From Novosphingobium decolorationis (lineage in GTDB: Bacteria; Pseudomonadota; Alphaproteobacteria; Sphingomonadales; Sphingomonadaceae), in contig NZ_CP054856.1 of the NCBI RefSeq assembly GCF_018417475.1, forward strand, positions 3,937,001-4,001,000: a stretch of DNA of 64,000 nucleotides. Direction: 5' to 3'. Made by a program: the position numbers and the translations under genes. The notes below the pieces were generated by a model. That model saw only the letters and a program-made list of their open reading frames with translations. It did no database searches and was not told the DNA's origin. Each line of letters begins with the position of its first letter. The stretch's first letter is position 1. This document shows positions 1 through 64,000 of this stretch, piece by piece.

Positions 1-969
1 GGCGCGGCTTTCTTCCTCGGCGGAAATGTCGGAATTGGGCTCGATCGCGGTCTGGCCGCGGCTGAAGGGCGCGGGCTGGACCACCATCGGGTCTTCGTCG
101 ACGCGGACGGTGAGCTTGCCATGGCTGATCGCGGCGGGCGCGAGGCGCACGGCGGAATTGATGACGACGGTGCCGGTGCGCGAATTGACGATGACGCGCG
201 CGGGCGTTTCGGCAGGCTGGATCTCGATCATCTCGATCGCGGCCATGACGCTGGCGCGGGTGTTCGATTCGATGGGAAGCGTGAGGGCCAGCGTCACCCC
301 ATCCTCGACCGAGGCGGTGCCGGGCATGCGCTGGTTGATCGCATCGCGCACGCGCGAGGCGGTGAGGAAATCGGCGGCAAAGAGGTTCCAGCGCAGTGTC
401 TGCTGGCTGTCGAAACCGGTTGCGACCGCGCGCTCGACCGAGGCCCCCTCGGCGATGCGGCCCACGGTCGGGATGTTGACCGTCAGCTTGGAGCCGTCGT
501 TGGCCGAGATGCCAAGCCCGCCGACCGCGAGGTTGCCCTGCGCCATCGCGTAGATCTGGCCATCCGCGCCGTAGAGCGGGGTGATGATGAGCGCGCCGCC
601 GCGCAGCGACTTGGCCTTGCCGATGGTGGAGACCGTGACGTCGATGCGCTGGCCGGGCTTGGCAAAGGCGGGAAGGTCGGCGGTGACCATGACGGCCGCC
701 GCGTTCTTGAGGCCGGGCGCGACGCCTGCGGGCAGGGTCAGGCCCATGCGGCCCGAGACGCCCTTCATGGCCTGCGTCAGGTATTCGAGGTTGTCATCGC
801 CGGTGCCCGGAAGACCCACGACGATGCCATAGCCGGTGAGCTGGTTGGAGCGTACGCCCTGGAATTGCCCAAGATCGCGCACGCGTTCGGCGTGGGCGTG
901 GACGGGCGCCAGGTAGACGGTGAGCGCGGCGAAGAGCGCGGCCAGCATCCAGGGAAGATTACGCTGCAT
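1..969 (-). CDS. flgI: Flagellar P-ring protein FlgI (partial, C-terminus off the left edge)
   Basis: FlgI forms the periplasmic P ring, the bushing around the rod in the peptidoglycan layer. The minus-strand reading frame is open to base 1 and gives 323 residues of a family of about 370. After a signal peptide ending near AHA (residue 27) comes ERVRDLGQFQGVRSNQLTGY, the typical mature FlgI start, followed by GIVVGLPGTGD. It is the last visible gene of the flgB operon. The ATG at 969 is preceded by GGGGGG at good Shine-Dalgarno distance. An in-frame ATG at 981 overlaps the flgH stop as TGATG, so coupled initiation there is also possible. It needs FlgA, encoded in this window, for assembly. 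Confidence 0.95.
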   Translation of the reverse strand, partial: MQRNLPWMLAALFAALTVYLAPVHAHAERVRDLGQFQGVRSNQLTGYGIVVGLPGTGDDNLEYLTQAMKGVSGRMGLTLPAGVAPGLKNAAAVMVTADLPAFAKPGQRIDVTVSTIGKAKSLRGGALIITPLYGADGQIYAMAQGNLAVGGLGISANDGSKLTVNIPTVGRIAEGASVERAVATGFDSQQTLRWNLFAADFLTASRVRDAINQRMPGTASVEDGVTLALTLPIESNTRASVMAAIEMIEIQPAETPARVIVNSRTGTVVINSAVRLAPAAISHGKLTVRVDEDPMVVQPAPFSRGQTAIEPNSDISAEEESRA

Positions 970-980
970 CCAGCCCCCCA

Positions 981-1661
981 TCAGAACGGCGAAATCAGGT
1001 TGAAGAAGCGCCCCAGCCAGCCCTGCTTGCTGGCGCGCTGGAGGGCGCCCTTGCCGGAATACTCGACATGGGCATCGGCCACGCGGGTCGAGGCGATGGC
1101 GTTGTCCTGGTCGATGTCGGCCAGGCGCACGATGCCGGAAAACCGGACCCATTCGTCTCCCTGGCTGAGCAGCATCTTCTTTTCTCCCTTGACCAGTGCG
1201 GTGCCATTGGCGCGCACTTCGGCGATGGTGACGGAAATCGTGGAGACGAGACTGCTGGTCTGCGCTGCACTTCCCTGACCATTGAACGACGAGGAGGAGC
1301 TCGCGTTAAGGGCGTTGGGGTTGAGGAAGGAGAGGAGACCGGCGGTGGGCGGGATGATCGAGGCGCCCCCGCTCTTGCCGTTGCTGGACGAAACGGCCTT
1401 GGAGGCGGTGGTGGTCTCGAGAAGGATGATGGTCAGCGGATCGCCCACGCGCGTGGCGCGGTTGCCCTGGTAGAGGGGCGCATAGCCGACCGAGGCGGAG
1501 AAGATGCCGCCCGTGGGCACAGCCCCGGCGCTCGCGGCTTCGACGATCGGCAGCGTGGCCTCGAAACCGGAGGGCTTGGGCTTCTTCTTCGCTTCGGCCT
1601 GAAGCGGAAGGACAAGGGCGAGAAGCGCGAGGGCGAGGGAGATAGTGCGGGACATGATCAC
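981..1661 (-). CDS. flgH: Flagellar L-ring protein FlgH without a lipobox cysteine
   Basis: FlgH builds the outer-membrane L ring around the rod. The 226 residues match the family over the core (PLYQGNRATRVGDPLTI, GEKKMLLSQGDEWVRFSG, the C-terminal GWLGRFFNLISPF). A signal-peptide-like stretch ends near QAEA. Most FlgH proteins are lipoproteins, but this one has no cysteine anywhere, so it cannot be lipidated. The reading frame opens with GTG at 1661, overlapping the flgG stop. ATG at 1655, two codons in, is an equally plausible start. The stop overlaps the possible flgI ATG at 981 as TGATG, indicating translational coupling in the operon. Confidence 0.93.
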   Translation of the reverse strand: MIMSRTISLALALLALVLPLQAEAKKKPKPSGFEATLPIVEAASAGAVPTGGIFSASVGYAPLYQGNRATRVGDPLTIILLETTTASKAVSSSNGKSGGASIIPPTAGLLSFLNPNALNASSSSSFNGQGSAAQTSSLVSTISVTIAEVRANGTALVKGEKKMLLSQGDEWVRFSGIVRLADIDQDNAIASTRVADAHVEYSGKGALQRASKQGWLGRFFNLISPF

Positions 1662-2446
1662 AGCGTCTGGTTGGCGTTGCGCAGCATTTCGTCGACCGCC
1701 GAGATCATCTTGGAATTGATCTCGTAGGCGCGCTGGGTTTCGATCATGTCGACCAGCTCCTCGACGATTTTGACGTTGGAGGCCTCGAGCATGCCCTGGC
1801 GCATCGCGCCGCGCCCTTCGGTTCCTGCGACGCCGATCTGCGCGGGGCCGCTGGCGGCGGTTTCCAGCATGAAGTTGTCCGACATCGCCTGCAGCCCCTG
1901 CGGGTTGGTGAAGCTGGCGATGGTGATCTGGCCGATCTGCGAGGGATCGGCCTGCCCGGCCAGCTGCGCCGACACGGTGCCGTCCTCCGAGACCGAGATC
2001 GTCGTCGCGTTCTCGGGGATCGTCACCGGAGGCTGCACCGCATAGCCCTGCGAGGTGACGAGCAGGCCCTCGGACGAACGGCTGAAATTGCCCGCGCGGG
2101 TATAGGCCAGCTGGCCGCCGGGCAGGGTGATCTGGAAATAGCCATCGCCATCGAGCGCGAGGTCGAGGCTGTTGCCGGTCATCTGGAGCGAACCTTGTGT
2201 CTCCATGCGCGTGGTCGACTGGACGCCCACGCCCGTGCCCAGGTTCAGGCCGATGGCGTAGGTCGTCTCGTTCGAGGAGGCGGCACCGGCCACGCGCGCG
2301 TCCTGGTAGGCCAGCGTCGCGAAGTTGGCGCGGTCGCGCTTGAATGCGGTGGTCGAGACGTTGGCGAGGTTGTTCGCGATCACGCGCATGCGCGTGTCCT
2401 GGGCTTCGAGACCGGTGCGGGCGACCTGGAGGGCGGATGAGGGCAT
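1658..2446 (-). CDS. flgG: Flagellar distal rod protein FlgG
   Basis: FlgG forms the distal rod that passes through the L and P rings. At 262 residues it has normal length. It shows the N-terminal rod/hook signature (RVIANNLANVSTTAFKRD) and the C-terminal helix (EELVDMIETQRAYEINSKM) shared by the axial proteins. It sits between flgF and flgH, 33 bp downstream of flgF. An AGGAAA sequence precedes the ATG. The stop overlaps the flgH start, so the two are probably coupled. Nothing unusual is seen. Confidence 0.96.
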   Translation of the reverse strand: MPSSALQVARTGLEAQDTRMRVIANNLANVSTTAFKRDRANFATLAYQDARVAGAASSNETTYAIGLNLGTGVGVQSTTRMETQGSLQMTGNSLDLALDGDGYFQITLPGGQLAYTRAGNFSRSSEGLLVTSQGYAVQPPVTIPENATTISVSEDGTVSAQLAGQADPSQIGQITIASFTNPQGLQAMSDNFMLETAASGPAQIGVAGTEGRGAMRQGMLEASNVKIVEELVDMIETQRAYEINSKMISAVDEMLRNANQTL

Positions 2447-2479
2447 GGGACGTTTCCTGTGGAGACGGTGAGGGGGCTA

Positions 2480-3247
2480 TCAGTCGAGGCGCATCAGCCG
2501 CGTGCCGCCTTCGTCGAGCTGGCGGGCGGTTTCGATGAGCTTGGTGCGAAGGTCGAAGAGGCGCTGCGCCGAGATCATCTCGACCAGCACTTCGGAGGCG
2601 TTGACGTTGGACTGCTCCAGCGACTGCGGGATCAGGCGCGCGTTCGCGTCCACCGGCAGCACGCCGAACTCGGTCGGGCTGCCGGGGATGCCGTCACCCG
2701 GAACGCGGAACTGGCCAGCGAGCGTCTTGGTGATGGTCGAGCCGGTGGTGGAGACCAGCTTCATCACGTCGAGCCGGGCCGGCGGCGCTTCGGGCACGGC
2801 CGGATCGGCCATCAGCAGCGCGCCGTCCGGGCCGATCGTGATGCGCGCACCGGGGGGCAGGGTGATCGGGCCGTTCTGGCCGATCACCGGCAGCCCGTCG
2901 CCATTCTGGAGGACGCCCGTCACGGTGACCGAGAGATCGCCGCGGCGGGTATAGGCCTCGCCCCCGTCGTCGGCCTGGACGGCCAGCATGGTGTCGCCCG
3001 AAAGCGCCACGTCGAGCGGGTTGCCGGTGTTCACCACCGCGCCGTCCTTCATCATCGCGCCCTTGACGTCGGCGCTCGACATGGCGCGCACCTGGAGCTG
3101 CGGGCCTTCGAGCGTCATGGGCGTGGCGTTGAGAACCTCGGCCTTGAAGCCGATGGTCTGGGCGTTGGCCATGTTCGAGGCGATCACGCGTTCGCGTGTC
3201 ATCGAATTGGCCATGCCCGAAAGCGCGGTGTAGATCAGGCGATCCAT
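2480..3247 (-). CDS. flgF: Flagellar proximal rod protein FlgF
   Basis: FlgF is a proximal rod component. The 255 residues start with MDRLIYTALSGM and carry the axial-protein motif VIASNMANAQTIGFKAE. The C-terminal helix reads SEVLVEMISAQRLFDLRTKL. Length is normal for the family (about 250). It lies between flgE and flgG in the order flgE-flgF-flgG, with 25-33 bp spacers and no promoter visible between them, so it is read from the flgB promoter. FlgF and FlgG are related; position in the operon and the divergent central region support FlgF here. Confidence 0.93.
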   Translation of the reverse strand: MDRLIYTALSGMANSMTRERVIASNMANAQTIGFKAEVLNATPMTLEGPQLQVRAMSSADVKGAMMKDGAVVNTGNPLDVALSGDTMLAVQADDGGEAYTRRGDLSVTVTGVLQNGDGLPVIGQNGPITLPPGARITIGPDGALLMADPAVPEAPPARLDVMKLVSTTGSTITKTLAGQFRVPGDGIPGSPTEFGVLPVDANARLIPQSLEQSNVNASEVLVEMISAQRLFDLRTKLIETARQLDEGGTRLMRLD

Positions 3248-3272
3248 GAGTCAGGTCCGCTCCGTGCGCCGA

Positions 3273-4088
3273 TCAGGTGCGCAGGTTGATGATGGTCTGC
3301 GAGAGCTGCGTGGCGGTATCCACGGCCTTGGCGTTGGCCTGGAAGTTGCGCTGCGCGGTGATCAGCGAGACCAGTTCTTCGGCAATCTCGACGTTGGAGC
3401 GTTCGAGCGATCCGGCCATGAGCGAACCGTAGAGGCCCGAGCCCGGCTGACCGTAGCTCGCGGCGCCCGAAATGCCGGTCGCCGTCCAGCTGGCGTTGCC
3501 TTCCTGGCGCAGGCCCTGGGGCGAGATGAAGTTGGCGAGCGCGAGCACGCCCACGGTTTCGTTCGAGCCATCGGCGTACGTGGCGACGACCGAGCCGTCG
3601 GACATGATGGTCACCCCGGCGAAGTCCTCGCCCGCGGTGTTCTGCGCCGGGATCTGCGCGTCCTGAAGCGTGGTCAGCGAAGTGATCGCGCCCGAGGCAT
3701 CGACCGGAAAGACCTGAAGGCGCATGTTCTGGGCGTTGCGGATGTAGCCGTTGCCATCGACCGAGAACGAGCCGGCACGGGTATACGCGGTCTCGCCCGA
3801 GAGCGGGGAGACGACGGTGTAGAAGCCTTCACCGTTGACCGCGACGTCGAGCGCCGAGCCGGTCTGCTCGATGGGGCCGAGCGAGAACTCCTGCATGATC
3901 GCGCTGACCCGCGCGCCGATACCGGTGGTGAGCGAGGGATCGGTCAGGATCGAGGAGGAGACGATGTCGGCAAAGGCCGTATCGCTCTTCTTGAAGCCGG
4001 TGGTCTCGGCGTTGGCGATGTTGTGCGCGATGACGTTGAGGTCGGTCTGCGCGTTCTTGAGGCCGGTCAGCGAGGTGTAATAGGACAT
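3273..4088 (-). CDS. flgE: Flagellar hook protein FlgE, compact form
   Basis: FlgE polymerises into the hook, the universal joint between rod and filament. The N-terminus has the FlgE signature (MSYYTSLTGLKNAQTDLNVI, then AHNIANAETTGFKK), and the C-terminus ends in the conserved helix (EELVSLITAQRNFQANAKAV). The protein is only 271 residues, against about 400 in enteric bacteria, so much of the surface-exposed D2 region must be missing or reduced. No frameshift is seen and both ends are intact. The neighbouring hook-cap gene flgD is also short, suggesting a genuinely minimal hook. Confidence 0.9.
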   Translation of the reverse strand: MSYYTSLTGLKNAQTDLNVIAHNIANAETTGFKKSDTAFADIVSSSILTDPSLTTGIGARVSAIMQEFSLGPIEQTGSALDVAVNGEGFYTVVSPLSGETAYTRAGSFSVDGNGYIRNAQNMRLQVFPVDASGAITSLTTLQDAQIPAQNTAGEDFAGVTIMSDGSVVATYADGSNETVGVLALANFISPQGLRQEGNASWTATGISGAASYGQPGSGLYGSLMAGSLERSNVEIAEELVSLITAQRNFQANAKAVDTATQLSQTIINLRT

Positions 4089-4113
4089 CGGGCGTGACTT
4101 TCGTTGCGCGCGC

Positions 4114-4482
4114 TCAGGCAGCGGGGGTGGTGGGAGAAGCGGTGTTGGCGTTGGCCGCGTTCAGGGCCTCGACCTGGGTGGCAAGCGCGGCGACGGCGCG
4201 CTGGGTGGCAAGGCCGGTCTGGTTGAGCGTCTCCATCTGCGTGGAAATGCGGGACAGCGTGTCGCCCATCTCGGTCGTCCCCGCGAGCGAGGAGAACTGC
4301 GCCATCTGGGCGAGCATGGCGGTCTGGTCCATCGGCTCGAAGGGATCCTGCTGCTGGAGCTGGGTCATCATCAGCTTGAGGAAATCGGCCTGGCCCAGAT
4401 CGCCGAGCGAATTGCGCGGTGTATCGCTGGTCGTTGTGGTCGGCGTTGTCGGCAGGCCGGTGGTGATCGAGGTGACGGTCAT
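4114..4482 (-). CDS. flgD: Short flagellar hook-capping protein FlgD
   Basis: FlgD caps the growing hook and is needed for FlgE polymerisation. The conserved N-terminal motif is present (QADFLKLMMTQLQQQDPFEP, followed by MD and a QFSSLAG stretch). The protein ends at 122 residues after a Thr/Ala-rich tail. It therefore lacks the C-terminal tudor/Fn3-like part of the ~230-residue enteric protein. Short FlgD proteins are known in alphaproteobacteria. The start ATG at 4482 overlaps the flgC stop as ATGA. Confidence 0.93.
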   Translation of the reverse strand: MTVTSITTGLPTTPTTTTSDTPRNSLGDLGQADFLKLMMTQLQQQDPFEPMDQTAMLAQMAQFSSLAGTTEMGDTLSRISTQMETLNQTGLATQRAVAALATQVEALNAANANTASPTTPAA

Positions 4483-4886
4483 TTGAGCCTCATCGTTTCG
4501 AGCATGAGCTGCTTGGCGGTGGAGAGGGCCTCGAGCAGGTTCTGGTACTGGCGCGAGGCTTCGAGCATCTCGACCATCTCCGCGTTCTCATCGACGGGGG
4601 CGGCCCAGACATCGCCGTTGGCATCGGCCAGCGGGTGCTCGGGGGTGTGCTGGCGCAGCGCGGCGGCGTTCTCGCGCACCACGCCGCGCACATCGACCGA
4701 GGCGAGGCCGCTTGCGGCATCCAGGTCGGCGGCGAAGACGGGACGGATCGGCTTGTAGGCTTCCCCCTCGCTGGCCGAGACGGTGCCCGCGTTGGCAAGG
4801 TTCGAGGCCGCCGCGTTCATCCGCACCATCTGCGCGGACATGCCGCGCTGGGCGAGGGTGAAGAGCGTCATGGGCGAATTGGCCAT
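4479..4886 (-). CDS. flgC: Flagellar proximal rod protein FlgC
   Basis: FlgC is one of the proximal rod subunits. From the ATG at 4886 the product is 135 residues, the usual length. It starts MANSPMTLFTLAQRGMSAQM with the axial motif NAAASNLANAGTV, and ends in the family helix ASRQYQNLLEALSTAKQLML. The reading frame extends upstream, but that part overlaps flgB and has no flagellar similarity, so the ATG at 4886, two bases after the flgB stop, is chosen. The stop overlaps the flgD start (ATGA). Confidence 0.95.
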   Translation of the reverse strand: MANSPMTLFTLAQRGMSAQMVRMNAAASNLANAGTVSASEGEAYKPIRPVFAADLDAASGLASVDVRGVVRENAAALRQHTPEHPLADANGDVWAAPVDENAEMVEMLEASRQYQNLLEALSTAKQLMLETMRLK

Positions 4887-4888
4887 GG

Positions 4889-5236
4889 TCAGTCGCCCCG
4901 CAGCGCGCGCTTGAGGGTGTCCACCCGGCCGCGGATGAATTCGAGCGTGGTCGAATAGCCGACCGCGTTCTCGGAAAAGGCGAGCTGTTCGTTGGGCAGC
5001 TCCACCGTGTTGCCGTCGAGCGCGGGCATCACCGGGACGCGGTAGCGCGTGGCGTGCTCGGCCGCGGTTTCGAGCGCGGTGCCGTTCTGCGCGGCGCCGA
5101 GGGCCGCTGTAAAGTCGATGTCCTTGGCCTTGTAGCCCGGCGTCGCGGCGTTCGCGATGTTCGAGGCAATGAGGCCCATGCGCTGCGAGCGCAGTTCCAG
5201 GGCCTTGCCGTGAATGCCGAAGAGGTCCTGCGGCAT
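4889..5236 (-). CDS. flgB: Flagellar proximal rod protein FlgB
   Basis: FlgB is the first proximal rod protein and the first gene of this leftward operon. From ATG 5236 it is 115 residues, somewhat shorter than the usual 130-138. The axial-protein motif is clear (GLIASNIANAATPGYKAKDI). AAGGAG sits six bases before the ATG, which decides the start over the longer open frame running to 5434. A near-perfect sigma-54 promoter lies about 80 bp upstream at 5318-5332. Confidence 0.94.
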   Translation of the reverse strand: MPQDLFGIHGKALELRSQRMGLIASNIANAATPGYKAKDIDFTAALGAAQNGTALETAAEHATRYRVPVMPALDGNTVELPNEQLAFSENAVGYSTTLEFIRGRVDTLKRALRGD

Positions 5237-5317
5237 GATCGCTCCTTCGTGTGCCGGCCAGGTAGGGGCCGGGGTGGTCCTTGCCGCAGGGAAACGCGGC
5301 GGTTCGGTCCGGTATTC

Positions 5318-5332
5318 GCAAGGCATGTGCCA
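5318..5332 (-). promoter_or_regulatory. Sigma-54 promoter of the flgB operon
   Basis: On the minus strand the sequence is TGGCAC-ATGCC-TTGC. This matches the -24/-12 consensus TGGCAC-N5-TTGC at every position. Transcription would start near 5306, giving a leader of about 70 bases before flgB. Sigma-54 control of rod/hook operons is well known in Caulobacter and other bacteria. That this promoter is used is inference. Confidence 0.85.
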
Positions 5333-5394
5333 AATGCGCGAGGCGCGCGATTTCGGGCCTTTACGGGCGTTGCGGACCGCGTGAGGCCCATGCG

Positions 5395-5410
5395 CGGCAA
5401 GGCTTTGCCG
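5395..5410. promoter_or_regulatory. Candidate enhancer-binding dyad upstream of the flgB promoter
   Basis: A perfect dyad CGGCAA-GGCT-TTGCCG lies 63 bp upstream of the -24 box of the flgB sigma-54 promoter. Two further GGCAA copies follow within 35 bp (near 5417 and 5431). Sigma-54 promoters need an AAA+ activator bound upstream, so this is a plausible site for a FlbD/FleQ-type activator. The site also faces the divergent stator genes. No protein is assigned; the role is inference from position. Confidence 0.4.
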
Positions 5411-5501
5411 GAAGGGCGGCAAATGCAGGGGCAAGCCTGAAAAAGACCGGCGCGCGCCGTTCTTGGCTGAAGAGACCCGTCGTCAAAGGACAGCCCGGCC
5501 C

Positions 5502-6179
5502 GTGATCAATCCCGAAAATCTCGTCGATGCGACGTCCGCGCTGATTGTGGGCGGGGGCACGCTGCTTGCGACTTTGCTGCGCTGCGGGTTCACCGACAGC
5601 GGGGCGGCCTGTGCCGCGCTGCGCCGCCTCGTGCGAAAGCGCTTCGACGCGGCGAGCTTCAAGGCCGAGCTGGCCGTTCACGTTCAGGATATGCGCCAGG
5701 ACGGCGTGATCCGCACCGAACCGCACTTGTCCGGTGATGCCGAGTTCGACGAGGCGACCGGCGCTCTGATCGGCTCGCGGTCGGTGGCCTCGCTCCACGC
5801 CGCGCACATCGCGCACAAGCGCCGCCGCGCGGCGCGGTCGATGCGCGCGGTGCGCACGCTCAACCAGGCCGCCGACCTTTCGCCCGTGCTGGGGCTGGCC
5901 GGCACGCTGATCTCGCTCAGCCAGCTTCCGGCGGGCAGCGGGCAGGACGGCAACTTCACCAGCGCGATCGCCATGGCCGTGCTGACGACGCTCTATGGCC
6001 TGCTTCTGGGGAACATGGTCTTTGCCCCGCTCGCGCGCGCGGTTGCGCGGCGCGCCTCGGAGGAGGAGCAGGCCCGCCAGGAGGTGCTCGACTGGTTGGA
6101 GAGCCAGGTTGGCGTCGCCCTGCCGCGCCATGCCGATGAGGCGCATGTGCCTGCGAACGGACAGGGGCGGCGCAAGTGA
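5502..6179 (+). CDS. MotA/TolQ/ExbB-type proton-channel protein in the flagellar cluster
   Basis: This is the channel subunit of a proton-driven stator pair. From GTG 5502 (AAAGGA upstream) it is 225 residues; a TTG at 5463 is a possible earlier start. Hydrophobic segments lie near the N-terminus (ALIVGGGTLLATLL) and in the C-terminal half. The latter carry the family pattern LSPVLGLAGTLISLSQLP and TTLYGLLLGNMVFAPLA, with the conserved prolines and the YG...N...P arrangement of MotA/ExbB. The stop overlaps the next gene (GTGA), whose product has the matching Asp-bearing helix. Divergent from flgB and next to flgA, it is probably a flagellar motor stator, though a TolQ-like role is not excluded. 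Confidence 0.75.
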   Translation: MINPENLVDATSALIVGGGTLLATLLRCGFTDSGAACAALRRLVRKRFDAASFKAELAVHVQDMRQDGVIRTEPHLSGDAEFDEATGALIGSRSVASLHAAHIAHKRRRAARSMRAVRTLNQAADLSPVLGLAGTLISLSQLPAGSGQDGNFTSAIAMAVLTTLYGLLLGNMVFAPLARAVARRASEEEQARQEVLDWLESQVGVALPRHADEAHVPANGQGRRK

Positions 6180-6610
6180 GCGGGCGCGCCACGGTCAGTT
6201 GGCAGACCTCGCTGGCCGATCTCTCGCTGATCCTCTTCATGGTCACCGCCGCCGCGGTCAGTACGGCGCCTTCGCCCAAGCAGGGCGGCAAGGCACCGGC
6301 GGCTATGCGGCAAGAGATTGCCGGTCGTTCGCAGCGGGCCGAGCCGCTTTCGGTCTACATCGCGCTTCCCGATGCGCCGCCCTTGGCGCAGTGGCTGACC
6401 CAGCAGGCACCCGACCCGCGCCAGCAGCTGACCATCACCGCGCCTTACGAGGCCGCGCGGGTGCAGAGCCGGGCCGCGGCGCTCGAAGCCGCGCTGGCGC
6501 TGGCGGGCGAGGCGCGCGAGGCAGGGCTGGCCGCCCGTATCGTGCTGGAGCCGGGGCAGGGGGTGATCCGGGCGGAGCTCGCTTTCGATGCCGCCGGGTT
6601 GCCGCGCTGA
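6176..6610 (+). CDS. Minimal MotB/ExbD-like stator protein lacking a peptidoglycan-binding domain
   Basis: The 144-residue protein has one N-terminal membrane helix, WQTSLADLSLILFMVTAAAV. It resembles MotB's helix, in which the ion-carrying Asp lies in an A-D-F/L context; here the Asp is residue 15. MotB normally has about 300 residues with a C-terminal OmpA-like domain that anchors the stator to peptidoglycan. Here the rest is an unassigned ~100-residue region with no OmpA motif, closer in size to ExbD. The GTG start overlaps the upstream channel gene's stop, so the two are coupled. Either a second MotB supplies anchoring or this stator is anchored differently. Confidence 0.65.
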   Translation: MSGRATVSWQTSLADLSLILFMVTAAAVSTAPSPKQGGKAPAAMRQEIAGRSQRAEPLSVYIALPDAPPLAQWLTQQAPDPRQQLTITAPYEAARVQSRAAALEAALALAGEAREAGLAARIVLEPGQGVIRAELAFDAAGLPR

Positions 6611-6632
6611 AGGCGGCGTTGGTGGCGGCATC

Positions 6633-6647
6633 TGGCATGAAGATTGC
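6633..6647 (+). promoter_or_regulatory. Sigma-54 promoter of flgA
   Basis: TGGCAT-GAAGA-TTGC matches the sigma-54 consensus TGGCAC-N5-TTGC with one change. It lies 22 bp after the stator operon and 49 bp before the flgA start. The predicted start of transcription is near 6659. A TTGCCG half-site like that in the flgB control region lies just upstream at 6599-6604. Confidence 0.8.
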
Positions 6648-6695
6648 TGACTGGGCGGGACGAAATGTCCGTTCGCAAGGAAACACGTCCCGCGC

Positions 6696-7199
6696 ATGAG
6701 CTTGAGTACGATCCTGATGGCGCTGGCCGCCGGAGGCGCTACCTACGCCGATCTCGACGCGATCGACCGGCAGGTCGCGGCCTTCACCGGCGCGCCCGTG
6801 GGCGCGGTCGGGGGGGCGATCACGCCGCTCGACCGGCGCCTGCGCCTCCAGCGTTGCCAGAGCAGCCTTGCGCTGTCCTGGCGCGGCCCTTCCAAGGACA
6901 GTGTCGTCGTCCAGTGCGCCGATGTCGGGGGCTGGCGTCTCTTCGTCCCCGTACGCAGTGCGCCGCCGCCCGCCTTCCAGCCGCCCGTGCGTGAGCCCGA
7001 CGCGATCAATCGCGGGGATGCCCTCAGCATCGCCGTGACGGGGCAGGGCTTTACTGTCTCACAGCCGGGAGAGGCCTTGGAATCGGGTCCTGTCGGCGCG
7101 TGGATCCGGGTCCGCCTGGCCACCGGGCAACGGGGGCGGGGCGAGGAAATGCGCGCGCGGATCGTGCGGCCGGGTCTCGTCAGTGTGCCTCTGCCGTGA
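6696..7199 (+). CDS. flgA: Flagellar P-ring assembly chaperone FlgA
   Basis: FlgA is a periplasmic chaperone that binds FlgI and allows P-ring formation. The 167 residues begin with a weak signal peptide (to about residue 18). They end with a FlgA/SAF-type domain in which RRLRLQRC, INRGDALSIAV and GAWIRVRLATGQRGRGEEM are recognisable. The protein is shorter than E. coli FlgA (219), as is common in alphaproteobacteria. It has its own sigma-54 promoter. A weak AAGGAA lies 13 bases before the ATG. Confidence 0.88.
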   Translation: MSLSTILMALAAGGATYADLDAIDRQVAAFTGAPVGAVGGAITPLDRRLRLQRCQSSLALSWRGPSKDSVVVQCADVGGWRLFVPVRSAPPPAFQPPVREPDAINRGDALSIAVTGQGFTVSQPGEALESGPVGAWIRVRLATGQRGRGEEMRARIVRPGLVSVPLP

Positions 7200-7324
7200 T
7201 CGCATCGGGATTTGGCTTTGAAAGCAAACGATAACGCAAGGTTTTGATCGTTGCTCTGAGGTGGCCCTTAAAGCCGGATCGAAACCGCCGTTCTGAGCAG
7301 CAGACTATTTGAAGGAGCGGTACA

Positions 7325-7639
7325 ATGCCACCTATCGAAGTGGGACCTGCGCAGTCGATCGGATCGATCCCGTCGCGTCCGGCCCGCCCGTCGGGCGGTG
7401 AAGAACTTGCAGCGGTCGCCTCGTCGGCCCCGGCCTCGGCCCGGCCCGAGGCGAACCCGGCCCCGAGCCAGCCTGCCGTGGAAACTTCGGCGGCGCTCGA
7501 TCCCGGTGCTGCGCCGGTCGACACCGACCGCGTCTCGCAGATTCGCAAGGCCGTGGAAGCCGGCACCTACCCCCTCGTTCCGGCCCAGATCGCCGACGCC
7601 ATGATCGCGGCGGGCGTCATGCTGCGGACACCCAAGTAA
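7325..7639 (+). CDS. flgM: Anti-sigma-28 factor FlgM
   Basis: FlgM holds sigma-28 (FliA) inactive until the hook is complete and FlgM is exported. The 104 residues have a low-complexity Pro/Ala-rich N-terminal half. The FlgM binding region is DTDRVSQIRKAVEAGTYPLV, followed by AQIADAMIAA. GAAGGAG precedes the ATG at good distance. The 125-bp upstream spacer has no convincing sigma-54 site, so the gene may be read from the flgA promoter or a degenerate sigma-28 site. flgN follows after one base. Confidence 0.92.
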   Translation: MPPIEVGPAQSIGSIPSRPARPSGGEELAAVASSAPASARPEANPAPSQPAVETSAALDPGAAPVDTDRVSQIRKAVEAGTYPLVPAQIADAMIAAGVMLRTPK

Positions 7640-7640
7640 C

Positions 7641-7973
7641 ATGACCGGGGGCGAGCTTTCCGGCACCTTGCGGCAGATGCTTGCCGTGCTCGAGACCGAG
7701 CGGCAGGCGCTTGCCGCGCTCGACCTCGACGGCATCGTCGGGGCGACGGGGGCGAAGGACCGCCTGTGCAGCGAACTCGACCACCTGCAGCGCGCCGACC
7801 TCGACGAGGAATGCCGCGGTCTGCTCGACACTGCACGGCGCCTCAACGAGGTGAACCGGCAGGTGCGCAACATCCTGGCCGCCAATGTCACGCGCCGTCT
7901 CGATGCGCTGACCGGCAGTCCGCAGCTCTACCGCGCGTCGGGCACTTACGCCGTGGCCGGCGCCCGCGTCTGA
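7641..7973 (+). CDS. flgN: Flagellar export chaperone FlgN family protein
   Basis: FlgN-type proteins are cytoplasmic chaperones for the hook-filament junction proteins FlgK and FlgL. The 110 residues are helical and acidic. They show the C-terminal pattern common to alphaproteobacterial FlgN (LNEVNRQVRNILAANVTRRL and LYRASGTY). The gene follows flgM directly, the usual flgM-flgN order. Sequence similarity in this family is weak, so the call leans on gene order. Confidence 0.82.
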   Translation: MTGGELSGTLRQMLAVLETERQALAALDLDGIVGATGAKDRLCSELDHLQRADLDEECRGLLDTARRLNEVNRQVRNILAANVTRRLDALTGSPQLYRASGTYAVAGARV

Positions 7974-7994
7974 GGGGCGTGCTGGCGGTGCATC

Positions 7995-8009
7995 TGGCAC
8001 GGCCCTTGC
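7995..8009 (+). promoter_or_regulatory. Sigma-54 promoter of the transglycosylase-flhA-fliA operon
   Basis: TGGCAC-GGCCC-TTGC is a full match to the sigma-54 consensus. It lies 22 bp after flgN and 38 bp before the TTG start of the transglycosylase gene. The predicted transcription start is near 8021. Because flhA and fliA follow with overlapping starts, this promoter would place the export gate and the late sigma factor under sigma-54 control. Confidence 0.85.
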
Positions 8010-8046
8010 TGATCTCGTCCCGGAGTAGACATTCGGGAGTCCATCC

Positions 8047-8985
8047 TTGAGCGATCCAGGTACAGTCGGAGCGAACTTTGCAGGGGCAACCCTGCGCGCG
8101 CAGTCGCCCACGCACGCACAGGCGCGCGAGGCCATTGCCCGCGCCGCCGATGCGACCGGCGTCGATTTCCAGTATCTCATGGCGCAGGCCCGGCTTGAAT
8201 CTGGCCTCGATCCCACGGCCCGGGCCGGCACATCGAGTGCGGCCGGGCTGTTCCAGTTCACCAATGGCACCTGGCTCGGCACGCTGGACCGGCATGGCGC
8301 GCGCCATGGCCTCTCGTGGGTCAGCGAAGCCATCGAGGGCGGGCGTATCCGCGATCCCGGCCTGCGCAGCCAGGTCCTGGGGCTGCGCTACGATGCCGAT
8401 GCTTCCGCGCGCATGGCCGCTGAACTCGCGCGCGACAACGGCGCGGAGCTGACCGCCGTTCTGGGCCGCGCACCCGATGCGACCGAACTCTATCTGGCCC
8501 ACTTCCTGGGAGCCGCCGGGGCAGGCGAATTTCTTGGCGCGCTCGCCCACAATCCCGGACAGAGCGCAGCGGCGCTGCTTCCCAAGGCCGCCGCGGCGAA
8601 CCGCGCGATCTTCTACGAAGGCACAGGCGCAGCCCGTTCGGTCGGCGGCGTGATGAACCTCCTGCGCGCGCGCATGGCGAGCGCCATGGGGGAAAGCGGC
8701 GGTGCGGTGCGGCTGGCGTACGATCCGGCGGTCTTTGCCGCTCCCGGCAAGGACATGCCGTCGGCGAGTGCCTTTCTTGCCGCGCGCAGTGCCGGTTCGA
8801 TGCCCGCCAACCTCGGGCCGCTCGCACGGGAGTTTCATGGCGGAACCAGCCCGGCCGCCGCCGCGCCGCACGTCCCCGCCCGCTCCATGGCCGAAACGCT
8901 CAAAGGTGCCTTCGGGGCCTCCGAGGCGGCCCTGCCGGGTAACGTGAAGAACGCCTACGGCAAACTCGCGAGGTTCGGCCTGTGA
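8047..8985 (+). CDS. Flagellar-associated lytic transglycosylase (SLT domain)
   Basis: The 312-residue protein has an N-terminal lysozyme-like SLT fold. The catalytic Glu is in LMAQARLESGLDPTAR, followed by SSAAGLFQFTNGTWL and, later, ATELYLAHFLGAAGAGEFL. It would open peptidoglycan for the rod, the job done by the muramidase part of FlgJ in enteric bacteria. Separate SLT enzymes do this in other alphaproteobacteria. No classical signal peptide is visible, so export may use the flagellar machinery or an unrecognised signal. The TTG start has GGGAG seven bases upstream. The stop overlaps the flhA start (GTGA). Confidence 0.85.
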   Translation: MSDPGTVGANFAGATLRAQSPTHAQAREAIARAADATGVDFQYLMAQARLESGLDPTARAGTSSAAGLFQFTNGTWLGTLDRHGARHGLSWVSEAIEGGRIRDPGLRSQVLGLRYDADASARMAAELARDNGAELTAVLGRAPDATELYLAHFLGAAGAGEFLGALAHNPGQSAAALLPKAAAANRAIFYEGTGAARSVGGVMNLLRARMASAMGESGGAVRLAYDPAVFAAPGKDMPSASAFLAARSAGSMPANLGPLAREFHGGTSPAAAAPHVPARSMAETLKGAFGASEAALPGNVKNAYGKLARFGL

Positions 8986-11111
8986 ACCTGTTCAAGCGCA
9001 TCCAGGACCCGGGCGCCCTGGCGCTTCCCGTCGGCATCCTCACGCTCATCGTCCTGATGATCGTGCCGGTTCCGGCGATTGTCCTCGATTTGTCCTTCAC
9101 GCTCAACATCGCGCTTTCGGTTGCCGTCCTGATGGCGGCGATGAACGCGGACAAGCCGCTCGACTTCTCCTCCTTCCCCTCGGTCCTGCTTTTCGCGACG
9201 CTGCTGCGCCTCGCGCTCAACGTCGCCTCGACACGTGTCGTGCTGGTTCATGGGCACGAGGGCGGGGAGGCCGCAGGCAAGGTTATCGAGGCCTTCGGCG
9301 CCTTCCTCATCGGTGGCAATTTCGCGGTCGGCATCTTCGTCTTCCTGATCCTTGTCATCATCAACCTGGTGGTGGTGACGAAGGGGGCAGGGCGCGTTTC
9401 GGAAGTCTCCGCGCGCTTCACGCTGGATGCGCTGCCCGGCAAGCAGATGGCCATCGACGCAGACCTTGCCGCCGGGCTCCTGACGGCCGACGAGGCCAAG
9501 GCGCGCCGCCGTGAAGTGGCGACCGAGGCCGATTTCTACGGCTCGATGGACGGCTCTTCCAAGTTCGTGAAGGGCGATGCGATCGCCGCGCTGCTGATCC
9601 TGGGTGTCAACATCATCGCGGGCTTCTGCCTGGGTATGATCAGCCACGAGATGTCGGCGGGGGATGCCGCACAGACCTATATCACGCTCGCCATCGGCGA
9701 CGCGCTCGTGGCGCAGGTGCCCTCGTTGCTGCTTTCCATCGCGGCCGCCGTCATCGTTACCCGCGTCGCCGACACGCGCGATCTGGCCGGGCAGATCGGC
9801 GGCCAGTTCGCCAGCCCCGAGACCTGGCTGCCGGTGGGCGTGGTGCTCGGCGCCATCGGCCTCATTCCGGCCATGCCGCAGACGATTTTCCTGCCCGCTG
9901 CGGGACTGGCCCTGTGGCTCTGGCACGCCTTGCGAAAACGGGCCGCGCGCGCGGCCCTGCCCGCCGAGGTCGTGCCCGAGCCGGTCGATCCGGCGCGCAT
10001 CGAACTGGAGGACGTTTCCGACCATACCCTTGTCACCATCGAGCTGGGCTACGGCCTCGTGCAACTGGTCGATGCGCGCCACGGCTCGCCGCTGGTCAGC
10101 CGCGTCACCGGCGTGCGCAAGCAGCTGAGCCAGGCCTTCGGCTTCATCGTGCCGCAGTTTCGCGTGCGCGACGCGCTCGACATGGCGCCGCACGATTATC
10201 GCATCGTGCTGGGCGGCGTGACGCTGGGCGGATCGAGCGTTCGCGCCGACAGGGTGCTCGCCATCGATGCGGGCGAGGCGCGCAAGAACCACACCTTGAA
10301 GGGCGAAGAGACGCAGGACCCCAGCTTCGGCTGCCCTGCGCTCTGGATCGATCCGGCCGCGCGTGACCACGCCATCGCCGAAGGCTTCCTGACGGTGGAT
10401 GCCGGGACCGTGATCGCTACCCACCTCAACCAGCTGCTGGCCGAGCGCCCGCAGGACCTGCTCGGCCCCGACGAGGTGCGGATGCTGATCGATGCGCTGA
10501 AAGACCACGCGGGCAGCCTGATCGAGACGATCACGCCGCAGCCGCTTTCGCTGGCCGCGCTGACGCGCCTTCTGCGCAACCTCTTGGAAGACGGTATTCC
10601 CATCGCCCACCCGCTGCCGATCCTTGCCTCGCTCAGCCGCGCGGTGCAGCAGACGGTGGAGCACGACCGACTGGTCGAGCTGGTGCGCGCGGACCTGGGC
10701 GCGCTGATCGTGGGCCGGGTGTGCCCGCCCAACATGCGCCTGCCCGTGGTCACGCTCGACGCCGGGCTCGAAAGCGCCATCGTCTCGGGAATGATGGACC
10801 CGGTCACCGGGCAGCCGGTGATCGAGCCCGACCTTGCCGCCACCATCGGCCAGCGCATTGCCGAGCTTTCCGACAGCCGCGGGGCGCAGGCGATCCCGCT
10901 CGCGCTCGTCGTGCAGCCGCGTGCACGCCGCGCGCTCGCCCAGCTGCTGCGCCTGCGCGCGCCCAGCTGCCTTGTCCTCTCGATTGCCGAGCTGCCGCCC
11001 ACCCAGCCCATCGAGGTGATCGACGTAGTGGGTGCGCCGCGTGCGCCCGCGCCGGGTCTGCCCGGGCCGGACGGCGCAGGCGCATCTTCGCCTGAGAGTC
11101 TCGCGGCATGA
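8982..11111 (+). CDS. flhA: Flagellar type III export gate protein FlhA
   Basis: FlhA is the large inner-membrane gate component of the flagellar protein exporter. It has 709 residues, normal for the family. The N-terminal ~340 residues carry about eight membrane segments and the FHIPEP-type loop (LDALPGKQMAIDADLAAGLL, EADFYGSMDGSSKFVKGD). The C-terminal half is the cytoplasmic substrate-docking domain. The GTG start overlaps the upstream stop, and the stop overlaps fliA (ATGA), so this is a tightly coupled operon. Confidence 0.97.
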   Translation: MNLFKRIQDPGALALPVGILTLIVLMIVPVPAIVLDLSFTLNIALSVAVLMAAMNADKPLDFSSFPSVLLFATLLRLALNVASTRVVLVHGHEGGEAAGKVIEAFGAFLIGGNFAVGIFVFLILVIINLVVVTKGAGRVSEVSARFTLDALPGKQMAIDADLAAGLLTADEAKARRREVATEADFYGSMDGSSKFVKGDAIAALLILGVNIIAGFCLGMISHEMSAGDAAQTYITLAIGDALVAQVPSLLLSIAAAVIVTRVADTRDLAGQIGGQFASPETWLPVGVVLGAIGLIPAMPQTIFLPAAGLALWLWHALRKRAARAALPAEVVPEPVDPARIELEDVSDHTLVTIELGYGLVQLVDARHGSPLVSRVTGVRKQLSQAFGFIVPQFRVRDALDMAPHDYRIVLGGVTLGGSSVRADRVLAIDAGEARKNHTLKGEETQDPSFGCPALWIDPAARDHAIAEGFLTVDAGTVIATHLNQLLAERPQDLLGPDEVRMLIDALKDHAGSLIETITPQPLSLAALTRLLRNLLEDGIPIAHPLPILASLSRAVQQTVEHDRLVELVRADLGALIVGRVCPPNMRLPVVTLDAGLESAIVSGMMDPVTGQPVIEPDLAATIGQRIAELSDSRGAQAIPLALVVQPRARRALAQLLRLRAPSCLVLSIAELPPTQPIEVIDVVGAPRAPAPGLPGPDGAGASSPESLAA

Positions 11112-11872
11112 AACAGGATCAGACCGTATTCACGCCGCCGACCTACTCGGTCGGTGCGCGCAGTCCGCGCCTGGGAGGGCATCGGGAGGAAGTGGCCGAC
11201 CGCGTTCGTCGCTTTCTCCCGATGGTGCGCCGCCTGGCCTGGCACGTCAACGGCACGGGGCGTCCGGGGATCGAGCTGGAGGACCTGATGCAGGCGGGCC
11301 TCGTCGCGCTGACCGAGTGCGCGCAGAAACATTCGGGGCCGACCGAAGACGGCTTTGCCGCCTACGCCAAGATGCGCGTGCGCGGCGCCATGGTCGATCT
11401 CGTGCGCAAGGCCGTGCCGATGTCGCGCGGAGCGAGCGAGCGCCGCCGCCAGATCGAGGCCAAGGAGCACGAACTGCGCGCCACGCTGGGCCGCGCGCCT
11501 TCGCTTGCCGAACTGGCCGAGGCGCTGGGCATGGCGGAGATGGACCTTGCCGCGATGCAGGATTCCAGTCAGCCCATGCGCTTTGAATCCATCGACGAGG
11601 TCTATTCCGACCAGAACCTGGCCTTTGCCACCGAGGAGCGCGACAGCCTCGCCATCCTGGCCGATGCGGAGATGCGCGAGGCGGTGATCGCGGCGCTGGG
11701 CGATCTGCCTGAACGCCTGCGTCTCGTCATCTCGCTCTATTTCGTGGAGGAACTGAACCTCTCCGAGATCGCCGAGGTCCTGCAGGTGAGCGTCCCGCGC
11801 GTCCACCAGTTGAAGGCGCAGGCGCTCACCAAGTTGCGGGAGAGCCTCGCCGGGGTGGCGGACATTCTATAG
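11108..11872 (+). CDS. fliA: Flagellar sigma factor FliA (sigma-28)
   Basis: FliA directs RNA polymerase to late flagellar genes. The 254 residues contain region 2 (LEDLMQAGLVALTECAQKH, AAYAKMRVRGAMVDLVRKA), region 3 and region 4 (LPERLRLVISLYFVEELNLS, EIAEVLQVSVPRVHQLKAQA). The ATG overlaps the flhA stop. Its antagonist FlgM is encoded 3.8 kb upstream. With the sigma-54 promoters this gives the usual sigma-54 then sigma-28 cascade, though no sigma-28 target promoter is clear in this window. Confidence 0.93.
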   Translation: MKQDQTVFTPPTYSVGARSPRLGGHREEVADRVRRFLPMVRRLAWHVNGTGRPGIELEDLMQAGLVALTECAQKHSGPTEDGFAAYAKMRVRGAMVDLVRKAVPMSRGASERRRQIEAKEHELRATLGRAPSLAELAEALGMAEMDLAAMQDSSQPMRFESIDEVYSDQNLAFATEERDSLAILADAEMREAVIAALGDLPERLRLVISLYFVEELNLSEIAEVLQVSVPRVHQLKAQALTKLRESLAGVADIL

Positions 11873-11910
11873 GCCCGGCAATCCGCCGATGCCGAAAGGC
11901 AGCCGGCCTC

Positions 11911-12366
11911 TCAGCCCGCCATTCCCATCATCGCGCTTTGCGCCCACTGGACGATGGCCTGGGGAGGCATCGCGCCCGACTGGCGTGCGATTTCGCGGCC
12001 CTTGTGGATGAGCACCATGGTCGGGATCGAGCGGATCGCGTAGCGCCCGGCAATGGCCTGTTCGGCTTCGGTGTCGAGCTTGCCCAGACGCATCATGGGT
12101 TCGAGCCGGGCGGCGGCGGCCTCGAAGGCGGGGGCCATCTGGCGGCAGGGGCCGCACCAGCTGGCCCAGAAATCGACGAGCAGCGGCAGATCTCCCTTGC
12201 CCGCATGGGCCTCGAAGTTGGCCGAGGTCAGCACCAGCGGTTTGCCGGTGAACAGAGCCGTGTGACAGCGCCCACAGGTGCCGCCTGCGCCCAGTTTCGC
12301 GGTGGGGACCCGGTTCGAGGCGCCGCAGGAGGGGCAGACGACGATCTTGCTTTCGGGGCTGGTCAT
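11911..12366 (-). CDS. trxC: Thioredoxin TrxC (thioredoxin 2)
   Basis: This is a cytoplasmic disulfide reductase. From ATG 12366 it has 151 residues. An N-terminal zinc-ribbon-like extension (CPSCGASNRVP... CGRCH, residues 11-33) is typical of thioredoxin 2. The thioredoxin fold follows, with active site FWASWCGPCRQM and the cis-proline stretch IRSIPTM. AAGGAG lies seven bases before the ATG. The frame is open further upstream but without similarity. It converges on fliA with a 38-bp gap. Confidence 0.94.
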   Translation of the reverse strand: MTSPESKIVVCPSCGASNRVPTAKLGAGGTCGRCHTALFTGKPLVLTSANFEAHAGKGDLPLLVDFWASWCGPCRQMAPAFEAAAARLEPMMRLGKLDTEAEQAIAGRYAIRSIPTMVLIHKGREIARQSGAMPPQAIVQWAQSAMMGMAG

Positions 12367-12421
12367 GGGGCGATCTCCTTGACTTGGATATGGGGCGGCG
12401 CGGCGCGGTTGGGAAGGGCGC

Positions 12422-13303
12422 TCAGGCGACGAGGAAGCGCAGCCGCTCGGCCTTGAAGGCGGCGTCGAGCGCGTCGATGACGGCGCGGATGCGCGGCATG
12501 TCGCGCAGGTCCCGGTGGACGCCGAGCCAGATTTCGCGCGCGGGGCCAAGGCCTGCGTCCTTCAGCCGTACGACACCGGGCATCGTTTCTGCGAGATACT
12601 GCGGCAGGCAGGCAATGCCGAGCCCTTCGTGCACCGCCCCGGCCTGCGCGTCGCGGCTGTTGCTGCGGTAGACGACCTGCGCCTCGGGGGCCTTTTCCAG
12701 CAGCCAGCGCGCTTCGGCCTGGTGGGCCATGTCGGGCATGACGGTGATCAGGCGGTGTCCGGGATCGGTGAGCGGCTCGGGGTGGGCGGCGAGATAGTCG
12801 GGGCTGGCGTAGAGCGCGCAGACCATCGTACCCATGCGCCGCGAGATCAGTTCGTTGTGCTCGAAGCGGACCATGCGGATCGCGATGTCGGCCTCGCGCT
12901 CGATCAGGCTGAGCGAGCGGGTGTCGGAGAGCAGGTCAATGGAAATGCCCGGATAATCTTCGCGCAGCTTGGCGGCGGCAATGGGGATGAGCCGGTTGGC
13001 CAGCGTCTCGACCGTGGTCAGGCGCACCAGCCCGGAAAGCGCGACATCGCGGCCCTGCACCACGCGTTCGAGCGCCATCGCATCCTCGTCCATGCGCTGC
13101 GCGTTGGCGAGGACGCTTTCGCCCAGCGGGGTGAGTTCGTAGCCGTGCGGGGTCTTGAGCAGCAGCCGGGCGCCGCTGCGTTCCTCCAGCGCGACCAGAC
13201 GGCGGCTCATCGTGCTCTGGCTCAGGCCCAGTTCGCGCGCGGCACCTGAAAGACTGCGGGCCCGCGCAATGGCGAGGAAAGTGCGGATGTCGTCCCAGTT
13301 CAT
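12422..13303 (-). CDS. LysR-family transcriptional regulator
   Basis: The 293-residue protein has an N-terminal winged helix (SLSGAARELGLSQSTMSRRL, residues 17-36) and a C-terminal effector domain. The start ATG 13303 follows GGTGGGA. It is transcribed away from azoR and yceI, the usual LysR arrangement, and the 186-bp shared region carries a 9-bp dyad. It probably controls the azoreductase gene in response to an electrophile or quinone. The effector is not deducible from sequence. Confidence 0.88.
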   Translation of the reverse strand: MNWDDIRTFLAIARARSLSGAARELGLSQSTMSRRLVALEERSGARLLLKTPHGYELTPLGESVLANAQRMDEDAMALERVVQGRDVALSGLVRLTTVETLANRLIPIAAAKLREDYPGISIDLLSDTRSLSLIEREADIAIRMVRFEHNELISRRMGTMVCALYASPDYLAAHPEPLTDPGHRLITVMPDMAHQAEARWLLEKAPEAQVVYRSNSRDAQAGAVHEGLGIACLPQYLAETMPGVVRLKDAGLGPAREIWLGVHRDLRDMPRIRAVIDALDAAFKAERLRFLVA

Positions 13304-13333
13304 CGTCCCACCCCGGCGGCGCCTTCTATCCGT

Positions 13334-13377
13334 TTTTGCATGGAGGCTATGCTCATATCGCCAATGGTCATGCAAAA
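13334..13377. promoter_or_regulatory. Dyad operator candidate between lysR and azoR
   Basis: Two perfect 9-bp arms, TTTTGCATG (13334-13342) and CATGCAAAA (13369-13377), are separated by 26 bp. They sit in the divergent promoter region about 31 bp from the lysR start and 113 bp from the azoR start. A smaller dyad TATG-CT-CATA lies between the arms, at the position expected for promoter elements. LysR regulators bind such dyads. Binding by the neighbouring LysR is inference. Confidence 0.5.
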
Positions 13378-13489
13378 CCAGCAGGACTATCTCCATGGAC
13401 AAGCTTCCAGCGAAGCCCCGGCGGCAAACGGATCCCCCGCAACCGCCTCCCAACTGTTTGCCGCCACTTGTCAATTTCGGAGAAGCACC

Positions 13490-14092
13490 ATGACCAAGTA
13501 CCTCGTCGTCCGTTCGGCCGCCACCGGCGCCGCTTCCGTCAGCAACCAGCTGATCGACACCTACCTTGCCGAGCTGGGCGAGGACGCTGTCGTCGTTGAA
13601 CGCAACCTCGACACCGATCCCGTTCCGCACATCAACTCGGGCAGCCTGGTCGGCATCGGCCGCGCCGCGCCGGTTGGCGACAAGATGACCGACGCCTCGC
13701 TCGAAGCGCGCGAACTGCAGGACGCGCTGATCGCCGAAGTGATGGACGCCGACGTGCTGGTGATCGGCCTTCCGATCTACAACTTCGGCCTGCCCTCCAC
13801 GCTCAAGGCCTGGTTCGATTACGTGCTGCGCGCCGGCACCACCTTCCAGTACACCGAACAGGGCCCCGAGGGTCTGGTCAAGAACACCAAGGCGATCGTC
13901 GCCCAGTCGCGTGCGGGCAAGTACGACGATGACGCGGGCGTCATCTTCGGCATGCCGCACCTCAAGGGCCTGCTCGGCTTCATGGGCGTGACCGACGTCG
14001 AGGTCGTTACCGCCGAGGGCATGGCCTTCGGTCCCGAAGCCGCCGCCAGCGCCATTGCCGACGCCAAGGCCGCGATTGCCAAGCTCGCCTGA
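13490..14092 (+). CDS. azoR: FMN-dependent NADH-azoreductase
   Basis: AzoR-type flavoproteins reduce quinones and azo compounds with NADH. From ATG 13490 the product is 200 residues, the family length, with a flavodoxin-like fold. Visible are the N-terminal phosphate-binding stretch (VVRSAATGAASVSNQLIDTY), IGLPIYNFGLPSTLKAWFDY for FMN contacts, and RAGTTFQYTEQGPEGLV. GGAG lies eight bases upstream. It is divergent from a LysR gene and followed by yceI after 37 bp. Confidence 0.9.
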   Translation: MTKYLVVRSAATGAASVSNQLIDTYLAELGEDAVVVERNLDTDPVPHINSGSLVGIGRAAPVGDKMTDASLEARELQDALIAEVMDADVLVIGLPIYNFGLPSTLKAWFDYVLRAGTTFQYTEQGPEGLVKNTKAIVAQSRAGKYDDDAGVIFGMPHLKGLLGFMGVTDVEVVTAEGMAFGPEAAASAIADAKAAIAKLA

Positions 14093-14129
14093 GCCCGTCG
14101 GCCCAGCCCCCCTCTAGGAGTTTTTTCAC

Positions 14130-14750
14130 ATGACCCGTTCGTTCCTGAAGTCCGCCCTGATCCCGGTTGCCCTGCTGGCCTCGGTTCCCGCCATTCTTCA
14201 CGCCCAGGCGGCCGATCCCGCGCCCGCCGCGGCGCAGGCCGGCACCTACAAGGTCGAGACCTCGCACACCCGCGTCGGCTTCTCGCTCATGCACTTCGGT
14301 TTCTCCGAGTGGTACGGTGAATTCGCCGATGTGACCGGCTCGCTCTCGATCGACCCCGCCAAGATCGAGAACACCAAGCTTGCCGTCTCGATCCCCGTTG
14401 CGACCGTGAGCACCACCAACGCGACGCTCGACGAGGAGCTCGTCTCGGCCGACTGGTTCGACGCCGAGGGTCACCCCACGATCACCTTCGTCTCGACCAA
14501 GGTGAAGCGCACTGGCGAGCGCACCGCCGACGTGACCGGCAACCTGACCTTCCACGGCGTGACCAAGCCGGTGACGCTCCACGCCAGCTTCAATGCGGGC
14601 GGCGTGAACCCGATGAGCCAGGCTTACACCCTGGGCTTCAATGCAACGGGTACGATCACCCGTTCGGACTTCGGCGTGAAGAACTACGTCCCCGCCGTGG
14701 GCGACGAAGTGACCCTTCGCATCAGTGCGGCCTTCGAGAAGGGCGAGTAA
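14130..14750 (+). CDS. YceI-family periplasmic protein
   Basis: YceI proteins are lipocalin-like beta-barrels that bind isoprenoid quinones or similar amphiphiles. The 206 residues start with a signal peptide ending near HAQA. The family core follows: YKVETSHTRVGFSLMHFGFS, GSLSIDPAKIENTKL and GNLTFHGVTKPVTL. AGGAG precedes the ATG. It follows the azoreductase in the same direction, consistent with a quinone-stress unit under the divergent LysR. A strong terminator follows at 14792. Confidence 0.9.
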   Translation: MTRSFLKSALIPVALLASVPAILHAQAADPAPAAAQAGTYKVETSHTRVGFSLMHFGFSEWYGEFADVTGSLSIDPAKIENTKLAVSIPVATVSTTNATLDEELVSADWFDAEGHPTITFVSTKVKRTGERTADVTGNLTFHGVTKPVTLHASFNAGGVNPMSQAYTLGFNATGTITRSDFGVKNYVPAVGDEVTLRISAAFEKGE

Positions 14751-14791
14751 TCCCCCTCCCTCACACTAGCCTTTCCTGAGGCCGCATACGG

Positions 14792-14833
14792 AAAAGGACA
14801 TGGTCTCCCCAGGGGGCCATGTCCTTTTCTTTT
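14792..14833 (+). terminator. Rho-independent terminator after the yceI gene
   Basis: A 12-bp perfect stem AAAAGGACATGG / CCATGTCCTTTT with a 13-base loop is followed by CTTTT. It ends the azoR-yceI transcript. The symmetric A and T tracts mean it could also stop transcripts from the leftward gene at 14866. Confidence 0.85.
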
Positions 14834-14865
14834 GGTCCGCGTGAGGTGGACTCCCCGTCGAGACG

Positions 14866-15474
14866 CTATCCGTCGAGCCGTGGGGCGGAGGGGCTGTCGA
14901 GCGCGACGATCCGTCCCCGGTGCAACGTGAAGGCCGGGGCGTCCTCGTCGGGTTCGTTGACGAGTTCGTCGAACACCAGCTGATAGCGGACAAGGGCAAT
15001 GCGGATTTCGTCCTCACAGGGCCACCCTTGCGCCAGGCGCGTGACGCTGGCGTGGCCGAGCAGGTAGGTGTGGGCGATCTCGTCCTCGCGCGACATGCTG
15101 TCACTCGCGGCAAGGGTGCTGTGGGCGCGCTCGAGCATGAGGGGATGGCCGCAGGCATGCAGGACCTGCGCGATAAGCACGTCGGCAAGGATCAGGGCGT
15201 CGGCCGGGCTCGCGGCGGCGTGGGCCTGAAGAGCGCGCCAGTCGCGGATGAAACGCTGGCGCTGCTCGGGCAGCAGCGAGGCAAGCGGGCGAGGTTCCTC
15301 ATCTCGGGATAGAGGTGCCGGGGCGACAGCGGTCTGTCTCGCCTGGGGGCGGACCATGCGCTTGCGCGCGCGCAGGTATCCCAGTGTGGCAAGGCCCACG
15401 CTTCCCAGCAGCATCGCAACGCCGGTCGCCAGGATCAGGTTGGCAAGCCATTCGGCCATGGGCAGGTCGGTCAC
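14866..15474 (-). CDS. Membrane-anchored protein of unknown function
   Basis: The 202-residue protein has one N-terminal transmembrane helix (WLANLILATGVAMLLGSVGL) and a basic juxtamembrane stretch. A soluble helical domain follows, with FIRDWRALQAHAAASPADAL and ADVLIAQVLHACGHPL. That pattern resembles a small widespread domain of unknown function found in membrane-linked stress proteins (W..Q..F...P..A...AD.L, then G-x-P). The GTG start has GGAGG six bases upstream. The downstream spacer carries a bidirectional terminator. No function is assigned. Confidence 0.6.
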   Translation of the reverse strand: MTDLPMAEWLANLILATGVAMLLGSVGLATLGYLRARKRMVRPQARQTAVAPAPLSRDEEPRPLASLLPEQRQRFIRDWRALQAHAAASPADALILADVLIAQVLHACGHPLMLERAHSTLAASDSMSREDEIAHTYLLGHASVTRLAQGWPCEDEIRIALVRYQLVFDELVNEPDEDAPAFTLHRGRIVALDSPSAPRLDG

Positions 15475-15621
15475 GGCACACCTCCGGGAAGAGCGCGGCG
15501 CGATTCGGCAAACACGGGAAAACGAGCAGCGCGATTTCGTGATCTGCCCAAAGCAACCTTGGAAGTGCCGCCTGGTTCCCGAAAGGCGTGGACTTTGCCC
15601 TCAGGCTCGCGTTCGAGCGGC

Positions 15622-17673
15622 TCAGCCGCCGGCCGCTCGTTCGGCCAGAAGCGCGGGCGTCAGCACCTGGGGCAGAACTTCGCCCGGACCTTGCTTCGGG
15701 TACCAGACATAGAGCGGGACACCGGCTGCACCCTGCTCGGTCAGGTAGCGGGTGATCTCGGGATCGCGCCGGGTCCAGTCGCCGCGCAGGACAACGACAT
15801 CGGCCGCCTCGAAGGCCGCCCGGGTCTCCTCGCGCTCGATGGCGACGTTCTCGTTGACCTTGCAGGTCAGGCACCAGTCCGCCGTCATCCACACGAAGAC
15901 CGGCTTGTCGTCCGCCCGGGCGGCAGCGAGTGCCTCGGCGCTGAAGGGGCGGGTGGCGAGGATCGAGGCGGCCTCGACCGGCTCGGGCGCGGCGGCGGGC
16001 AGGAGCGCGAGGCAGGCGAGCGCGTCGAACAGCGCCAGAAGCGCTGCCGGACGGGCCTTGCGCCCCTTGCGCTGCGCGCGGCCCACCCCGAACAGCGCCA
16101 GCACCAGCAGCACCGCGAACAGCAGCGTAACGGCGAAGTAGACCTCACCCCCGACCTTCCAGACCAGCCAGCCCAGCGCGAGTGCGGTGAGGCCCATGGG
16201 CAGCGCCATCCAGCGCCGGAAGGTCGTCATCCACTTGCCGGGGCGGGGCAGGCGGGTGCGCAGAGCGGGCACGAAGGCAACCGCCAGGAACGGAAGGGCA
16301 ATCCCCAGCCCCAGTGCGGCAAAGAGCGCAAGGGCGGGCACCACCGGCAGCAGCAGCGCTGCGCCCATGGCGCTCGCCATGAAGGGGCCGGTGCAGGGCG
16401 TTGCCACGAACGCGGCGAGAAGTCCGGTCGCAAAGGCGCCTTGCGGGCTGCCCTCGCTGGCAAAGCCGGGGACGGCAAACTCGAAGAGGCCCAGGAGGTT
16501 GGCGGTGATCGTGGCGGCCAGCAGAAGCAGCGCGACGACGACGACCGGCTCCTGGAGCTGGAATGCCCAGCCCACCTGTTCGCCTCCGGCACGAAGTGCG
16601 AGGAGTACGCCGCCGAGCGCAAGGCAGGCCACGACGACGCCCGCCGTGTAGGCCAGCCCCTCGATCCGGGCGTGCGCTTCGCTCTCGCCCGCCCGTGCAA
16701 GCGAAAGGGCCTTGAGCGAAAGGATCGGGAAGACGCAGGGCATGATATTGAGGATGAGGCCGCCCGCCAGCGCGGCAAGCAGCAACCAGGGCAGGGCGGG
16801 CAACTCGGGTGTATCCGCGCCCTTGAGCGGGATCCCGCCGCTGGGAACCGGTCCCGTCTTCGCGGTGAAGGCGAGACCGTTGCCAAAGCCGTCGAGCTTG
16901 AGCACGCCGTCCAGCACCTCGGGATCGCGCGGCGCAAAATCCGCACGCGGGATGGTGACAAGGAGCGTGTCGTCCTTGCGGGCGAAGGTCTGCGGGGCCG
17001 CGTAGTCGACGACCTTGTCCTGCGCGAGGAAGACATGCGGGTTTTCCAGCTCGACCGAAGCGGGGAGCGGGATGGCGAGGCGCAGCGTCTTGGCGGCCAG
17101 CGCCTTGGTCGCCGGCGCGTCGAGCGGCGCTGGCAACGCGCGCTGCCATTTGGCAAACTTGGCTTCGGCCTTGGCGTCCGCCTTGCCCAGCACGACTTCG
17201 GTGGCGAGCTCGGCGCGCTCGGGCACGCAGATTTCCTCGGTGCAGGCGAGCCACTGCGCCTTGACGCGGATCGGGATGCGCGCGCCAGGCTTGGCATCTG
17301 CGGGCAGGGTCACGGGCACGAGTACGGCGTAATCGCTCTCGTAGACGTGGTTCATCAACCCTGCGACCAGCAACGTGTGCGGCACGGGATAGCGCTGATC
17401 GCCTGCGCGGGCACCTTCGGGAAGGCTCCAGTCGAGCTGCATGCCAAGACCCGCATCGCCGGGATTGAGCCAGTAGCCGTGCCAGCCCTTTTCAGGGCTC
17501 ATGGCGATGGCCAACGTCGTCTCCTTGCCCGCTTCGGCGCCGGGCGCGGCCACCAGCCTGGCCGCGATATGGTTGGGGGCGGCCATGGCCACCGGGGCCA
17601 GGAGAAGCAGGGCGAAGGCTGCGAGGAGTTGACATATACGTGTCAAAAACAGGCTATAACGACGCGAATTCAT
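15622..17673 (-). CDS. dsbD: Thiol:disulfide interchange protein DsbD
   Basis: DsbD moves electrons from cytoplasmic thioredoxin across the membrane to periplasmic disulfide reductases. From ATG 17673 it has 683 residues. After the signal peptide (to about 32) comes the N-terminal DsbD domain with the ACTEEICVP cysteine pair. A multi-helix membrane domain follows (PCVFPILSLKAL, ATPCTGPFMASAMGAALLL). The C-terminal thioredoxin domain has WCLTC (Cys601/Cys604). The longer open frame to 17844 would overlap the divergent gene and has no signal peptide, so it is rejected. TrxC, the likely donor type, is encoded nearby. Confidence 0.93.
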   Translation of the reverse strand: MNSRRYSLFLTRICQLLAAFALLLLAPVAMAAPNHIAARLVAAPGAEAGKETTLAIAMSPEKGWHGYWLNPGDAGLGMQLDWSLPEGARAGDQRYPVPHTLLVAGLMNHVYESDYAVLVPVTLPADAKPGARIPIRVKAQWLACTEEICVPERAELATEVVLGKADAKAEAKFAKWQRALPAPLDAPATKALAAKTLRLAIPLPASVELENPHVFLAQDKVVDYAAPQTFARKDDTLLVTIPRADFAPRDPEVLDGVLKLDGFGNGLAFTAKTGPVPSGGIPLKGADTPELPALPWLLLAALAGGLILNIMPCVFPILSLKALSLARAGESEAHARIEGLAYTAGVVVACLALGGVLLALRAGGEQVGWAFQLQEPVVVVALLLLAATITANLLGLFEFAVPGFASEGSPQGAFATGLLAAFVATPCTGPFMASAMGAALLLPVVPALALFAALGLGIALPFLAVAFVPALRTRLPRPGKWMTTFRRWMALPMGLTALALGWLVWKVGGEVYFAVTLLFAVLLVLALFGVGRAQRKGRKARPAALLALFDALACLALLPAAAPEPVEAASILATRPFSAEALAAARADDKPVFVWMTADWCLTCKVNENVAIEREETRAAFEAADVVVLRGDWTRRDPEITRYLTEQGAAGVPLYVWYPKQGPGEVLPQVLTPALLAERAAGG

Positions 17674-17780
17674 AGAACTTACCTTGCGCCCCACGTGCGA
17701 GATCCCGGCCGTTCGTTCCCTTGGGGATTGTCGGCTCTCCCGCCTGTGCCCGGTGCGCGCCGACAATTCAAGGAACACCC

Positions 17781-19439
17781 ATGCGCCTGCGTCTTTCCAC
17801 CCTCGCTCTTGCGACCGGCCTTGCCACCGCCGCGATGGCCTCACCGGCCCTTGCCCAGGACGCCGCGCCCGAAGCCCAGGCCACGCCCCAGCTGATCGTC
17901 GCGATCTCGGTCGACCAGTTCTCTTCCGACCTTTTCGCGCAGTACCGCCAGCGCTTCTCCAAGGGCTTCACGCGCCTGCTGGATGGTGTCGTGTTCCCCT
18001 CGGGCTACCAGTCGCACGCCGCGACCGAGACCTGCCCGGGCCACTCCACGCTTCTGACCGGCGTTCACCCGGCGCGCACCGGCATTCCGGCGAACGGCTG
18101 GATGGATCCCGCGCTCGCACGCGCCGACAAGGAAATCTACTGCGTCGAAGACGAGCGCGATCCGCGCAGTTCGTCCGACAAGCCGGTGGTCAGCCCGGTG
18201 CACCTCAAGGCACCGACTCTCGGCGATCTCATGAAGAAGCGTGATCCGCGTACGATCAACGCGGCGGTTTCGGTCAAGGACCGCGCCGCAGTCATGATGA
18301 GCGGGCACGACACCGATGCCGTCTACTGGTTCGGCGAGGAAGGCTACACGACCTTCCTCGACCGCAAGGTCTCGAAGAGCGTTGCGGCCTACAACGCGCA
18401 GATCGCCAGCAAGGTCGCGGCCGGGGCTGCCGAGATGCCCGTGCCGGGCGATTGCGCGCGCCGCGACCATGCCACGCCCATCGGCGATTTCACCATCGGC
18501 ACGTACAAGTTTCCCTTCAAGGCGGGCGACTACAAGGCGTTCTCGGAAAGCCCGCGCGGCGATCTCGCCACCGCCGACATGGCTGTGCGCCTCGTTGACG
18601 AACTGGGCATGGGCAAGGACGCTGTCACCGACCTGCTTTCGGTCAGCTTCTCGTCGACCGACAAGGTCGGCCATGCCTTCGGCACCGAGGGCGTGGAGAT
18701 GTGCATCCAGATGAACACGCTCGACACCGCGCTCGGTACGCTGTTCGACGCGCTCGACGCGCGCGGGATCGACTACGAGGTCGTGCTGAGCGCCGACCAT
18801 GGCGGTTTCGATGCGCCCGAGCGCCAGCAACTGCGCGGCAACCCGCATGCGGGCCGCGTCGATCCTTCGCTGACTGCCGCCGCACTCGAGGCCGAAGTGG
18901 CCCGCCGCACCGGCGTGACCGTTCCCAGCGGGCACCTCTTCTACGGCGCCGGGGAATCGGGCAGCGTGTGGCTCGCGCCCGACCTTGCGGGAAAGAACAA
19001 GCAGACCGTGGTGGCAAGCCTGCTCGACGTGCTGCGCGCCAACCCGCAGATCGAGGCGGCTTTCTCACACGACGAGATCATGGCCGAGCCCATGCCTGAA
19101 GGCGCCCCGCAGGACTGGACGGACCTCCAGAAGGTGCGCGCGTCCTATGTGCCGGGGCGCTCGGGCGAGGTGCAGATGCTGACCCGCCGCGGGATCGTGC
19201 CCGGCAAGGCCAAGCCCTTCAAGGTCGCCAGCCATGGTAGCCCGTGGGATTACGACCGCCGCGTGCCGATGCTGTTCTGGCGCGAAGGGATCCAGGGATT
19301 CGAGCAGCCCGATCCGGTCGAAACCGTTGATATCGCGCCCACTCTTGCTGCCACCGTGGCCCTCTTCGCCCCTGCGGGCACGTGGGATGGAAGATGTCTC
19401 GACATTGATGCGACGGAGGCCGATAGCTGCTCTTCATGA
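17781..19439 (+). CDS. PafA-like alkaline phosphatase / phosphodiesterase-family protein
   Basis: This is a periplasmic metallophosphatase of the alkaline-phosphatase superfamily. It has 552 residues with a signal peptide ending ALA (residue 25). Two-metal site residues are visible: SVDQ (Asp45), the nucleophile Thr84 in TETCPGHSTLLTG, STDKVGHAFG, LSADHGG and VASHGSPWDYD. A Thr nucleophile in this context is typical of PafA-type monoesterases. AAGGAA lies six bases before the ATG. The stop overlaps the next gene (ATGA), linking it oddly to a UbiH-type hydroxylase. Substrate preference cannot be read from sequence. Confidence 0.88.
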   Translation: MRLRLSTLALATGLATAAMASPALAQDAAPEAQATPQLIVAISVDQFSSDLFAQYRQRFSKGFTRLLDGVVFPSGYQSHAATETCPGHSTLLTGVHPARTGIPANGWMDPALARADKEIYCVEDERDPRSSSDKPVVSPVHLKAPTLGDLMKKRDPRTINAAVSVKDRAAVMMSGHDTDAVYWFGEEGYTTFLDRKVSKSVAAYNAQIASKVAAGAAEMPVPGDCARRDHATPIGDFTIGTYKFPFKAGDYKAFSESPRGDLATADMAVRLVDELGMGKDAVTDLLSVSFSSTDKVGHAFGTEGVEMCIQMNTLDTALGTLFDALDARGIDYEVVLSADHGGFDAPERQQLRGNPHAGRVDPSLTAAALEAEVARRTGVTVPSGHLFYGAGESGSVWLAPDLAGKNKQTVVASLLDVLRANPQIEAAFSHDEIMAEPMPEGAPQDWTDLQKVRASYVPGRSGEVQMLTRRGIVPGKAKPFKVASHGSPWDYDRRVPMLFWREGIQGFEQPDPVETVDIAPTLAATVALFAPAGTWDGRCLDIDATEADSCSS

Positions 19440-20683
19440 GCGACTCGGATACACGCATCCCGACTGGCGCGAAGGAGCGCCGTGATCTCATCATCCTGGG
19501 CGGCGGTCTCGTCGGCATGACGCTGGCGCTGGCCGCGGCCCGGGCCGGGATCTCCAGCCACGTGATCGACCGCGCCGACCCGGCGGACCTCGTTGCCGAG
19601 GGCGCGGACGGCCGCGCCTCGGCGGTTTCCACCGCGAGCTGGAACCTGTTCTGCAACATCGGTCTTGGCAAGCGCCTCGAGCCGCTGGGCTGCGCGATCG
19701 ATTCGATCGCGGTGACCGACGGCATGAAGCCGGGCCGGATCGACTTCCAGCCCAAGCCCGACGAGGGCACGCTGGGTCGCATGTACGCCAACCGGGACCT
19801 GCGCATCGCGCTGTTCGAGGCGGCCAAGGACGAGCCCAACATCGCCTGGCACGTCAAGACCGAGGCCGTGCGCCGCGATCGCGGGCCCCACGGGGTGGAA
19901 GTCGAACTGAGCGACGGGCGCATCCTCACCTCCTCGCTGCTGGTCGCGGCCGAAGGGCGCCAGTCGCCCACCCGCGATGAGGCCGGCTTCTCGATGGCGA
20001 AGTGGGACTACCACCACCGCGCCATGGTGACGGGGCTCTTCCACTCCAAGCCGCACGGCGGCACGGCCTGGGAAATCTTCTATCCCGCTGGACCCTTTGC
20101 GCTGCTGCCGCTGCTCGACGACGCGCAGGGGCGCCATCGCAGCGCGCTGGTCTGGACGGTCGCCGAGAAGGACGCAAAGGGCGTCATCGCGATGAGCGAT
20201 GCGATGTTCCTGAACGAGGTTGCCGAGAAGATGCACGGTGTCCTTGGCGATATCGAACTCTCGGCTCCGCGCATGAGCTATCCCTTGCGCTTCCATCATG
20301 CCGTGAACGTGGTCGACGAGCGCCTTGCGGTGATCGGCGATGCCGCGCACGGCATGCACCCGATCGCGGGGCAGGGCCTGAACCTGGGCCTGCGCGACGT
20401 GGGCGCGCTGGTCGAAGTGCTGAGCGAGGGCATGCGCCTGGGCCTTGAACCGGGCGATGCGCAGCTGTTGGCGCGCTACGAGAAGTGGCGCAGCCTCGAT
20501 TCGGTCATGGTCATGGCCGCGACCGACACGCTTACCCGCCTGTTCGGTATTCCGGGCCGCGTGCCAAGTGCCGTGCGCCGTCTGGGCATGGGCGCGGTGC
20601 AGCGTCTGCCTGCCCTCAAGCGCTTCTTCATGGACGAGGCGCGGGGTATGTCCGGCAAGCTTCCCGAGCTTCTGCAAGGCTAG
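19436..20683 (+). CDS. UbiH/UbiF/Coq6-family FAD-dependent hydroxylase
   Basis: These flavin monooxygenases hydroxylate the ring during ubiquinone synthesis. The 415 residues carry the FAD Rossmann motif ILGGGLVGMTLALAAARAGI and the second FAD motif GDAAHGMHPIAGQGLNLGLR. An ANRDLRIALFEAA stretch typical of the family lies between them. The ATG overlaps the phosphatase stop. Which ring position it acts on cannot be told from the sequence. A dispersed hairpin repeat lies about 60 bp downstream. Confidence 0.9.
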   Translation: MSDSDTRIPTGAKERRDLIILGGGLVGMTLALAAARAGISSHVIDRADPADLVAEGADGRASAVSTASWNLFCNIGLGKRLEPLGCAIDSIAVTDGMKPGRIDFQPKPDEGTLGRMYANRDLRIALFEAAKDEPNIAWHVKTEAVRRDRGPHGVEVELSDGRILTSSLLVAAEGRQSPTRDEAGFSMAKWDYHHRAMVTGLFHSKPHGGTAWEIFYPAGPFALLPLLDDAQGRHRSALVWTVAEKDAKGVIAMSDAMFLNEVAEKMHGVLGDIELSAPRMSYPLRFHHAVNVVDERLAVIGDAAHGMHPIAGQGLNLGLRDVGALVEVLSEGMRLGLEPGDAQLLARYEKWRSLDSVMVMAATDTLTRLFGIPGRVPSAVRRLGMGAVQRLPALKRFFMDEARGMSGKLPELLQG

Positions 20684-20742
20684 GGAGGCGGGCTGGCCCC
20701 CGCGTTCCGAGTTGCAGTCAAAGAGAAGGTGGAAGGTAATTT

Positions 20743-20857
20743 CTCAAGGGGGTATTACCCCTTGACCCCAAACTCGGCGACCTCACCTCTCTTAGCCAAC
20801 GCAGCGCGAGAGCCTTGAGCTCGACAGTTCGGGGAGCCCGAGGGCGATGGCCTTCGG
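20743..20857 (-). repeat. Dispersed double-hairpin repeat, copy A
   Basis: This 115-bp intergenic element, read on the minus strand, runs from CCGAAGGCCATCGCCCTCGG to CAAGGGG-TAATAC-CCCCTTG. Its two ends are each self-complementary hairpins. A second copy in the opposite orientation lies at 63426-63541, with the same ends and a diverged middle. The small reading frame through it is not a credible gene. It may also act as a weak terminator after the ubiH-like gene. Confidence 0.8.
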
Positions 20858-20920
20858 ATATCTCTTCCTGATCTGCGACCCTCTTTCGCGCAAGTTTGGT
20901 TTCTCGCGCGCGATCTTCCG

Positions 20921-22063
20921 TCAGCTCCGGGTTTCAGGCCGACGTGCCCGGCCCGACAGCGTGAAGTGCACACCTTCAGGATCGAACGTCAGCCGGGCTT
21001 CGCCTTCGAAATAGCCCGCGACGATCCGTTCGATCAGGGTGGAGCCGAAGCCGCGTTCGGTGGGCACCTCAACCCGGGGGCCGCCGCGCTCGGCCCATTC
21101 GAGCGTGCAGGCGGCGTCCGCGCCGTTCCAGGTGAGCGCGATGGTTCCGCCCGTCTGGGAAAGCGCGCCATATTTGGTGGCGTTCGTCGCCAGTTCGTGG
21201 AGCCCGAGCGCGAGGCCGAGGGCCTGGCGTGCGCCAAGGAGCAGCGGAGGACCGGACAGCACGAAGCGCGGGTCGTTCTCGCCCTGCATGTGCGGGCCCA
21301 GGGCCGCCGAAATGAGGGCGCGCACATCGATGTCATCGAGGGCCGAACGGGTCAGCACATCCTGCGCGCGCGCCAAGGTCAGAAGGCGCGCATCAATGGC
21401 CTTGCGGGCCTGCTCGACATCCGGGCTGCGGCGCAGCGTCTGCGCCACGATGGACTGCACGATGGCGAGCGTATTCTTGACCCTGTGGGTCATCTCCATG
21501 GCGATTTCGTGCTGTCCGGCGCGCAGGCGCTCGGCTTCGGCATGGGCGGCGCGGCTCTTCTCCAGCGCGGCGCCCAGTTCGATCTGCGACATCGCCTGGC
21601 GCGCGAGTATCCGCAGCATGCGGATCTGCTGCGCATCCAGGGTTCTCGGCTCATGGTCGATCACGCACAGCGTGCCCAGCGCATGCCCGTCGCGTGTCAC
21701 GAGGGGAAAGCCTGCGTAAAAGCGGATGCCCGGCTCTGCGGTCACGAACGGATTGTCCGCGAAGCGCGGGTCACGGCGGGCATCGGGAATGATGAAGGGG
21801 ACGTCCTCGCGGATCGCGAACTGGCAGATCGAGACATCGCGCGGGGTTTCGGAGATGTCGATCCCGATGCGGGCCTTGAAGAACTGGCGTTCGGCTTCGA
21901 CGATATTGACCAGAGCGACGGGTACGTCGCAGATTTCCGCAGCCATGGCGACGATGTCGTCGAAGTCCTGTTCCGGTTCGGATGTCAGGGAATAGCGCGC
22001 AAGTGCCTCGAGCCGGGCATCCTCGATCGGATCGGCCCGGTTCTGGTCTGGTGTGTCGGTCAT
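20921..22063 (-). CDS. GAF-domain HWE-family sensor histidine kinase
   Basis: The 380-residue soluble protein has a GAF domain (about 20-165; FYAGFPLVTRDGHALGTLCV). A HisKA_2/HWE kinase region follows, with phospho-acceptor His193 in MEMTHRVKNTLAIVQSIV and the N-box LHELATNATKYGALS. The C-terminal catalytic motif is GFGSTLIERIV. There is no membrane segment, so sensing is cytoplasmic. In alphaproteobacteria such kinases often feed the PhyR general stress response; no partner regulator is in the window. It starts at ATG 22063, 20 bp after the mitofilin-like gene. Confidence 0.9.
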   Translation of the reverse strand: MTDTPDQNRADPIEDARLEALARYSLTSEPEQDFDDIVAMAAEICDVPVALVNIVEAERQFFKARIGIDISETPRDVSICQFAIREDVPFIIPDARRDPRFADNPFVTAEPGIRFYAGFPLVTRDGHALGTLCVIDHEPRTLDAQQIRMLRILARQAMSQIELGAALEKSRAAHAEAERLRAGQHEIAMEMTHRVKNTLAIVQSIVAQTLRRSPDVEQARKAIDARLLTLARAQDVLTRSALDDIDVRALISAALGPHMQGENDPRFVLSGPPLLLGARQALGLALGLHELATNATKYGALSQTGGTIALTWNGADAACTLEWAERGGPRVEVPTERGFGSTLIERIVAGYFEGEARLTFDPEGVHFTLSGRARRPETRS

Positions 22064-22082
22064 GTCCGGTGTTCTCTCGGGC

Positions 22083-23069
22083 TCAGTCTTCGCCCGATCC
22101 GGCGTCATTCTCAGCGGCTTGCGACGGGCTTCCCTGGCTGGGCGTTGCGAGCGGGCTGGGTTGATCGATGGCGCGGCCCTCGGCGTCCTTGAGGCGCCGG
22201 GGTTCAAGCATCGCGGTCGTCTCGAGCAGGCTCAGTGCCTTCTGGGCGTTCTCGTAGCGATGCGCATCGGCGATCCAGTTGTGCGCAGCCTCTGCGCCGG
22301 GCAGGCGCTCCACTTCGCGGATCGCCCCGTCGATGCGGCGTGCGGTCAGCATGATGCGCGCGCGCTCGATTCGGGCGCGGGGCGAGACCAGCGCGGCGGA
22401 ATCGCGGCGCACCGTGAACAGCGAGGTCAGCTCGCCCCGGGCGCGGTCCCAGAAGCTGATGTCGCGGCCCGAAACGCTCAGTTCGGGGGAGAGGGCCTCG
22501 AGCCGTGCGCTCAGTTCGTCGATCGTTACCGGCTCCTTGGAGAAGGCGATGATCGTCTCGACCGCGCGGGGCTGGGCGTCCATGAAGCGCAGCCGCAGCT
22601 GGTCGGCGACGTAGCTCAGCGGTTCGCCGCGATCGACCATGCGGCGTGCGGCAAAGGCGATCAGCAGGCTTTCGGCGCGCGCGGCATTGCCCGAGGCGGC
22701 GTCGGTCTCGAAATCGATGCGCGAGAGGCGGTTCTCGATCATTGCGAGGCGCCCTTCCATCGTGCCGAGCGCGGCAAGCTGGTCCGGCGAAGGATGCCCG
22801 GCGCCGGGGCTCGGCAGGGGAAGGGGATCGGGGATCTCGACAGGCTCACCGACAACCGCCGTTTCCGCAGCCGGAGCCTCGGACATTTCGGCCGTGGGCA
22901 GGACCTGTTCGAGCCAGCCACGCGAGGACGCCCAGGCGACGAAGGCGGCGCCCAGCAGGAACGCCACGAAGGCGACGAAGACCATGCCGCCGCGCGAACG
23001 CGGGCGTGGTCCCGGCACGGTTTCGCGCGCAAGTGGTTGTGTCTCGAAGTCCTGCATCAGGTCTGGCAT
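22083..23069 (-). CDS. Mitofilin-like membrane protein encoded next to hemD
   Basis: From ATG 23069, which overlaps the hemD stop as TGATG, the product is 328 residues; ATG 23057 is an alternative. A basic N-terminus precedes one membrane helix (VFVAFVAFLLGAAFVAWASS). A Pro-rich linker and a long helical periplasmic domain follow. Proteins of this design sit after hemD in many alphaproteobacteria and are distant relatives of mitochondrial mitofilin/Mic60, with a suggested role in membrane shaping. The link to heme is conserved gene order only. Confidence 0.72.
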   Translation of the reverse strand: MPDLMQDFETQPLARETVPGPRPRSRGGMVFVAFVAFLLGAAFVAWASSRGWLEQVLPTAEMSEAPAAETAVVGEPVEIPDPLPLPSPGAGHPSPDQLAALGTMEGRLAMIENRLSRIDFETDAASGNAARAESLLIAFAARRMVDRGEPLSYVADQLRLRFMDAQPRAVETIIAFSKEPVTIDELSARLEALSPELSVSGRDISFWDRARGELTSLFTVRRDSAALVSPRARIERARIMLTARRIDGAIREVERLPGAEAAHNWIADAHRYENAQKALSLLETTAMLEPRRLKDAEGRAIDQPSPLATPSQGSPSQAAENDAGSGED

Positions 23070-23821
23070 CAGGTCTGGTTGTCTACTTGTATCGATCCCG
23101 AGAAAGCCTCTTGGCACATCTGTGCGGCCAAGGCCAGCAAGGCGGCGTCGCTGGGTTCGGGGGCGCAGCGCACACTCCCCCACGGGCTATGGAGCCGCGC
23201 GGATACACGCGGGCCGATGGCCACGAGATGAATGGCGCCTGTCGCAAGGCCCCATTTTCGGCATAGATCCTCGAAACGGACCGCCGCTTCGCCCGAGTGG
23301 AGAAGAACCACGACAGCGCCCTGTGACATATCGCGCAGGCGTTGCCGCAGGGCCTCAGGGGCAGGCAGCGCCTCGCTGGCGTAGACCTCGCGCGTGGTCA
23401 TGGTGACGCTTTCGGGCAGGTGAAGCGCCACCCGTTCGCGCCCGGCAAGGCGCAGCAGGCGGCGGTGTTCGGGCGCCAGCGTATCGAGGACGGACTGGAG
23501 CCCTCCACGGCCGGTACAGACCACGTCGAGCCCGGCGGCCCGCGCGGCCTCGGCGGTCTTCTGGCCGACCGCGTAGGCGGGTTTGCCGCGATAGGCCTCC
23601 AGCGCGCCGCCGCCATGGCGCAGCGCGTTCGCGCTTCCCAGCACGAGCGCGTCGATATCGTCGCAGGCCGGGCCCTCCCAGGCTTGCGGGCGCACTTCGA
23701 AGAGCGGGTAGGCTTCGGCGGCGAGGCCCAGCTTGCGCGCGGCCTCCAGGCTTGCCTGCGCGCCCGGCTGTGGTCGCAGGATGAGGACGGGGAGGGGCAG
23801 GGAGGCGCCTTGGGCGCTCAC
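23069..23821 (-). CDS. hemD: Uroporphyrinogen-III synthase HemD
   Basis: HemD closes and inverts ring D of hydroxymethylbilane to give uroporphyrinogen III. The 250 residues fit the poorly conserved two-domain family. Supporting features are VLILRPQPGAQASLEAARKL at the start, DALVLGSANALRH and YAVGQKTAEAARAAGLDVV, and LVAIGPRVSARL near the C-terminus. The ATG overlaps the hemC stop. Position directly after hemC makes the call secure. Confidence 0.9.
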   Translation of the reverse strand: MSAQGASLPLPVLILRPQPGAQASLEAARKLGLAAEAYPLFEVRPQAWEGPACDDIDALVLGSANALRHGGGALEAYRGKPAYAVGQKTAEAARAAGLDVVCTGRGGLQSVLDTLAPEHRRLLRLAGRERVALHLPESVTMTTREVYASEALPAPEALRQRLRDMSQGAVVVLLHSGEAAVRFEDLCRKWGLATGAIHLVAIGPRVSARLHSPWGSVRCAPEPSDAALLALAAQMCQEAFSGSIQVDNQT

Positions 23822-24765
23822 GTCGGCGGACCGGTGAAATGCACGGTGACGGCCGGACTTGCACGCGACAGGAGGTCGGCGGCAAGGTCGGCGGGGCCCT
23901 TCAGGTCGCCCGAGGCGAAGCGGACCTCGCCCTCGATCCGCTCGCCGCCGTCCGGGGCATAGATCGCCGCGCGCATGTGGAGCTGTTCGCCTTCATGGCG
24001 GGTGAGCACGGCAATGGGGCTGTGGCAGTTGCCGCCAAGCCCTTCGAGCAGGGCGCGTTCGGCCAGAACCGCGGCGCGGCTCGGCGCATCGTCGATGGCC
24101 GAGAGGAAGGCGGCGGTGCGGGTATCATCGGCGCGGCACTCGATCAGGATTGCGGCCTGCGCGGGGGCCGGGAGCCAGTCCTCTTCATCAAGCGGATGGC
24201 CCGTGCCGGTTTCGCCCAGGCGCTTGAGGCCAGCGGCGGCGAGGAAGGTCGCGTCGGCCTCGCCCGCGGCGAGCTTGGCAAGTCGCGTGGCGACATTGCC
24301 GCGGAAGGTCACCACCTTGCAGTCCGGCCGGGCGTGGAGGAGCTGGGCGGCCCGGCGCGGCGCGCTCGTCCCCACGACCGCGCCGGAAGGCAGCGCGGCG
24401 ATGCTGGCCGCGCCGACCAGCACGTCGCGCACGTCTGCGCGCGGTAGTACCGCGCCGATGGCGAAGATTTCGGGGCGCAGCGTCTCCACATCCTTGGCCG
24501 AATGCACGGAAAAGTCGATTTCCCCTTCGGCCAGCCAGGCGTCGAGCTCCTTGGTCCAGAGCGCTTTTCCCCCGATTTCGGCCAGAGCGCGGTCCTGGAT
24601 GCGATCTCCGCTGGCAGTCACGGCCACGATCTCTATATGCGCAGGATTGATTCCATGCGCCTTTGCCAGGCGGTCGCGGGCCTCTTCGGCCTGGGCCATG
24701 GCAAGAGGCGAGCGGCGGGTGCCGAGGCGGAAGCGCGGATTGGGCGCGGTGGTCTGGGTAGTCAT
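23818..24765 (-). CDS. hemC: Hydroxymethylbilane synthase (porphobilinogen deaminase) HemC
   Basis: HemC joins four porphobilinogens into hydroxymethylbilane. From ATG 24765 it has 315 residues. The substrate and catalytic motifs are present: RLGTRRSPLAMAQAEE, DFSVHSAKDVET (catalytic Asp) and GTSAPRRAAQLL. The dipyrromethane cofactor Cys247 lies in LGGNCHSPIAV, where most enzymes read GGC-x-x-P. The frame is open further upstream but overlaps the divergent tsaD, so the ATG is chosen. It heads a hemC-hemD-mitofilin-like operon. Confidence 0.94.
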   Translation of the reverse strand: MTTQTTAPNPRFRLGTRRSPLAMAQAEEARDRLAKAHGINPAHIEIVAVTASGDRIQDRALAEIGGKALWTKELDAWLAEGEIDFSVHSAKDVETLRPEIFAIGAVLPRADVRDVLVGAASIAALPSGAVVGTSAPRRAAQLLHARPDCKVVTFRGNVATRLAKLAAGEADATFLAAAGLKRLGETGTGHPLDEEDWLPAPAQAAILIECRADDTRTAAFLSAIDDAPSRAAVLAERALLEGLGGNCHSPIAVLTRHEGEQLHMRAAIYAPDGGERIEGEVRFASGDLKGPADLAADLLSRASPAVTVHFTGPPT

Positions 24766-24839
24766 CGTGGAAACCGTGCTAGCGCCTGGGCGCGTCCAGG
24801 AAAAGGTCGTTCGGCCAAAGTGAGCGAGGTAGCGTGAGG

Positions 24840-25880
24840 ATGACGATTGTCCTCGGAATAGAAAGCTCGTGCGACGAGACCGCCGCGGCGCTGGTGACGG
24901 CGGACCGCACGATCCTAGCGCAGCGCATCGCGTCGCAGGACGAGGAGCACAAGCCTTTTGGCGGCGTCGTGCCCGAGATCGCCGCGCGCGCGCATGTCGA
25001 GCGCCTTGCGCCGCTGATCGAGGGCACGCTGGCCGATGCGGGGATGCGCCTGGACGAGGTCGACGCGATTGCCGCAACGGCAGGTCCGGGCCTGATCGGC
25101 GGGGTCATGGTCGGGCTCGTTTCGGCCAAGGCGCTGGCGATGGCGACGGGCAAGCCGCTGATCGCGATCAACCACTTGGAAGGTCATGCCCTTTCGCCCC
25201 GGCTGGCCGATGCGAGCCTGGCCTATCCCTATCTCCTGCTGCTTGTTTCGGGCGGGCACTGCCAGATCCTGCTGGTTGAAGGCGTGGGCAAATTCCGCCG
25301 CCTTGCCACGACCATCGACGATGCGCTGGGCGAGGCCTTCGACAAGTCGGCCAAGGTGCTGGGGCTGGGCTATCCGGGTGGTCCGGCGCTGGAGCGCCTG
25401 GCTGCGAGTGGCGATCCCAGGGCCGTGCCGCTGCCGCGCCCTCTGAAGGGCAGCAAGGAGCCGCATTTCTCCTTCGCCGGTCTCAAGAGCGCGGTCCTGC
25501 GCGCGCACCAGTCGGGCGAGTACAGCGCGGCAGACATTGCCGCCTCGTTCCAGCAGGCCGCGATCGAGTGCATCATCGACCGCACGCGCCGCGCGCTCAA
25601 GAGCATCGCGGACGTCGCACCGACGGCCCTCGTCGTGGCGGGCGGGGTTGCAGCCAACACCGCGATCCGCACCGCGCTCGAAGGGCTGGCCGCCGATTTC
25701 AAGCTGCCGTTCATTGCCCCGCCACTCAAGCTGTGTACGGACAATGCGGCGATGATCGCCTGGGCCGGTGTGGAACGCCATGCGCTGGGGCAGAGCGATC
25801 CGCTCGACGTTTCCGCGCGGCCGCGCTGGCCGCTCGATCCGGACGCCGAGGCGGTGCGCGGAGCCGGAGTGAAGGCATGA
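24840..25880 (+). CDS. tsaD: tRNA N6-adenosine threonylcarbamoyltransferase TsaD
   Basis: TsaD transfers the threonylcarbamoyl group to A37 of ANN-decoding tRNAs. From ATG 24840 it has 346 residues; a GTG at 24834 would add two. It starts [18 protein letters not shown], has the metal-binding pair His112/His116 in NHLEGH, and the ASKH-fold phosphate loops ([21 protein letters not shown]). The stop overlaps gpsA (ATGA). It diverges from hemC across 74 bp that must hold both promoters. Confidence 0.96.
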
Positions 25881-26896
25881 CGACGACGAAAGCAAGCGGT
25901 CTGGCGGTCGGGGTCATCGGCGCAGGCGCCTGGGGCACCGCGCTTGCTCAGGCGCTGGTCCGTGCGGGCAACCAAGAGGTGAAGCTCTGGGCGCGCGAGG
26001 CGGATCTTGCCGCGCGCATCAACGAAACCCGCGTCAACGACACCTATCTGCCGGGCGCCGAGCTTGATCCGGCGATCCGTGCGACCTCGGACCTTGGCGA
26101 GATGGCTGAGCTTCAGGTGCTGCTGGCCGTGGTCCCTGCGCAGTTCCTCGCCTCGGTGGTCGGGCAGCTGCCTGCCGCAGAGCGCGATCTGGTGCTTTGC
26201 GCCAAGGGGATCGAGGCGTCCAGCGGGCGGCTGATGGCCGAGGTCGCGGCCGAGGCCGCGCCGGGCAGCCGTCTTGCCGTGCTTTCGGGGCCCACCTTTG
26301 CACACGAAGTCGCCGCGGGTCTGCCCACGGCCATCACGCTTGCCTGTTCGGGCGGTGAGGCGCAGTGGCAGCGGCTCGCGCCCCTGATCGCGAGCCCGGC
26401 GTTCCGTCCCTACTATTCCGAGGATGTGATCGGCGCCGAAATCGGCGGTGCGATCAAGAACGTGCTGGCGATTGCCTGCGGCGTGGCCGAGGGGCTGGGC
26501 CTTGGCCAGAATGCGCGCGCGGCGCTGATCGCGCGGGGCTATGCCGAGATGCAGCGCTTTGGCCTTGCGCGCGGAGGCCGGGCCGAGACGCTGGCGGGCC
26601 TGTGCGGTCTGGGCGACCTGGTGCTGACCTGTTCCTCGACCTCGAGCCGCAACTTCTCGCTGGGTCTGGCGCTCGGGCAGGGCCAAAGCGCCGCCGAGGC
26701 GCTGGCGGGCAAGAGTTCGGTCGCCGAAGGGGCGGCCACCGCGCCGATCCTCGATGATCTTGCCCGGCGCGAGGGCATCGACATGCCCATCGTCGCCGCG
26801 GTCCGCCGTCTTCTCGAAGGCGCCGCGCCTGCGGGTGAAGTCGTCGCCGATATCCTTTCGCGCCCCTTGCGCTCGGAGCAGGAGCGCCTGGGTTGA
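25877..26896 (+). CDS. gpsA: Glycerol-3-phosphate dehydrogenase [NAD(P)+] GpsA
   Basis: GpsA reduces dihydroxyacetone phosphate to sn-glycerol-3-phosphate for phospholipid synthesis. From ATG 25877 it has 339 residues, the family length. It carries the Rossmann motif [19 protein letters not shown] and the catalytic Lys region [13 protein letters not shown], and the C-terminal domain has [11 protein letters not shown]. It overlaps tsaD by four bases and the next gene by four, so tsaD-gpsA-flippase form one transcript. The tsaD-gpsA pairing is common in alphaproteobacteria. Confidence 0.96.
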
Positions 26897-28413
26897 ACGA
26901 CAGTGTTTCGCGCGCCGAAGCTGGCCGGGACAAGCAGGACGGCGATGACATTGCCGCACTGGCCAAGGGCGGGCGCACCAATTTTCTGGGCTTTTTCCTG
27001 CGCCTTGCCGCGCGCATTCCCTTCCTGTTCATCGCCGGGCGGGCGGCGGCCTACGGGCCTGCCGCACTCGGCCGCTTCGCCTCCGCGCTCGTAATCATTG
27101 AGCTGACCGCAATGGTCTGCACGATGGGCGAGAAGCGCGGGCTGGCCCAGCGCATGAGCGAGGCTGAAGGCAAGGAACTGCCCGCAAACACTGTCTTCGA
27201 TGGCGTGGCGGTCTCGCTTCTGGCCTCGTGTGCGGCGGCGCTGTTCTTCTGGTTCGTGCCCGCCCCGATGTTCCCGGGCGGCACCTATACCCAGTTCGAC
27301 CGGCTGATGGTGATCGCGATCCCGCCGCTGGCGCTGACCGAGATCTGGCTGGCCGCGCTTGCCTATCGCCTGCAGATCAGTCCCACGGTCTGGTCGCGTG
27401 CCATCGTCGAGCCCTGGACGATCTCGATCATGGCGGGCCTGATGATCTTCGTCGCGCCCGAAAGCGGGCTTTCGCTCGCCTATATCGCCTCGATCTTTGC
27501 CGCCGCGATCACCGCCTTCGTGCCCTTCATCCGCGCCTATGGGCGGCCGCGTGGCTGGCGTCCGCGCGTGAGCGTCATGCGCCGCCTCGTCGTGCGCTCG
27601 ATGCCGATTGCGCTGGCCGATACGATCGAGTGGGGCACGCGCCGTGTCGACGTGCTGTTGCTGGGCTTCCTCGCGCCGCCCTCGGCGGTTGGCGTCTACT
27701 ACGCCGCGCAGCAGGTTGCGAGCCTGCCGCAAAAGCTCAAGACCAGTTTCGAGCCGGTGCTGGGGCCGGTCATCACCCGCGCGCTCAAGCGCAAGGACTA
27801 TGGCGCGATTGCGCGCCAGGTCAGCCAGGTGGGCTTCTGGATCATGGCCGCGCAGGTGGCCATCGCGCTGTCGCTGGGCATCACCGGCGAGGGTGTCATG
27901 GGCCTGATCGGGCGCGAATTCGTGGGCGGGACGGGCGCGCTGGCGCTTCTGCTCGCCGCCGAAGTCGTCGCCTCGACCGCCGTCGTCAGCGAGGCGGCGC
28001 TGATCTACGTCCACCGTGTGCGCAACCTGGGTGTGTCGCTGGCCACCATCGGCTTCCAGGCGGTCCTGACGTTCGCCGGGATCCTGCTCATGCAGCACCT
28101 GGGCTACAATTCGCTGTTCCAGGCCGCGGCCGCGGCGGGCGCGCTCTTCATCGCGCTGGGGCTCGCCTCGGTGGTGAAGGCAAAGATGCTCGCGAAGTTC
28201 CTGGGCCATCCGATCAACAACTGGCGCTGGCCGCTGCTCTGGGCGGCAGCCCCCGCGGTGGCGATCGGCTTCGTCTTCACGCAGTATCTCCCCGAGTGGG
28301 TGGAACTGGCCTTCGGTATCCCCGCGATCCTGGGTTCCTACCTTTTTGTCATCTGGAAGAAGGCCTTCGGGCCCGAAGACCGCAAGCTGTTCCAGAAGAC
28401 CAAGTCGAACTGA
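26893..28413 (+). CDS. Polysaccharide-type (MATE/MOP) flippase family protein
   Basis: The 506-residue integral membrane protein has about 12-14 hydrophobic segments, with no large soluble domain. It fits the oligosaccharide/lipopolysaccharide flippase superfamily. The TTG start overlaps the gpsA stop (TTGA), and GGAG lies about ten bases upstream. The central sequence TRRVDVLLLGFLAPPSAVGV, followed by YYAAQQVASLPQKLK, resembles the TM7-8 region of Wzx-like proteins. The cargo is not deducible. No glycosyltransferases are adjacent, so it is not part of an O-antigen cluster here. Confidence 0.72.
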   Translation: MNDSVSRAEAGRDKQDGDDIAALAKGGRTNFLGFFLRLAARIPFLFIAGRAAAYGPAALGRFASALVIIELTAMVCTMGEKRGLAQRMSEAEGKELPANTVFDGVAVSLLASCAAALFFWFVPAPMFPGGTYTQFDRLMVIAIPPLALTEIWLAALAYRLQISPTVWSRAIVEPWTISIMAGLMIFVAPESGLSLAYIASIFAAAITAFVPFIRAYGRPRGWRPRVSVMRRLVVRSMPIALADTIEWGTRRVDVLLLGFLAPPSAVGVYYAAQQVASLPQKLKTSFEPVLGPVITRALKRKDYGAIARQVSQVGFWIMAAQVAIALSLGITGEGVMGLIGREFVGGTGALALLLAAEVVASTAVVSEAALIYVHRVRNLGVSLATIGFQAVLTFAGILLMQHLGYNSLFQAAAAAGALFIALGLASVVKAKMLAKFLGHPINNWRWPLLWAAAPAVAIGFVFTQYLPEWVELAFGIPAILGSYLFVIWKKAFGPEDRKLFQKTKSN

Positions 28414-28517
28414 TCGCCTCTGGCATTTCGCATCGTCGCGCGCAGGTCTCGTTCAGTCGCGATTAACGGGCGGGGTGGCGTTCTCGCGTTCCAGCAACGG
28501 GACGAGGGGATGGGTTT

Positions 28518-30191
28518 ATGGTGGTTCGCAAGGATCTGTCGGGCCGTGTAGCGAGGCTGGGGCTGGTGCTTTCGGGGCTCAGCCTTCTGGCCGCCTGCGG
28601 CGAAGTGGCGGACGCGCCGCCCCCTCCACCGTTGGCTGTCGCGCCGCCACCTCCTCCTCCACCTCCGCCTCCGCCGCCTCCACCACCCGGTATCGTCGCA
28701 GCGCCGTCGGCTGTCACCGTCACCGGGGCAAGAGTTGCGGATTCGATGCAGGAAAGCCGCTTCGTGCCGCCCGTGCAGGTTCCCACGCAGCCCGGTCGCG
28801 AGCAGTACGAAGGCGAAGAGGTCTCGGCGGTGAAGCGCGTGGCGCAGGAGCCTGTTTCCACCTTCTCGGTCGATGTCGACACCGGTGCCTACACCAACAC
28901 CCGCCGCTTCCTGACGCAGGGCCAGCTGCCCCCGGCGCGGGCGGTGCGCACCGAGGAGTTCATCAACTACTTCCGCTACGATTATCCGGCGCCCGACAGC
29001 CGCGAGGCTCCGTTCTCGGTGACCACGGACATGGCGCAAACCCCCTGGAACCCCGAAACGCGCCTGCTGCGTATCGGCCTTCGCGGCTATGACATTGCGC
29101 GCGAAAGCCGACCTCCTGCCAACCTGGTGTTCCTGCTCGACGTTTCGGGGTCGATGAGCGCGCCGGACAAGCTCCCGCTCCTCAAGACCGCGCTTTCGGG
29201 ACTGGCCGGGGAACTGGGCAAACAGGACCGTGTTTCGATCGTGGTCTATGCAGGAGCCGCAGGGCTGGTCCTGCCGCCCACCAACGACACACGCAAGATC
29301 CGCGCCGCGCTCGATACGCTGAGCGCGGGCGGTTCGACGGCGGGCGCGGCAGGGCTCAAGCTGGCCTACAACATCGCGCGGGACAACTTCATCGAAGGGG
29401 GCGTCAACCGCATTCTCATCGGCACCGATGGCGACTTCAACGTCGGCATCACCGACCGCGACGACATGATCGCGATGATCGAGAAGGAGCGCGATGCCGG
29501 GATCACGCTGACGACCCTCGGCTTCGGGCAGGGCAACTACAACGAAGCGCTGATGGAGCAGGTGGCCGACCATGGGAACGGCAACTACGCCTACATCGAC
29601 AGCGCGCTCGAGGCGAAGAAGGTGCTGGGCGAGCAGATGGCCTCCACGCTCTTCACCATCGCCAAGGACGTGAAGATCCAGGTCGAGTTCAACCCGGCGC
29701 TCGTCAGCGAGTACCGGCTGCTGGGCTACGAGAACCGCGCGCTGCGCGAGGAGGACTTCGAAAACGACGCGGTCGATGCAGGCGACATCGGGGCGGGGCA
29801 CCAGGTGACCGCGCTCTACGAGATCGTTCCGGCAGGCACCAAGGGCTGGCTGCCCGAACGGCGCTACGAGGATATGCCGAACACGGCCGCGCAGGCCCGG
29901 ACGCAGGAACTGGCCTTCGTCAAGCTGCGCTACAAGCTGCCGGACGGCACGACCTCGAAGCTGATCGAGCGGCCGGTCCCGGCAAGCCTCGTGGCGAGCG
30001 TCAAGGCACCGCGCGGCGACTTCGCCTTTGCCGCGGCCGTTGCGGCCTTCGGGCAGGATCTGCGCGGTGATACGCTCCTCAATGGGTTCGACGAGGGGGA
30101 CGTGGCGCGCCTCGCCGGGCAGCCCGGCGACTACTGGCGCCAGGAATTCGTGAAGCTGGTCGGACTTGCCGGGGCATTGAAGGGCGATTGA
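28518..30191 (+). CDS. VWA-domain lipoprotein (YfbK-like) with a polyproline linker
   Basis: The 557-residue protein starts with a lipoprotein signal ending LLAAC (Cys27). A linker of five and then 15 consecutive prolines (residues 43-57) follows, then an N-terminal VWF-related region (VSTFSVDVDTGAYTNTRRFL). The VWA domain has the MIDAS motif DVSGSMS near residue 208. The C-terminus matches the DUF3520-type region of E. coli YfbK. It is probably anchored in the outer membrane and binds a partner through a divalent metal. The partner is unknown. The next gene encodes an OmpA-like protein, suggesting an envelope role. Confidence 0.87.
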   Translation: MVVRKDLSGRVARLGLVLSGLSLLAACGEVADAPPPPPLAVAPPPPPPPPPPPPPPPGIVAAPSAVTVTGARVADSMQESRFVPPVQVPTQPGREQYEGEEVSAVKRVAQEPVSTFSVDVDTGAYTNTRRFLTQGQLPPARAVRTEEFINYFRYDYPAPDSREAPFSVTTDMAQTPWNPETRLLRIGLRGYDIARESRPPANLVFLLDVSGSMSAPDKLPLLKTALSGLAGELGKQDRVSIVVYAGAAGLVLPPTNDTRKIRAALDTLSAGGSTAGAAGLKLAYNIARDNFIEGGVNRILIGTDGDFNVGITDRDDMIAMIEKERDAGITLTTLGFGQGNYNEALMEQVADHGNGNYAYIDSALEAKKVLGEQMASTLFTIAKDVKIQVEFNPALVSEYRLLGYENRALREEDFENDAVDAGDIGAGHQVTALYEIVPAGTKGWLPERRYEDMPNTAAQARTQELAFVKLRYKLPDGTTSKLIERPVPASLVASVKAPRGDFAFAAAVAAFGQDLRGDTLLNGFDEGDVARLAGQPGDYWRQEFVKLVGLAGALKGD

Positions 30192-30239
30192 GCGGCCTTG
30201 GAGGCTGACAGGGGGGCGCTATCGCTCTAGGCTCGCCCT

Positions 30240-30971
30240 ATGAATCCACGTAACGCCTTGATTGCCGGGGTAGGTGCTGCCCTTTGCCTGCTCCTCTCCG
30301 CCACCGGAATGGTCCTGAACGGCCCTGGCTTCGTTGCGGACCTTGAACGCGAGGCGCAGGCCGCGCGCAGCGGCGTCGAGGGAGGTGAGGGGGTCGAGCT
30401 GGCCTTCAAGGACCGCTACGGCTGGCTGACGCGCCACCCGATCCTGTCGGGCGGGGATGAATTGCCTCAAGCCCTTCGCCAGCAGGTCGCCGCGGGCATT
30501 GCGGCGGTGCCGGGTATTGGCGGCATCAGCTGGTCGCGCACGAGCACGCGCGCCGACAATCCCGAGGCAGTCCATTGCCAGAGCGATGTCGAGCGCATCC
30601 TCCAGACCCGCACGATCCGCTTCACGCAGTCCTCGGCACGTCTGGATCCGGCTAGTGGACGGTTGCTTGACGAAGTTGCGCGCGCGCTGCGGCCCTGTGT
30701 CGGCAGCATCATCGCGGTCACCGGCCACACCGATGAGGGGGGCAATGCCGAAGTCGACAAGGCCTTCTCGCTCGCGCGCGCCGAAGCGGTGCGCTGGGCG
30801 CTGATCGGGCGCGGGATTCCGGCCGATGGTCTGCGCGCCGCAGGCGTGGGGGCCAGCCAGCCCATCTCCGGGCTCAGCCCGAGCGACCCGGCCAACCGCC
30901 GGATCGAGTTTTCGGTGATCGTGTCCGCACCGGTCAAGCCCACCCCCATCGACACACCCGGACCAGGCTGA
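30240..30971 (+). CDS. OmpA-family protein with C-terminal peptidoglycan-binding domain
   Basis: The 243-residue protein has an N-terminal membrane anchor or signal (ALIAGVGAALCLLLSATGMV). An unassigned region of about 90 residues follows, then an OmpA-like domain (about 120-230). Its family motifs are IRFTQSSARLDPASGRLLDE, GHTDEGGNAEVDKAFSLARA and NRRIEFSVIV. It probably ties an envelope complex to peptidoglycan. It is not a standard MotB, because the N-terminal helix lacks the stator Asp context. It lies 48 bp after the VWA gene, perhaps in one unit. Confidence 0.82.
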   Translation: MNPRNALIAGVGAALCLLLSATGMVLNGPGFVADLEREAQAARSGVEGGEGVELAFKDRYGWLTRHPILSGGDELPQALRQQVAAGIAAVPGIGGISWSRTSTRADNPEAVHCQSDVERILQTRTIRFTQSSARLDPASGRLLDEVARALRPCVGSIIAVTGHTDEGGNAEVDKAFSLARAEAVRWALIGRGIPADGLRAAGVGASQPISGLSPSDPANRRIEFSVIVSAPVKPTPIDTPGPG

Positions 30972-31095
30972 TGCGCGCAGGGCTGCTCCCAATTCGGGGC
31001 GTGCCGGCAAGGGCATTGGGATCGGGCGGGCGGGCTGCTATGCGCGGCCCCACCTCCGGCACTTCACGGAACTCGACGCTTGGAAAGGACTGCTG

Positions 31096-31188
31096 ATGCC
31101 CTTGTGGCTGGAACTGGCCGTATCGGTGCTGCTCACGTATGGTCTGGGCCTGGGCATCGGCTGGCTCATATGGAAACGAAAAGGATAA
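31096..31188 (+). CDS. Small membrane protein of 30 residues
   Basis: ATG 31096 opens a 30-codon frame ending TAA at 31188. It encodes MPLWLELAVSVLLTYGLGLG followed by IGWLIWKRKG. The product is a single transmembrane helix with a positively charged C-terminal end, so the N-terminus probably faces the periplasm. GGAAAGGA lies upstream at good distance. The next gene's Shine-Dalgarno overlaps this stop codon, which argues that both are translated from one message. No known family is recognised. Confidence 0.65.
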   Translation: MPLWLELAVSVLLTYGLGLGIGWLIWKRKG

Positions 31189-31192
31189 TATC

Positions 31193-31936
31193 GTGCTGCA
31201 AATGATCGAGGCCAACTGGCTGATCTTCGTTGCCGCCCTGGTGATCGGGATCGTGGTCGCCTTCTGGATCTTCGCGCATGGATCGAAGAAGCCGGGTGAG
31301 CGCACGCACCGCCCGGACGTTCTGGACGAAGGCGCGGCGCCCGCCCAGCGCAACCAGGCGCTCATAGATTCCGCGAGCCCCGCCTCGCAATACGACCTGC
31401 CCGTGCCTGGCGTCGACGATGCCGACACGCGTGAGAAGCAGCCCGCGCATATCGACCCGCCCGCCGCGGCCGGAACCATGGCCGGGATCGGCGAGGTGAT
31501 TGCCGTCGCGGCGCAGGAAGAGGCGGACGAGGCGCGCAGCCACAAGGCGGAAGACGAGGCCGCGAAGGCTCCGGAGCCGACCCCTGCAGCCGAGGCACCC
31601 AAGGCTGAGGATACGCCCGCAGCTGCCCCTGAGCCGGTGGAGCCTGCACCCCCGTCGGAAGAACCTGCTCCTGTGCCTGCTCCTGCTACGACGGGGCAGA
31701 GCGACGACCTGCGCAAGATCAAGGGGCTGGGCCCGAAGATGCAGAAGCTCCTCGTGTCGCTGGGCGTGACGACGTACGCGCAGATCGCGGCCTGGAGTGA
31801 GGCGGATCTCGACGAGCTCGATGGCAAGCTCGGCGCCTTCGCCGGGCGTCCGCGCCGCGACAAATGGGTCGAGCAGGCCCGCTTCCTGGCTGAGGGTAAT
31901 ACGGCTTCCTACGAGGCCGAATTTGGTAAACTCTGA
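31193..31936 (+). CDS. Membrane-anchored helix-hairpin-helix domain protein
   Basis: From GTG 31193 (AAAGGA eight bases upstream) the product is 247 residues. An N-terminal helix (WLIFVAALVIGIVVAFWIFA) anchors it. A long Ala/Glu/Pro-rich disordered stretch follows. The C-terminal ~60 residues form a helix-hairpin-helix domain (LRKIKGLGPKMQKLLVSLGV, then TTYAQIAAWSEADLDEL), like those found in ribosomal-protein and NADH-dehydrogenase-associated fusions. HhH domains bind nucleic acid or protein. The role is unknown. The 30-residue membrane peptide just upstream may be a partner. Confidence 0.75.
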   Translation: MLQMIEANWLIFVAALVIGIVVAFWIFAHGSKKPGERTHRPDVLDEGAAPAQRNQALIDSASPASQYDLPVPGVDDADTREKQPAHIDPPAAAGTMAGIGEVIAVAAQEEADEARSHKAEDEAAKAPEPTPAAEAPKAEDTPAAAPEPVEPAPPSEEPAPVPAPATTGQSDDLRKIKGLGPKMQKLLVSLGVTTYAQIAAWSEADLDELDGKLGAFAGRPRRDKWVEQARFLAEGNTASYEAEFGKL

Positions 31937-31960
31937 GTTTCATCCGATCGGAAAATGAAG

Positions 31961-31988
31961 AAAAGGGGGCTTTTGGCCCCCTTTTTTT
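31961..31988 (+). terminator. Bidirectional rho-independent terminator
   Basis: A 10-bp stem AAAAGGGGGC / GCCCCCTTTT with a 5-base loop is followed by a run of seven T (31982-31988). It ends the helix-hairpin-helix transcript. On the minus strand the stem is followed by TTTTC, so it may also end the S10 peptidase transcript, whose stop lies 167 bp away. Confidence 0.92.
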
Positions 31989-32154
31989 AGTTCCGTAGAA
32001 AACATGAACGAATCTTCATGTTTTTCTTTATGTATTTTGCAGATGTCTAATCTGGGCGACCACGAGGGCTTTTCGGGCTCACTCGAGAATTTGTTTATAG
32101 TAACTGTCCAAATTTGGAAAGGTGATTTCTTTAATTTAACATTATGTTTACTTA
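31989..32154. other. AT-rich intergenic island without a recognised gene
   Basis: These 166 bases are strikingly AT-rich against the GC-rich surroundings, with TTTGTTTATAG, TTTAATTTAACATTATG and TTTACTTACTAATT. They include an inverted pair CATGAA...TTCATG near 32003-32020. An open frame starting at 32004 runs into the antisense of the peptidase gene, has no Shine-Dalgarno and no similarity, so I do not call it. The region is the 3' end of two convergent genes. It could be a remnant of transferred DNA or a nucleoid-protein site. Confidence 0.5.
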
Positions 32155-33681
32155 CTAATTGCGCTTGGCGTAACTTTCAAGAATGTCACGTCGCATCGCG
32201 GCCCCGCTGTCGAGACGGGAATAAAACATGTGTCCCCCCGGATACTTGTGGAGGTTTACGCGGCTCGCCTGGCCGAAATCGGGCATCTGGTCGATGATCA
32301 GCTGCGAGGCGAAATAGGGGCAGGAAAGATCGTCCCAGCCATGCACGATGTCGACGCTCATCTTGGGGTCGATGGCAATTGCCTTGCGCAGGTCCTGGAC
32401 CGGGCTGTCGGTGTTGTCGCGGTCCCAGGCGCGGTTTACCTCGTAGGACAGCGCGTTGTAGCGCGCGTTGACCTTCCAGCCGACCTGGCGTGTTACGAAA
32501 TCGACCATGGCCGAGGTGGTGGGCGCGATGAGGGTGGTCAGCAGGGGGTCATTGTACTGCGCGCGCGAACTGGCCGGGAAAGGGTCGTAGGCGGTGAAGT
32601 TGCTGTCGTAGACCGAGCCGACAAGGCCCTGCGTGCGGCGGATCTCGCGCAGGTACGTGCCGATGTCGATGCGCCCGTCCATGCGCTGCACCAGTTCGGG
32701 ATCGAGGCCGGTGAACTCGGCGACGCGGGCGGAAAGGCGTGCGGTCGCCGCCTTGTCGCGCGGTCCGGCGATGAAGTCGGCCAGGAACTGGGTGCGCAGG
32801 TACTCCTCGACCGGACCCATGTTGCTCTCGTCGAGGTGCTGGCCCTGCCGCTCGAAGTGGCCCGCAGCCATGGCAGGATAGTTCAGCATCCAGGGAAGCG
32901 GGGAGAGTGCGGTGTCATCGCCGATGGCGGCCGGATCGAGGTAGGGCGAGACCAGCACCATGCCATTGACGCCGATCCCGATCTGGGTCTGCAGGTAGTA
33001 GGCCAGGCGCGGCACGCGGTAGCCGCCGTAGCTCTCGCCGGTCAGGTACTTGGGACTGGCGAGGCGCTCTTCCTTGACCAGCCAGTCGTAGATGACGCGG
33101 CTGAGGTAGTGGATGTCCGCGTCGGCGGCGTAGAACTCGGCGTTGGTGGTCTCCTCGTCGGCGCGCGAGCGCGAGAAGCCGGTGCCGATGGGATCGATGA
33201 AGACGAGGTCGGTGAAGTCGAGCCAGGAATTGGGGTTGTCCTGAAGCACAGCCGGATCGCTGGGGGAATCGCCCTGGGCACCGAAGGCGACGCGCTTGGG
33301 GCCGATCGCGCCCAGGTTCAGATAGACCGACGCCGCGCCCGGGCCACCGTTGAAGGCGAAAGTCACGGGCCGGTTCTCGGCCTGCTTTCCGGGCAGGGTG
33401 TACGCCGTATAGACGACCTCTCCGATCAGCTTGCCCTTGGCGTCGTGAACGGGGATCGTGCCGACGGTCGCGGTGTAGGATACACTCTTGCCGCCGATGA
33501 CCGCGCTCTGGCGCACCGAGGCGTCTTCAGGGAGGGGCGGGAGAGCGTCCTCGCTTGCGGTTTCGGCCTTGCTTGCCGAGTTGGCGGAGGCCTTCTCGTC
33601 GGCGGCCTGGAGCGCCTGCGTGGCGGGAAGGAGGGCGCTGGTCGCCAGGAGCAGCCCGAAGGCCAGTTTTGCACGTCGCAT
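32155..33681 (-). CDS. Serine carboxypeptidase-like peptidase (family S10)
   Basis: This is an exported carboxypeptidase. From ATG 33681 it has 508 residues with a signal peptide ending near QAADE (about 27). The S10 catalytic triad is visible: Ser217 in TGESYGGYRVP, an Asp in VHGWDDLSCP (about 450) and His484 in YPGGHMFYS. The oxyanion stretch FNGGPGAASVYLNLGAIGP is also present. The open frame upstream overlaps the CoA-transferase and is rejected. It is read alone or with the CoA-transferase gene 119 bp upstream. Confidence 0.92.
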   Translation of the reverse strand: MRRAKLAFGLLLATSALLPATQALQAADEKASANSASKAETASEDALPPLPEDASVRQSAVIGGKSVSYTATVGTIPVHDAKGKLIGEVVYTAYTLPGKQAENRPVTFAFNGGPGAASVYLNLGAIGPKRVAFGAQGDSPSDPAVLQDNPNSWLDFTDLVFIDPIGTGFSRSRADEETTNAEFYAADADIHYLSRVIYDWLVKEERLASPKYLTGESYGGYRVPRLAYYLQTQIGIGVNGMVLVSPYLDPAAIGDDTALSPLPWMLNYPAMAAGHFERQGQHLDESNMGPVEEYLRTQFLADFIAGPRDKAATARLSARVAEFTGLDPELVQRMDGRIDIGTYLREIRRTQGLVGSVYDSNFTAYDPFPASSRAQYNDPLLTTLIAPTTSAMVDFVTRQVGWKVNARYNALSYEVNRAWDRDNTDSPVQDLRKAIAIDPKMSVDIVHGWDDLSCPYFASQLIIDQMPDFGQASRVNLHKYPGGHMFYSRLDSGAAMRRDILESYAKRN

Positions 33682-33800
33682 GGGGAGTAGGTACCTCGCT
33701 TGCCGGGATGGGGATGGCAAGCGAGGCACTCTACCGTGTCGCTTCGCAGCGACAAGGCCCGCACAGAGGGATGGGGGACTGCGGGCCTCTTGTCGCGGCG

Positions 33801-35318
<1,518 letters not shown>

Positions 35319-35436
35319 TCACCGTGTCTGGGGACCGTTTGCTCTCACACACAGGAAAGAACAGTGAAAAGCGGGACTCGTGACTTGCGCCTGATGCACG
35401 ATTCCTGCCCCTTTTCGGGACCGTGGTGGGAGTGGC

Positions 35437-36624
35437 TCAGCTGCCGATCGCGTCGAGAATAGATCGTGCAATTGCAACAAGTTCGCCTTCGCGATTGACC
35501 TCGCATTTCAGGAAAATGGTGCGCAGCTGGCTGTTTACCGTTTGCGGGCTGACTTGCCGCAGCGCAGCAATATCCTTGCGCGACAAGCCCTGGGCAAGAA
35601 GCGCGGCGACTTCGCCTTCGGTGTCGGTCAGACCCATCGCCTGACCCAGCTGTCTGCCCATGCGCGCAACCTTTTTTGCGTTTTCAGCGTGGTCGGAGCC
35701 CATTCGGGAGGGAAGAAGCGGTCTCAGGCTGACGATGACGCGGGCGCTGAGGCCCAGGTGCCAGTCGCCATGGGGCAGGGGACGCGCGTCGACCAGCATG
35801 AGTCCCTTGCCTGTGCGGATCCACAGGTCGGCCGGGCCCGGGTCCTCGCCCGCCAGGGCCTGGCCGATCCGTCGGCCCAGCTGGCGATCGAATTCGGGGC
35901 GCTGGGCGTGAAGGGTGCCGCCCGAGATCTGCAGCGTCTCGGGGCCGAGCAGGCGCTGCGCGGCGGGGCTGACGAAGGTCGTCTTGCCGAGGCCATCGAG
36001 CAGGATCGCGGCGGTGTCCATCGCCTCGAGCGAGCCGTGGAGGAGCTTGGCTCCGGCGTGCTCGATCGATTCCTGCGTGCGGATGGCCGAGAGGATCGTC
36101 GGCGCGACCTGGGCCAGGATACCCCGTTCGTGTTCGCTGGTGCGCCCTTCGCGTTCGCTGCGCATGATCGCGACGCCGAAGAACAGCCCGGGCTTTTGCG
36201 AAAGGACCATCTGCGCGCCCAGTTCGAAATCGTAGCGGCGTGCCATCTCGAGATAGCGCTCGTCGGTATGAACCGCGCGCACGGCGTCGTAGTGGGGTTC
36301 CCAGGTCAGCTCCATCGGCTTGCCCATCGCGGCGATGCGGTAGTTCGCATCGGGGCGGTAGGTGTCGATTTCCCGGATGATGGACTCGAAATCGTCGGGC
36401 GTGGTGTTGACCCAGTTGAAGGCCATATGCCTCTGGCCAAGCGCCAGGATCTGGGTGCGGGGTGAGCCGGTGGCTTCGGCGAGGCTGTGCAGCGCAAAGC
36501 GCCAGCCCTCCGGGTGGAAGGGAGCCTGCTCGATCGCGCTGCGCAAGCGCGCGAGCGATTCGCTGTCTATGCTCTTTGCCTGCCCCACACCGGCAAATGT
36601 GTCCGGATCAGGGATTGTGCGCAA
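35437..36624 (-). CDS. LuxR-type HTH transcriptional regulator
   Basis: The 395-residue protein has a long N-terminal region without a clear receiver domain. It resembles PAS/GAF-like sensing regions in its middle (AAILLDGLGKTTFVSPAAQR). A C-terminal LuxR winged helix (about 330-392) follows, with LTDTEGEVAALLAQGLSRKD and SPQTVNSQLRTIFLKCEV. The start is a TTG at 36624 with no good Shine-Dalgarno, so it may begin later. It lies 130 bp upstream of the CoA-transferase gene. Regulation of that gene is plausible but unproven. Confidence 0.82.
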   Translation of the reverse strand: MRTIPDPDTFAGVGQAKSIDSESLARLRSAIEQAPFHPEGWRFALHSLAEATGSPRTQILALGQRHMAFNWVNTTPDDFESIIREIDTYRPDANYRIAAMGKPMELTWEPHYDAVRAVHTDERYLEMARRYDFELGAQMVLSQKPGLFFGVAIMRSEREGRTSEHERGILAQVAPTILSAIRTQESIEHAGAKLLHGSLEAMDTAAILLDGLGKTTFVSPAAQRLLGPETLQISGGTLHAQRPEFDRQLGRRIGQALAGEDPGPADLWIRTGKGLMLVDARPLPHGDWHLGLSARVIVSLRPLLPSRMGSDHAENAKKVARMGRQLGQAMGLTDTEGEVAALLAQGLSRKDIAALRQVSPQTVNSQLRTIFLKCEVNREGELVAIARSILDAIGS

Positions 36625-36674
36625 GGGAAACTATGGTCCGTGCCCGCGTTCATACCATGATCGTGGCATGCCAA

Positions 36675-36691
36675 GTCTGCATTTTGCAGAC
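36675..36691 (+). other. Short hairpin in the luxR-SDR intergenic region
   Basis: A perfect 7-bp dyad GTCTGCA-TTT-TGCAGAC lies 51 bp upstream of the luxR-type start and 47 bp before a strong rightward terminator. It could be an operator for the LuxR-type gene or the 5' hairpin of a small RNA. Confidence 0.4.
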
Positions 36692-36737
36692 ATTGTATCC
36701 ATGCGACCCGAGGGCTGGTTTCGGCCAATCCTTGCAC

Positions 36738-36774
36738 TACCCGGAGGCTCCTGGTGAGCCTCCGGGTATTTTTT
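36738..36774 (+). terminator. Orphan rightward rho-independent terminator
   Basis: A 13-bp perfect stem TACCCGGAGGCTC / GAGCCTCCGGGTA with loop CTGGT is followed by six T (36769-36774). The T run follows only on the plus strand, yet both flanking genes are on the minus strand. No rightward gene ends here. It either terminates a small RNA made from the 160-bp spacer or antisense transcripts coming from within the luxR-type gene. Confidence 0.85.
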
Positions 36775-36785
36775 CAGGCGCTGGC

Positions 36786-37535
36786 CTATTCCTTGAAGGC
36801 GAGGAAACCGTCGTCGACAGGCACCGTGGAGCCGTTGATGGCCTGGGCCGCGTCGGTGAAGAGATAGGCCGCGACGCTGGCGACCTTCTCGGGCGCGATC
36901 AGCTCCTTGTGCATGTGCTGCGCGGCAAGCTGCTCTTTCACGCCCGCATCCGTGCCCAGGATCGGGGTATCTATGTAGCCGGGCGCGATGCCGACCACGC
37001 GGATGCCGTGTTCGGCCAACTCCAGCGCGCCCGAGCGGGTCATGGCGATAACCGCCGCCTTGGCCGCGTTGTAGTTGAAGTTCCCGCGCGAGGCGACCGA
37101 GCCGTAGATCGAGGCGGTGTTGACGAAGGTACCCTTGGAGCCCAGTTCCACCATCTTCTTCGCACCGTAGTACATGCCGTAATAGACGCTGTGCTGGTCG
37201 ACCTCGATGACCTTGAGGTAGGAGGCCGGATCCATCTCCAGGAACGGCTTGACCAGTCCGATCCCGGCGTTGTTGAACAGGCCGTTCAAGGTGCCGAGTT
37301 TCTCGACGGCGAAGTCGACGAGCGCCTCGACCTCCTGTGCGACCGAGACATCGACCTTGAAGCTGTGCGCGGCCACGCCCAGCGCCTTCACCTCCTCGGC
37401 GACCTGGGCCGCGCCTTCGGCGTTGAAGTCGGCCACCACGATATCGGCACCCATACGCGCAAGGGCAAGGCAGGTTTCGCGGCCGATGCCGCTGGCCCCG
37501 CCGGTTACGATGATGGCCTGGTCCTTCAGTTCCAC
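36786..37535 (-). CDS. Short-chain dehydrogenase/reductase (SDR family)
   Basis: The 249-residue NAD(P)-dependent oxidoreductase has the classical SDR motifs: TGGASGIG (11-18) for the cofactor, NNAG (88-91), and the catalytic set Ser142, Tyr155 and Lys159 (YNAAK). Asp at the end of the second strand (VVADF) suggests NAD rather than NADP. The substrate is unknown. It lies between uvrB and the luxR-type gene, all leftward, with its own spacers. Confidence 0.92.
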   Translation of the reverse strand: MELKDQAIIVTGGASGIGRETCLALARMGADIVVADFNAEGAAQVAEEVKALGVAAHSFKVDVSVAQEVEALVDFAVEKLGTLNGLFNNAGIGLVKPFLEMDPASYLKVIEVDQHSVYYGMYYGAKKMVELGSKGTFVNTASIYGSVASRGNFNYNAAKAAVIAMTRSGALELAEHGIRVVGIAPGYIDTPILGTDAGVKEQLAAQHMHKELIAPEKVASVAAYLFTDAAQAINGSTVPVDDGFLAFKE

Positions 37536-37661
37536 GTCGGGTCTCCTTCGTCTTTACATGTTCGCGCGCGGTGGCGGCGTTGCCGCGCGCCTTGCGCTGC
37601 GCAGGTTAAACGATCAGGCTATGCCCTTGTTTCACGTATATATTTTGAAAATCAGGCGGGC

Positions 37662-39851
37662 CTATTTGCCCCACTTCCTGGTCTGCTTGCCGTAGCGCAT
37701 CTTGCGCGTGCCCGGCTTGCCCTCGTTCGAGCGGCCGACCAGCGGGGCCTTGTGCTCGCCTTCGGGGAGCCCCAGTTCGCTCGCTTCCAGTTTGCGGATC
37801 TCGTCGCGCAGGCGTCCCGCTTCCTCGAACTCGAGGTCGGCGGCGGCGGCGCGCATCTTCTTCTCGAGGTCCTCGATATAGGCGCGCAGGTTGTGCCCGA
37901 CGAGGTTGTTGGCCCCATCCTCGGTCTCGATCTCGACGGTAACCCCGTCCCGGCTCGCCGTGTCCGCGACGATGTCGGCGATGCGCCGTTTGATCGTCTG
38001 GGGGGTGATGCCGTGTTCCTCGTTGTAGGCCTGCTGCTTCTCCCGGCGCCGGTCGGTCTCGGCGATGGCGCGCTCCATCGAACCGGTCATGCGGTCGGCG
38101 TAGAGGATGACGCGGCCTTCGGAATTGCGCGCGGCGCGCCCGATGGTCTGGATGAGTGAGGTTTCCGAGCGCAGGAAGCCTTCCTTGTCGGCATCGAGAA
38201 TCGTGACGAGCCCGCACTCGGGAATGTCGAGGCCCTCGCGCAGGAGGTTGATGCCCACCAGCACGTCGTAGACGCCCATGCGCAAGTCGCGGATCAGCTC
38301 GATGCGCTCCAGTGTCTCGACATCGGAGTGCATGTAGCGAACGCGCACGCCCGCCTCGTGCATGAATTCGGTCAGGTCCTCGGCCATGCGCTTGGTGAGC
38401 GTGGTGACGAGCGTGCGGAAACCCTTTTCGGCCACCGCCTTGCACTCGGCAATGCAGTCCTGGACCTGGTCCTCGGTCGGACGGATCTCCACCGGCGGGT
38501 CGATCAGGCCGGTCGGGCGGATGACCTGCTCGGCAAAGACGCCGCCGGTCTGCTCCATTTCCCAGCCGCCCGGCGTGGCCGAGACGGCGAAGGTCTGCGG
38601 GCGCATCGCGTCCCACTCGTTGAAGCGCAGCGGGCGGTTGTCGATGCACGAGGGCAGACGGAAGCCGTATTCGGCAAGCGTGATCTTGCGGCGGTGGTCA
38701 CCGCGCGCCATCGCGCCGATCTGCGGCACGGTCTGGTGGCTCTCGTCAACGAAGAGGAGCGCGTTGTCGGGAAGGTACTCGAAGAGCGTTGGCGGGGGCT
38801 CGCCGGGCAGGCGGCCGGTGAGGAAGCGCGAATAGTTCTCGATGCCGTTGCACGAGCCGGTTGCCGCGATCATCTCGAGATCGAAGTTGGTGCGCTGTTC
38901 GAGGCGCTGGGCTTCGAGCAGCTTGCCCTCCGCGTGGAGTTCCTTGAGCCGCTCCTCCAGCTCGAAACGGATCGCCTCGCTGGCCTGTTTCATCGTCGGG
39001 CCAGGGGTTACGTAGTGCGAGTTGGCGAAGACGCGGACCTTGTCGAGCGTCGGTCCCTTCTTGCCGGTAAGCGGGTCGAACTCGCAGATTTCCTCGATCT
39101 CGTCGCCGAAGAACGAGACCCGCCAGGCGGTGTCCTCGTAGTGCGAGGGGAAGATTTCGAGGTTGTCGCCGCGCACCCGGAACGAGCCGCGCGCAAAGGC
39201 GACGTCGTTGCGCTTGTACTGGAGCGAGACGAGCTTTCGGATCAGTTCGCGCTGGTCGACCTCGGTGCCCGAGACGACATCGAAGGTCATCGCCGAATAG
39301 GTCTCGACCGAGCCGATACCGTAAAGGCACGAGACCGAGGCGACGATGATTACGTCGTCACGCTCGAGCAGGGACCGCGTGGCCGAGTGGCGCATCCGGT
39401 CGATTGCCTCGTTCACCGAGCTTTCCTTCTCGATGTAGGTGTCCGAGCGCGGCACGTAGGCTTCGGGCTGGTAATAGTCGTAGTAGGAGACGAAGTATTC
39501 GACCGCGTTTTCGGGGAAGAAGTCCTTCATCTCGGCGTAGAGCTGGGCGGCGAGAATCTTGTTGGGGGCAAGAATCAGCGCCGGGCGCTGCAGCTCCTCG
39601 ATGACCTTGGCCATGGTGAAGGTCTTGCCGGACCCGGTGACACCCAGGAGAACCTGCGTCTTGTCCTCGGCCTTCGCGCCTTCCACCAGTTCGGCGATCG
39701 CGGTGGGCTGGTCACCGGCCGGTTCGTACTCGGACACGATCCGGAAGGTCTTGCCGGGGAGGGATTTTTCGGGGCGCTGGGGCTTGTGCGGGGTGAACGA
39801 GCCCGAGGTATCCGGCTCGTCCAGTCCGCGACGGATGATGAGTTCGGTCAT
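37662..39851 (-). CDS. uvrB: Excinuclease ABC subunit UvrB
   Basis: UvrB is the damage-verifying helicase of nucleotide excision repair. From ATG 39851 it has 729 residues. It carries Walker A ([11 protein letters not shown], 70-80), the beta-hairpin region ([20 protein letters not shown]), DEAD-type FVDESHQT and helicase motif VI (QTIGRAARN). The C-terminal UVR domain near 660 binds UvrC. A Lys/Arg-rich tail ([18 protein letters not shown]) follows. The upstream spacer holds a nested dyad but no clear alphaproteobacterial LexA box. Confidence 0.97.
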
Positions 39852-39881
39852 GGCGGAACATATGGAGACGGTGGGGCGTGC

Positions 39882-39917
39882 GTTCAATCTCTTGCTGACA
39901 AGAGTGTGTCATTGAAC
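39882..39917. promoter_or_regulatory. Nested dyad in the uvrB / lipoprotein divergent promoter region
   Basis: Outer arms GTTCAAT (39882-39888) and ATTGAAC (39911-39917) enclose inner arms CTCTTG (39889-39894) and CAAGAG (39899-39904). It lies 31 bp upstream of uvrB and 103 bp upstream of the divergent lipoprotein gene. The outer arms contain GTTC and GAAC, the half-site of alphaproteobacterial LexA, but in inverted rather than direct GTTC-N7-GTTC order. A regulatory role is likely; the protein is not identified. Confidence 0.45.
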
Positions 39918-40019
39918 TGTAATGGTTGGAGAGAGGTGCGCCGCGGTGCTAGCCGCGCATTCCCGTATGATGCGGGATCGGCGCGGGGCGCGGGCGTTTC
40001 GAGCGAGGAGGACAGGACG

Positions 40020-40601
40020 ATGGCACAAGGCAGAGTTCCTTTCTACGCAGGTCTGGCGCTGGCAACGCTGGCGCTGGCGGGCTGCAGTTCGGGCGGTGAT
40101 GGTGGCGCAGGCTCGGCGGACGCGGCCGGGCGCGGCGAGCCGCCCTCGCTGGCCGAGATGAAGGAGGCCGCAAAGGGTCTCGTGAAGCCCGAGCCCGGCC
40201 TCTACGCGCGCACGATCACGATCGAGAACTTCGAGGCGCCGGGCCTGCCGGCCGAGATCGCCGGGCAGGTGAAGGGCATGATGGCGAGGGATCGCACCGA
40301 GAATTTCTGCCTGACCAGGGCCGAGGCGGAAGAAGGCTTTCGCGACATGTTCGAGAATGTCGGGGAGACCTCCAACTGCTCCTATGACCGTTTCGCCGTG
40401 ACGGACGGAGCGCTCGATGCCCAGATGACTTGTGCACATCCGAGCCAGGGAACCGCGGTCATGACGTTGCAGGGAACGGCGAGTGCCACCACCTCGGATG
40501 TCACGATGGACATGAAGGTGACGGGCGGACAGGCGCCGATGTCCGAGATGAACATGAAGATGCGCATGGTTTCCAAGCGCACCGGGGACTGCGAGGGCTG
40601 A
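40020..40601 (+). CDS. DUF3617-family lipoprotein
   Basis: The 193-residue protein has a lipoprotein signal with lipobox LALAGC (Cys22), a Gly/Ala-rich linker, then a DUF3617-like domain. That domain has paired cysteines (NFCLTRAEAEEGFRDMF, NCSYDRF, QMTCAHP) and a Met-rich C-terminal part (DMKVTGGQAPMSEMNMKMRM). Such proteins are common in sphingomonads and have no known function. AGGAGGA lies upstream of ATG 40020; the frame open before it overlaps uvrB and is not coding. The Met-rich end could bind a metal, which is speculation. Confidence 0.8.
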   Translation: MAQGRVPFYAGLALATLALAGCSSGGDGGAGSADAAGRGEPPSLAEMKEAAKGLVKPEPGLYARTITIENFEAPGLPAEIAGQVKGMMARDRTENFCLTRAEAEEGFRDMFENVGETSNCSYDRFAVTDGALDAQMTCAHPSQGTAVMTLQGTASATTSDVTMDMKVTGGQAPMSEMNMKMRMVSKRTGDCEG

Positions 40602-40646
40602 GCCGACACGGTGCGATGGAACAAGGCAGGAAAGGATAAAGGGAAC

Positions 40647-41420
40647 GTGAAGCAGCCGACGTGGGACACATGGGGGGACATGCGCGGGGAAGTGCTGCGC
40701 CGAGCGGCGCTGGCACGCCAGCCGCATCCGCCCGGTGTGCGCAAGCCCGCGCTTGGCCTCTTCGCGCGGGAGTTCGCGTCCTTGTGGGGACGCGGGCGCG
40801 GGGCCGCCGCCCGCGTCGCTCCGGCGCGCCATCCCCAGCCGGTGATGCTGCTTCCCGGTTTCGGCGCGCACCCCAGGCGCATGCAGCCGATGGCCGACGC
40901 GCTGGCCAAGGCGGGGCACGAGGTCCACGAATGGGGCCTTGGCGTCAATTTCGGGCCGACGCCGGAGAACTTCGCCTTCCTGATGAAGCGGGTGGGGGCG
41001 CTGGCGCGGACCCATCGTCGTCCGGTCGTGCTGGTTGGCTGGAGCCTGGGTGGCCTTTTTGCGCGCGAGATCGCACGGCGCCAGCCCGAGGCGGTTGCCA
41101 AGGTCATCACTATGGGCACGCCCTTCTCGGGCAACCCGCGCGCCAACAACGCCTGGCGCGCCTACCAGGTCATCACCGGCCATGCTGTCGATGCACCGCC
41201 GATCGAATGCGTGCTGGGTGAGAAGCCGCCGGTGCCCACCATCGCCCTGTGGAGCCCGCGCGACGGGGTGATCCATCCTCGCTCGGCCAAGGGCTGGCCG
41301 CTCGAGCGCGACCGCGCGGTGGCGATCCGCTGTTCGCACCTGGGCTTTGCCAGCGACGCGCGCGTGATCGGGGAGGTCCTGCGTCAGGTCGACCACGACG
41401 AGGCCGTCAGCGCCGCCTAG
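40647..41420 (+). CDS. Alpha/beta-hydrolase family protein
   Basis: The product is 257 residues from GTG 40647; a GTG at 40611 is possible. After a basic N-terminal region of about 40 residues the fold begins at VMLLPGFGAHPRRMQPMADA. The nucleophile elbow GWSLGG follows, and the Asp and His are probably in SPRDGVIHP and CSHLGF. It resembles lipase-like hydrolases with unknown substrate. Its TAG stop overlaps, within CTAG, the stop of the convergent exporter gene. Confidence 0.78.
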   Translation: MKQPTWDTWGDMRGEVLRRAALARQPHPPGVRKPALGLFAREFASLWGRGRGAAARVAPARHPQPVMLLPGFGAHPRRMQPMADALAKAGHEVHEWGLGVNFGPTPENFAFLMKRVGALARTHRRPVVLVGWSLGGLFAREIARRQPEAVAKVITMGTPFSGNPRANNAWRAYQVITGHAVDAPPIECVLGEKPPVPTIALWSPRDGVIHPRSAKGWPLERDRAVAIRCSHLGFASDARVIGEVLRQVDHDEAVSAA

Positions 41421-42301
41421 GTCAGCGGTTCGTCGGCCAGACCCGCCACGGGGGGACGTGCGGTGAGCGTGCAGCCCGCTGCCGCCGCGATCAGCAGCGC
41501 GATGGCCAGTATCTGCCAGGGTGTCAGCGCCTCGCCCAGGAGAAGATAGCCCGAAAGCGCGGCCATGGCGGGCGTGGTGCTGGCGACAAGGCCGACGATA
41601 CGGGCAGGAAGCGCGGCCATGGCGTGCATCTCCAGCGCATAGGGCAGCGCGCTCGACAGCACCGCCACCACCAGGGCGAGGCCCCAGAGCGGCAGTGCGG
41701 GCAGGGTGCCCAATCCGCTGGCGAGCGCAGCGGGAAGCGTGACGAGGCAGGCCGCGACCATGCCCAGCGCGACGGCGGTGCCGCTCCCGGCCTGTGCCGC
41801 GCGTCGGCCCAGCAGGATGTAGAGCGCCCAGCAGGCGGCTGCGCCCAGCGCCGCGAGGAGGCCCACGGGATCGAGGGCATGGGCACGCCCCGGCCAGGGG
41901 ATGAGGACAAGGAGGCCAAGTGCAGCTAGGCCCGGCCAGGCCAGTTCCTTGCGGTCGCGCGCGCCTCCCAGCGCAATCGCCAGTGGCCCGCAGATCTCCA
42001 CCCCCACCGCAACGCCAAGCGGAAGGCGCGCGAAGGCCTCGTAGATGAGGAGATTCATGCCCCCCAGCGCAAGGCCGTAAAGCATGATCCACACAGGCAG
42101 GCGTCCAGAGAGCCGGGACAGGCGTGGCCGCACGAGGAGGAGCAGGATCACAGCGGCAAGGAGCGTGCGCATGGCTGCCAGTGTCTCAGCGCCGAGTTCG
42201 CCGATGAGGTCCTTGGCCAGCGCCGCGCCGACGTGGATGGAGACCTGCGCGGCCAGGATCGCACTGACCGCGCCCAGTGGCAGCGCTTCGCGGGGGCTCA
42301 T
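41417..42301 (-). CDS. EamA-family (RhtA-like) exporter
   Basis: The 294-residue protein has ten hydrophobic helices in two EamA repeats. It resembles RhtA (threonine/homoserine exporter), with LRTLLAA-type and LGVAVGVEICGPLAIAL stretches and PYALEMHAMAALPARIVGLV in the second repeat. ATG 42301 gives MSPREALPLGAVS as a natural N-terminus. It partly overlaps the neighbouring reading frame only if the longer start is used. The substrate is inferred from the family only. Confidence 0.85.
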   Translation of the reverse strand: MSPREALPLGAVSAILAAQVSIHVGAALAKDLIGELGAETLAAMRTLLAAVILLLLVRPRLSRLSGRLPVWIMLYGLALGGMNLLIYEAFARLPLGVAVGVEICGPLAIALGGARDRKELAWPGLAALGLLVLIPWPGRAHALDPVGLLAALGAAACWALYILLGRRAAQAGSGTAVALGMVAACLVTLPAALASGLGTLPALPLWGLALVVAVLSSALPYALEMHAMAALPARIVGLVASTTPAMAALSGYLLLGEALTPWQILAIALLIAAAAGCTLTARPPVAGLADEPLT

Positions 42302-42323
42302 CGGCGCGATCGGCAGCGGTGTG

Positions 42324-43007
42324 TCACAGTTCGCGCAGCCGCTCGAACTGGGCCTTGCCAAAGCCTCCCCCCCACATCAGCAAGGCGCCCTTCTGCGTGC
42401 GGAAGAACGTGCGCGGAGTGGACAGCTGGCGGTTGAGCCCGGTTTCGACCGGGAAGCCCGCATCGGCGTCATAGGCGCTCTGGACCAGACGGATATGCGC
42501 GTGGTGACGCGACAGGAGCGTGGTGGCGCTCCCCGTGTAGTCGAGGGGGCCTGTGTAGAACGGGTTGTAGGCCACGCTCGGCGCGTCGTTCAGTTCGCGG
42601 CGCATGAACTTGAGGAAGGTCGCCTGGCTCGGGTCGTTGAGGACCTTCAGGACCGCGCCGGTCTCCCCTTCGCCCAGGATGAAAGGGATGTAGTGGACGC
42701 GAAAGCCCGGCACCGTGAGTTCCGGAAATTCGCGGAAGTACTTCTGGCAGTAGGGGCAGAGCGAGGAAATCCAGATCCACACGTCCTTGCCCGCGCCGAA
42801 GCTGGCCTGGCGCGAGGCGCGCAGGAGTTCGAGCGCGACGTCGGCCCGCTCGCCAACCAGCCCTTCGAAGCCGGTGTCGATGATCCGCGCACGCGCGGGC
42901 TCGGCCAAAGTGGATAGGGCCAACGTGGATAAGGCCAGTGTGGAGAGCGCCGGGGGCGCAAGAGCGGCCTGTGCCAGCACCTGGCGCCGGTTCCAGACGT
43001 TGCCCAT
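42324..43007 (-). CDS. Exported thioredoxin-fold protein (DsbC/DsbG-like) with a repeated signal peptide
   Basis: The 227-residue protein has an N-terminal twin-arginine-like segment (NRRQVLAQAALAPPALSTLA). The hydrophobic core is made of three ALSTL repeats. The mature part has a thioredoxin-fold active site SSLCPYCQKYF and a long second half (FLKFMRRELNDAPSVAYNPF, STPRTFFRTQKGALL). The cis-Pro in STPRT supports a DsbC/G-type redox fold. It may be an isomerase partner of DsbD, encoded 25 kb away, or a specialised redox protein. Confidence 0.75.
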   Translation of the reverse strand: MGNVWNRRQVLAQAALAPPALSTLALSTLALSTLAEPARARIIDTGFEGLVGERADVALELLRASRQASFGAGKDVWIWISSLCPYCQKYFREFPELTVPGFRVHYIPFILGEGETGAVLKVLNDPSQATFLKFMRRELNDAPSVAYNPFYTGPLDYTGSATTLLSRHHAHIRLVQSAYDADAGFPVETGLNRQLSTPRTFFRTQKGALLMWGGGFGKAQFERLREL

Positions 43008-43195
43008 CGAAAAATATCCTCAGTCTGGCGGGAATGCCGTTCACGGCTTTCGCTGTGCCTGCTTGGCCGGGCGTGCGCAATCGCCAAGATGGAAGCTTAT
43101 CTGTTGGGGGCGACAGAGAAAGTGCCTGTTCAGGTGCCTGTGCCGGGTGCATCGGGCCATCCACGCAACGCTCTTCAGATGGCAGGCAGGCTGGC

Positions 43196-43762
43196 ATGTC
43201 CCTTCTCATCCTTCCCGGTTTCGGCGGCTCTGGCTCGGCGCATTGGCAATCGCGCTGGGAAGCACGGATGGACGGCGCGACACGGTTCGCGCCCGCTAGC
43301 TGGGACAGGCCCGATCTGGAAGACTGGCTTGCCGCGCTCGAACAGGGGCTGGAGCGGGCCGAGGGCCCGGTGGTGCTGGTGGCCCATTCGCTTGCCTGCC
43401 TGCTGACGGCGCATTGGGCCGCGCGCCACGGCGAGGCGGGGCACATAGCCGGCGCGCTCCTGGTCGCTCCGCCCGATCCGGAAGGGCCTGCGTTCCCCCG
43501 CGAAGCCTCGGCGGGCTTTCGCGAGGTGCCACGTGCCGCGTTTGGGTTCCCCGCACTCGTCCTGGCTTCCAGCAATGACCCTTACGCCTCGCCTGCTTTC
43601 GCGCAGGATTTTGCACGGGCGCGCGGGGCCGGTTTCCTCGACATGGGCCCCTGCGGTCATATCAACGCCGAGAGCGGGCTGGGCGATTGGGGCGAAGGGC
43701 AGCGCCTTCTGGCGGCCTTTGCTGCCGGATGCGGCCAGCCCGTGCCTGTGGCTGAACTTTAG
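43196..43762 (+). CDS. RBBP9/YdeN-family serine hydrolase
   Basis: The 188-residue alpha/beta hydrolase starts MSLLILPGFGGSGSAHWQSR. It has the shortened nucleophile elbow VAHSLAC (Ser), an Asp in ASSNDPYAS and a His in GPCGHINAESGLGDW, all typical of RBBP9/YdeN. CAGGCAGG lies upstream. The longer open frame overlaps the divergent gene and is rejected. The substrate is unknown. It converges with comM; the stops are adjacent. Confidence 0.88.
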   Translation: MSLLILPGFGGSGSAHWQSRWEARMDGATRFAPASWDRPDLEDWLAALEQGLERAEGPVVLVAHSLACLLTAHWAARHGEAGHIAGALLVAPPDPEGPAFPREASAGFREVPRAAFGFPALVLASSNDPYASPAFAQDFARARGAGFLDMGPCGHINAESGLGDWGEGQRLLAAFAAGCGQPVPVAEL

Positions 43763-45267
43763 GCGCGGGGCGGCTGGCGGCGGTAGCTCAATGCCTCGGC
43801 GATGTGGGCGCGTCCGATCGTCTCGGCTCCGGCAAGATCGGCGATGGTGCGGCTGGTGCGCAGGATCCGGGTGTAGCCGCGCGCGGTGAGGTGGAGGCTT
43901 TCGGCGGCCTGGAGGAGGAGTTTCTGGCCCGCCTCGTCGGGGCTCGCGTGGGTCTCCAGTGCCTCGCCCTGAAGTTCCGCGTTGCTGCGCGCGCCGGTGC
44001 CCGCAAGCCGGTCGGTCTGGAGCGCGCGGGCGCGGCGTACGCGCGCGCCCACGGTGGCGCTGTCTTCCGAAGAACCGGGCCGGGCGAGGTCAATCGCGCG
44101 CACCGGGTCGACGTCGACGTGCAAATCGATGCGATCCAGAAGCGGGCCTGAGACCTTGCTCTGGTAATCGGCGGCGCATTTGGGCGCGCGCGAACAGGCC
44201 AGTGCGGGATCGCCCAGGTGTCCGCAGCGGCACGGGTTCATTGCCGCCACCAGCTGGACCCGCGCCGGGAAGGTGACGTGCGCATTTGCCCGCGCGACGC
44301 TGATCTCACCGGTTTCGAGTGGTTGGCGCAGCGAATCGAGCACCGCACGCTGGAATTCGGGAAGCTCGTCGAGGAACAGGACGCCCAGGTGCGCGAGCGA
44401 GACTTCGCCGGGGCGAACCTTGAGCCCGCCGCCCGTCAGCGCGGCCATCGAGGCGGAGTGGTGCGGGCTGCGATAGGGGCGCGCGCGGCTGATGCGCCCT
44501 TCCTCCAGCGTTCCCGCGACCGAGGCGACCATCGAGACTTCGAGCGCTTCAGGAGGCGTCAGCTCGGGCAGGATGCCGGGCAGGCAGGCGGCCAGCAGCG
44601 ACTTGCCCGCGCCGGGCGGGCCGCACATCAGGAGGTTATGCCCGCCAGCGGCCGCAATCTCCAGCGCGCGCCGGGCGGTTTCCTGGCCCTTCACCTGCTT
44701 CATGTCCGGCCCGGGGGCGCTGGCCTCGACGCGGCCGGGCGTGGGGCGCGGGAGGACCTGGGTACCCTTCAGGTGGTTGAGCAGGCTGACGAGGTCGGGC
44801 GCGGCGGTCACCGGCACCCCGTTCGCCCAGCTTGCCTCGGTCCCCTGGGCGGCAGGACAGATCAGGGTCTTCTCGGCCGCACTGGCATGGAGCGCGGCGA
44901 GGAGGACGCCGGGGGAGGGGATGATCCGCCCGTCGAGCGCAAGTTCGCCCACCGCAATGACTTCGGCCATCTGTTCGGCATCAAGCAGCCCCATCGCGGT
45001 CAGCAGGGCAAGCGCAATCGGGAGATCGTAGTGCGAGCCTTCCTTGGGGAGGTCGGCGGGCGAGAGATTGATCGTGATCCGCTTGGGCGGAAGGGCAAGG
45101 CCCATCGCGGTGAGGGCGGCGCTGACGCGCTGGCGGCTTTCCCCGACGGCCTTGTCGGGTAGGCCGACCAGCGCGAAGCCGGGCATTCCCGGCGCTACCT
45201 GGCATTGTACTTCGACGGCGCGGGCTTCGAGGCCCAGGTAAGCTACCGTCGAAATGAGTGCGACCAC
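43759..45267 (-). CDS. comM: ComM/YifB-family Mg-chelatase-like AAA+ ATPase
   Basis: ComM is a hexameric helicase that extends heteroduplex during natural transformation. From GTG 45267 (CAGG seven bases upstream) it has 502 residues. It carries the YifB start STVAYLGLEARAVEVQCQVA, Walker A (GPPGAGKSLLA), sensor and Walker B (LGVLFLDELPEF), the zinc-like CRCGHLGDPALAC cluster and the Mg-chelatase C-terminal domain. The extra upstream codons of the open frame are non-coding in character. Competence genes are not seen in the window. Confidence 0.93.
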   Translation of the reverse strand: MVALISTVAYLGLEARAVEVQCQVAPGMPGFALVGLPDKAVGESRQRVSAALTAMGLALPPKRITINLSPADLPKEGSHYDLPIALALLTAMGLLDAEQMAEVIAVGELALDGRIIPSPGVLLAALHASAAEKTLICPAAQGTEASWANGVPVTAAPDLVSLLNHLKGTQVLPRPTPGRVEASAPGPDMKQVKGQETARRALEIAAAGGHNLLMCGPPGAGKSLLAACLPGILPELTPPEALEVSMVASVAGTLEEGRISRARPYRSPHHSASMAALTGGGLKVRPGEVSLAHLGVLFLDELPEFQRAVLDSLRQPLETGEISVARANAHVTFPARVQLVAAMNPCRCGHLGDPALACSRAPKCAADYQSKVSGPLLDRIDLHVDVDPVRAIDLARPGSSEDSATVGARVRRARALQTDRLAGTGARSNAELQGEALETHASPDEAGQKLLLQAAESLHLTARGYTRILRTSRTIADLAGAETIGRAHIAEALSYRRQPPRA

Positions 45268-45433
45268 AAAGGTACCTGCCACGAATAGACTAAGTAATAA
45301 TCCGTATTTCGGGCAGTATTTGCATCGAGGGTGCGACCTGTCGAGCCACAATGCGTTGCGAGAGCGAAAGTTTACAGCATTTTAACCGCATCTCTCGCGG
45401 ATTGGGTAAGGCTCCGGGAGGCATTCTCAGGCC

Positions 45434-46198
45434 ATGCGTTCGTTCACTGCCGCTCTTCTGCCGATCCTGGCCTCCACCCTGGGGCTTGGCGCCCTGTGCG
45501 GGGCTTCTCCGGCCGCGGCGCAGCGCCTGGCTTACGAAACGCTCGATCTGGATGACACGTCCCTCTCCGGGCCCGGTGCGCGCAGGTCGCGCCTCATGGT
45601 TTCGGGCGGTGCCGTTCTCGACGTCACTCTGCCCGAACTTACCGGGCGTGAAGTGGCCTATGGCCCGTTTCGCGTGCTCGATGGCGCGCGGGCGGCTCTT
45701 GTCGGTGCAACCGGGCCGCGCAGTCCAGCCCAGTTCTCCGCGATGCTGCGCGACTATCCGGGCATCGCCGTGCTCGAGATGGTCGAATGTCCCGGTACGC
45801 GCGATGACCTCGCCAACCTGGAGCTCGGGCGCCTGATCCGCTCGCACGGTATCGCCACGCATGTGCCCTCGGGCGGTTCGGTCCGTTCGGGTGGGGTGGA
45901 GCTCTTCCTGGCGGGCTCGCGCCGGCTGGCCGATGCGGGGGCCGAGTTCGCGGTCCATTCCTGGATTGACGAGGATGGGCTGCAGCCGGGTGATTTCGCG
46001 CTCAGCGCGCCGGTGAACCGCCGCTATGTCGACTATTACCGGCAGATGGGCATGAGCCCGCTCGAGGCCGAGGCTTTCTACGCCATGACCAATTCGGTCC
46101 CCTTCACACAGGCGCGCTGGTTTGGTGCGGGCGTCATGAGCCTGTGGGTTCCCTTCGACGGTGCGGTTGCTCTGTCGGATCTGAACGCGCGCTCCTGA
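45434..46198 (+). CDS. Exported protein with a ClpP/crotonase-like region, function unknown
   Basis: The 254-residue protein has a signal peptide ending AAAQ (residue 30). The central part (IAVLEMVECPGTRDDLANLE, LIRSHGIATHVPSGGSVRSG, GVELFLAGSRRLA, EFAVHSW) matches the pattern of a small periplasmic family related to ClpP/crotonase folds, with a conserved S-G-G stretch and VHSW. It is not a known peptidase. The 166-bp upstream region is AT-richer and holds GCGAGAG / CTCTCGC arms 27 bp apart. Confidence 0.65.
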   Translation: MRSFTAALLPILASTLGLGALCGASPAAAQRLAYETLDLDDTSLSGPGARRSRLMVSGGAVLDVTLPELTGREVAYGPFRVLDGARAALVGATGPRSPAQFSAMLRDYPGIAVLEMVECPGTRDDLANLELGRLIRSHGIATHVPSGGSVRSGGVELFLAGSRRLADAGAEFAVHSWIDEDGLQPGDFALSAPVNRRYVDYYRQMGMSPLEAEAFYAMTNSVPFTQARWFGAGVMSLWVPFDGAVALSDLNARS

Positions 46199-46205
46199 CG
46201 AGGCA

Positions 46206-46541
46206 TCAGGAAAAGGTCTTTTCGATATCCTCGGGCAGGTTGGCTTTGGCGCGCTGGCGTGCGCCCAGATAGCCGATCACGGCGAGAATGCCCGCAGGCA
46301 GTGTCAGGGCGAGAAGGCCTACGAGCATCGTGCCCAGGAAGCCCGCATCAAGGTCGGATTGCATCTCTCCCGCCGAGCCTGCAATGGTTACGCCGCCGAT
46401 CAGCCATGCTCCCAGCGTGGAAAGCAGCTTGATGGTGGTGGCGCGGCGAAGGAGATGCTTGAAGACAAGATGCTCCAGCAGGCTTGCGACCACGAAGAGG
46501 GCCAGGAAGCTCACGAAGAGTCCAGTAACGATGAGGATCAT
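46206..46541 (-). CDS. Small membrane protein of unknown function
   Basis: The 111-residue protein has three predicted membrane segments: the N-terminal ILIVTGLFVSFLALFVVASL, a middle one near LGAWLIGGVTIAG, and GTMLVGLLALTLPAGILAVI. A short charged C-terminal end (ARQRAKANLPEDIEKTFS) follows. No family is recognised. It converges with the exported protein gene (seven-base gap) and diverges from rpmH. Its start may lie at ATG 46541. Confidence 0.6.
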   Translation of the reverse strand: MILIVTGLFVSFLALFVVASLLEHLVFKHLLRRATTIKLLSTLGAWLIGGVTIAGSAGEMQSDLDAGFLGTMLVGLLALTLPAGILAVIGYLGARQRAKANLPEDIEKTFS

Positions 46542-46675
46542 GTCTGGGCTCCGTTGGCGTGGGCTGGTTGCCCTGGGGCGTCGATGGGCAGGGGGCGGCT
46601 GCCAGGAAGAAACAGCACGGCCAGATCAAAAGCGCAAGAAATCGGCCTTGGGGTCAACGAATCGCGGGCCTCAAC

Positions 46676-46704
46676 TTGACTCTCTTTTCCAGCTCACGTA
46701 TCGG
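46676..46704 (+). promoter_or_regulatory. Candidate sigma-70 promoter of rpmH
   Basis: TTGACT (46676-46681) and TATCGG (46699-46704) are separated by 17 bp, the optimal spacing. They lie 86 bp upstream of the rpmH start in the 249-bp gap. The -35 is near consensus and the -10 is weak, which is common in alphaproteobacteria. I see nothing else of note in the gap. Confidence 0.45.
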
Positions 46705-46790
46705 CGCGCATCTGATTTGGGGTCGTCTCGCAGCAGGCGGCCTTTTTGTTCGGTCCTTGAACGGGCCAATTGAACTATTCGAGGACTGAC

Positions 46791-46925
46791 ATGAAGCGCA
46801 CTTTCCAGCCCAGCCGCCTTGTCCGCGCCCGCCGTCACGGCTTCCGCGCACGCACGGCGACCGTCGGTGGCCGCAAGGTGCTTCGCGCGCGCCGCGCTCG
46901 CGGCCGCAAGAAGCTTTCGGCCTGA
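46791..46925 (+). CDS. rpmH: 50S ribosomal protein L34
   Basis: The 44-residue product is [20 protein letters not shown] and [20 protein letters not shown], ending KLSA. This is a near-textbook L34 sequence of normal length. GAGGA lies six bases before the ATG. It heads the conserved rpmH-rnpA-yidD-yidC cluster. An unusual 222-bp structured spacer separates it from rnpA. Confidence 0.97.
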
Positions 46926-46943
46926 TCTTATTGGCATTCCCGC

Positions 46944-47039
46944 TTTCCGGGCGCGCGCCCGGAAGGTGGAAATGAACGTCGCGGCCCGCGCAGGCGCCAG
47001 GGTCTCCTTGAGGAGGCTTTCGGTGATTGCGCGGGCCGC
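46944..47039 (+). other. Structured RNA region in the rpmH-rnpA spacer
   Basis: Two strong structures lie here. The first (46944-46965) is a self-complementary TTTCCGGGCGC / GCGCCCGGAAG. The second pairs GCGGCCCGCGC (46981-46991) with GCGCGGGCCGC (47029-47039), 11 bp perfect, enclosing a small CTCC-TTGA-GGAG hairpin. No T run follows, so neither is a classical terminator. It could separate L34 from RnpA expression by attenuation, processing or 3'-end protection. I see nothing in the rest of the spacer to 47147. Confidence 0.55.
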
Positions 47040-47147
47040 CGTCGTTTGGGAATCCGCCGCTGCCCCGGCCTGTCGGTCGAGGCAGGTTGGCGATTCGCCC
47101 GATGAGAGCTTGCCCGCCTGCCGCGCCGCGGTAGGCTCCGGCTTGCC

Positions 47148-47615
47148 ATGACCCAGAAACCCTACCAGATCCTGAGCCAGCGCTCCGATTTCCTTGCGGC
47201 CAACAGCGGCACGCGGGTGGCGCGCGCGGGTTTCGTACTGCTTGCGAATCGCAACGCGGGCAAGGGCGTGCGCGCCGGGATCACGGTGACCAAGCGAATC
47301 GGCAACGCCGTTGTACGCAACCGCATGAAGCGCCGCTTCCGGGCGCTCCTGCGCGAGCTTCTGCCTGAGCACGGCCTGCCCGATACCGACCACGTCCTGA
47401 TCGGCCGGGAAAACGGCATCGAACGCGACTTCTCGCTTCTGCGCGAAGAGCTTGTCGCCGCGCTCGGGCGGGCGCGGGACGGCAAGGGCGATCCCCCGCG
47501 CGGGCCCCGCCGGGGCAAGCGACCTCCCCGCAAGCATTCAAGCGCGGACCGGGGCAAGGGGTCGGCAAAGGGCGGACAGGCCAGCTCTTCGGCGCCGGAG
47601 CCTGTGGCGCCGTGA
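47148..47615 (+). CDS. rnpA: Ribonuclease P protein component RnpA with a basic C-terminal tail
   Basis: RnpA is the protein subunit of RNase P, which matures tRNA 5' ends. Of 155 residues, about 1-110 form the family fold with the RNR motif [20 protein letters not shown]. The last ~45 residues are a low-complexity basic tail ([19 protein letters not shown]) that most RnpA proteins (about 120 residues) lack. The stop overlaps the yidD start (GTGA). Confidence 0.95.
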
Positions 47616-47908
47616 AGCGGCTGCTGGCCCTCATCGCGCGGCTGCCCGGCCTGCTGCTGATCGCCATTGCGCGGGCCTGGCAGCTCGGCCCTTCGGCGGT
47701 GCTGCCGCCCACCTGCCGCTTTGCGCCGTCCTGCTCGCAGTACGCCATCGAGGCGGTGCGTGCCCACGGTGCGATTAAGGGTGGATGCTATGCGATATGG
47801 CGTCTATTGCGCTGCAACCCATGGGGCGGGCACGGCTACGATCCGGTGCCCGGAACGCAAAACCAATCCAAGAGCGAGACCGCATCGGCGGACCGCTGTT
47901 GCCACTGA
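47612..47908 (+). CDS. yidD: Membrane protein insertion efficiency factor YidD
   Basis: YidD is a small membrane-associated protein that aids YidC-dependent insertion. The 98 residues include the conserved block [20 protein letters not shown], then [23 protein letters not shown]. The GTG start overlaps the rnpA stop and yidC follows 24 bp later, the conserved order. Confidence 0.96.
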
Positions 47909-47932
47909 CGAGACGACGACAGGAAAGCCTTC

Positions 47933-49705
47933 GTGCAAAACCAGCGTAATATCATTCTAGCGGTCGTGCTGACGGCGCTTGTGCTTTTCGGGTGGGAGGC
48001 CGGTGTCGGCTATTTCTATCCGCAGGCCAAGACGCCCACGAAGACGGTCGAGGCCGGCGGGGCCGAGGACGCGACCAAGCCCGGCAAGCCGACCCGCGAG
48101 GGCGGCCTTCGCGACGCGGCCGCCGTGGCGCTGGAAAAGAAGGACCTCAAGAGCGCGCTGGCCGCGGGTGAGCGCGTGGCGATCGAGGCTCCGGCGGTTT
48201 CGGGCTCGATCAACCTGGTCGGTGGCCTGATCGATGACCTGGTACTCAACGAGCACCGCGAGACGGTGGACAAGGATTCGGGCCCCGTCCGTCTTTACTC
48301 CCCTTCGGGCACGCCCGCGCAGCAGTTCGCCCAGTTCGGCTGGGTGGGCGAGGGTGCTGCGGCGCCCAACGCGGGCACCGTGTGGAGCGTGAAGGACGGC
48401 GCCAAGCTGACCCCCTCCACGCCCGTCACGCTGACCTGGGACAACGGCAAGGGCCAGACCTTTGCGCTGACCTACAAGGTCGATGACAACTACATGCTCA
48501 CGGTCGAGCAGTCGGTGGCGAACGCCGGCCAGGCCCCCGTGATCGTGCAGCCTTTCGCGCTCATCAACCGTACCGACAAGACCGCCAGCCTCGACAGCTT
48601 CCAGGTCCACTCGGGTCCCGTCGGCGCGTTTGATGGTTCCGTTTCGTTCGGCACCGACTACGACGACATTGCCGAGGAGAAGACCATCGAGACCGCGGGC
48701 AACGCGGACTGGATCGGCTTCACCGACGTCTACTGGATGTCGACCCTGGCGCCGGTCGGTGCCAAGGCCGAGGGCACCTACCGCGCGCTTGGCAACGACC
48801 TGTTCCGCGCCGACCTCGTGTACGCGCAGCAGGCGCTCCAGCCCGGCCAGAAGCTGAGCCGCACGACCAAGCTCTTCGCCGGCGCCAAGGAGCACAACGT
48901 GCTCGACGCCTATGAAGCGCAGGGGATCACCAACTTCGGCCTCGCCATCGACTGGGGCTGGTTCCGCTGGTTCGAGAAGCCGATCTTCTGGCTGCTCGTG
49001 AAGCTCTTCAGCCTTGTCGGCAACTTTGGCGTCGCGATCATCCTGCTGACCGCCATCGTGCGCGGCATCATGTTCCCGATTGCCCAGCGCGGCTTCGCTT
49101 CGATGGCCGCCATGCGCGCCGTTCAGCCCAAGATGAAGGCGATCCAGGAGCGCTACAAGGACGACAAGCAGAAGCAGCAGCAGGAGGTGATGAAGCTGTA
49201 CAAGGAAGAAGGCGTGAACCCGCTCGCGGGCTGTCTTCCCATGCTGCTTCAGATCCCGGTGTTCTTCGCGCTGTACAAGACGCTGATCCTTGCGATCGAG
49301 ATGCGCCACCAGCCCTTCATCCTGTGGATCAAGGACCTGTCCGCGCCCGATCCGCTGCACATCCTCAACCTCTTCGGCCTGATCCCGTTCGATCCGCCGA
49401 GCTTCCTGGGGATTGGTGTGCTGGCGCTGCTGCTGGGCGTGACCATGTTCCTGCAGTTCCGCCTGAACCCGGCGCAGATGGACCCGACCCAGCAGCAGAT
49501 CTTCATGATCATGCCCTGGTTCATGATGTTCGTGATGGCGCCGTTCGCCTCGGGCCTGCTGCTCTACTGGATCACCTCGAACCTGCTCACGATTGCGCAG
49601 CAGAAGTATCTCTATTCGCGCCATCCCCAGCTCAAGGCACAGACCGAGAAGGTTGCCGAGGACAGCGCTCGCGCCAAGGCGCGTGAAAAGAAGGGCAAGG
49701 CCTAA
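47933..49705 (+). CDS. yidC: Membrane protein insertase YidC
   Basis: YidC inserts and folds inner-membrane proteins with or without SecYEG. The 590 residues have an N-terminal anchor (NIILAVVLTALVLFGWEAGV), a large periplasmic beta domain, and the C-terminal five-helix insertase core. Core motifs include FGVAIILLTAIVRGIMFPIA, KEEGVNPLAGCLPMLLQIPV and a Lys-rich tail. The GTG start has AGGAAA seven bases upstream. engB follows with no gap. Confidence 0.97.
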   Translation: MQNQRNIILAVVLTALVLFGWEAGVGYFYPQAKTPTKTVEAGGAEDATKPGKPTREGGLRDAAAVALEKKDLKSALAAGERVAIEAPAVSGSINLVGGLIDDLVLNEHRETVDKDSGPVRLYSPSGTPAQQFAQFGWVGEGAAAPNAGTVWSVKDGAKLTPSTPVTLTWDNGKGQTFALTYKVDDNYMLTVEQSVANAGQAPVIVQPFALINRTDKTASLDSFQVHSGPVGAFDGSVSFGTDYDDIAEEKTIETAGNADWIGFTDVYWMSTLAPVGAKAEGTYRALGNDLFRADLVYAQQALQPGQKLSRTTKLFAGAKEHNVLDAYEAQGITNFGLAIDWGWFRWFEKPIFWLLVKLFSLVGNFGVAIILLTAIVRGIMFPIAQRGFASMAAMRAVQPKMKAIQERYKDDKQKQQQEVMKLYKEEGVNPLAGCLPMLLQIPVFFALYKTLILAIEMRHQPFILWIKDLSAPDPLHILNLFGLIPFDPPSFLGIGVLALLLGVTMFLQFRLNPAQMDPTQQQIFMIMPWFMMFVMAPFASGLLLYWITSNLLTIAQQKYLYSRHPQLKAQTEKVAEDSARAKAREKKGKA

Positions 49706-50374
49706 GTGGACGCACAGGATTATCTCGGCGGCAAGGAAGAGCGCGACGAGGCGCTGATCGAGGAGGCGCGCAAGCTCTTCTCGGGCCCCGTCACGTTCCT
49801 CAAGAGCGCGCCGGACCTCAAGTTCCTGCCCGATCCGACCGCGCCGGAGATCGCGTTCTGCGGCCGCTCGAACGTGGGCAAGTCCTCGCTCCTGAACGCG
49901 CTCACCGGGCGCAAGGCGATTGCGCGCACTTCGGTGACGCCGGGGCGCACGCAGGAGCTCAACTTCTTCGAAGTGGGCGAACCGCTCAACTTCCGGCTGG
50001 TCGACATGCCGGGCTATGGCTTTGCCAAGGCGCCGCTTGCGATCGTCGAGAAGTGGCGCCGCCTGGTACGCGATTACCTGCGTGGCCGCGTGGTGCTCAA
50101 GCGCAACCTGCTGCTCGTCGATTCGCGCCACGGCGTGAAGGCGGTCGACGCCGAGATGATGAAAATGCTGGACGAGGCCGCCGTGGGCTACCGCATCGTC
50201 CTCACCAAGGCCGACAAGATCAAGGCGACCGAACTGGAGAAGGTTCACGCCGAGACACTGGCCGAAGCGCGCAAGCACCCGGCCGCGTTTCCCTTCGTGC
50301 ATGTCACGAGTTCGGAAAAAGGCTTGGGGATCGCCGAGTTGCGTGCTGCAGTCCTGGGGGACTCGCGTCTCTGA
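49706..50374 (+). CDS. engB: GTP-binding ribosome-assembly protein EngB (YihA/YsxC)
   Basis: EngB is an essential GTPase for large-subunit ribosome assembly. The 222 residues have G1 GRSNVGKSS (53-61), G3 DMPGYG, G4 TKADK and a G5-like TSSEKG. The GTG start follows directly on the yidC stop, so the pair are coupled. In many alphaproteobacteria argB comes next; here a NUDIX-DUF47 gene does, after 154 bp. Confidence 0.95.
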   Translation: MDAQDYLGGKEERDEALIEEARKLFSGPVTFLKSAPDLKFLPDPTAPEIAFCGRSNVGKSSLLNALTGRKAIARTSVTPGRTQELNFFEVGEPLNFRLVDMPGYGFAKAPLAIVEKWRRLVRDYLRGRVVLKRNLLLVDSRHGVKAVDAEMMKMLDEAAVGYRIVLTKADKIKATELEKVHAETLAEARKHPAAFPFVHVTSSEKGLGIAELRAAVLGDSRL

Positions 50375-50421
50375 GAGCTGCGGAGTGTGGCGCATCTGCG
50401 TCGCGTCCCGCAAATCCGGGA

Positions 50422-50439
50422 CTGTGACGATTGCGTGAC
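50422..50439. promoter_or_regulatory. PHO-box-like direct repeat upstream of the NUDIX-DUF47 gene
   Basis: CTGTGAC-GATT-GCGTGAC repeats GTGAC with an 11-bp period, the spacing of PhoB half-sites (CTGTCAT-N4-CTGTCAT). It lies about 90 bp before the GTG start. Half-site match is partial. In Sinorhizobium the DUF47-pit operon is controlled by PhoB, which gives some prior support. The segment is also partly palindromic (CTGT...ACAG), so another regulator is possible. Confidence 0.35.
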
Positions 50440-50528
50440 AGCCTGCGGGCAGGTATCGGGCGGCGGCCCCGGCCCGAATCGGCCGATCCGGGCCACCTTC
50501 CGCCAGCCCAGGAGCCAAGGGACACATT

Positions 50529-51653
50529 GTGCGTCAGATTGCCGTTCTTCCATATCGCAGCGAAAGCCCGGCGATCGACGCCCCCGTCCAGATCCTCCTC
50601 ATCACCTCGCGCGAGACACGCCGCTGGGTGATCCCCAAGGGCGGGCTGATGAAGGGCAAGAGCCCGCACGCGGCCGCCGCGCAGGAAGCCGAGGAAGAGG
50701 CCGGCGTGCTCGGCGCGGTCTGCCCCATTCCGCTCGGCTCCTTCCGCTATCGCAAGCGTCGCGCTTCGGGCGCGCGGGTCTGGGCCGATGTCGATGTCTT
50801 TCCCTTCGCCGTCACCGAGATGCTGGAGACCTGGGACGAGCAGCACCAGCGCGACCGGCGCTGGTTCTCGCTGACCGAGGCCGCCGAGGCGGTCGACGAG
50901 GAAGATCTGAGGGCGCTTATCCGCTCTTTCGGTGCGAGCGAGTTCCGCGCCGCCGCCAGCCCCGCACGGGTGTTCTCGGCCATGGCCGACAGGACAGGAG
51001 TCAATGCAATGTTCGCCTGGTTTCAGAAGCTTCTCCCCCAGCAGGGTGAGTTCTTCGACCTTTTCGAGAAGCAGGCCGCAACGCTCGTCGCGGGCGCTGA
51101 CGCGCTGGCACGCCTCGCGCAGGGCGGGCAGGGCCGCAACCAGCACATCCGCGAGATCGAGGAGCGTGAACACGACGCCGACGAGATCACCCGCGAGGTG
51201 CTCCAGTCGGTCCGCCGCACCTTCCTGACGCCCTTCGACCGCTCGGCGATCACCAGCCTTATCACCACGATGGACGATGCCATCGACGAGATGCAGCAGG
51301 TTGCGGGCGCGGTCAGCCTCTACGAGGTCGAGGAATTCGAGCCCGAGATGGTCGATATGGCCGCGATCATCGTCGATGCCGCGCGCCTTACTGCCGAGAT
51401 CATGCCGCTCCTGCGCAAGATCGCGGACAACGGCCACCGCCTGCACGAGCTGACTGAGCGCCTGGTGCGCATGGAAGGCCATGCCGATGATATCCACGCC
51501 GCGGGTCTCAAGCGCGTCTACAAGGCGAGCCAGCAGACCGAGCCGCTGCACTTCATCGTGCGCCAGGAAATGTTCAAGCGCCTCGAGCGCGTCGTCGACC
51601 GTTTCGAGGATCTCGCCAACGAGATCGACGGTCTCGTCATCGACCACGCCTGA
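50529..51653 (+). CDS. NUDIX hydrolase fused in frame to a DUF47 (PhoU-like) domain
   Basis: One 374-residue frame joins two normally separate proteins. Residues 1-150 are a NUDIX domain of the diphosphoinositol-phosphatase-like type (RRWVIPKGGLMKGKSP, then QEAEEEAGV; the usual Arg of the box is Gln). Residues 161-374 are DUF47, a PhoU-like helical regulator found with PiT transporters (MFAWFQKLLPQQGEFFDLFE). No stop separates them. An internal ATG at 51009 has ACAGGAG eight bases upstream, so a separate 214-residue DUF47 protein may also be made. GTG start; AAGGGA six bases upstream. The pit gene follows 16 bp later. Confidence 0.85.
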   Translation: MRQIAVLPYRSESPAIDAPVQILLITSRETRRWVIPKGGLMKGKSPHAAAAQEAEEEAGVLGAVCPIPLGSFRYRKRRASGARVWADVDVFPFAVTEMLETWDEQHQRDRRWFSLTEAAEAVDEEDLRALIRSFGASEFRAAASPARVFSAMADRTGVNAMFAWFQKLLPQQGEFFDLFEKQAATLVAGADALARLAQGGQGRNQHIREIEEREHDADEITREVLQSVRRTFLTPFDRSAITSLITTMDDAIDEMQQVAGAVSLYEVEEFEPEMVDMAAIIVDAARLTAEIMPLLRKIADNGHRLHELTERLVRMEGHADDIHAAGLKRVYKASQQTEPLHFIVRQEMFKRLERVVDRFEDLANEIDGLVIDHA

Positions 51654-51669
51654 GCCGTAGCCTTATCCC

Positions 51670-52671
51670 ATGGATCACACGCTCGCCTTGCCGCTGCTGA
51701 TCGGCCTCGTCGGCCTTGCGCTGGCCTTCGACTTCCTGAACGGCCTGCACGATGCGGCCAACGCCATTGCGACCGTGGTGGCCACGCGTCTGCTTTCGCC
51801 GGTGGTCGCGGTGCTCTTCGCCGCGAGCGGCAACTTCATCGCCTACTGGTTCGTGGGTCTTCACGTTGCCGAGACGGTGGGCAAGGGCATCGTCGATGCC
51901 GACGCGATCACACCCGCGGTGGTCTTCGGGGCGCTGGTAGGGGCGATGTTCTGGAACGTCGTCACCTGGCTCAAGGGCATTCCCTCCAGCTCCAGCCATG
52001 CACTGATCGGCGGCCTTCTGGGCGCGGGCATGATGCATGGCGGCTTCGGGGTGGTCGAAAGCTCGGGAACGACCAAGACGGTTGTGGCGATCTTCCTTTC
52101 GCCGATGATCGGTTTTGTGATCGCGATGGTGCTGATGCTGCTGACCAGTTGGCTGTTCAAGGGTACCAGCCCGCGCGGTTCGACTACCGTCTTCAAGGCG
52201 CTGCACCTGTTTTCCTCGGCGGCCTATTCGATCAGCCATGGGGGCAACGACGCGCAGAAGACCATGGGCATCATCGCGGTTCTGCTCTACTCGACCGGGC
52301 ACCTTGAGGGTGGTTTCCACGTACCCGAATGGGTCGTGCTCTCCTGCTACACCGCGATTGCTCTGGGCACGCTGTCGGGGGGCTGGAAGATCATCAAGAC
52401 GATGGGCTCCAAGCTGACCAAGCTCAACCACCACTCGGGTTTCTGCGCCTCGACGGCCGGTTCCATCGTCGTCTTCGGGGCGAGCGCCATGGGCATTCCC
52501 GTCTCGACCACGCACGCCATCACCGGTTCGGTCGTGGGCACGGGCGCGGCCCGCCGCGCCAGCGCGGTGCGCTGGTCGGTCGCGAGCCGCGTGATCGTCG
52601 CCTGGTTCATCACCATTCCGGCCAGCGCCATCGTCGGGGCCATCTTCTACCTTCTCACGCGGGCCTTCTGA
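51670..52671 (+). CDS. pit: PiT-family inorganic phosphate transporter
   Basis: PiT proteins import metal-phosphate with protons. The 333 residues have about ten membrane segments and the two family signatures. The first is FDFLNGLHDAANAIATVVAT, the second SISHGGNDAQKTMGIIAVLL. GIPSSSSHALIGG and GIPVSTTHAITGS mark the inverted halves. It lies 16 bp after the NUDIX-DUF47 gene, the standard DUF47-pit pairing, in which DUF47 is thought to control uptake. Confidence 0.95.
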   Translation: MDHTLALPLLIGLVGLALAFDFLNGLHDAANAIATVVATRLLSPVVAVLFAASGNFIAYWFVGLHVAETVGKGIVDADAITPAVVFGALVGAMFWNVVTWLKGIPSSSSHALIGGLLGAGMMHGGFGVVESSGTTKTVVAIFLSPMIGFVIAMVLMLLTSWLFKGTSPRGSTTVFKALHLFSSAAYSISHGGNDAQKTMGIIAVLLYSTGHLEGGFHVPEWVVLSCYTAIALGTLSGGWKIIKTMGSKLTKLNHHSGFCASTAGSIVVFGASAMGIPVSTTHAITGSVVGTGAARRASAVRWSVASRVIVAWFITIPASAIVGAIFYLLTRAF

Positions 52672-52690
52672 CCCGGTCCCGATGACATGC

Positions 52691-52714
52691 CTCCCCCTCG
52701 ACATCCCGGGGGAG
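52691..52714 (+). terminator. Hairpin after pit, possible weak terminator
   Basis: CTCCCCC (52691-52697) pairs with GGGGGAG (52708-52714) around a 10-base loop, 19 bp after the pit stop. No T run follows, so it may be a 3'-protecting hairpin or a rho-dependent site rather than an intrinsic terminator. Confidence 0.4.
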
Positions 52715-52757
52715 AGGCCCTAGGCCTGCCGGGCATAGCCAGAGGGATGCCGGCGCC

Positions 52758-53426
52758 GTGAAGCTCATCATTGGAAACAAGAATTATTCCAGCTGGTCGC
52801 TGCGCGCCTGGCTGGCCTGCAAGCAGTCGGGACTTCATTTCGAGGAACTGACCGTGCCGATGCTGGGCGAGGACTGGCAGCACGTCCAGACAAGCAGCGA
52901 AGAGCTCGCCCCCAGCCACGGCAAGGTGCCGATCCTGTGGGACGGCGAGGCGGTCGTCTGGGACAGCCTCGCGATCATCGACTACCTCGCCGACAAGGTC
53001 GGGCGCGACCGGTTCTGGCCCAAGGACGAGGCCGCGCGCGCCATGGCGCGCTCGATGGTGGCCGAAATGCACTCCAGCTACCTGCCGCTGCGCCGCACCT
53101 TGCCGATGAACGTGCGCAAGCGCATTCCCGATGCCCCGATGACCGACGAGGTGCGCGCCGACATCGTGCGCATCCTCACGCTCTGGGCCGAGGCGCGCGC
53201 GCGCTTCGGCAAGGGCGGTCCGTTCCTCTTCGGCACCTTCGGCGCGGCTGACCTGATCTACGCGCCCGTCGTCAGCCGCTTCCTCACGTACGGCATCGGC
53301 GTGCCCGGTTTCGCGCAGGCCTACATGCAGGCGGTGTGGGAGCACGACTGGATGCAGGCCTGGATCGCGGCGGCCGAGGCCGAGGAATGGGTCATCGAAC
53401 AGTACGAGATCCCGGAGAAGTCATGA
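52758..53426 (+). CDS. Glutathione S-transferase family protein
   Basis: The 222-residue protein has an N-terminal thioredoxin-like domain (LIIGNKNYSSWSLRAWLACK, GKVPILWDGEAVVWDSLAII) with the glutathione-binding Ser-Ser-Trp and the VP and DS motifs. An all-helical C-terminal domain follows. The GTG start at 52758 has only a weak AGAGGG upstream. The stop overlaps the S1/P1 nuclease start (ATGA), so both are co-translated. The substrate is unknown. Confidence 0.9.
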   Translation: MKLIIGNKNYSSWSLRAWLACKQSGLHFEELTVPMLGEDWQHVQTSSEELAPSHGKVPILWDGEAVVWDSLAIIDYLADKVGRDRFWPKDEAARAMARSMVAEMHSSYLPLRRTLPMNVRKRIPDAPMTDEVRADIVRILTLWAEARARFGKGGPFLFGTFGAADLIYAPVVSRFLTYGIGVPGFAQAYMQAVWEHDWMQAWIAAAEAEEWVIEQYEIPEKS

Positions 53427-54289
53427 TGCGCCGTCTGCTCAACATCGTGGCGGCCCTTGCCGCGCTTGCAGGGTTCGCGCTGTCGAGCGCGCCCGCGCTG
53501 GCCTGGGGGGCGATGGGCCACCGGACCGTGGGCGCCATTGCCTGGAAGAACGTGAAGCCAGCGACGCGCGCCGCGATGGCGCGCCTGCTGGCGCACCAGG
53601 GCGAGATGGATACGCCGCGCTGTTCGATGAAGACGCTTGAGGATGCCGCCGTGTGGCCGGACTGCATCAAGGGCGAGCGCTGGCGCTTTGCCTATGCCTC
53701 CTCGTGGCACTACCACGACCAGCCGATCTGCGGCACCTTCGACATCAAGAGCGAGTGCCGTGACGGCAACTGCGTGACCGCGCAGATCGATCGCAACGCG
53801 AAGCTTCTCGCCAACCGCAAGCTTGCCCCGATCCTGCGCCTGGAAGCGCTGGCCTTTCTCGTCCATTTCGTGGGCGACGTGCACCAGCCCCTTCACGTGG
53901 GCGAAAACCATGACCTTGGCGGAAACCGCGTGAAGGCCGACTATGGCATGGCGCCCGGACGTAACCTCCACTCGATCTGGGACGGGGTGCTGGCCGAGCG
54001 TGCGATCACGTCGGCGCGCCCGCCGCTCGTGCGCACCTATAGCGCAGAGGAGAAGGCCCAACTGGCCACTGGCGAGACCGAGGACTGGGCGCGTGAAAGC
54101 TACGAGGTTTCGCGCGACTTCCTTTATCCGGCGGCGTTCGGGGGAACGCTGCCGTGCGAGACGAAGGAGGCTGGCAAGGTCGTCTGGGACAACGCGGCGA
54201 TTGAAAAGGCGATTCCCATTGTCGACCGGCGAATCGAGCAGGCGGGCCTGCGGCTTGCACAGATGCTCGATGCCGCGCTGGCAGGCTGA
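53423..54289 (+). CDS. Exported S1/P1-type zinc nuclease
   Basis: S1/P1 nucleases cut single-stranded DNA and RNA with a trinuclear zinc site. The 288 residues have a signal peptide ending ALA (27). The mature Trp28 is the N-terminal zinc ligand, followed by GAMGHRTVG. Other ligands lie in VWPDCIKG, SSWHYHD, HFVGDVHQPLHVGENHDLGG and NLHSIWD. Length is usual. It overlaps the GST gene by four bases; a functional link is not obvious. A second ATG at 53426 is an alternative start. Confidence 0.92.
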   Translation: MMRRLLNIVAALAALAGFALSSAPALAWGAMGHRTVGAIAWKNVKPATRAAMARLLAHQGEMDTPRCSMKTLEDAAVWPDCIKGERWRFAYASSWHYHDQPICGTFDIKSECRDGNCVTAQIDRNAKLLANRKLAPILRLEALAFLVHFVGDVHQPLHVGENHDLGGNRVKADYGMAPGRNLHSIWDGVLAERAITSARPPLVRTYSAEEKAQLATGETEDWARESYEVSRDFLYPAAFGGTLPCETKEAGKVVWDNAAIEKAIPIVDRRIEQAGLRLAQMLDAALAG

Positions 54290-54426
54290 GCCGCAACCGG
54301 CTGCCTAGGGGCTGACCCTGAGATCGGATGGGGGGAATCCCCCGCTACGGCGAGGAACGTGGTCCGCGCCTTGGAACTGCCCCTGGGCGGGCGTAGTCCG
54401 GTTCCATCCATGCGATGGAGGACAGG

Positions 54427-54843
54427 ATGCTGTACAGGAAGATCGTTGCCGCACTGGGCCTGGGCCTGCTGCTGGCCGGGGCCCCCTTGAGTGCGGACCC
54501 GCCGCGCCGGCACGACAACCGTCACGATAATCGACACGATAATCGTCATGATAACCGTCACGATAACAGGCACCACGACAACAACCGCTACGATTCGCAC
54601 GGGCGCTATCACGAGCCCCAGCGCATCACCCGCAACAGCCACGTCTGGCGCGGATCGGATGGCCACTACCACTGCAAGCGGGACAACGGCACGACCGGGC
54701 TTCTGGTCGGTGCGGGCCTCGGCGCGCTGGCAGGCAACGCCCTTGCCGGAGGGCAGGACAAGACCATCGGCTCGCTTGTCGGGGGCGCGCTTGGCGGGGC
54801 CATCGGCCGCTCGATCGACCGGGGCGACCTGAAGTGCCATTGA
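54427..54843 (+). CDS. Exported glycine-zipper protein with HDNR tandem repeats
   Basis: From ATG 54427 (GGAGG five bases upstream) it has 138 residues; ATG 54415 is weaker. A signal peptide (ends near SADP) is followed by five exact-to-near HDNR repeats, then a His/Arg-rich basic stretch. A conserved WRGSDGHYHCKRDNGTTGLL segment and a glycine-zipper membrane-type region (GAGLGALAGNALAGGQDKT and GSLVGGALGGAIGRSIDRG) follow. Glycine-zipper proteins associate with the outer membrane. The function of the repeats is unknown; they could bind metals or anionic polymers. A strong terminator follows. Confidence 0.8.
   Translation: MLYRKIVAALGLGLLLAGAPLSADPPRRHDNRHDNRHDNRHDNRHDNRHHDNNRYDSHGRYHEPQRITRNSHVWRGSDGHYHCKRDNGTTGLLVGAGLGALAGNALAGGQDKTIGSLVGGALGGAIGRSIDRGDLKCH
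54511..54570 (+). repeat. Five 12-bp tandem repeats encoding HDNR
   Basis: Five units of CAYGAYAAYMGN follow without gaps. The encoded peptide is constant while third positions vary (CGT, CGA, AGG for Arg; AAC or AAT for Asn). This indicates selection on the protein rather than a fresh duplication. Unit number may vary between strains. Confidence 0.9.
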
Positions 54844-54886
54844 TGGGATGACAAGGGCAGGCGGGCAGTCGCGCCCGACTGGATGG

Positions 54887-54921
54887 AAACGGCCCGGCAG
54901 GTCTCCCCTGCCGGGCCGTTT
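54887..54921 (+). terminator. Bidirectional terminator between the glycine-zipper gene and phzF
   Basis: A 15-bp perfect stem AAACGGCCCGGCAGG / CCTGCCGGGCCGTTT with loop TCTCC ends both convergent transcripts. Each strand has a run of three T at the stem end. The stem is long enough to compensate for the short T run. Confidence 0.8.
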
Positions 54922-54942
54922 CGCGTTCGCTGACCGTGCGGG

Positions 54943-55824
54943 TCAGGCGTGGAGGTGGCCGCTGGCGCAGGTGACGCAGTGCCCGCCGACCTCGACCGCG
55001 CCGTCCGCCGCGACCCGAAGCGCAATCCGGCCTGCCCGTCCAACCCGGCTTCCCTGGGTGGCATTGTAGCGCGCCTCGCCCGGGCCGAGCTCGCCCGCGC
55101 GCCTGCGCACGATCGCGACCGCGCCGTTGCCGCTGCCGCAGACAGGGTCCTCGGGAATGGCGTCAGCGGGGCAGAACGAGCGGACCTCGATATCCGCCGG
55201 ACCACCATCGGCATGGGGGGCATAGACGCTGGTGCCGGTGGCCTTCACGCTGCGTTCGAAGGCGGCGCCGCGCGTAAGATCGGGCTCGAGCGCGAGGACG
55301 TCCTGCGCGCTTCTCAGCCGCGCCACGACCCAGACCGCGCCGACGTCCACGCGCACCGGTTCGAGGGCTCGGTCGATGGGGGCACCGAGATAGGCTTCAA
55401 GATCGGCAATGGCGGCCTCGCCCAGCGGGGTAACCTGGGCTTCGGGCAGGGTGAAGACGAGGCGGGCCGTGCCGTCGGCCTCCTCGATGCGGATCGGGAC
55501 AAGCCCGCGCGCACATTCCTGGACAATCCCCTCGGGGCCCGGTGAAACCCGGCCCGCCGCGATCATCGCGTGCGCGCTCCCCAGTGTGGGGTGCCCGGCG
55601 AAGGGCAGTTCGCTGGCCGGCGTGAAGATGCGCAGGCGATAGTCGGCGCGCGGGTCGCTGGGCGGCAGCACGAAGGTCGTCTCGGACAGGTTGGTCCAGC
55701 GTGCGATGGTCTGCATCTCGGCCTCGGACAGGCCCTGGGCATCCAGGACAACGGCGACGGGATTCCCGTAGAAGGGCACCTGGGAAAAGACATCGACGAC
55801 CGTGTAGGCGCGTGGGAGAGGCAT
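54943..55824 (-). CDS. PhzF-family isomerase-like protein
   Basis: PhzF-family proteins share a diaminopimelate-epimerase-like fold. The 293 residues show YTVVDVFSQVPFYGNPVAVV at the start, TNLSETTFVLPP, FTPASELPFAGHPTLGSAHA and EDPVCGSGNGAVA near the C-terminus. The catalytic Glu of phenazine PhzF lies in the SETTF stretch. There are no other phenazine genes, so the substrate is unknown. It lies 18 bp after a cupin gene in the same direction. Confidence 0.9.
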   Translation of the reverse strand: MPLPRAYTVVDVFSQVPFYGNPVAVVLDAQGLSEAEMQTIARWTNLSETTFVLPPSDPRADYRLRIFTPASELPFAGHPTLGSAHAMIAAGRVSPGPEGIVQECARGLVPIRIEEADGTARLVFTLPEAQVTPLGEAAIADLEAYLGAPIDRALEPVRVDVGAVWVVARLRSAQDVLALEPDLTRGAAFERSVKATGTSVYAPHADGGPADIEVRSFCPADAIPEDPVCGSGNGAVAIVRRRAGELGPGEARYNATQGSRVGRAGRIALRVAADGAVEVGGHCVTCASGHLHA

Positions 55825-55842
55825 CGGGGAGAGTTCCGTGGT

Positions 55843-56316
55843 TCAGGTGGTGGCAGAGGCGGGACGGGCGCCGGGATAGGGCGTGCCGTCCTTGTGGACG
55901 AAGCCGCGCTCGTCCCAGGCCATGTCGATATCGGAATAGCAGCCGCCCCGTTCCGGGCCAGCGCTGATCGCGACGAAGGTGCAGGGTGCATCGCTCTCGT
56001 TGATGAGGCAATGGCCATCGGGCGCGCCCGCGGGCCAGGCGCAGATTTCGCCTGCGCGCAGCAGGGTTCGCCCTGCGTCCTCGACCAGCACGGCTTCGCC
56101 CGCGAGCATCACGAGAAGTTCGTCCTGCCCCTCGTGCCAGTGGCGCTGGCTTGACCAGGCGCCGGGCTCAAGCGTGACGTGGCTGGCGCCCATCTGCGTG
56201 AGGCCGCCGGGACCTGCGAGCCGTGCCCACCAGCGCCCGGCGACGGCCGCGTCGAAAGGCGCAGGGTATCCGGTGGCGTTCGTGCGGGGCAGGGCGTCGA
56301 GATCGATGCGGGGCAT
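55843..56316 (-). CDS. Cupin-domain protein
   Basis: The 157-residue small beta-barrel protein has cupin motif 1 in SSQRHWHEGQDELLVMLAGE (two His and one Glu for metal) and a degenerate motif 2 with PDGHCLINESDAP. GAGGAGAG precedes the ATG. It heads a two-gene operon with phzF and diverges from dapE across 60 bp. Enzyme or binding function cannot be told. Confidence 0.85.
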   Translation of the reverse strand: MPRIDLDALPRTNATGYPAPFDAAVAGRWWARLAGPGGLTQMGASHVTLEPGAWSSQRHWHEGQDELLVMLAGEAVLVEDAGRTLLRAGEICAWPAGAPDGHCLINESDAPCTFVAISAGPERGGCYSDIDMAWDERGFVHKDGTPYPGARPASATT

Positions 56317-56376
56317 GGCGGTCTCTCCTCAAGAGGCTATGGTCAAGACGCAAGGGCTGTGCGATGGCGCATTCCT

Positions 56377-57522
56377 ATGTCCCAGACCCTGCCCCTTACC
56401 GCAAGCGCCCTTGAACGGGCCGAAGCGCTGATCGCCTGCCCCAGTGTCACCCCGGCCACCGGCATGGTGTTCGACTGCCTGGAAGAGCAGCTGGCCCCGC
56501 TCGGCTTCGAGGTCCACCGCTTCGTGGCGGGCGAGGCGCCCGACGGTCCGGTCGAGAATCTCTACGCGGTGCGCCGCGGCCCGGAAGGCAGCCGCCACTT
56601 CAGCTTCGCGGGCCACGTCGATGTGGTCCCGCCGGGCGAGGGCTGGACCTCGGGCCCGTTCCTGCCGGAACGGCGCGGCGAACTTCTCTACGGGCGCGGC
56701 GCGGTCGACATGAAGGGCTCGGTCGCCTCGATGATCGCGGCGGCCGCCGAGATCCCGGCTGAGGCGGGCACGATCAGCTTCATCATCACCGGCGACGAGG
56801 AAGGCCCCGCGACCTATGGCACGCGCGCGCTGATGGACTGGATGGCGGCCCATGGCGAGAAGCCCGATCTGATCCTCGTGGGCGAGCCGACCTCGGTCCA
56901 TCGCCTCGGCGACATGATGAAGATCGGCCGCCGCGGCTCGGTCAACATCTTCCTCTCGGTAGAGGGCGTGCAGGGCCACGTTGCCTACCCGCACCTTGCC
57001 GATAACCCGATCACCAAGCTGGTCGCGATGCTGGGCGAACTCGACGCGCTCGTGCTCGACGAAGGTACCGACTGGTTCCAGGCCTCGAACCTGGAAGTCA
57101 CCGATCTTACCGTCGGCAATCCGGCGCACAACGTCATTCCCGCGAGGGCCGAGGCGCGCATTTCGATCCGCTTCAACGACCTGCATACAGGGGCCGAACT
57201 GGGCGAACGGGTCATCGCGATCGCCGAGAAGCACGGTGGCAGTGCGCGCCCCGTCATCTCGGGCGAATCCTTCCTGACCCAGCCGGGCGAATTTTCCGAC
57301 CTGCTGGCCGAGGCAATCCGCGCCGAGACCGGGGTGGAACCGGAGCTTTCGACCGGGGGCGGTACGTCCGATGCACGCTTCCTCAAGGACATCGCGCCTG
57401 TCATCGAATTCGGCCTGTGCAACGCAACCATGCACAAGCGTGACGAGGCCGTGGCCATCGCGGACCTGGAAACGCTCGCGCGGATCTATACACGGGTAAC
57501 CCAAGCGGCTCTGCGGGCTTGA
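56377..57522 (+). CDS. dapE: Succinyl-diaminopimelate desuccinylase DapE
   Basis: DapE removes succinate from N-succinyl-diaminopimelate in lysine and peptidoglycan synthesis. From ATG 56377 it has 381 residues, the family length. Zinc ligands and catalytic residues are visible: SFAGHVDVVPPGEGW (His and Asp), GRGAVDMKGS, GDEEGPATYGT (catalytic Glu) and VGEPTS. GIEFGLCNATMHK-type residues are near the C-terminus. No clear Shine-Dalgarno is seen. dapB of the same pathway lies 4.4 kb downstream. Confidence 0.95.
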   Translation: MSQTLPLTASALERAEALIACPSVTPATGMVFDCLEEQLAPLGFEVHRFVAGEAPDGPVENLYAVRRGPEGSRHFSFAGHVDVVPPGEGWTSGPFLPERRGELLYGRGAVDMKGSVASMIAAAAEIPAEAGTISFIITGDEEGPATYGTRALMDWMAAHGEKPDLILVGEPTSVHRLGDMMKIGRRGSVNIFLSVEGVQGHVAYPHLADNPITKLVAMLGELDALVLDEGTDWFQASNLEVTDLTVGNPAHNVIPARAEARISIRFNDLHTGAELGERVIAIAEKHGGSARPVISGESFLTQPGEFSDLLAEAIRAETGVEPELSTGGGTSDARFLKDIAPVIEFGLCNATMHKRDEAVAIADLETLARIYTRVTQAALRA

Positions 57523-57545
57523 AAAAACCGCTCGCACTTGCGAGC
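57522..57545 (-). terminator. Leftward terminator-like hairpin after dapE
   Basis: GCTCGC-ACTT-GCGAGC is preceded on the plus strand by six A. Read on the minus strand it is a 6-bp stem followed by GGTTTTTT. It would therefore stop leftward transcripts, although the genes on both sides run rightward. It may block antisense transcription into dapE. Confidence 0.55.
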
Positions 57546-57603
57546 CTGACAGGATGAGGGGCCGCCACCACGCGTGAGCCCGGGGGATAAGGGTTCTAAA
57601 GCG

Positions 57604-58842
57604 ATGGTGCGTTTCTGGTTCAAGGTGCCCCTGTGGCAGCGGGTGATTGCCGCGCTGGTTCTGGGCATCGCCGTCGGGATCTGGTGGGGGCCGGAGGCGG
57701 CCTCGATCAAGTGGATCGGTGACTTCTTCATCAAGTCGGTGAAGATGCTGGTGGTCCCGCTGATCTTCTTCTCGCTGGTCTCGGGCGTTACCGCCATCGG
57801 CGACTTGCGCAAGCTGGGGGCGGTCGGTGGCCGCGCCATGCTGCTTTTCGTCGTCACCGGGCAGATCGCGGTGTGGCTGGGCCTGTTTCTGGGCACCATG
57901 CTCAAGCCCGGCGAGGGCCTCGATACCAGTCGCCTTCAGTTGGGCGCGGTCCCCCCGCCCAACGAGACTACCGCAGTCGACATGATCCTCTCGATGATTC
58001 CGGAAAGCCCGGTCAAGGTCATGGCCGACGCGCAGGTTCTCCCGCTCATCGTCTTTGCCATGCTGATTGGCGTGGGCATCCTCATGGCCAAGGAAGAAGG
58101 CCACCCGCTCATCAAGATCTTCGATGCGGGCTCGGTGGTCATGCAGAAGGTCACGATGATCGTGATGGAGCTGACCCCGTTCGGCGTCTTTGCGCTGATG
58201 GCCTGGGTGGCGGGCACGCTGGGGCAGGACGCGCTCATCGCGCTCGCCAAGCTGGTCGGCCTCAACTACCTCGGCTGTATTATCATCATCGTGGGCATCT
58301 ACGGCGCGATGATCCATTTCCTCGCGCGCCTGCCGGTGCATGACTTCTTCCGCGGCATCGTCGATGCCATGGCGGTCAGCTATTCCACCGCCTCCTCGAA
58401 CGCGACGCTGCCTGTCACCATGCGCTGCACCGAGCGCAACCTGGGCGTCTCGAACGCGGTTGCCAGCTTCGTCGTGTCGCTGGGCGCCACGATCAACATG
58501 AACGGCACGGCGATGTACCTCGGGCTTGCCACACTGTTCGGCGCGCAGGTCTTCGGGGTCGAGCTCGACTGGGGGGCCTACTTCCTGATCTCGATCCTCT
58601 CCACGCTGGGCGCGGTGGGGGCGGCCGGCATTCCGGGCGCGGGCCTCATCATGATGGCGCTGGTCTTTGGCGCGGTCGGCGTGCCGCTCGAGACCATCGC
58701 GCTGGTCGCCGGTGTCGACCGCATCATGGACATGATGCGCACGACCACCAACGTCTCGGGCGATGCGGCCGTGGCGACCACGGTCGCGGTGATGACCGGC
58801 GAGATCGACCGTGCCGAAATGGTCAGCGCGGACGATGTCTGA
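57604..58842 (+). CDS. Dicarboxylate/amino acid:cation symporter (DAACS family)
   Basis: From ATG 57604 it has 412 residues; a GTG at 57574 would add ten. About eight helices and two re-entrant hairpins are expected. Family motifs are MLVVPLIFFSLVSGVTAIGD, STASSNATLPVTMRC (serine-rich hairpin), NMNGTAMYLGLATLF and GAAGIPGAGLIMMALVF. These fit GltP/DctA-type transporters, which take up glutamate, aspartate or C4-dicarboxylates with H+ or Na+. The exact substrate is not deducible. Confidence 0.92.
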   Translation: MVRFWFKVPLWQRVIAALVLGIAVGIWWGPEAASIKWIGDFFIKSVKMLVVPLIFFSLVSGVTAIGDLRKLGAVGGRAMLLFVVTGQIAVWLGLFLGTMLKPGEGLDTSRLQLGAVPPPNETTAVDMILSMIPESPVKVMADAQVLPLIVFAMLIGVGILMAKEEGHPLIKIFDAGSVVMQKVTMIVMELTPFGVFALMAWVAGTLGQDALIALAKLVGLNYLGCIIIIVGIYGAMIHFLARLPVHDFFRGIVDAMAVSYSTASSNATLPVTMRCTERNLGVSNAVASFVVSLGATINMNGTAMYLGLATLFGAQVFGVELDWGAYFLISILSTLGAVGAAGIPGAGLIMMALVFGAVGVPLETIALVAGVDRIMDMMRTTTNVSGDAAVATTVAVMTGEIDRAEMVSADDV

Positions 58843-58847
58843 TCGGG

Positions 58848-58872
58848 AAGGGCAGGGCTTGAACCTGCCCTT
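58848..58872. terminator. Hairpin between convergent genes, likely bidirectional terminator
   Basis: AAGGGCAGG / CCTGCCCTT, 9 bp with a 7-base loop, begins five bases after the symporter stop and runs up to the stop of the leftward lipoprotein gene. T runs are weak on both strands, so efficiency is uncertain. Confidence 0.5.
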
Positions 58873-58877
58873 GGCTC

Positions 58878-59291
58878 CTACTTCTCCAGCTTGACCGGCA
58901 CGAAAGGCGCAAGGCCGCAGCCGCCTGCGCGCTGGAAGCCGTTGCCGATGCGCTGCAGCGGATAGATGATGTCGTTGCGGCACAGGCGCGTCAGCGAGGT
59001 CTCGTAGGTGAAGGTGTCCGCCGCGCGCAGGCCCGAGCAGCGGTTGGGCAACGTGACGCGCCACACGTTCCGGCGGCCCGCACTCAGGAAGTCGATGGTG
59101 TAGTCGTCGCGAATCTCGGTCGACGAGAAACTGTTGAGCGGGAGGCAGTCGCGCGCCTCGCCGATTACTTCGGCAGCGGGCTCTGGCGGAGGTGCCGGGC
59201 GGGGCTCCCCTTGCGCGCAGGCGCCCAGCGCCAGCGGCGCGGCAAACGGTAGAAGGCGCACGAGGCTCCTGGTGGCGGCGTGAAATGGCAT
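58878..59291 (-). CDS. Small putative lipoprotein of unknown function
   Basis: From ATG 59291 the product is 137 residues. A lipoprotein signal with LALGAC (Cys25) is followed by a Pro-rich linker. The small Cys-containing domain reads EARDCLPLNSFSSTEIRDDY, RNVWRVTLPNRCSGLRAADT and RLCRNDIIYPLQR. The cysteine pairs suggest disulfides. Similar small proteins occur in sphingomonads without known function. The longer open frame overlaps the channel gene upstream and is rejected. Confidence 0.7.
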   Translation of the reverse strand: MPFHAATRSLVRLLPFAAPLALGACAQGEPRPAPPPEPAAEVIGEARDCLPLNSFSSTEIRDDYTIDFLSAGRRNVWRVTLPNRCSGLRAADTFTYETSLTRLCRNDIIYPLQRIGNGFQRAGGCGLAPFVPVKLEK

Positions 59292-59359
59292 CGGTGCTCT
59301 CCCATGGCGTCTCGGACTTCTGCAACGAAGGGGCATCCTGCCATGTTCCAGGCGGCGTG

Positions 59360-60298
59360 TCAGCGTGAAGGCTCGGGTTCGGCCTCGGCGGGACGCGGCA
59401 GGCGTGCGCCGCAGGCGTGGCAATGGCGCGCGCGGGGCAGGTGCTCGGCTTCGCCGCAGGCGGTGCAGGGCGGTGCGGGCGAGAGGCCGATGGCTCCGCG
59501 CGTGGCCCGGTCGAGCGATTCCGGCCCACGTCCCCGGTGCAGCGCGATCTCGCTGGTGACGATGCCGGTCGGCACCGCCAGTGTGCCCCAGCCCAGCAGC
59601 ATCATCAGCGCGGTCACGAACCGTCCCACGGGTGTTTGCGGGATGATGTCGCCATAGCCCACCGTCGTCATCGTGGTGATCGCCCAGTAGATCGAGACGG
59701 GAATCGAGGTGAAGCCGTGGGTGGGCCCCTCGATCACGTACATCAGCGAGCCCAGCACCACGACGATGAGCAGGACCGAGGCGAGGAACACCGCGATCTT
59801 GCGGCGACTTGCGGCCAGCGCGACGGCCAGTTGCTGGTACTCGGCGATGTAGGCGGTGAGCTTGAAGATACGAAAGACGCGCAGGAGCCGCAGCACCCGC
59901 ACGTCGATCAGGACATGGATCGCGGGGAACAGCAGCGCGAGATAGGTGGGCACCACCGCCAGCAGGTCGATGATGCCGTAGAAGCTCTTTGCGTACCGCC
60001 AGGGCTGGCGCAGGCACACGATCCGCAGCGCGTACTCGGCGGTGAACAGCGCGGTGAAGCCCCATTCGGCGAAGAGGAACTCGCGCGCCCAGCGGGCGTG
60101 GAGGTGGGGGGTCGAATCGGCGAAGACGACGCAGACCGACAGGAGGATCGCGGCGATCACGACCTTGTCGAACAGGCGGCCTGCAGGCGTCTCGGCCTCG
60201 AAGGCGATGCGGTAGATTCGCGCGCGCCAGCCTGGAGGCGGCCCGCCCCAGAGCGGGCGGGCCCGTGTTTCGTGTTCGAAAGTCTGCGCGTCCGCCAT
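59360..60298 (-). CDS. Voltage-gated-type potassium channel with a C-terminal zinc ribbon
   Basis: From ATG 60298 it has 312 residues. Six membrane helices are expected, with an S4-like Arg-rich helix (DVRVLRLLRVFRIFKL) and the K+ filter MTTVGYGD. The C-terminal end carries a four-cysteine zinc-ribbon-like segment (CTACGE...CHACGA) not usual in bacterial Kv channels. It probably conducts K+. A second, related channel lies across nth. Confidence 0.88.
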   Translation of the reverse strand: MADAQTFEHETRARPLWGGPPPGWRARIYRIAFEAETPAGRLFDKVVIAAILLSVCVVFADSTPHLHARWAREFLFAEWGFTALFTAEYALRIVCLRQPWRYAKSFYGIIDLLAVVPTYLALLFPAIHVLIDVRVLRLLRVFRIFKLTAYIAEYQQLAVALAASRRKIAVFLASVLLIVVVLGSLMYVIEGPTHGFTSIPVSIYWAITTMTTVGYGDIIPQTPVGRFVTALMMLLGWGTLAVPTGIVTSEIALHRGRGPESLDRATRGAIGLSPAPPCTACGEAEHLPRARHCHACGARLPRPAEAEPEPSR

Positions 60299-60389
60299 GC
60301 CCCCTCCTGGCTGCTTTGCGTGGCCCCTCAAGGACCTAGCCTAGACGCTTGGGGGGCTGCCTTGACCAGACGCAACCGGAGTGGGGATA

Positions 60390-61100
60390 TCAGGCCTTGG
60401 CGGCAGGCTTGCGCACGGCCGCCTTGCGTGCGGCGGGCTTCTTCGCTGCCGCGGGCTTGGCGCCTTTTTCCAGCACCTTCGCCTTGAAGTCGCACAGGTC
60501 CACGACCGGGCAACGCCAGCATTCGGGCGTGCGCGCCTTGCAGATGTAGCGCCCGTGCAGGATCATCCAGTGGTGCGAACCGACCCGGAAGGGGTGGGGG
60601 ACCTTCTTTTCCAGTCCCTTCTCGACCGCGAGCGGGGTCTTGCCCTTGGCCATGCCGGTGCGGTTGGCGACGCGGAAGATATGGGTGTCGACCGCGAAGG
60701 TCTCGGCCCCGAAGGCGCAGTTGAGAACGACATTGGCGGTCTTGCGGCCGACCCCGGGCAGTTCGACAAGGGCATCGCGGTCGGCAGGGACTTCGCCGCC
60801 ATGCCTCTCGACCAGCATCTGCGAGAGCGCGATCACGTTCTTCGCCTTGGAATTGAACAGGCCGATCGTCTTGATGTGCTCCTTCAGCCCCTCTTCGCCC
60901 AGCGCGACCATCTCGGCCGGGGTCTTCACCTCCTGGAATAGCCGGCGCGTCGCCTTGTTGACGCCCACGTCGGTCGACTGCGCGGAAAGCGTCACGGCGA
61001 CGAGGAGCTGGTAGACGTTGCCGAATTCCAGCTCGGTCACCGGATCGGGATTGAGCTCGGCGAGGCGGCGGAAGAATTCGAAGATATCGTCTTTTTTCAC
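60390..61100 (-). CDS. nth: Endonuclease III
   Basis: Nth excises oxidised pyrimidines and nicks the abasic site. The 236 residues align closely with E. coli Nth: the HhH motif LPGVGRKTANVV contains Lys120, VDTHIFRVANR contains Asp138, and the [4Fe-4S] cysteines are 187, 194, 197 and 203 (C-x6-C-x2-C-x5-C). After residue 210 is an extra Lys/Ala/Pro tail (KPAAAKKPAARKAAVRKPAA) resembling histone H1-like tails. The ATG overlaps the upstream channel gene's stop. Confidence 0.96.
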   Translation of the reverse strand: MKKDDIFEFFRRLAELNPDPVTELEFGNVYQLLVAVTLSAQSTDVGVNKATRRLFQEVKTPAEMVALGEEGLKEHIKTIGLFNSKAKNVIALSQMLVERHGGEVPADRDALVELPGVGRKTANVVLNCAFGAETFAVDTHIFRVANRTGMAKGKTPLAVEKGLEKKVPHPFRVGSHHWMILHGRYICKARTPECWRCPVVDLCDFKAKVLEKGAKPAAAKKPAARKAAVRKPAAKA

Positions 61101-61903
61101 GTCGGGTCCGTTTCGTCATCCTCGCGGCGAGCGAGGGTGGGGTCGTTGAGCGCGCGGCGGCGCTGCATGGCGTCGCTGAAGGCTGCCGCCATGATGCCGG
61201 TCGGCATCGCGACCAGGCCGATCCCGCTCATCGCCACGAGCGAGGCGAGAAGTTTGCCGAGCGGCGTGACGGGCGAGACATCGCCGTAGCCCACCGCCGT
61301 CAGGGTGATGACCGCCCAGTACAGCGCCCGCGGGATCGAGCCGAAGGCTTCGGGCTGGACCTCGCGTTCGGCCCAGTAGAGCGCGGTGGCACCCAGGAGA
61401 AGCAGTCCGCCGCCCAACGCCAGGGTCACCAGCAGTTCGTAGCGCCGGTCGGTGAGCGCGTGCATCAATTCGCGCAGCGCGATCGAGAAGTGGCTGAACT
61501 TGATGAGCGCAGCAAGCCGGAGCAGGCGGATCAGGCGCAGCACGGCAAGGTCGGAAAAGAAGAAGGGCAGAAGCGAGGAAATCACCACGATGAGGTCGAG
61601 CAGGGCTACGGGCGTTGCCATGAAGCGCAGCCGCATCTTCCAGGCGGGCGTAGCCGGATCATCCTCGACCACGGCCCACACCCGCGCCAGGTACTCGACG
61701 CCGAAAATGACGCCGAAGACCATCTCGGCCCCGATGAAGAGCGCGCGGTGGGGCTGGAACAGGGTCTCCTCGCTGGCAAGGACAGTAAGCAGGATGGCCG
61801 CCAGGATCGTCGTCACCATCAGCCGGTTCATCCACGAGAGACCATGGCGCAGCTGCGCCGCCTCGGAATGGATGAACAGCTGGTCGTGGACGTAGCGGCG
61901 CAA
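61097..61903 (-). CDS. Voltage-gated-type potassium channel / ion transporter
   Basis: The product is 268 residues from TTG 61903, chosen because GGGGAGG lies six bases upstream. The open frame before it overlaps dapB. Six membrane helices are expected, with an S4-like segment (AVLRLIRLLRLAALIKF) and the pore signature LTAVGYGDVSP. It lacks a zinc ribbon. The stop overlaps nth (ATGA) and it follows dapB by 13 bp, so dapB-channel-nth may be one transcript. Confidence 0.86.
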   Translation of the reverse strand: MRRYVHDQLFIHSEAAQLRHGLSWMNRLMVTTILAAILLTVLASEETLFQPHRALFIGAEMVFGVIFGVEYLARVWAVVEDDPATPAWKMRLRFMATPVALLDLIVVISSLLPFFFSDLAVLRLIRLLRLAALIKFSHFSIALRELMHALTDRRYELLVTLALGGGLLLLGATALYWAEREVQPEAFGSIPRALYWAVITLTAVGYGDVSPVTPLGKLLASLVAMSGIGLVAMPTGIMAAAFSDAMQRRRALNDPTLARREDDETDPT

Positions 61904-61916
61904 GCCTGACCTCCCC

Positions 61917-62645
61917 TTAGAGCCCCAGCACCTCGGGCATGGTGTAGCGGCCTGCGTCCTTCTCGCGGACCCACTGCGCGGCCTTGACCGCGCCCTTGGC
62001 AAAGATGCCGCGGTTCTCGGCCATGTGCGAGAGGGCGAGGCGCTCGTTGTCGGCGAGGAAGTGGACGGTGTGATCACCTGCGACCGTGCCGCCACGCAGC
62101 GCGGCAAAGCCGATGTGGCCTTCCTCGCGCGTGCCGGTGATGCCGTCGCGGCCCCGGTCGGACACGTCGCCGAGCGTGACGTCGCGGCCCTTGGCGGCGG
62201 CCTCACCCAGAAGGAGCGCGGTGCCCGAGGGGGCATCGACCTTCATCCGATGGTGGGTTTCGACGATCTCGATGTCCCAGTCGTTGCCGAGCCGCGCGGC
62301 GGCCTCGCGCACGAGGTGGGCAAGGAGCGTGACGCCGAGCGAGGTATTGCCGGTCTGGAGCACCGCGATCTCAGCGGCGGCCTCGTCGATCAGCCAGTGG
62401 TGGCGCTCGGCAAGGCCCGTCGTGCCGATCACCATCGGGACCTTGGCCGCGACGGCCGCGTCGAGGTTGGCTTCCAGCGCATCGGGGCTGGAGAAGTCGA
62501 TCAGCACGTCGGCCTTGGCGGCAAGGCCTGCGACGTCGCCATCGCGGTCCACGCCGCCCGCAAGGTCGAGCCCCGCGTCCGCGATCGCCTGCGCAATGGC
62601 CTGCCCCATGCGTCCGTTACTGCCGATAATTCCGATTCGTACCAC
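61917..62645 (-). CDS. dapB: 4-hydroxy-tetrahydrodipicolinate reductase DapB
   Basis: DapB makes tetrahydrodipicolinate in the lysine/diaminopimelate pathway. From GTG 62645 (GGAG seven bases upstream) it has 242 residues. It shows the Rossmann motif GIIGSNGRMGQAIAQAI, the GTTGL and NTSLGVTLL stretches, and the catalytic ETHHRMKVDAPSGTALLL. The long open frame upstream is non-coding shadow of the divergent sirtuin gene. Confidence 0.96.
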   Translation of the reverse strand: MVRIGIIGSNGRMGQAIAQAIADAGLDLAGGVDRDGDVAGLAAKADVLIDFSSPDALEANLDAAVAAKVPMVIGTTGLAERHHWLIDEAAAEIAVLQTGNTSLGVTLLAHLVREAAARLGNDWDIEIVETHHRMKVDAPSGTALLLGEAAAKGRDVTLGDVSDRGRDGITGTREEGHIGFAALRGGTVAGDHTVHFLADNERLALSHMAENRGIFAKGAVKAAQWVREKDAGRYTMPEVLGL

Positions 62646-62672
62646 TTGCCGTCTCCATTCAAGGCTGGTCTC

Positions 62673-63407
62673 ATGGGCGGAATGGAACAAGTTCGCAACA
62701 TCGTCATCCTGACCGGCGCCGGCGTATCCGCCGAATCGGGCATCGGCACCTTCCGCGATGCAGGAGGGCTCTGGGAGAACCACCGCGTCGAGGACGTGGC
62801 GACGCCCGAGGCCTTCGCGCGCGACCCGGATCTGGTCTTTCGCTTCTACGACATGCGCCGCGAACAGGTCTTGGAGGTGGAGCCCAACGCGGCGCACCAC
62901 GCCCTGGCCCGCCTGCAGCGCGAGTGGCCCGCCCGAAGTGGAGGCGCGGTCATGCTGGTCACGCAGAACGTCGATGACCTCCATGACCGGGCATTGGGCG
63001 CATCGGACGGGGCCGAGGTGATCCACATGCATGGCGAGCATCTTTCGGCCTGGTGCACGGCCTGCGATGCGCGCACGCGCTGGACGGCAAGCTTGATCGA
63101 CAGCCCGCCGTGCCCGTCCTGCGGCGCGCCGGCCCTGCGGCCCGATATCGTGTGGTTCGGAGAGATGCCCTACCGCATGGACGAGATCTTCGCGGCGCTG
63201 GAAGAGGCGGACCTGTTCGTCTCGATCGGCACCTCGGGCGCGGTCTATCCGGCCGCGGGCTTCGTGCGCACGGCCGCCGACATGGGCGCGCATACGCTGG
63301 AGCTGAACCTCCAACCCTCGCAAGGGACCGACTGGTTCGATGAGGCGCGCCATGGTCCGGCCACGCAGACGGTCCCGGCCTGGGTGGAGGAGATGCTTCA
63401 GGGGTAG
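62673..63407 (+). CDS. cobB: NAD-dependent protein deacylase (class III sirtuin, CobB-type)
   Basis: Sirtuins remove acyl groups from lysine using NAD+. The 244 residues have the NAD motif TGAGVSAESGIGTFRDAGGLW, TQNVDDLHDRA, catalytic His120 in HMHGEHLS, and zinc cysteines 128, 131, 147 and 150. Tyr59 and Arg62 (FYDMRREQ) are the pair that in SIRT5-type enzymes recognises succinyl and malonyl groups, so desuccinylase activity is likely. ATG 62673 has AAGG upstream; ATG 62682 is an alternative. It diverges from dapB across 27 bp. Confidence 0.93.
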   Translation: MGGMEQVRNIVILTGAGVSAESGIGTFRDAGGLWENHRVEDVATPEAFARDPDLVFRFYDMRREQVLEVEPNAAHHALARLQREWPARSGGAVMLVTQNVDDLHDRALGASDGAEVIHMHGEHLSAWCTACDARTRWTASLIDSPPCPSCGAPALRPDIVWFGEMPYRMDEIFAALEEADLFVSIGTSGAVYPAAGFVRTAADMGAHTLELNLQPSQGTDWFDEARHGPATQTVPAWVEEMLQG

Positions 63408-63425
63408 GGGGGAAGACGGGACTTT

Positions 63426-63541
63426 CCGAGGGCCATCGCCCTCGGGCTCCCCAACCTTTCTAGCTCACGTTCCATGCGCACCCTTGGCTGCGTCAGGCGA
63501 GAGTGCTGATTTCGGGGGCAAGGGGAGATGACCCCTTGAAT
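63426..63541 (+). repeat. Dispersed double-hairpin repeat, copy B
   Basis: This 116-bp element begins with the perfect dyad CCGAGGGC-CATC-GCCCTCGG and ends with CAAGGGG-AGATGA-CCCCTTG. It matches copy A at 20743-20857 in the opposite orientation at both ends, with partial matches (AGCTCA, GCTGCGT, GAGAG) between. It lies between the convergent cobB and moeB-like genes. Confidence 0.8.
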
Positions 63542-63553
63542 ACTCTTCCTGTT

Positions 63554-64000
63554 TTACGCCCCGCAGGCTGAGCAGGCGGGGTCCTTGGCAATGCGGATCG
63601 AGCGCATTCCTGGGTTCATCCCGTCGATCAGGGTCAGCGATCCGTATTTCGGATCGCCAAAGGCCGCGTGACCATCCACCAGAACGCGGATCGCGTGCAT
63701 CGCCGCGAAGGTCCCGACCATGCCCACCATGGCGCCCAGCACGCCGTCGGCGGCGCAGGTGTCGCAGTCCTGTGCGTCGAAGGCATCGCCCACGAAGCAG
63801 CGGTAGCAGGGCTGGTCTTCGCGGTGTCCGGCGAAGTTTGCGACCTGCCCCTGGAAGCGTCCGATCGCCGCGCTTGTCAGTGGTATGGCACGCGCAACAC
63901 AGGCATCTGACACCGCGAGGCGAGTCGCGAAATTGTCACACCCGTCCAATACCAGATCCGCGTCGGGAAGAATCCGGTCGGCGTTGTCTCCCCCCAGCCG
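63554..64000 (-). CDS. MoeB/ThiF/HesA-family adenylyltransferase (partial, N-terminus off the right edge)
   Basis: E1-like enzymes adenylate the C-terminus of a sulfur carrier (MoaD or ThiS). The visible 148 residues include DADLVLDGCDNFATRLAVSD, the cysteine pairs CYRCF and CDTCAADGVLGAMVGMVGTF, and a CSACG end. The ATP-binding N-terminus lies beyond the window. No rhodanese domain follows, unlike some MoeB. Whether it serves molybdopterin or thiamine synthesis cannot be told. Confidence 0.88.
   Translation of the reverse strand, partial: RLGGDNADRILPDADLVLDGCDNFATRLAVSDACVARAIPLTSAAIGRFQGQVANFAGHREDQPCYRCFVGDAFDAQDCDTCAADGVLGAMVGMVGTFAAMHAIRVLVDGHAAFGDPKYGSLTLIDGMNPGMRSIRIAKDPACSACGA

Follow-up and report, generated by a model that had tools for sequence, protein, structure and literature searches.

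The frame that lies directly before the phosphate transporter gene pit in the DNA analysed here (a stretch of 64,000 nucleotides, called the window throughout) joins a Nudix hydrolase domain to a DUF47 regulator domain. The locus raises the questions of whether this fusion is a genuine gene, how many proteins are read from it and what a Nudix domain may do beside a phosphate importer. The coordinates of the features are collected in Table 1.

Table 1. Features of the Nudix-DUF47 locus (positions in the window)
Feature	Position	Strand	Basis or remark
Pho-box-like direct repeat	50424..50441	-	12/14 positions; ~90-105 bases before start
Shine-Dalgarno-like AAGGGA for first start	50517..50522	+	sequence; anti-SD profile of relatives
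First start codon, GTG in window	50529..50531	+	alignment; ATT/ATC/ATA/GTC/GTT in 107/157 relatives
Nudix-DUF47 frame	50529..51653	+	GTG start, TGA stop, 374 aa, open throughout
Nudix domain	50529..50978	+	Pfam PF00293 at residues 21-131; fold match to DIPP1
Linker, residues 137-172	50937..51044	+	disordered by AlphaFold2, pLDDT <50; contains internal start
Internal Shine-Dalgarno ACAGGAG	50994..51000	+	sequence, anti-SD energy, conservation in relatives
DUF47/PhoU_div part	51009..51653	+	PF01865; 214 aa if translated alone from ATG 51009 (predicted)
pit, PHO4-family inorganic phosphate transporter	51670..52671	+	Pfam E 1.2e-88; 16 bases 3' of fusion gene

The Nudix-DUF47 frame and its distribution

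The Pfam searches, the open frame and the short gap to pit bore out the preliminary description of the locus as a NUDIX domain that runs into DUF47 without a stop, directly before pit. The PF00293 match (E 1.5e-9; whole-protein score 38.4 bits) was above its cut-off of 21.1, and PF01865, PhoU_div/DUF47, matched residues 167-371 with E 1.7e-40 and 139.1 bits against a gathering cut-off of 24.4. The AlphaFold2 model of the protein had a mean pLDDT of 82.8 and a pTM of 0.56. The gene upstream of the frame is ysxC. Analysis of the window's genome revealed a single DUF47 match, which is the fusion gene itself, and 11 Nudix matches.

The full-length fusion was present in 14 of 36 other genomes of the same genus and in 69 of 77 loci from named GTDB contigs (among the best 80 of 102 matches), one of which (L099) is interrupted after 265 codons. 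Among the matches listed, the genera with the fusion were Novosphingobium, Sphingomonas, Sphingopyxis, Parasphingorhabdus, Sphingobium, Stakelama and an Altererythrobacter, and the closest named loci, with 99% protein identity, belonged to Novosphingobium sp. BW1 and N. profundi EaN21-2. In a sample of 397 family genomes, the window's own included, 121 carried the full-length fusion, 20 had DUF47 but no fused Nudix and 233 gave no match (E 0.001); fusions were recovered in relatives down to about 45% identity. One further family genome (G304) carried a frameshifted fusion (L207, G304:C3) with the break inside DUF47, which is either a pseudogene or an assembly error. Among 240 genomes sampled across the class the fusion was also found in two f46 genomes, and no independent fusion was listed beyond these two and the window's genome. 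A search of 385 class genomes with the Nudix domain alone as the query gave an f46 match, G773, which may or may not belong to a fusion.

The idea that the fusion is a sequencing artefact, produced by a lost stop, was rejected because the same fusion recurs in many assemblies. Relatives do not all carry a stop between the domains, the finding that the preliminary description had named as fatal to its claim; a split locus was found in one family genome (G189/L197), where nudix, duf47 and pit are three separate neighbouring genes and nudix and duf47 lie in different frames. Judged from this comparison, the fusion is real and old. The tree of 127 DUF47 domains showed DUF47-only genes scattered among the fused clades with 6 label changes, at least 4 of them on starred branches, in a quick SH-aLRT tree that is unrooted, has no outgroup and brings long branches together among some DUF47-only rows. 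Their placement within fused clades makes it appear likelier that the Nudix part was lost repeatedly, leaving a working DUF47 gene, than that the fusion arose repeatedly. Two loci, L100 and L208, retained a Nudix with an ATT/ATC start and had lost DUF47 after its first residues; L100 still holds the internal Shine-Dalgarno sequence (SD) and ATG as a relic.

The internal start in the linker

The preliminary description had proposed that ATG 51009, preceded by ACAGGAG, serves as a second start, and comparison with relatives strengthened this claim, since the ATG is aligned in most fusions and the SD persists through changes in the encoded residues. The ATG lies in the predicted disordered linker, and a short form read from it would contain the entire DUF47 domain. 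It was invariant in 76 distinct fusions; in a larger set the aligned residue was methionine in 137 of 157. Inspection of the other 20 loci by eye showed that seven have an ATG two codons earlier without an SD, in L189 the ATG, also two codons earlier, comes shortly after GGAAGG, seven (L182, L185, L216; L184, L193, L195, L196) have GTG at the aligned or the next codon, two (L175 and L188) have TTG at the next codon, and in three (L144, L194 and L214) the junction is free of ATG, GTG and TTG.

The mean anti-SD duplex energy before the internal ATG was -5.7 kcal/mol at -6; the 1287 further in-frame ATGs of these genes gave about -0.8 to -1.3 kcal/mol between -8 and -4. The linker amino acids vary among relatives (TGVN, SRI, KEGFR, KWGT, SGVR), and the purine tract AGG/GGA/GGGG is kept. 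In 85 of 95 thinned loci the internal SD was stronger than after random exchange of synonymous codons; the loci are related, so that such tests overstate independence and the p-value of the synonymous recoding is not to be taken literally.

These data bear on the alternative that the gene yields the fused protein alone and that the internal ATG with its SD is a by-product of the linker sequence. An SD held at a fixed spacing through changing codons, stronger than its synonymous versions and missing from the other in-frame ATGs of these genes, makes this improbable as a general explanation. It does find its best ground in eight g23 loci (L138, L141, L144, L146, L149, L150, L153 and L160) in which the internal SD is absent by eye and the fusion is kept; these are the seven loci with the earlier ATG that has no SD, together with L144, which is also without the ATG. 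The eight may yield only the fused form, and since the internal SD or the start codon is missing there, and in L194 and L214, while the fusion is kept, the short form would be dispensable in those loci. Several g23 fusions also have long open frames 5' of codon 1, with a frame of 1604 codons in G061. For the window and most of its relatives, a free DUF47 is predicted to be translated from the internal ATG in addition to the fused form, and it is plausible that the ratio of the two could matter.

The first start codon and the possible control of the long form

The window (L001) has no in-frame ATG, GTG, TTG or CTG from the upstream stop to codon 50529, which leaves GTG 50529 as the sole canonical codon at which the complete Nudix domain could start. 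Because the window uses GTG, the starts of many of its relatives could not have been foreseen from it alone. Alignment of 157 fusions revealed that codon 1 is ATT in 64, ATC in 36, ATA in 5, GTC in 1 and GTT in 1, and ATG, GTG, TTG or CTG in the remaining 50. For these counts five of the 162 extracted fusions (L111, L112, L173, L192 and L213) were omitted, their residue 1 not being aligned to model position 1; four of the five have an ATG 2-4 codons upstream, so that the omission slightly favours the non-AUG share. A pattern search in the 397 family genomes matched 73 genomes of 22 genera, largely the same genomes as in the alignment, with ATT in 38, ATC in 18, ATA in 1, GTC in 1, ATG in 12 and GTG in 3, the non-AUG codons coming from 19 genera.

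It may be argued that the AUU/AUC relatives start at another, canonical codon and that codon 1 is just an isoleucine. Such a codon (ATG, GTG or TTG) was found between -20 codons and codon 2 in 37 of the 107 non-AUG loci; a wider interval, from -20 to +6 codons, takes in the TTG of Leu7 and raises the count to 75 of 107. In 8 of the 107 a canonical codon lies 1-3 codons upstream, for example ATG-2 in L052/L053. The same wide interval, applied as a control, gave a canonical codon near the aligned beginning of pit in 87 of 87 loci and a candidate start for ysxC in 7 of 8. Against another start stand 53 of the 107 loci, here called the strict set (ATT 33, ATC 18, ATA 1, GTT 1), which have no in-frame ATG, GTG or TTG back to the stop; in three loci (L072, L091 and L167) the upstream stop is one codon before codon 1. 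CTG is absent as well from 41 of the strict set, and an in-frame CTG upstream in the other 12 leaves some room for the argument there.

The sequence around codon 1 points the same way. In the strict set the anti-SD profile is sharp, with -5.6 kcal/mol at -6, similar to that of the internal ATG, so that the SD distance fits codon 1; the 50 canonical starts showed a dip of about -4.5 kcal/mol over a broader stretch. Among 43 thinned strict loci the column identity upstream is about 0.3, apart from GGG at -12 to -10 and CC right before the codon, and it rises to 0.88, 0.95 and 0.50 at codon positions 1, 2 and 3 of codons 2-10. Since the identity jumps right after codon 1, coding appears to begin there, and since residues 3, 5, 7, 8 and 9 are nearly invariant, initiation further downstream is unlikely. 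The isoleucine codon bias is also reversed at codon 1: in the set of 76, ATT accounted for 29 of 40 Ile codons there and for 87 of the 894 at other positions of these genes. Early Ile codons are themselves ATT-rich to an intermediate degree (14 of 41 at codon 4 and 12 of 29 at about codon 35), so part of this excess may be a 5'-end effect. For the strict set a start elsewhere was rejected on the SD position and the identity jump, with the caveat of the in-frame CTG in 12, and for the AUU/AUC relatives in general we regard it as very improbable.

The two rarest codons were found in L014 (GTC) and L015 (GTT), both with good SD spacing; L015 has no in-frame ATG, GTG, TTG or CTG back to the stop, and L014 has TTG 5 and 7 codons upstream. 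The start class switches across the DUF47 tree, as in N. colocasiae L044, which has ATT among ATG relatives, and this toggling indicates that the weak start is not obligatory. Unfused sphingomonad Nudix copies start with ATC or ATT too (L208, L209, L211, L212 and L100), and L210 and L197, also unfused, have TTG just before the ATC. Because the unfused copies share the codon, it may serve a low Nudix dosage by itself, and not the ratio of long to short form.

Starts of this type recall infC, the textbook gene controlled by initiation factor IF3. In 25 of 25 sphingomonad genomes infC appeared, by eye, to start with ATA (20), ATC (4) or ATT (1) behind a GGAG-type SD (L217, at G000:C1:3676053-3676547 in the window's genome, and L218-L241). 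The Nudix-DUF47 gene and infC thus seem, from their sequences, to have the same start class in many of the same genomes. A start of the IF3-discriminated class, defined as a codon other than AUG, GUG or UUG with no such codon upstream, was found in 53 of the 157 fusions; the window has the canonical GTG and is not one of them, so strict IF3 gating does not apply to it. According to excerpts of one article (PMC5472188), IF3 autoregulation has been described, very few bacterial starts outside AUG/GUG/UUG have been characterised, the effect of infC fidelity alleles is put at 3-15-fold, and infC starts with ATT in E. coli and ATC in Streptomyces. The usual AUA of the sphingomonad infC differs from both of these reported codons (PMC5472188, in excerpt). 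The fusion differs from infC in that it is no translation factor, has no evident IF3 feedback and has a second, internal AUG start.

A second likeness is sigR/rsrA of Streptomyces, where, in the same excerpts, a weak GTC start of sigR, repressed by IF3, keeps one partner scarcer and the ribosome-binding site of the other partner lies inside the sigR coding sequence (PMC5472188); GTC in L014 and GTT in L015 are comparable. The difference is that rsrA is a separate downstream gene, whereas the second product of the fusion would be the in-frame C-terminal half of the first.

Transcription of the gene may be under phosphate control as well. With the Pho-box consensus CTGTCAY-N4-CTGTCAY, the window holds 2 matches at 12/14 in 64 kb against 0.72 expected, and 16 of 100 shuffles gave at least 2, so that the repeat before the fusion gene is not significant alone. 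The second match, with 2 mismatches, is at 39906-39923. In relatives, the 150 bases before the gene contain a match of 11/14 or better in 79 of 143 thinned loci; simple shuffling predicts 3.6, and a coding control gave 2. From this enrichment the fusion gene is probably controlled by PhoB. The repeat varies in position and orientation (47 plus, 32 minus), and for this reason it does not tell activation from repression. Strong Pho-box-like copies were also seen at the DUF47-only loci L018, L020, L198 and L200.

The Nudix domain and the Pit transporter

Of the full Nudix box, GX5EX7REUXEEXGU, the fusions conserve E53, E56, E57 and G59, and the first Glu and the Arg are mostly replaced. The metal-binding glutamates E53 and E57 are present in 157 of 157 fusions and E56 in 154, the other three having Asp; the first Glu is found in a single fusion of the 157 and the Arg in 14, and in the window their positions hold K (residue 44) and Q (residue 52). 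The best Nudix matches were DIPP1/NUDT3, whose chains came first by sequence and by fold, and yeast DDP1, in keeping with the DIPP-like domain of the preliminary description; the next folds were CT771 with Ap4A products, MutT1 and Ap4A hydrolases. The fusion shares with DIPP/NUDT3 and DDP1 the glutamates of REUxEE, and differs from them in being bacterial, in being joined to DUF47 and in the rarity of the first Glu and the Arg.

The likeness to DIPP1 had led to an analogy with eukaryotic SPX signalling, in which the Nudix domain would hydrolyse inositol pyrophosphates as a branch of phosphate signalling. Besides the best structural and sequence matches, the conserved T26-S/T27-R28 and R32-W33 agree with such a substrate. 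The excerpted text of PMC8064635 states that DDP1 cleaves inositol pyrophosphates, dinucleotides (ApnA) and polyphosphate, a point against the analogy. No member of PF03770, the only inositol kinase family searched, was found in the window's genome, and PPK1 was found there; for these two reasons ApnA or polyphosphate is more likely than an inositol pyrophosphate as the putative substrate. Inositol pyrophosphate is an unlikely substrate, and the SPX-like branch as a whole is scarcely credible. Of the earlier interpretation, the old fusion, the internal start, the DIPP-like fold and the coupling of Nudix to Pit are upheld, and the SPX/inositol-pyrophosphate analogy is not supported.

The coupling to the importer was seen in the gene neighbourhoods. 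A pit gene is present in 83 of the 84 fusion loci examined, with duplicates counted; L058 is the one without. The search of the 385 class genomes gave 57 unfused relatives of the fusion's Nudix with E up to 1e-12, of which 47 (43 genomes; L304-L349 and L300) were taken into the neighbourhood count and 10 were left out. A Pit gene lay within 1.5-2 kb on either side in 26 of these 47 loci, 6 of them also with DUF47, and in none of 20 control loci (weak Nudix matches of the same search, E 5e-5 to 1e-3), seven duplicate loci being kept out of the count. PHO4 was confirmed in 8 of 8 neighbours tested. In four genomes with two Nudix copies, one copy is beside Pit and the other is not. The arrangements vary among nudix-pit, convergent, duf47-pit-nudix, nudix-duf47-pit and divergent. 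Across the Alphaproteobacteria this Nudix subfamily adjoins Pit transporters often without DUF47 nearby. In Nudix copies from outside the sphingomonads, a canonical codon usually lies a few codons upstream.

We also considered whether the Nudix travels as a passenger with no role in phosphate control, being a promiscuous housekeeping pyrophosphatase that became joined to DUF47 when a stop was lost within an operon. Genomes with DUF47 alone occur, apparently through several separate events, the split operon of L197 and the Nudix without DUF47 in L100 and L208 show that the parts can stand separately, and no Pit gene was seen near 21 of the 47 unfused Nudix loci. Neither chance nor one old operon explains the 26 unfused loci that lie by Pit in several arrangements, and the catalytic glutamates stay invariant, so that the passenger explanation appears unlikely, though it merits consideration.

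The DUF47 half has precedents of its own. In excerpts of two articles on Staphylococcus, phoU2, alias pitR, is the DUF47 protein of the pit operon (PMC7326077), and PitR, encoded beside pitA, is an accessory regulator of phosphate homeostasis tied to PitA (PMC13170248). The fusion resembles PitR/PhoU2 in that DUF47 is encoded with a Pit transporter; the same excerpts (PMC13170248, PMC7326077) mention neither a Nudix part nor a second start for the Staphylococcus protein. The PhoU-like protein BT4638 of Bacteroides (3l39) has the same DUF47 fold, with a TM-score of 0.91 over the target and a sequence E of 7.9e-16, and its solved chain of 227 residues is without a Nudix domain. In the titles and abstract openings of the open-licence PMC literature, where absence is weak evidence, no report was found that describes a Nudix-DUF47 fusion, connects this Nudix with Pit or assigns the gene a non-AUG start.

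The fusion and its conservation, the metal ligands, the internal ATG with its SD and the non-AUG codon 1 with its SD are given by the sequences. The reading we prefer, with a probability of about 0.6, is that one frame gives two proteins and that the Nudix-bearing form is a scarce, signal-cleaving subunit on Pit with inputs from IF3 and PhoB. Both a long Nudix-DUF47 protein and a free, PitR-like DUF47 would be made, the latter from the ribosome-binding site in the linker, with pit following. By analogy to Staphylococcus, DUF47 would act with Pit as PitR does, and the Nudix-bearing subunit, by analogy to sigR, would be a minor component that assembles with abundant free DUF47. The Nudix domain would cleave a pyrophosphate-type molecule and so turn that signal into a change in Pit activity. 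In the AUU/AUC relatives IF3 discrimination, if it works as in the known cases, would keep the long form scarce and tie its amount to the supply of the initiation factor; PhoB would govern transcription through the Pho-box-like repeat.

A further reading, which we consider doubtful, takes the long form as a read-out of the supply of IF3 and free 30S subunits, so that an excess of ribosomes over IF3 resets Pit. The long form would then rise and join free DUF47, and the import of phosphate, together with metal-phosphate, would follow ribosome production. If this were true, the fusion gene and infC would form an IF3 regulon that joins translation capacity to phosphate entry, and the PhoB site on the same gene would add an input from Pi starvation.

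The family of conserved non-AUG starts, found in 19 of 96 sampled sphingomonad genera on a phosphate-transport regulator, offers a new natural system in which to test IF3-gated expression. Gene callers that accept only ATG, GTG and TTG are expected to mis-start the fusion gene in the non-AUG species. The link between this Nudix subfamily and Pit across the class points to a pyrophosphate-type signal in bacterial phosphate uptake, which is directly assayable.
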